A stretch of 10,255 nt of DNA from NCBI GenBank assembly GCA_002359465.1, contig DENA01000005.1, forward strand, positions 486-10,740, read 5' to 3'. The position numbers and the translations under genes were made by a program. This document shows, piece by piece, positions 1 through 10,255 of this stretch (positions are counted from its first letter, which is position 1; each line of letters starts with the position of its first letter). This DNA is from Ruminococcaceae bacterium UBA2656 (GTDB lineage Bacteria > Bacillota > Clostridia > Oscillospirales > Acutalibacteraceae). The notes beneath the pieces were generated by a model. The model worked only from the letters and a program-made list of their open reading frames with translations, was not told where the DNA came from and ran no database searches.

Positions 1-137
1 CAGCCGGACTCCCCCACCAGCCCAACGATTTCCCCCTTATCAATGTGAAACGAGATATCGTCAATGGCGGTGACTTTTCCTTTGCGCTTTTTGAATTCCG
101 TGCGCAAATGATTCACTTCTAACATTACTTCTGCCAT
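1..137 (-). CDS. Peptide ABC transporter ATP-binding protein, N-terminal fragment (DppD/OppD type)
   Basis: This is the first 45 codons of an ABC ATPase that would power the two permeases encoded just upstream, hydrolysing ATP on the cytoplasmic face. The visible part begins MAEVMLEVNHLRTEF, continues with a basic KKRKGK stretch and VTAIDDISFHI, and runs to the start of the Walker A loop (GLVGESG) before the window ends. The order LEV..LRTEF....AIDDISF....GEIVGLVGESG is the standard beginning of DppD/OppD subunits. The start at 137 sits 12 bp after the permease stop and has a weak ribosome site (TAGGTG). An ATG at 126 is an alternative start. The Walker B, signature and C-terminal oligopeptide domains lie outside the window, as presumably does a DppF partner. 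Confidence 0.85.
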   Translation of the reverse strand, partial: MAEVMLEVNHLRTEFKKRKGKVTAIDDISFHIDKGEIVGLVGESG

Positions 138-149
138 ACTTACACCTAC

Positions 150-1046
150 TTACTGGATTTTGGGATCGAGCGTATCTCTTAGGCCGTCTCCCAAAAGGTT
201 GAAAGCAAGAACCGTCAAAAAGATGATTCCGCCGGAAAAATATACGATGTGCGGAGCAACCCCCAGATAATTTCTGCCTGTGGAAAGCATGGCGCCCCAG
301 TCCGGCTCCGTCGGCTTTGCGCCGAAACCCAGAAAACTGAGAGATGCCGCCGCCAAAATAGCGGTACCGATACGCATGGTGAAGTTGACAATGATGCTCG
401 CGACGGTCCCGGGGAAAATATGCTTCCACATGATGCTTGCGTTGGAGCATCCCAGGGATCGCGCCGCCTCCACGTAAAGCGACTGTTTAACGGCAAGTGT
501 GGCGCTTCGCATAATTCTTGCAAAGGACGGCACGCTGAACACGGCGACCGCGATTACAACGTTGGAAAGCCCGGGCCCGATAACCGCGACAATGGCGATG
601 GCCAGAAGCAGATCAGGGAACGCGAGCAGAACGTCCGCACTGCGCATGATCAGGCTGTCAATCCAGCCGCCGTAGTATCCGGCGAGGATTCCCAAAATCG
701 CGCCGGCCGCCGCGCCGATCGTAACCGAACTGAGCGAAACCGACAGGGAAAGCTGGCTGCCTGCAAGCAGTCTGCTGAAAATATCTCTTCCGTACTCGTC
801 GGTTCCAAACAAATGCTTGGAATCAGGGGCGGAAAGAATCGCATTGTAATCCGGCGCGGCAGGGCTGAACGGTTCCAGCATCGGCGCAAGGAACGCGATA
901 ACAACAAGCAGAACGATAAAGACGGCCGCAATAACAGCTGTTTTTCTGCTCAGAAACTTTATAATAAAAGCCTTTGTCCGGCTCTGCCTTGGAACAGGCG
1001 CCTGCTCCGCATGAGGTACGTTTAAAGCCTTTTTTTCTTTAGACAT
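150..1046 (-). CDS. Peptide ABC transporter permease, GsiD/DppC type
   Basis: Second inner-membrane permease of a peptide-class importer, 298 aa. The N-terminus is cytoplasmic and polar, followed by a first membrane helix at about residues 37-56. The family motif LFGTDEYGRDIFSR is at 79-92. Further helices lie at about 103-125, 140-158, 160-176, 214-238 and 267-285. The cytoplasmic EAA loop that docks the ATPase is around 191-212 (YVEAARSLG ... KHIFP). The C-terminus LLGDGLRDTLDPKI is typical, and the whole protein resembles E. coli GsiD closely from memory. An in-frame ATG at 1070 exists, but the start at 1046 is preferred because AAGGAGG lies 8 bases before it. That ribosome site overlaps the stop codon of the upstream permease, so the two are likely translationally coupled. 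Substrate (dipeptides, glutathione or similar) is not decided by the sequence. Confidence 0.93.
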   Translation of the reverse strand: MSKEKKALNVPHAEQAPVPRQSRTKAFIIKFLSRKTAVIAAVFIVLLVVIAFLAPMLEPFSPAAPDYNAILSAPDSKHLFGTDEYGRDIFSRLLAGSQLSLSVSLSSVTIGAAAGAILGILAGYYGGWIDSLIMRSADVLLAFPDLLLAIAIVAVIGPGLSNVVIAVAVFSVPSFARIMRSATLAVKQSLYVEAARSLGCSNASIMWKHIFPGTVASIIVNFTMRIGTAILAAASLSFLGFGAKPTEPDWGAMLSTGRNYLGVAPHIVYFSGGIIFLTVLAFNLLGDGLRDTLDPKIQ

Positions 1047-1059
1047 TTTGCAATCCTCC

Positions 1060-1983
1060 TTAACTTTCATAACGTATCTTCGGATTTAAGACGCCATAAA
1101 GCAAGTCAACGATCAGGTTGATGACGACAAATTGCAAAGAAAACAGCAGCAACTCCGCCTCAATGACGGGATAGTCACGGAACTGAATCGAATCGACGAG
1201 CAGTCTGCCCATTCCGGGAATGGTAAATACGGTTTCCACCAGTATCGAGCCGGCAAGCAGTCCGCCGATTTGCAATCCGGCAACCGTGACAACTTCAATA
1301 AGGGAATTCCGGAAGGCATGCTTCATTACCACCATGGATTCCTTTTGTCCTTTTGCGCGCGCGGTACGAACGTAATCCTCTTTCATGTTTTCCAGCATGG
1401 AGGAACGCGAAAAGCGCGCCATAATGGCCATAACGCCGACTCCCAGGCTGAAGGACGGCAGAATATAGCTTTGAATATTATCCAGCCCTCCGGTCGGCAG
1501 CCACCCCAGTTGTACGGAAAAAATCTGAATCAGGACAAGACCCAGCCAGAAAACCGGTATGGATATACCGGAAATGGCAATCAGCATTCCTATATAGTCC
1601 CCCCATTTCCCTCGCTTTACCGCTGAGAATACCCCTAAAAGCACCCCGATAATTAAAGACCACACCAAAGCGCATCCCGCCAGCGTAAAGGTAGGTTTAA
1701 AGCGCGGCCCGATCATTTCGGTTACGCTTTGCCCCGTTGTGGAAGAGGTTCCCAGATCCCCGTGAAACATCCTGTTGAGATACATAAAATACTGATTCAT
1801 AAGAGGCTGATCCAGTCCCAGGCTCTGACGCGTCCGGTTGATTTCCTCCATGGTAGCATCCTTGCCCGCCATGAGGCGGGCCGGGTCACCGGGAATCATG
1901 TGTACAAACATGAAAATAATAAAGGAAATAACCAGCATCAGGGGGATGGTCCCCAATACTCTTTTAATAAAATAACGGCCCAA
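1060..1983 (-). CDS. Peptide ABC transporter permease, GsiC/DppB type (TTG start)
   Basis: First inner-membrane permease of the importer, 307 aa, forming a heterodimer with the GsiD-like subunit. It starts MGRYFIKRVLGTIPLM. A first helix is at about residues 9-30, followed by HMIPGDPARLMAG and the conserved LGLDQP segment (about 55-60). Further helices are at about 99-121, 133-156, 174-190, 231-253 and 277-300. The EAA loop YVRTARAKG is at 204-212. GsiC hallmarks include SGISIPVFWLGL, LGWLPTGG, GMGRLLVDSI, RDYPVI and the LNPKIRY end. The reading frame stays open upstream to 2103, but that stretch overlaps the preceding gene and does not look like a permease. A TTG at 1983 has GGAGG 7 bases before it and matches the family N-terminus, so TTG is the chosen start. 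The gene ends 13 bp before the next permease. Confidence 0.92.
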   Translation of the reverse strand: MGRYFIKRVLGTIPLMLVISFIIFMFVHMIPGDPARLMAGKDATMEEINRTRQSLGLDQPLMNQYFMYLNRMFHGDLGTSSTTGQSVTEMIGPRFKPTFTLAGCALVWSLIIGVLLGVFSAVKRGKWGDYIGMLIAISGISIPVFWLGLVLIQIFSVQLGWLPTGGLDNIQSYILPSFSLGVGVMAIMARFSRSSMLENMKEDYVRTARAKGQKESMVVMKHAFRNSLIEVVTVAGLQIGGLLAGSILVETVFTIPGMGRLLVDSIQFRDYPVIEAELLLFSLQFVVINLIVDLLYGVLNPKIRYES

Positions 1984-2013
1984 ATGACGACCTCCAGTCA
2001 AGACTAATCTATA

Positions 2014-2049
2014 AAAGGGCCCGGCAACATGGCAGTTACCAGACCCTTT
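2014..2049 (-). promoter_or_regulatory. Intercistronic stem-loop between binding-protein and permease genes
   Basis: In the transcript the 79-bp gap contains AAAGGGTCTGGTAAC, a 6-base loop (TGCCAT) and GTTGCCGGGCCCTTT. These form a 15-bp stem without mismatches, counting three G-U pairs. Only four Ts follow, then ATAG, so it is not a classical strong terminator. Such hairpins after the binding-protein gene are commonly mRNA stabilisers or partial terminators that keep the binding protein in excess over the membrane subunits. That role is inferred here. Confidence 0.7.
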
Positions 2050-2062
2050 CCAAATGCAAAGT

Positions 2063-3670
2063 TTAGTGGGCGAGCGTAGCCTGTGCGCAGGAGATTGATC
2101 CATCCGCCATCATATAAACATTGCTTGCATAATTCTTAATACCGTACTGTACGACCGGTTGGCCAAGAAACAGCCACGGCGCGTCGTTCCAGATGGTTTT
2201 CTGAGCCTCGGCGTAAATGGAAGTCAGTTTTTCGGGTGAAGTTTGAGAAAGGCCCTGATCCAGAAGTTTATCGATCGCCGGATTGTTGTAGTAAGCTGTA
2301 TTTGCATTGACCGGCGGAATATTCTGGCTGTAGAACAGTGCGCGAAGAGCACCGTCCGCGTCGCCGCTCGACGGAGACCAGTTTACATACCACATATCGA
2401 TCTTGGATTCCGCAGCGGTCTTTGCTTCGTTGATCTTATCGTTCAGCGTAGCGCCTTCCATCGGCACAACTTCAGCGGTGATACCGACCTGAGCGAGCTG
2501 CTGGTTGATGAACTGCATGCCCTTTACGGAGTCGGAAGTATTGTCAGACCATATCGTCGTCTTAAAGCCGTTCGGATAGCCGGCCTCTTTCAAGAGTTCC
2601 TTTGCTTTCTGAATATTGAACGCGTATTCTTCCTGCTTGCTGTAATACTGGGTTGTGGAAGCCATCGGAGAGGTCGCATGGTCTCCGTAGCCGCCGTAAA
2701 CCACTTTAACAAAGGCATCCTTGTCGATCGCGTAGTTCATTGCCTGGCGAACCTTGACGTTATCGAACGGCTTATGGCTCATATTCAGTGTCACATAATA
2801 GACAATATTGGAAGGTACGGACTCAACCTTGACGTCCTTTGCGCCGTCAATGGATTTGATCTGCTCCGGGGGAATCGGATAAACCATATCGGCTTCGCCT
2901 GTCTGAAGCATGGCGATGCGGGAACCGGCTTCCGGAACAACCTTGAAGGTAATGGAGTCGACGCCCGGCTTGGTGCCCCAGTAGCTATCGTTGCGAACAA
3001 CGGTCAAGTGATCCGCCTGATCCCACTCCTTCAGCTTGTAAGGACCGGTGCCAACCGCGACGGAATTCAGCTTTGTGCCGTCTTTAATGGCTTTTGGACT
3101 GGCGATGCCGAAGTTGGTCATCTTGTTGATGAATACGCTGTAGGGTTCTTTCAGCGTAATCTGAATGGTGTTGGCATCCGTGCATTTTACCTCTTTTACT
3201 TTGGCAAAATATTTGCGCTCTTTCAGGTTGTTCTTTTCATCCATGCAGCGCTCGATGTTTGCCTTTACGGCGTCTGCATTAAAGTCGGTGCCGTCCGTGA
3301 ATTTAACGCCCGTCTGAAGGGTAAAGGTGTAAATAAGCCCGTCCTTCGAAACGGTGTACGATTTCGCAAGCTGCGGTACGATATTCTTCATGTCCTTGTC
3401 AAAGGTCAAAAGCGATTCGTACATGGTGCGGTTTGCAGAAATGGTGTTGGTGGACGTCATATTGTGCGGATCAAGTGTCAATACGGTTTCGGACGTCGCA
3501 ATTACAAGATCATTGTCCTTTGATTTCGCGCCGGCATTCGCATTTCCGGAGGCGCTTGGCTGCGCCTGAGAGCCGGTGGAATTTGTCCCGCCGGAACCGC
3601 AGGCCGTAAACAGCATCGCGCTGGCAAGGACAAGCGATACAATCGCAATTGCTTTTTTACGTAGTTTCAT
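2063..3670 (-). CDS. Peptide ABC transporter substrate-binding lipoprotein, GsiB/DppA type (SBP family 5)
   Basis: Extracytoplasmic binding protein of 535 aa that captures the transported peptide-like ligand for the two permeases downstream. The N-terminus is a lipoprotein signal: KLRKK, a hydrophobic core at about residues 7-21, then LFTAC with the lipidated Cys at 24. A Gly/Ser/Asn-rich linker runs to about residue 52. The SBP_bac_5 fold follows, with LVIATSETVLTLDPHN, MYESLLTFDKDMKNIVPQLA, KFTDGTDFNADAVKANIERC, VGTGPYKL, KPFDNVKVRQAMNYAIDKDA and ELLKEAGYPNGF all recognisable. Several of these and the region around the QQLAQVGI segment match E. coli GsiB closely from memory, so a glutathione- or dipeptide-type ligand is plausible but unproven. 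AAGGAG lies 7 bases before the ATG. It is the first gene of the operon, with a long leader upstream. Confidence 0.93.
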   Translation of the reverse strand: MKLRKKAIAIVSLVLASAMLFTACGSGGTNSTGSQAQPSASGNANAGAKSKDNDLVIATSETVLTLDPHNMTSTNTISANRTMYESLLTFDKDMKNIVPQLAKSYTVSKDGLIYTFTLQTGVKFTDGTDFNADAVKANIERCMDEKNNLKERKYFAKVKEVKCTDANTIQITLKEPYSVFINKMTNFGIASPKAIKDGTKLNSVAVGTGPYKLKEWDQADHLTVVRNDSYWGTKPGVDSITFKVVPEAGSRIAMLQTGEADMVYPIPPEQIKSIDGAKDVKVESVPSNIVYYVTLNMSHKPFDNVKVRQAMNYAIDKDAFVKVVYGGYGDHATSPMASTTQYYSKQEEYAFNIQKAKELLKEAGYPNGFKTTIWSDNTSDSVKGMQFINQQLAQVGITAEVVPMEGATLNDKINEAKTAAESKIDMWYVNWSPSSGDADGALRALFYSQNIPPVNANTAYYNNPAIDKLLDQGLSQTSPEKLTSIYAEAQKTIWNDAPWLFLGQPVVQYGIKNYASNVYMMADGSISCAQATLAH

Positions 3671-3711
3671 AAGACCACTCCTTTTTGTTCGTAATTTACA
3701 TTATCATTCGT

Positions 3712-3741
3712 ATTGTCCGATCGATTATGTAACCGGACAAT
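3712..3741 (-). promoter_or_regulatory. Inverted repeat 42 bp upstream of the binding-protein start
   Basis: ATTGTCCG at 3712-3719 and CGGACAAT at 3734-3741 are perfect 8-bp inverted copies separated by 14 bases. On the minus strand the two arms also give TTGTCC and GACAAT with 17-bp spacing, a mediocre -35/-10 pair (4 of 6 each). The element could therefore be an operator laid over a second, weaker promoter, or a hairpin in the leader RNA. The sequence alone does not separate these. Confidence 0.45.
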
Positions 3742-3943
3742 GCTTACAGAAATAAAGTCTGCCGGCTTGCAGGAAAACAAACTGAAAATTTCAAGTTCAG
3801 GAAATCGATCCAAATTACTCAGTTGATAACATAATGTTACCAATCAGCTGCCAGCAGCAGCAATATATCCACTATTTTTCAACATTTTCTATTGGAATTT
3901 ACATATCAATATAAGTTTCTTTTAATAAATCACATAATGTTTT

Positions 3944-3970
3944 TAAACTCACTTTATTAACTTGAGTTTA
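3944..3970. promoter_or_regulatory. Putative operator over the transcription start
   Basis: TAAACTCA (3944-3951) and TGAGTTTA (3963-3970) are perfect 8-bp inverted arms with an 11-bp spacer. The right arm touches the -10 element of the promoter at 3970-3998, and the repeat covers roughly positions -7 to +20 of the expected transcript. A repressor bound here would block initiation. No regulator gene for this operon is seen in the window. Confidence 0.45.
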
Positions 3971-3998
3971 TAATATCAAAATTAAAGTCCAAAGTCAA
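3970..3998 (-). promoter_or_regulatory. Sigma-A promoter for the peptide importer operon
   Basis: Read on the minus strand, TTGACT (3993-3998) is followed after exactly 17 bases by TATTAT (3970-3975). A TG dinucleotide one base before the -10 gives an extended -10 (TGATATTAT). The predicted start near 3963 gives a leader of about 290 nt before the first gene, which is unusually long and repeat-rich. No shorter-range promoter of similar quality was seen. Confidence 0.6.
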
Positions 3999-4130
3999 CA
4001 AAAAAATACATGAAAATCAAATACTTTTATTCACAAAACCCAGAAACGGGATTCAGAATAATAGTGGTTATCAACTGATTTCGTAGCTCTTTGACTCATT
4101 GATACTTCTCCCCTTCGTGGGATAATCAGG

Positions 4131-4313
4131 TTATGGGTGATCGGATTGATGTTTGAGATAAATATTCAATCCTTTTTGGTTAAAATCTTCTCTGACCCGT
4201 TCCAATTCCTCTGGTGTTTTGTTTATGTAAGCGGCATCACTGATCAAAATATGTGTATTTCCTATGTAATAATCTTTGACAATATTGCCTTTCACAGGAA
4301 TCTTCGCGAGCAT
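4131..4313 (-). CDS. Small protein of unknown function, 60 aa, downstream of an XRE remnant
   Basis: A 60-aa protein beginning MLAKIPVKGNIVKDYYIGNTHI and ending in a charged, helix-like tail (KTPEELERVREDFNQKGLNIYLK). It has no signal peptide, membrane segment or catalytic motif. Small proteins with a YYIGNT-like strand followed by KTPEE and a helix are, from memory, often found beside recombinases and XRE regulators in clostridial mobile elements; this was not checked. The frame is open to a GTG at 4322. The ATG at 4313 is preferred because GAGG sits 8 bases before it, whereas the ATG at 4319 would be only 2 bases away. It begins 42 bp after the XRE remnant's stop in the same direction, so they probably shared a transcript. 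No intact promoter upstream of the remnant is visible. Confidence 0.6.
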   Translation of the reverse strand: MLAKIPVKGNIVKDYYIGNTHILISDAAYINKTPEELERVREDFNQKGLNIYLKHQSDHP

Positions 4314-4355
4314 CTTCATCACCTCGTTTCATGTGTATTGCAGTTCCGGATTGTC

Positions 4356-4496
4356 CTATGCAATTTCGCTATAAAGATCATCTATATGGCAGCCTAGTAT
4401 TTTAGCTAACTGGGGGAGCCTGTCAGAGCGTGGAAAACTACTCCCCGTCTCCCACATTGCAACAGTGGACTGGTTGGTTTTTAAAATCTGTGCCGG
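4356..4496 (-). pseudogene. XRE-family HTH regulator, 5'-truncated remnant
   Basis: Read on the minus strand, this frame gives AQILKTNQSTVAMWETG followed by SSFPRSDRLPQLAKILGC, HIDDLYSEIA and a stop. That is the second half of a Cro/CI-type helix-turn-helix domain: the recognition helix NQSTVAMWETG, then the P..D.L..LA..LGC..DDL ending that is very typical of XRE proteins. The first helices and the start codon are missing. Upstream of the AQIL segment the frame loses resemblance (RTLLILP) and hits a stop at 4515-4517. Position 4496 is therefore an estimate of where homology ends. It lies just upstream of the 60-aa gene and was probably its operon partner. It is not expected to make a functional DNA-binding protein. 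Confidence 0.7.
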
Positions 4497-4497
4497 A

Positions 4498-4770
4498 AGA
4501 ATTAGAAGCGTTCTTTATATTGTGAAAATGCTTTTAAAAGACACGGTATCCTTAGAAAACTTATCGTATAAAGACACTATTAATTACATATCGATATTAT
4601 ACCAGGGGAAGGTCACCAAATGGATCTGCAGATTCATTCTCTCCTCGACCCATAAGTTGCTTGTCATCCCGGATGAAAACAAAAAAGAGGTTCGCTACAC
4701 TCCGGACAGTAGCTACGATATTCATAAATACAAAGATAAACTGGTTGAAGTGACAAACAGATATTTATAA
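4498..4770 (+). pseudogene. C-terminal remnant, probably of a type I R-like restriction endonuclease family protein
   Basis: The frame reads KMLLKDTVSLENLSYKDTINY, then ISILYQGKVTKWICRFIL, VIPDENKKEVRY, and ends YDIHKYKDKLVEVTNRYL. From memory this pattern (a YKDT segment, KWICR, PDENKKE, then DI.KY.D....V..RYL) matches the C-terminal domain of stand-alone proteins with an HsdR-type N-terminal nuclease domain. The assignment rests on recall and needs a profile search. The open frame extends left to a GTG at 4465, but those codons lie antisense to the XRE remnant and have no ribosome site, so the true N-terminal part looks lost. The ATG at 4528 also lacks a ribosome site. The gene ends 27 bp before the PH-domain gene in the same direction. 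Confidence 0.45.
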
Positions 4771-4797
4771 AAAATTTACGATGAAAGAGGAACGAAA

Positions 4798-5235
4798 ATG
4801 GCCTTTAAAAACTTAATGAATGGACTGCCCGGCAACATGAACGAGGTATCTGTTGATCAGTTCCAAACAGAGTACGGCCCCTATTTGATGGATGGTGAAA
4901 CAATCACAATTGGGTTTAAGCTTGTTCGTGATGTGGTACTTTTTACAGATAAACGTATTGTATCTTCCGACAAACAAGGCACTACCGGCCAAAAGATGCG
5001 GGTGACATCCATTAAGCTGTCCACCATCATTGATGTCACGGCTGAAACCGCTGGCTTTGGCGTGGATGACAGCGAGATCACCGTTACATTTATTATCACC
5101 CCATATCTACACGCAAACACCTTACAGGAGGACAGCAAAAAATTTGAGTTCCCGAAGAAATACAACATTCAGCCATTATATAAAATGCTCGAAGAATTAT
5201 CCCATACGAATTTCGAACGCATAAACAATATTTAA
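4798..5235 (+). CDS. Bacterial PH-domain protein (bPH_1, PF08000-like)
   Basis: A 145-aa protein with one bacterial pleckstrin-homology-like domain. The family's signature lies in the middle: FKLVRDVVLFTDKRIVSSDKQG (about residues 40-61), where strand KLVRD leads into FTDKR and a KQG.TG.K turn. This is followed by I.L..I..V..ETAG (about 72-86) and a closing helix at about 123-136. In known members the N-terminal NEVSVDQFQTEYGPYL stretch is a short helix before the domain. Biochemical role is unknown for most of this family. There is no signal peptide or membrane segment, so it is cytoplasmic. AGAGGA lies 7 bases before the ATG. It sits between an endonuclease remnant and the recombinase, all on the plus strand, so it is probably cargo of the element. 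It appears intact, with usual or slightly greater length. Confidence 0.85.
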   Translation: MAFKNLMNGLPGNMNEVSVDQFQTEYGPYLMDGETITIGFKLVRDVVLFTDKRIVSSDKQGTTGQKMRVTSIKLSTIIDVTAETAGFGVDDSEITVTFIITPYLHANTLQEDSKKFEFPKKYNIQPLYKMLEELSHTNFERINNI

Positions 5236-5242
5236 ACCAGTG

Positions 5243-5266
5243 CCCCACGTCATAACCGGCGTGGGG
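5243..5266 (+). promoter_or_regulatory. Stem-loop in the PH-gene/recombinase gap
   Basis: CCCCACGTC and GGCGTGGGG pair as a 9-bp stem (one G-U) around a 6-base ATAACC loop, 8 bases after the PH-gene stop. No T-run follows, so it is not a standard terminator. It ends 25 bases before the recombinase ATG and could influence mRNA stability or recombinase translation. Confidence 0.5.
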
Positions 5267-5291
5267 ATACGAATCTCCGGAGGATATTCAG

Positions 5292-6698
5292 ATGCAAAAC
5301 AAGAAATTCGTCCATGTCGGATGCTATGTGAGAGTATCTACGGAAAATCAGATTGAGAATTACAGTATCGAAGAGCAGATGGAACGCCTAAAGGCTTATT
5401 GCTCCGCGAAAGACTGGACGATCTATAAAATCTATACAGACCCCGGTTACTCCGGAGGAAACACAAATCGGCCGGCGCTGCAGCAGATGCTTCAGGACGT
5501 TCACACCGGCCGGCTTGATATGATCGCCGTCTATAAGCTGGACCGCCTGAGCCGTTCCCAGAAAGACACGCTCACTTTGATTGAGGACGAATTTATCGCG
5601 CACAACGTTGAATTCGTCAGCATGTCCGAAAACTTCGATACGTCCACCCCGTTCGGTCGGGCTATGATCGGGATTCTGTCCGTATTTGCGCAGCTCGAAA
5701 AAGATCAGATCACCGAGCGCTTTACGATGGGCCGGATCGGACGCAGCAAAGCGGGATTTTATCACGGTGGCCCTACTCCACCGACCGGATACAAATATGT
5801 TGACGGTGAATTAGTTGTTGACGTTTACAAAGCCCCCCAGGTGCAGGAAGTGTACGACCGATTTTTAAGCGGTTACAGCATCAATTCAATTCAAAGGTAC
5901 ATGCATGATAAATACGGAGATTGGAACAGCCATTCTCTGGTCATCCACGTTCTCCGGAATTCGGTTTACATTGGGAAAGTTAAATTCAAAGGTAAAACAT
6001 ATGACGGTGTTCATCAGCCAATCCTATCAAAATTTGTATTCGCGCGGGCACAGGAGCTGATGCAATCTTCCAGCCGTGAGAATGGTAAAACCAACTCGCA
6101 GAGAACACCTTTTCGTGCCGGTTATTTGTTATCAGGTTTGGTATACTGTAGAAAATGCGGTGCCCGCTACAGCGCAAATCATGGGTTTTATAAATGCTAT
6201 TCCCGTGCAAAGTGTGATCGGAAATACATAGTTGATCCAGACTGTAAAAACAAAAACTGGCCGATTAATGATCTCGACGCGCTGGTAACAAGTGAAATTG
6301 AAAAACTGAAATACGACAGCAATTATTTAAGTGAGATCATAAAAGGTAAAACAAACGATGCGCCTAAAATTGATACTGCTGCTGTTACCTCCCGGATCAA
6401 AGAACTCGATAAGCAAATTAACCGCATGATCGATCTGTATCAAATCGGATCTACCCCCATGGAACAGATTTCTGGCAGAGTTGAAAATTTGCAAAAGGAA
6501 AAGAACGCGCTTCAGGTGCAGCTATCCGGAGGAAATGGTAATCGCAACGACACTGCCAAGCGTTTTATTGAAGCTTTGAACCACTTTGATGAAGTGTTTT
6601 TCAGCGGGGCAATCGAAGAAAAAAGGGCATTTGTTTCCAGTGTAATTGAGTCCATCTGGATTGATGAGGAAAACGTCCAGATCAAATGGAGAATATAG
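5292..6698 (+). CDS. Large serine recombinase (site-specific integrase)
   Basis: A 468-aa recombinase that would cut and rejoin DNA at attachment sites through a phosphoserine link, integrating or excising its element. The N-terminal resolvase domain (about 7-150) has the nucleophile Ser16 in YVRVST, Arg14, and the D84-R85...R88 cluster in YKLDRLSRS. A QLEKDQITERF helix leads out of it. The recombinase domain (about 165-250) contains PTGYKYVDGELVVD. A zinc-ribbon-like region has CRKCG (286, 289) with Cys 302, 308 and 318. A coiled coil is at about 365-411, and the end (VIESIWIDEENVQIKW) is typical, so the protein looks complete though at the small end of the family. GGAGG lies 8 bases before the ATG. 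All catalytic residues are present. It stops only 22-28 bp before feoB coding sequence, which marks it as the edge of the inserted element. Confidence 0.95.
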   Translation: MQNKKFVHVGCYVRVSTENQIENYSIEEQMERLKAYCSAKDWTIYKIYTDPGYSGGNTNRPALQQMLQDVHTGRLDMIAVYKLDRLSRSQKDTLTLIEDEFIAHNVEFVSMSENFDTSTPFGRAMIGILSVFAQLEKDQITERFTMGRIGRSKAGFYHGGPTPPTGYKYVDGELVVDVYKAPQVQEVYDRFLSGYSINSIQRYMHDKYGDWNSHSLVIHVLRNSVYIGKVKFKGKTYDGVHQPILSKFVFARAQELMQSSSRENGKTNSQRTPFRAGYLLSGLVYCRKCGARYSANHGFYKCYSRAKCDRKYIVDPDCKNKNWPINDLDALVTSEIEKLKYDSNYLSEIIKGKTNDAPKIDTAAVTSRIKELDKQINRMIDLYQIGSTPMEQISGRVENLQKEKNALQVQLSGGNGNRNDTAKRFIEALNHFDEVFFSGAIEEKRAFVSSVIESIWIDEENVQIKWRI

Positions 6699-6720
6699 AA
6701 ATCTCTGTTGCAAAATTGTA

Positions 6721-7578
6721 TATGCCATGTGTATGGGATTCGGGTGCAATGCCTGCGGCGTAGCGGGATGCAAAATTATTGATTCGCCGCGCGAAAGGCT
6801 GATTGCCGTCATAACGAATAACTTTGTCCCCTGTAACGGGCGCTTCCCTACGCTGATCGCCATCATTACCATGTTTTTTGTCGGAACTGCTTCAACACCG
6901 TTTCAGTCTTTTTTCTCCACATGCATGCTGACCGGTACTATTATTCTGGGAATTCTTATGACTTTCTTTATTTCAAAACTGCTGTCTGTAACAATTTTAA
7001 AAGGGATTCCTTCTTCTTTTACGCTGGAGCTTCCGCCTTACCGCAGGCCCCAGGTTGGAAAAGTGATTATACGCTCCATATTCGACCGCACACTGTTTGT
7101 TCTTGGAAGGGCTGTCGCTGTGGCTGCTCCCGCCGGATTAATCATCTGGCTGCTGGCAAATATTCATGTAGGCGGAACCAGTCTGCTTCTGCACTGTTCC
7201 GACTTTCTCGACCCTTTTGCACACCTTCTGGGCCTGGACGGGGTCATCCTGCTCGCGTTTATACTGGGATTTCCCGCCAATGAAATTGTGGTTCCCATTA
7301 TCATTATGGCCTATATGTCGACGGGAAGCATTCTTGAACTGGGAAGTCTTGGCGAACTGAAGGAACTGCTGGTCGGCAACGGATGGACCTGGATGACAGC
7401 CGTGTGTACCATGCTGTTTTCCCTGATGCACTGGCCGTGTTCCACGACCTGTCTGACCATCCGGAAAGAAACACAGAGCTGGAAATGGACGGCTGTCTCT
7501 TTTGCGGTGCCCACTATCGCGGGCATGGTAATCTGTTTTCTTTTTGCCGGTACCGTAAGGCTTTTTGGTTTGCTGTGA
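6721..7578 (+). pseudogene. feoB: FeoB ferrous iron transporter, C-terminal part, split from its 5' half
   Basis: FeoB imports Fe2+ across the inner membrane using an N-terminal G-protein domain and a C-terminal membrane channel. Here only about 285 codons of the channel remain, compared with roughly 600-800 aa for intact FeoB. Recognisable blocks are MCMGFGCNACGVAGCKIIDSP, RERLIAVITNNFVPCNGRFP, LELPPYRRP, LGLDGVILLAFILGFPANE, and the C-terminal WPCSTTCLTIRKET. The G domain and the first gate region are missing. Homology starts at about the codons for AMCMGFG (6724 onward), immediately after the recombinase gene. No ribosome site precedes the in-frame ATGs at 6727 or 6733, so this piece is probably not expressed as a protein. 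The frame is otherwise intact to its TGA, which suggests recent or reversible disruption. Upstream in-frame codons back to 6646 belong to the recombinase in another frame. Confidence 0.9.
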
Positions 7579-7596
7579 TTGAAGACCGGATACAAA

Positions 7597-7644
7597 AAGA
7601 ATGCCGTACTGCATAGCTCATCACTGTTGCAGCACGGCATTTTT
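7597..7644. terminator. Bidirectional terminator between feoB and deoC
   Basis: ATGCCGTACTGCA (7601-7613) and TGCAGCACGGCAT (7628-7640) form a 13-bp stem with one A-C mismatch and a 14-base loop. The stem extends by A-T and G-T pairs at its base. TTTTT follows on the plus strand, and on the minus strand the arm is followed by TCTTTTTG. It therefore serves the convergent feoB (plus) and deoC (minus) genes. Confidence 0.85.
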
Positions 7645-7669
7645 ACTTTTCATTTTATGAGATATCTTT

Positions 7670-8314
7670 TCAGTGCTCCATCATCTTAACACCATTGCTT
7701 GTACCGATCCGATCCGCGCCGGCCTGAATCATATTCATAGCGTCCTCATAGGTTCGAACACCGCCGGAAGCCTTTACCTTCGCCCTTCCGTTCACAGCAC
7801 GCTTCATCAGTTCGACGTCGTGGACGGTGGCGCCGCCGGTACTGAAGCCGGTGGATGTCTTTACAAAATCGGCGCCCGCTTCCACAGCAAGTTGACAGGC
7901 TTTTACTTTTTGCTCATCGTTTAAGAGACAGGTTTCAATAATTACCTTCAATAACGCCTTCGGATGTGCTTCGCCGACAACAGTCCTGATATCCTGAAGA
8001 ACGGCCTCATCATCCCGGTCGATCAGTGCGCCGATATTCAGGACCATATCCACTTCACCGGCACCGTCCTTCACCGCCTGCTTTGTTTCAAAAGCCTTTC
8101 CCTTTGTGGACATTGCGCCGAGCGGGAAGCCAATAACACAGCACACGGTGACACCAGAATCCTTTAAAAGCTCGCTTGCCAGCGGAACATAATACGAATT
8201 GACGCAGACGGAAGCAAAATGGTATTCCCTTGCTTCCTTGCAGAGCGTTTCTATCTGTTCTTTGGTCGCGTTTGGCTTTAAAAGCGTGTGGTCAATATAA
8301 GTTTCCAATCCCAT
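7670..8314 (-). CDS. deoC: Deoxyribose-phosphate aldolase
   Basis: Cytoplasmic class I aldolase that cleaves 2-deoxyribose 5-phosphate to glyceraldehyde 3-phosphate and acetaldehyde in deoxynucleoside catabolism. The 214-aa protein has the usual length. It begins [17 protein letters not shown], with the family IDHTLLKP motif. It contains VCVNSYYV, the GFPLGAMST segment, and VDMVLNIG with Asp89 of the proton relay. The Schiff-base lysine Lys152 is in FVKTSTGF, the second lysine Lys181 is in [10 protein letters not shown], and IGTSNG forms the phosphate site near the end. AGGAGG lies 7 bases before the ATG. It follows the rbsB-like gene by 119 bp on the same strand, which suggests that the imported sugar, or a nucleoside-derived pentose, feeds this reaction. 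A hairpin in the gap may lower its expression relative to rbsB. Confidence 0.96.
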
Positions 8315-8389
8315 GATTTTTCCTCCTGTATGGTTGGTTTGTAGTTTCTTTATTCAAAGGGTAAGTTCTGCCCATTATTTTCACCGAAA

Positions 8390-8424
8390 ACCGGTGGGCC
8401 GCTATGAAACTGCAGTCCACCGGT
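8390..8424 (-). terminator. Possible weak terminator or attenuating hairpin between rbsB and deoC
   Basis: On the minus strand ACCGGTGG and CCACCGGT form an 8-bp GC-rich stem. One A-C mismatch and one further C-G pair extend it, around a loop of about 15 bases. Only TTTTC follows the stem. It begins 9 bases after the rbsB stop. Partial termination or mRNA 3'-end protection is likely, allowing some read-through into deoC. Confidence 0.55.
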
Positions 8425-8433
8425 AAGATCCGA

Positions 8434-9435
8434 CTAATCTCTGGTTTTTATGGAATCGACATTGTCTTTTGTCACTAAGGTGGATTCGAGGATTACGCTC
8501 TTTTCGACCTTGTCGCCCTTCAGATATTTTACTGCGGTCTGAACGGCGGTTTTGCCAAGGAAATACGGGGGCTCGTTAATAGTAGCCTTCATTTTGTCTT
8601 CTTTAATAGCCTTCATTGTGTCATCAAGGCAGTCATTGCCAACCAGTACGATGTCTTTTGTTCTGCCGGCTGCTTCAATGGCCTCGAGGCATCCGAGCGC
8701 CATTTCGTCGTTAGCGGCATAAACAGCCTGAATATTCTTATTTGCCTGAAGAATATTTTCCATGACCTTCATGGCTTTGGCTCTGTCAAAATCCGCACTC
8801 TGCGTAGCAACCTTTTTAATGTCCGGATATTTTGCAATGACATCGTTAAAGCCTTTGCTTCTGTCCTGCGCAACATTCGTGCCCATAATGCCTTGAATCT
8901 CTACGACATTCCCTTTTCCTTTGACAGTGTCGGCAATAAACTGTCCTTCAAGGCCGCCCGCCTTGATCGCATTGAAGCCCATATGGCTGACAACATCTCC
9001 GCCCTTTGCGGCACGGTCGATCGTAATAACAGGAATTTTCGCATCATTCGCTTCCTGAATGGCAGCTACAATCGCATCGCTGTCGGCCGGGTCAATAATA
9101 ATGAGGTCGGGTTTTTGTGTAATCAGGTTTTCGACATCCTTCATCTGGGTGGACGCATCGTTCTGCGCGTCGGTTACGACCAGCTTGGCTCCCAACTCTT
9201 CCGCGCCTTTCTGAGCGCCTTCTTTCACGCTGACAAAGAACGGATTGGTCTGTGTATTCATTGAAAGACCAATGACGAGCTGTTTGTTTGAGCTTTGGGC
9301 AGGTGAAGCATTCTCCGCTGTCTTGGATTCTGATTTTGATTCAGCCGTTGCGGCTCCGGTGGAACATCCGGCGGCCGTCGCGGCAATCATAGCTGCGGAC
9401 AGTACCAGCGCAAATAATTTTTTTGACCTTTTCAT
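8434..9435 (-). CDS. rbsB: Ribose-like sugar ABC transporter substrate-binding lipoprotein
   Basis: Extracytoplasmic sugar-binding protein of 333 aa (peripla_BP_4 / RbsB family) working with the permease encoded just upstream. The signal is MKRSKKLFALVLSAAM with lipidated Cys24 in AAGC, followed by a Ser/Lys/Glu-rich linker to about residue 49. The binding fold starts KQLVIGLSMNTQTNPFFVSV. Other family blocks are DPADSDAI (115-122), IPVITIDR (134-141), EIQGIMGT, AQDRSKGF, ADFDRAK and ANDEMALG (241-248). Compared from memory with mature E. coli RbsB, the ligand positions N13, F15, F16, D89, R90, R141, F164, N190 and D215 are kept. N64 is Asp115, F214 is Asn267 and Q235 is Glu288, so the ligand may not be ribose itself. 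The start at 9435 is chosen for its signal peptide and a GGGAG site 6 bases upstream; the longer frame to 9528 overlaps rbsC. Confidence 0.9.
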   Translation of the reverse strand: MKRSKKLFALVLSAAMIAATAAGCSTGAATAESKSESKTAENASPAQSSNKQLVIGLSMNTQTNPFFVSVKEGAQKGAEELGAKLVVTDAQNDASTQMKDVENLITQKPDLIIIDPADSDAIVAAIQEANDAKIPVITIDRAAKGGDVVSHMGFNAIKAGGLEGQFIADTVKGKGNVVEIQGIMGTNVAQDRSKGFNDVIAKYPDIKKVATQSADFDRAKAMKVMENILQANKNIQAVYAANDEMALGCLEAIEAAGRTKDIVLVGNDCLDDTMKAIKEDKMKATINEPPYFLGKTAVQTAVKYLKGDKVEKSVILESTLVTKDNVDSIKTRD

Positions 9436-9460
9436 AAACTTCTCCCTTTCTTTTTGCAAT

Positions 9461-10255
9461 TTATTGATTAACTTTAGCTGACAAGTCCTTAAATTTCTTG
9501 TCGGCCAGTACGGCGATAAGAATGACAATACCCTTTACAATATTGGTAGCAAACGGATTTACGTTCATCAGTGTGAGGATATTATCAAGCACCCCCAAAA
9601 TCAGTGCGCCGATTACCGTTGGAAGAATAAAGCCTTGGCCTCCCGCCAGACTGGTTCCGCCGATGATAACGGAGGCGATGGCGTCCATTTCATATCCTTC
9701 GCCCGCTGTGGCGGATGCCGTGCCGAGCCTTGCGGTAAGGATGATACCGGCGAGGCTGGAAAGCAGCGCGATAATAATATAGACGATCCATTCGTTCTTC
9801 ACGACAGGGATTCCGGAAAGCCTGGCTGCCTCACGGTTTCCGCCGATTGCGTAAACCGTGCGCCCGTAAGCGGTGTGTGTAATCAGAATATAGGCAGCCA
9901 GATACACGAACAATAAAATAATAATCGGGACGGGAATTCCGGCAAGGCTGCCTTTTCCCACGGCCTTATAGATGTCCGACTGTACGGAAATCGGCGAACC
10001 GTTGGTATAAACCAGAATGCAGCCCCTCAGGAGGGTCATCATTGCCAATGTGGCGATAAAGGCCGGAATCCCGCATTTTGCGACAAAGAATCCGTTGATA
10101 AAGCCACAGATCAGTCCGGTTAACAAACCGATACCGATAGCGAACGGAACGGAGTCCGTCGCCTGCAGCACACCTGCGGAAAACGCGCCCGCCAGTCCTA
10201 CCACGGAGCCTACCGAAAGATCAATTCCACCCGTTAAGATCACAAACGTCATTCC
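9461..10255 (-). CDS. rbsC: Ribose-type ABC transporter permease, partial (RbsC family)
   Basis: Inner-membrane permease of a carbohydrate ABC importer (BPD_transp_2 family). The N-terminal part is beyond the window edge and about 264 codons are visible. They begin GMTFVILTGGIDLSVGSVVGL, the hallmark GIDLSVG segment of RbsC. Further family blocks are FINGFFVAKCGIPAFIATLAMM, YAIGGNREAARLSGI, GEGYEMDAIASVIIGGTSLAGG and the NIVKGIVILIAVLAD end. Hydrophobic helices occur throughout. It ends 25 bp before the rbsB-like gene, so the two are clearly co-transcribed. A cognate RbsA-type ATPase should lie upstream (to the right), outside the window. Confidence 0.93.
   Translation of the reverse strand, partial: GMTFVILTGGIDLSVGSVVGLAGAFSAGVLQATDSVPFAIGIGLLTGLICGFINGFFVAKCGIPAFIATLAMMTLLRGCILVYTNGSPISVQSDIYKAVGKGSLAGIPVPIIILLFVYLAAYILITHTAYGRTVYAIGGNREAARLSGIPVVKNEWIVYIIIALLSSLAGIILTARLGTASATAGEGYEMDAIASVIIGGTSLAGGQGFILPTVIGALILGVLDNILTLMNVNPFATNIVKGIVILIAVLADKKFKDLSAKVNQ

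Follow-up and report, generated by a model that had tools for sequence, protein, structure and literature searches.

How does a gene for a large serine recombinase come to stand directly in front of a feoB gene that lacks its upstream part? This question is raised by the stretch of DNA analyzed here (the window, 10,255 nucleotides, C29:486-10740), which comes from a 2.69-Mb draft genome of Ruminococcaceae bacterium UBA2656 (G000) that is 85.9% complete and consists of 39 contigs. The original prediction was that a recombinase element had inserted inside feoB, with the recombinase at the edge of the element and the crossover core in about 6699-6740.

Two halves of feoB and their junctions

The stop codon of the recombinase gene (6698) is separated by 28 bp from the ATG (6727) of the feoB 3' part, in agreement with the spacing of about 22-28 bp noted originally. 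This part (6727-7578, plus strand) begins MCMGFGCNA, contains the Pfam FeoB_C and Gate domains, and comprises 283 codons without a stop, corresponding to residues 435-717 in the numbering of the congener G002. Everything before MCMGFGCNA had been noted as missing, and the upstream part is indeed absent from C29, where the sole other match is to a different feoB at the far end of the contig. A search for the 5' part and a short repeat, as had been proposed, located the 5' part on a second contig (C14:2166-3485, minus strand), where it encodes 439 amino acids and ends ...GKQALTMCMV*, at the same codons where the 3' part starts; intact relatives read ...GKQALTMCMGFGCNA at this place. The gene is identified as feoB by Pfam FeoB_N and FeoB_C. 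The 5' half also matches TIGR00437 with 247.7 bits, under the whole-protein cut-off of 315.65, and Gate similarity is present in both halves, weak and below the Pfam cut-off in the 5' half.

Both junctions contain an identical 12-bp core, CCATGTGTATGG, at window positions 6725-6736 (attR, plus strand), within the predicted interval, and at C14:2171-2182 (attL). On the recombinase side, the attR core is preceded by an attP-derived arm, TGCAAAATTGTATATG (6709-6724, plus strand), that resembles the attP-like arms of viral contigs and the attR of relatives. As expected for a large serine integrase, attL and attR share this short core and together rebuild the attB of relatives. The feoB genes of the congeners G002, G003, and G010 run uninterrupted across the site, in keeping with an insertion inside the gene, and are 90-91% identical to the 3' half of G000 (91% over 283 residues for G002). 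A junction shared by relatives that lack any feoB 5' half, or element ends with no core in common, would have spoken against the original prediction; the two ends do share a core, and in relatives, either the same recombinase-feoB junction is accompanied by a matching 5' half or the gene is uninterrupted.

These results confirm that a mobile element with a phage-type integrase cut feoB in two in this genome. Based on the split gene, the common core, the intact gene and the same junction in relatives, and the attP-like arms, the split very probably arose through recombination, by a large serine integrase of the temperate-phage type, between its attP and an attB in feoB. A mis-join that separated the halves during assembly might be suspected in so fragmented and incomplete a draft, but the same junction anatomy is found in genomes assembled as a single contig (G005, G212, and G094 for integrase clade c1, to which the window integrase belongs, and G347 for clade c2), and we regard such an artefact as hardly credible.

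Contigs C14 and C29 both terminate within the element; C14 shows ∼2.2 kb of the insert and C29 ∼7.2 kb. A join of the right ends of C14 and C29 through a common feoB paralogue (both stop at EDSGYM codons) was considered and rejected as unlikely: the query matches the C14 piece as two separate segments, a pattern shown by the ∼620-aa feoB type, the piece at the end of C29 is similar to the 675-aa type that adjoins feoB in G005, and such a join would turn the rest of the chromosome into the "element." The host flank beyond the 3' part carries, on the minus strand, a gene for a deoC-like aldolase (7670-8314, PF01791), outside the element, and genes for a ribose-type ABC transporter (8434-10255), namely its sugar-binding protein (8434-9528, PF13407) and a permease assigned by reading (9461-10255). 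This cluster (7670-10255, L011) lies between feoB and the next feoB paralogue in G000, whereas a permease gene and a feoB paralogue directly follow feoB in G005 (L103).

The integrase, its crossover site, and the content of the element

The recombinase gene (5292-6698, plus strand, 468 aa) adjoins attR and so occupies the predicted edge position. Its product contains the complete domain set of large serine integrases (Resolvase PF00239, Recombinase PF07508, and Zn_ribbon_recom PF13408) and matches the phage integrase family phrog_95 (PHROG 95) with an E value of 2.5e-120. Residue S16, presumably the catalytic serine, and its surroundings are invariant among eight aligned clade c1 members. The best of the named phage integrases is 46% identical (among the best 15 of 1199 records, all 1199 of which are below 60%), and those listed, at 37-46% identity, include the ones of Stenotrophomonas phage BUCT702, Brochothrix phage BL3, and Enterococcus phage phiFC1. 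A scan of viral contigs with the window integrase recovered one relative, at 40% identity. Similarity to XisF, the excision recombinase of the fdxN element, is near full-length and distant, with a score against NF041201 (154.6 bits) that falls far below the curated cut-off for XisF membership (375). When compared by integrase sequence, the system resembles phage large serine integrases with an intragenic attB (PHROG 95) in its domain order, the position of the integrase at the element edge, the symmetric attP-like site beside the gene, and the short attL/attR core; its own target gene is feoB.

With the clade c1 integrase of G212 as a query, 28 loci were found on viral contigs, and 21 of these were read behind the integrase. 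An unbroken 44-bp near-palindrome directly follows the integrase in six of the 21 (L299-L302, L307, and L313, with integrases 49-57% identical to that of G212). The arms of these six sites resemble GCAAAATTATATA, the centre reads TG in two and CA in four, and the symmetry exceeded the best of 1000 shuffles in four, the best shuffle having equalled it in L299 and L307. Two other loci run into feoB (L303, in reverse, and L304), seven end at the integrase stop, and no near-palindrome was present in the six loci whose integrases are 37-43% identical to that of G212. The attP of G000 itself is seen as two halves only, on different contigs, and the unbroken symmetric form is that of the related viral contigs. 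By reading, mismatches between attL and attR in G007, G303, and G367 leave core positions 3-4, 6-7, or 9-10 as places for the crossover; because the centre of the palindrome falls at positions 6-7, the crossover would most likely be at the TG at 6730-6731. The elements of G367 and G140 are integrated the other way round, which would fit an attP with CA at its centre. On viral contig L326, feoB residues 474-431 come after a 71% relative of the integrase of another feoB-associated clade (c3) and lie on the opposite strand, and c3 may likewise integrate in reverse orientation.

In the mechanism that we propose, the attB would consist of the feoB codons for ...LTMCMGFGCNA, with which the attP of a temperate-phage-type integrase would recombine, with strand exchange at the central TG. 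This would leave feoB in two pieces, the 5' part closing with attL (C14) and the 3' part opening with attR (the window), and would place the integrase gene beside attR. The core is read in one and the same frame in intact feoB and at either junction, so that precise excision, by the integrase and an excision factor, would rejoin feoB in frame.

A possible source of such a factor is a 60-63-aa protein of the BOW99_gp33 type, encoded on the strand opposite to the integrase, that has a counterpart by similarity in the clade c1 element of eight of nine genomes (weakest E value 7e-5, in G140), none having been found in the c1 element of G137. The three proteins tested (from G000, G007, and G367) belong to family NF047423. 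In G000 the gene is on the C14 side (C14:238-429), and the other seven genomes have it no more than about 2.5 kb from the integrase gene. Related viral contigs contain similar matches, mostly weaker, and a search of c2, c3, and c4 loci, incomplete ones among them, found no counterpart. We infer that this protein is a candidate excision (directionality) factor.

The element of G000 appears to be phage-derived, and decayed or re-purposed, probably with a peptide-transporter operon. This oligopeptide/dipeptide-type ABC transporter (opp) operon (1-4016, minus strand) contains genes for a binding protein (2063-3670) and two permeases (1060-2103 and 150-1070; Pfam SBP_bac_5 and BPD_transp_1) and, by reading, the start of an ATPase gene at the left edge of the window. 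Because it lies on the element side of attR, the operon is probably cargo, though the unbridged contig ends allow another explanation. Its binding protein is 85-89% identical in the congeners G001, G008, and G009, which lack a clade c1 integrase; only 32-35% relatives were found in G002, G003, G005, and G010, and DNA similarity of the region ends at ∼4016. Possible phage debris (4340-4770) comprises a Cro/CI-type HTH-like fragment (∼4350-4470, minus strand), which was read by eye and has no family hit, and an open reading frame (4465-4770, plus strand) that matches only the end of PHROG 4225, annotated as an endonuclease (profile positions 269-354 of 357). A bacterial PH-domain protein of 145 aa, matching PF08000 (E value 1.6e-30) and phrog_7115 (function unknown), is encoded at 4798-5235 on the plus strand. 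Reading of the element sides of C14 and C29, which cover a partly assembled element, revealed no structural or packaging genes. On the attL side, L009:657-1586 encodes a Cys-rich protein weakly like copper-storage Csp1 (18.5 bits, cut-off 100) and a second protein, with a hit to a PHROG of unknown function. Some features sit uneasily with integration as we describe it, in that C14 and C29 both stop short of spanning the insert, an opp operon is an odd cargo, the BOW99_gp33-type gene of G000 lies on the C14 side, and the c1 integrase of G137 is off the junction.

Integrases at feoB in related genomes

An integrase-only query identified nine members of clade c1, with 57-100% identity, in 398 genomes of the host family, the Acutalibacteraceae; four hits at 36-38% (G176, G412, G123, and a second one in G137), with no feoB in their 1.5-kb flanks, are excluded from this count. 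A feoB half directly adjoins the integrase in eight of the nine genomes, the other half having been located by searching all nine with intact feoB, and hits of clades c2 and c3 adjoin feoB too, which bears out the prediction of a portable, widely conserved attB. In G005, the entire element is 3.2 kb and lies between the feoB halves on one contig. The inserts of G212 and G094 are ∼40 kb each; that of G212 is a 40-kb prophage with PHROG hits to terminase, portal, major head, tail, endolysin, RecT, and RecE (seven proteins tested), and that of G094 is related to it and mosaic. The 11.8-kb insert of G367 encodes a LacI-type regulator, a transporter permease, and a family-1 glycosidase, and clade c1 elements may thus carry metabolic cargo. 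Phage structural genes were not recognised by reading in this element (L157:3184-15000), parts of whose sequence read N.

The feoB halves lie on different contigs in G007, G303, and G140. The G000 integrase is 75% identical to those of both G005 and G007, though the feoB 3' identities are 91 and 78%, respectively; because integrase identities do not track feoB identities, common descent of these three insertions is unsupported. Between attL and the integrase of G005 (L103:13500-15160) are several very short open reading frames, some of them followed, by reading, by a terminator-like GC-rich stretch and a T run. In G137, the clade c1 integrase lies away from the feoB junctions, which are themselves rearranged. 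Its feoB is broken at both the c1 site and the c3 site (L162, L163, and L164), with pieces in conflicting orientations on two contigs (C9 and C7), suggesting a large rearrangement between integrase sites.

The feoB 3' half is present in 179 of the 398 genomes at E <= 1e-70, and at least 24 of these 179 have an integrase-associated feoB junction (9 c1, 6 c2, 9 c3, and 1 c4; each genome is counted once, G137 being in both c1 and c3). This count leaves out G395 and G230, in which a feoB part starts at one of the insertion sites and no integrase lies beside it. Inserts range from <3 kb to 40-kb prophages. The insertion sites are three, near residues 394 (c4), 437 (c1 and c2), and 471 (c3), all within 80 residues. 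In best local alignments, the c2, c3, and c4 integrases are 21-36% identical to clade c1, and the members tested contain the same three Pfam domains.

Clade c2 (530-568 aa) is found at the same ATGTG as c1 in G347, G391, G410, and G169 and adjoins the same boundary in G095 and G040. When c2 was used as an integrase-only query with 1.5-kb flanks, feoB was present at all six hits with >=44% identity and at none of the 12 below (38-41% identity), which were left out of the clade; a scan of viral contigs with the c2 integrase found no relative. Clade c3 (527-553 aa among six members compared) is found near residue 471, ∼34 codons past the c1 site, in G313, G244, G373, G159, G122, G137, G189, G110, and G222. 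The same type of query gave the expected feoB boundary in nine of 12 c3 hits with >=50% identity. The feoB part starts at residue 465-474 beside c3 in G244, G373, G159, G122, G189, G110, and G222 (the junctions of the last three being taken from alignment ends), and the c3 integrase of G137 abuts residue 475; G313, whose flank-search row begins at residue 417, was counted on junction comparison. The expected boundary was lacking in G369, where only residues 615-712 adjoin and an intact feoB is found elsewhere, in G211, which is cut by a contig end, and in G230, with no feoB in the flanks. At 36-45% identity, feoB was absent beside all 18 c3 hits examined (a 19th is a second G230 hit). Because feoB stands beside the closer c2 and c3 hits and is absent below, targeting of feoB is a property of particular subclades. 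Clade c4 (493 aa) is found near residue 394 in G254, where the integrase start is ∼280 bp from the feoB 3' part. A 59% relative in G053, from another family, lies beside a feoB part that starts at the same place, and c4 is probably a fourth feoB-hitting clade.

Fate of the split gene

No stop codons were found in the feoB halves of any of the 18 split genomes tested, with 234-640 codons compared in each (17 of the 24 and G230; G137, G095, G040, G254, G189, G110, and G222 were left out); stops in the match rows of G140, G303, and G159 lie outside the compared codons, at junction ends. The unsplit feoB of G322 contains five in-frame stops, so this test can detect decay. Pairwise dN/dS values for pairs with a split genome were 0.015-0.17 where dS was computable, the highest being from pairs with G007 and from G391-G212, where dS is >1. 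Among intact pairs, dS could be computed for three, which gave 0.036-0.079.

The inserts of G347 and G391 share, in the same order and place, a LigB/AMMECR1-domain gene, a radical-SAM gene, and the integrase gene (75, 69, and 60% identical, respectively), and that of G391 has further open reading frames. The LigB/AMMECR1-domain gene is single-copy in both genomes, so that the only one found lies inside the feoB element, beside the radical-SAM gene (L217 and L218), and a search of the unsplit relative G431 yielded none. The feoB 3' halves of G347 and G391 are 87% identical, with a dN/dS of 0.045. In an unconstrained simulation over half the G347-G391 dS, ∼22 stops per lineage were expected and none of 300 runs was stop-free, compared with no stops observed; when the insertion was taken to be young (0.01 substitutions per site), stop-free runs numbered 171 of 300. 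This pair would be the best case for long-term constraint while split, with dS near saturation and a common descent of the insert that we infer. Vertical inheritance of the G094 and G212 prophages was considered as evidence of selection on the split gene, and this argument is weakened by the dS of the phage genes (0.39-0.47), which exceeds that of host genes (0.26-0.30); separate prophage arrivals therefore fit as well.

The account toward which we lean slightly is that insertion permanently inactivated feoB, with halves that look healthy because they were split recently, paralogues that cover the function, and a hotspot that reflects conserved DNA favoured by integrases. Other full-length feoB paralogues were found by searching G000, and loss of iron uptake is therefore not to be assumed. 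Separate acquisitions, to which the genus integrase identities point, and separate arrivals of the G094 and G212 prophages also fit this account, as do the pairs with split G007, which reach a dN/dS of 0.17 versus at most 0.079 for intact pairs. What it explains less readily is that all 18 split genomes lack stops and that the G347/G391 3' half has so low a dN/dS despite an insert diverged to 60-75% identity. These stop-free halves hint instead at regulated excision, in which some condition (sporulation, low iron, or phage induction) would rebuild feoB. The frame-preserving core, the intact integrase, the small companion protein of clade c1, and the simulation at G347-G391 divergence are consistent with such a switch; against it are the unspecified ages of the insertions, the assumed common descent of the G347/G391 insert, the stop-free runs at a young age, and the fact that feoB is not a sporulation gene. 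On the sequence evidence, regulated excision may be a serious possibility, if a rather unlikely one.

That the cell makes each half as its own chain and that the chains combine into a functional FeoB is improbable in our judgment. The insertion sites of all clades fall centrally within the membrane part, and the low dN/dS and the Gate similarity on both halves would suit a split protein; however, no convincing ribosome-binding site was seen by reading before window position 6727, and where the insertion is inverted, the integrase gene and the 3' half are far apart. A broader proposal, that one feoB across the family is a recurrently domesticated DNA switch, split and rejoined through regulated excision by unrelated integrase clades, is doubtful; if it were true, ferrous-iron uptake via this FeoB would be set by reversible DNA rearrangement outside sporulation genes.

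Permanent or not, an interruption of this kind is already known. Gene-intervening prophage-like elements of spore formers (skin(Cd) in sigK, SPbeta in spsM, and gin in gerE; PMC5025042, PMC4191935, and PMC5595907) likewise place a recombinase element in an open reading frame that precise excision rebuilds. For those elements, excision in sporulation has been demonstrated and accessory or directionality factors identified; for the feoB element, excision is a prediction and its factor a candidate, and the interrupted gene encodes a metal transporter rather than a sporulation protein. Durrant et al. (2022; PMC10083194) describe several unrelated large serine recombinase clusters converging on one gene, with one conserved site in a prolyl isomerase gene and another target in a Mg-chelatase-type ATPase gene; feoB differs from these convergent targets in being hit at three sites. 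The terms "feoB," "ferrous," and "iron" are absent from the main text of that paper, whose supplementary tables may list feoB. In the literature as accessible, titles and opening abstract lines of papers concerned with feoB and integration mention no such target; in PMC6070778, feoAB is described as island cargo, with the attB in dusA. Within these sources, feoB as an integrase target was thus not found in print, and the unusual aspect is how densely, and by how varied a set of integrases, a single iron-transporter gene is hit.

With feoB, a conserved metal-transporter gene joins the list of integrase targets, at three sites and for at least three (probably four) clades. Tools for integration in anaerobes could be based on its att sequences, and whether the small feoB elements are passengers or switches is a testable question. 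Durrant et al. (PMC10083194) also link DUF4368 to multi-targeting large serine recombinases. The c2 integrase of G347 (L217:3445-5037) has a DUF4368 match (27.0 bits, cut-off 25), yet its near relatives all flank feoB.
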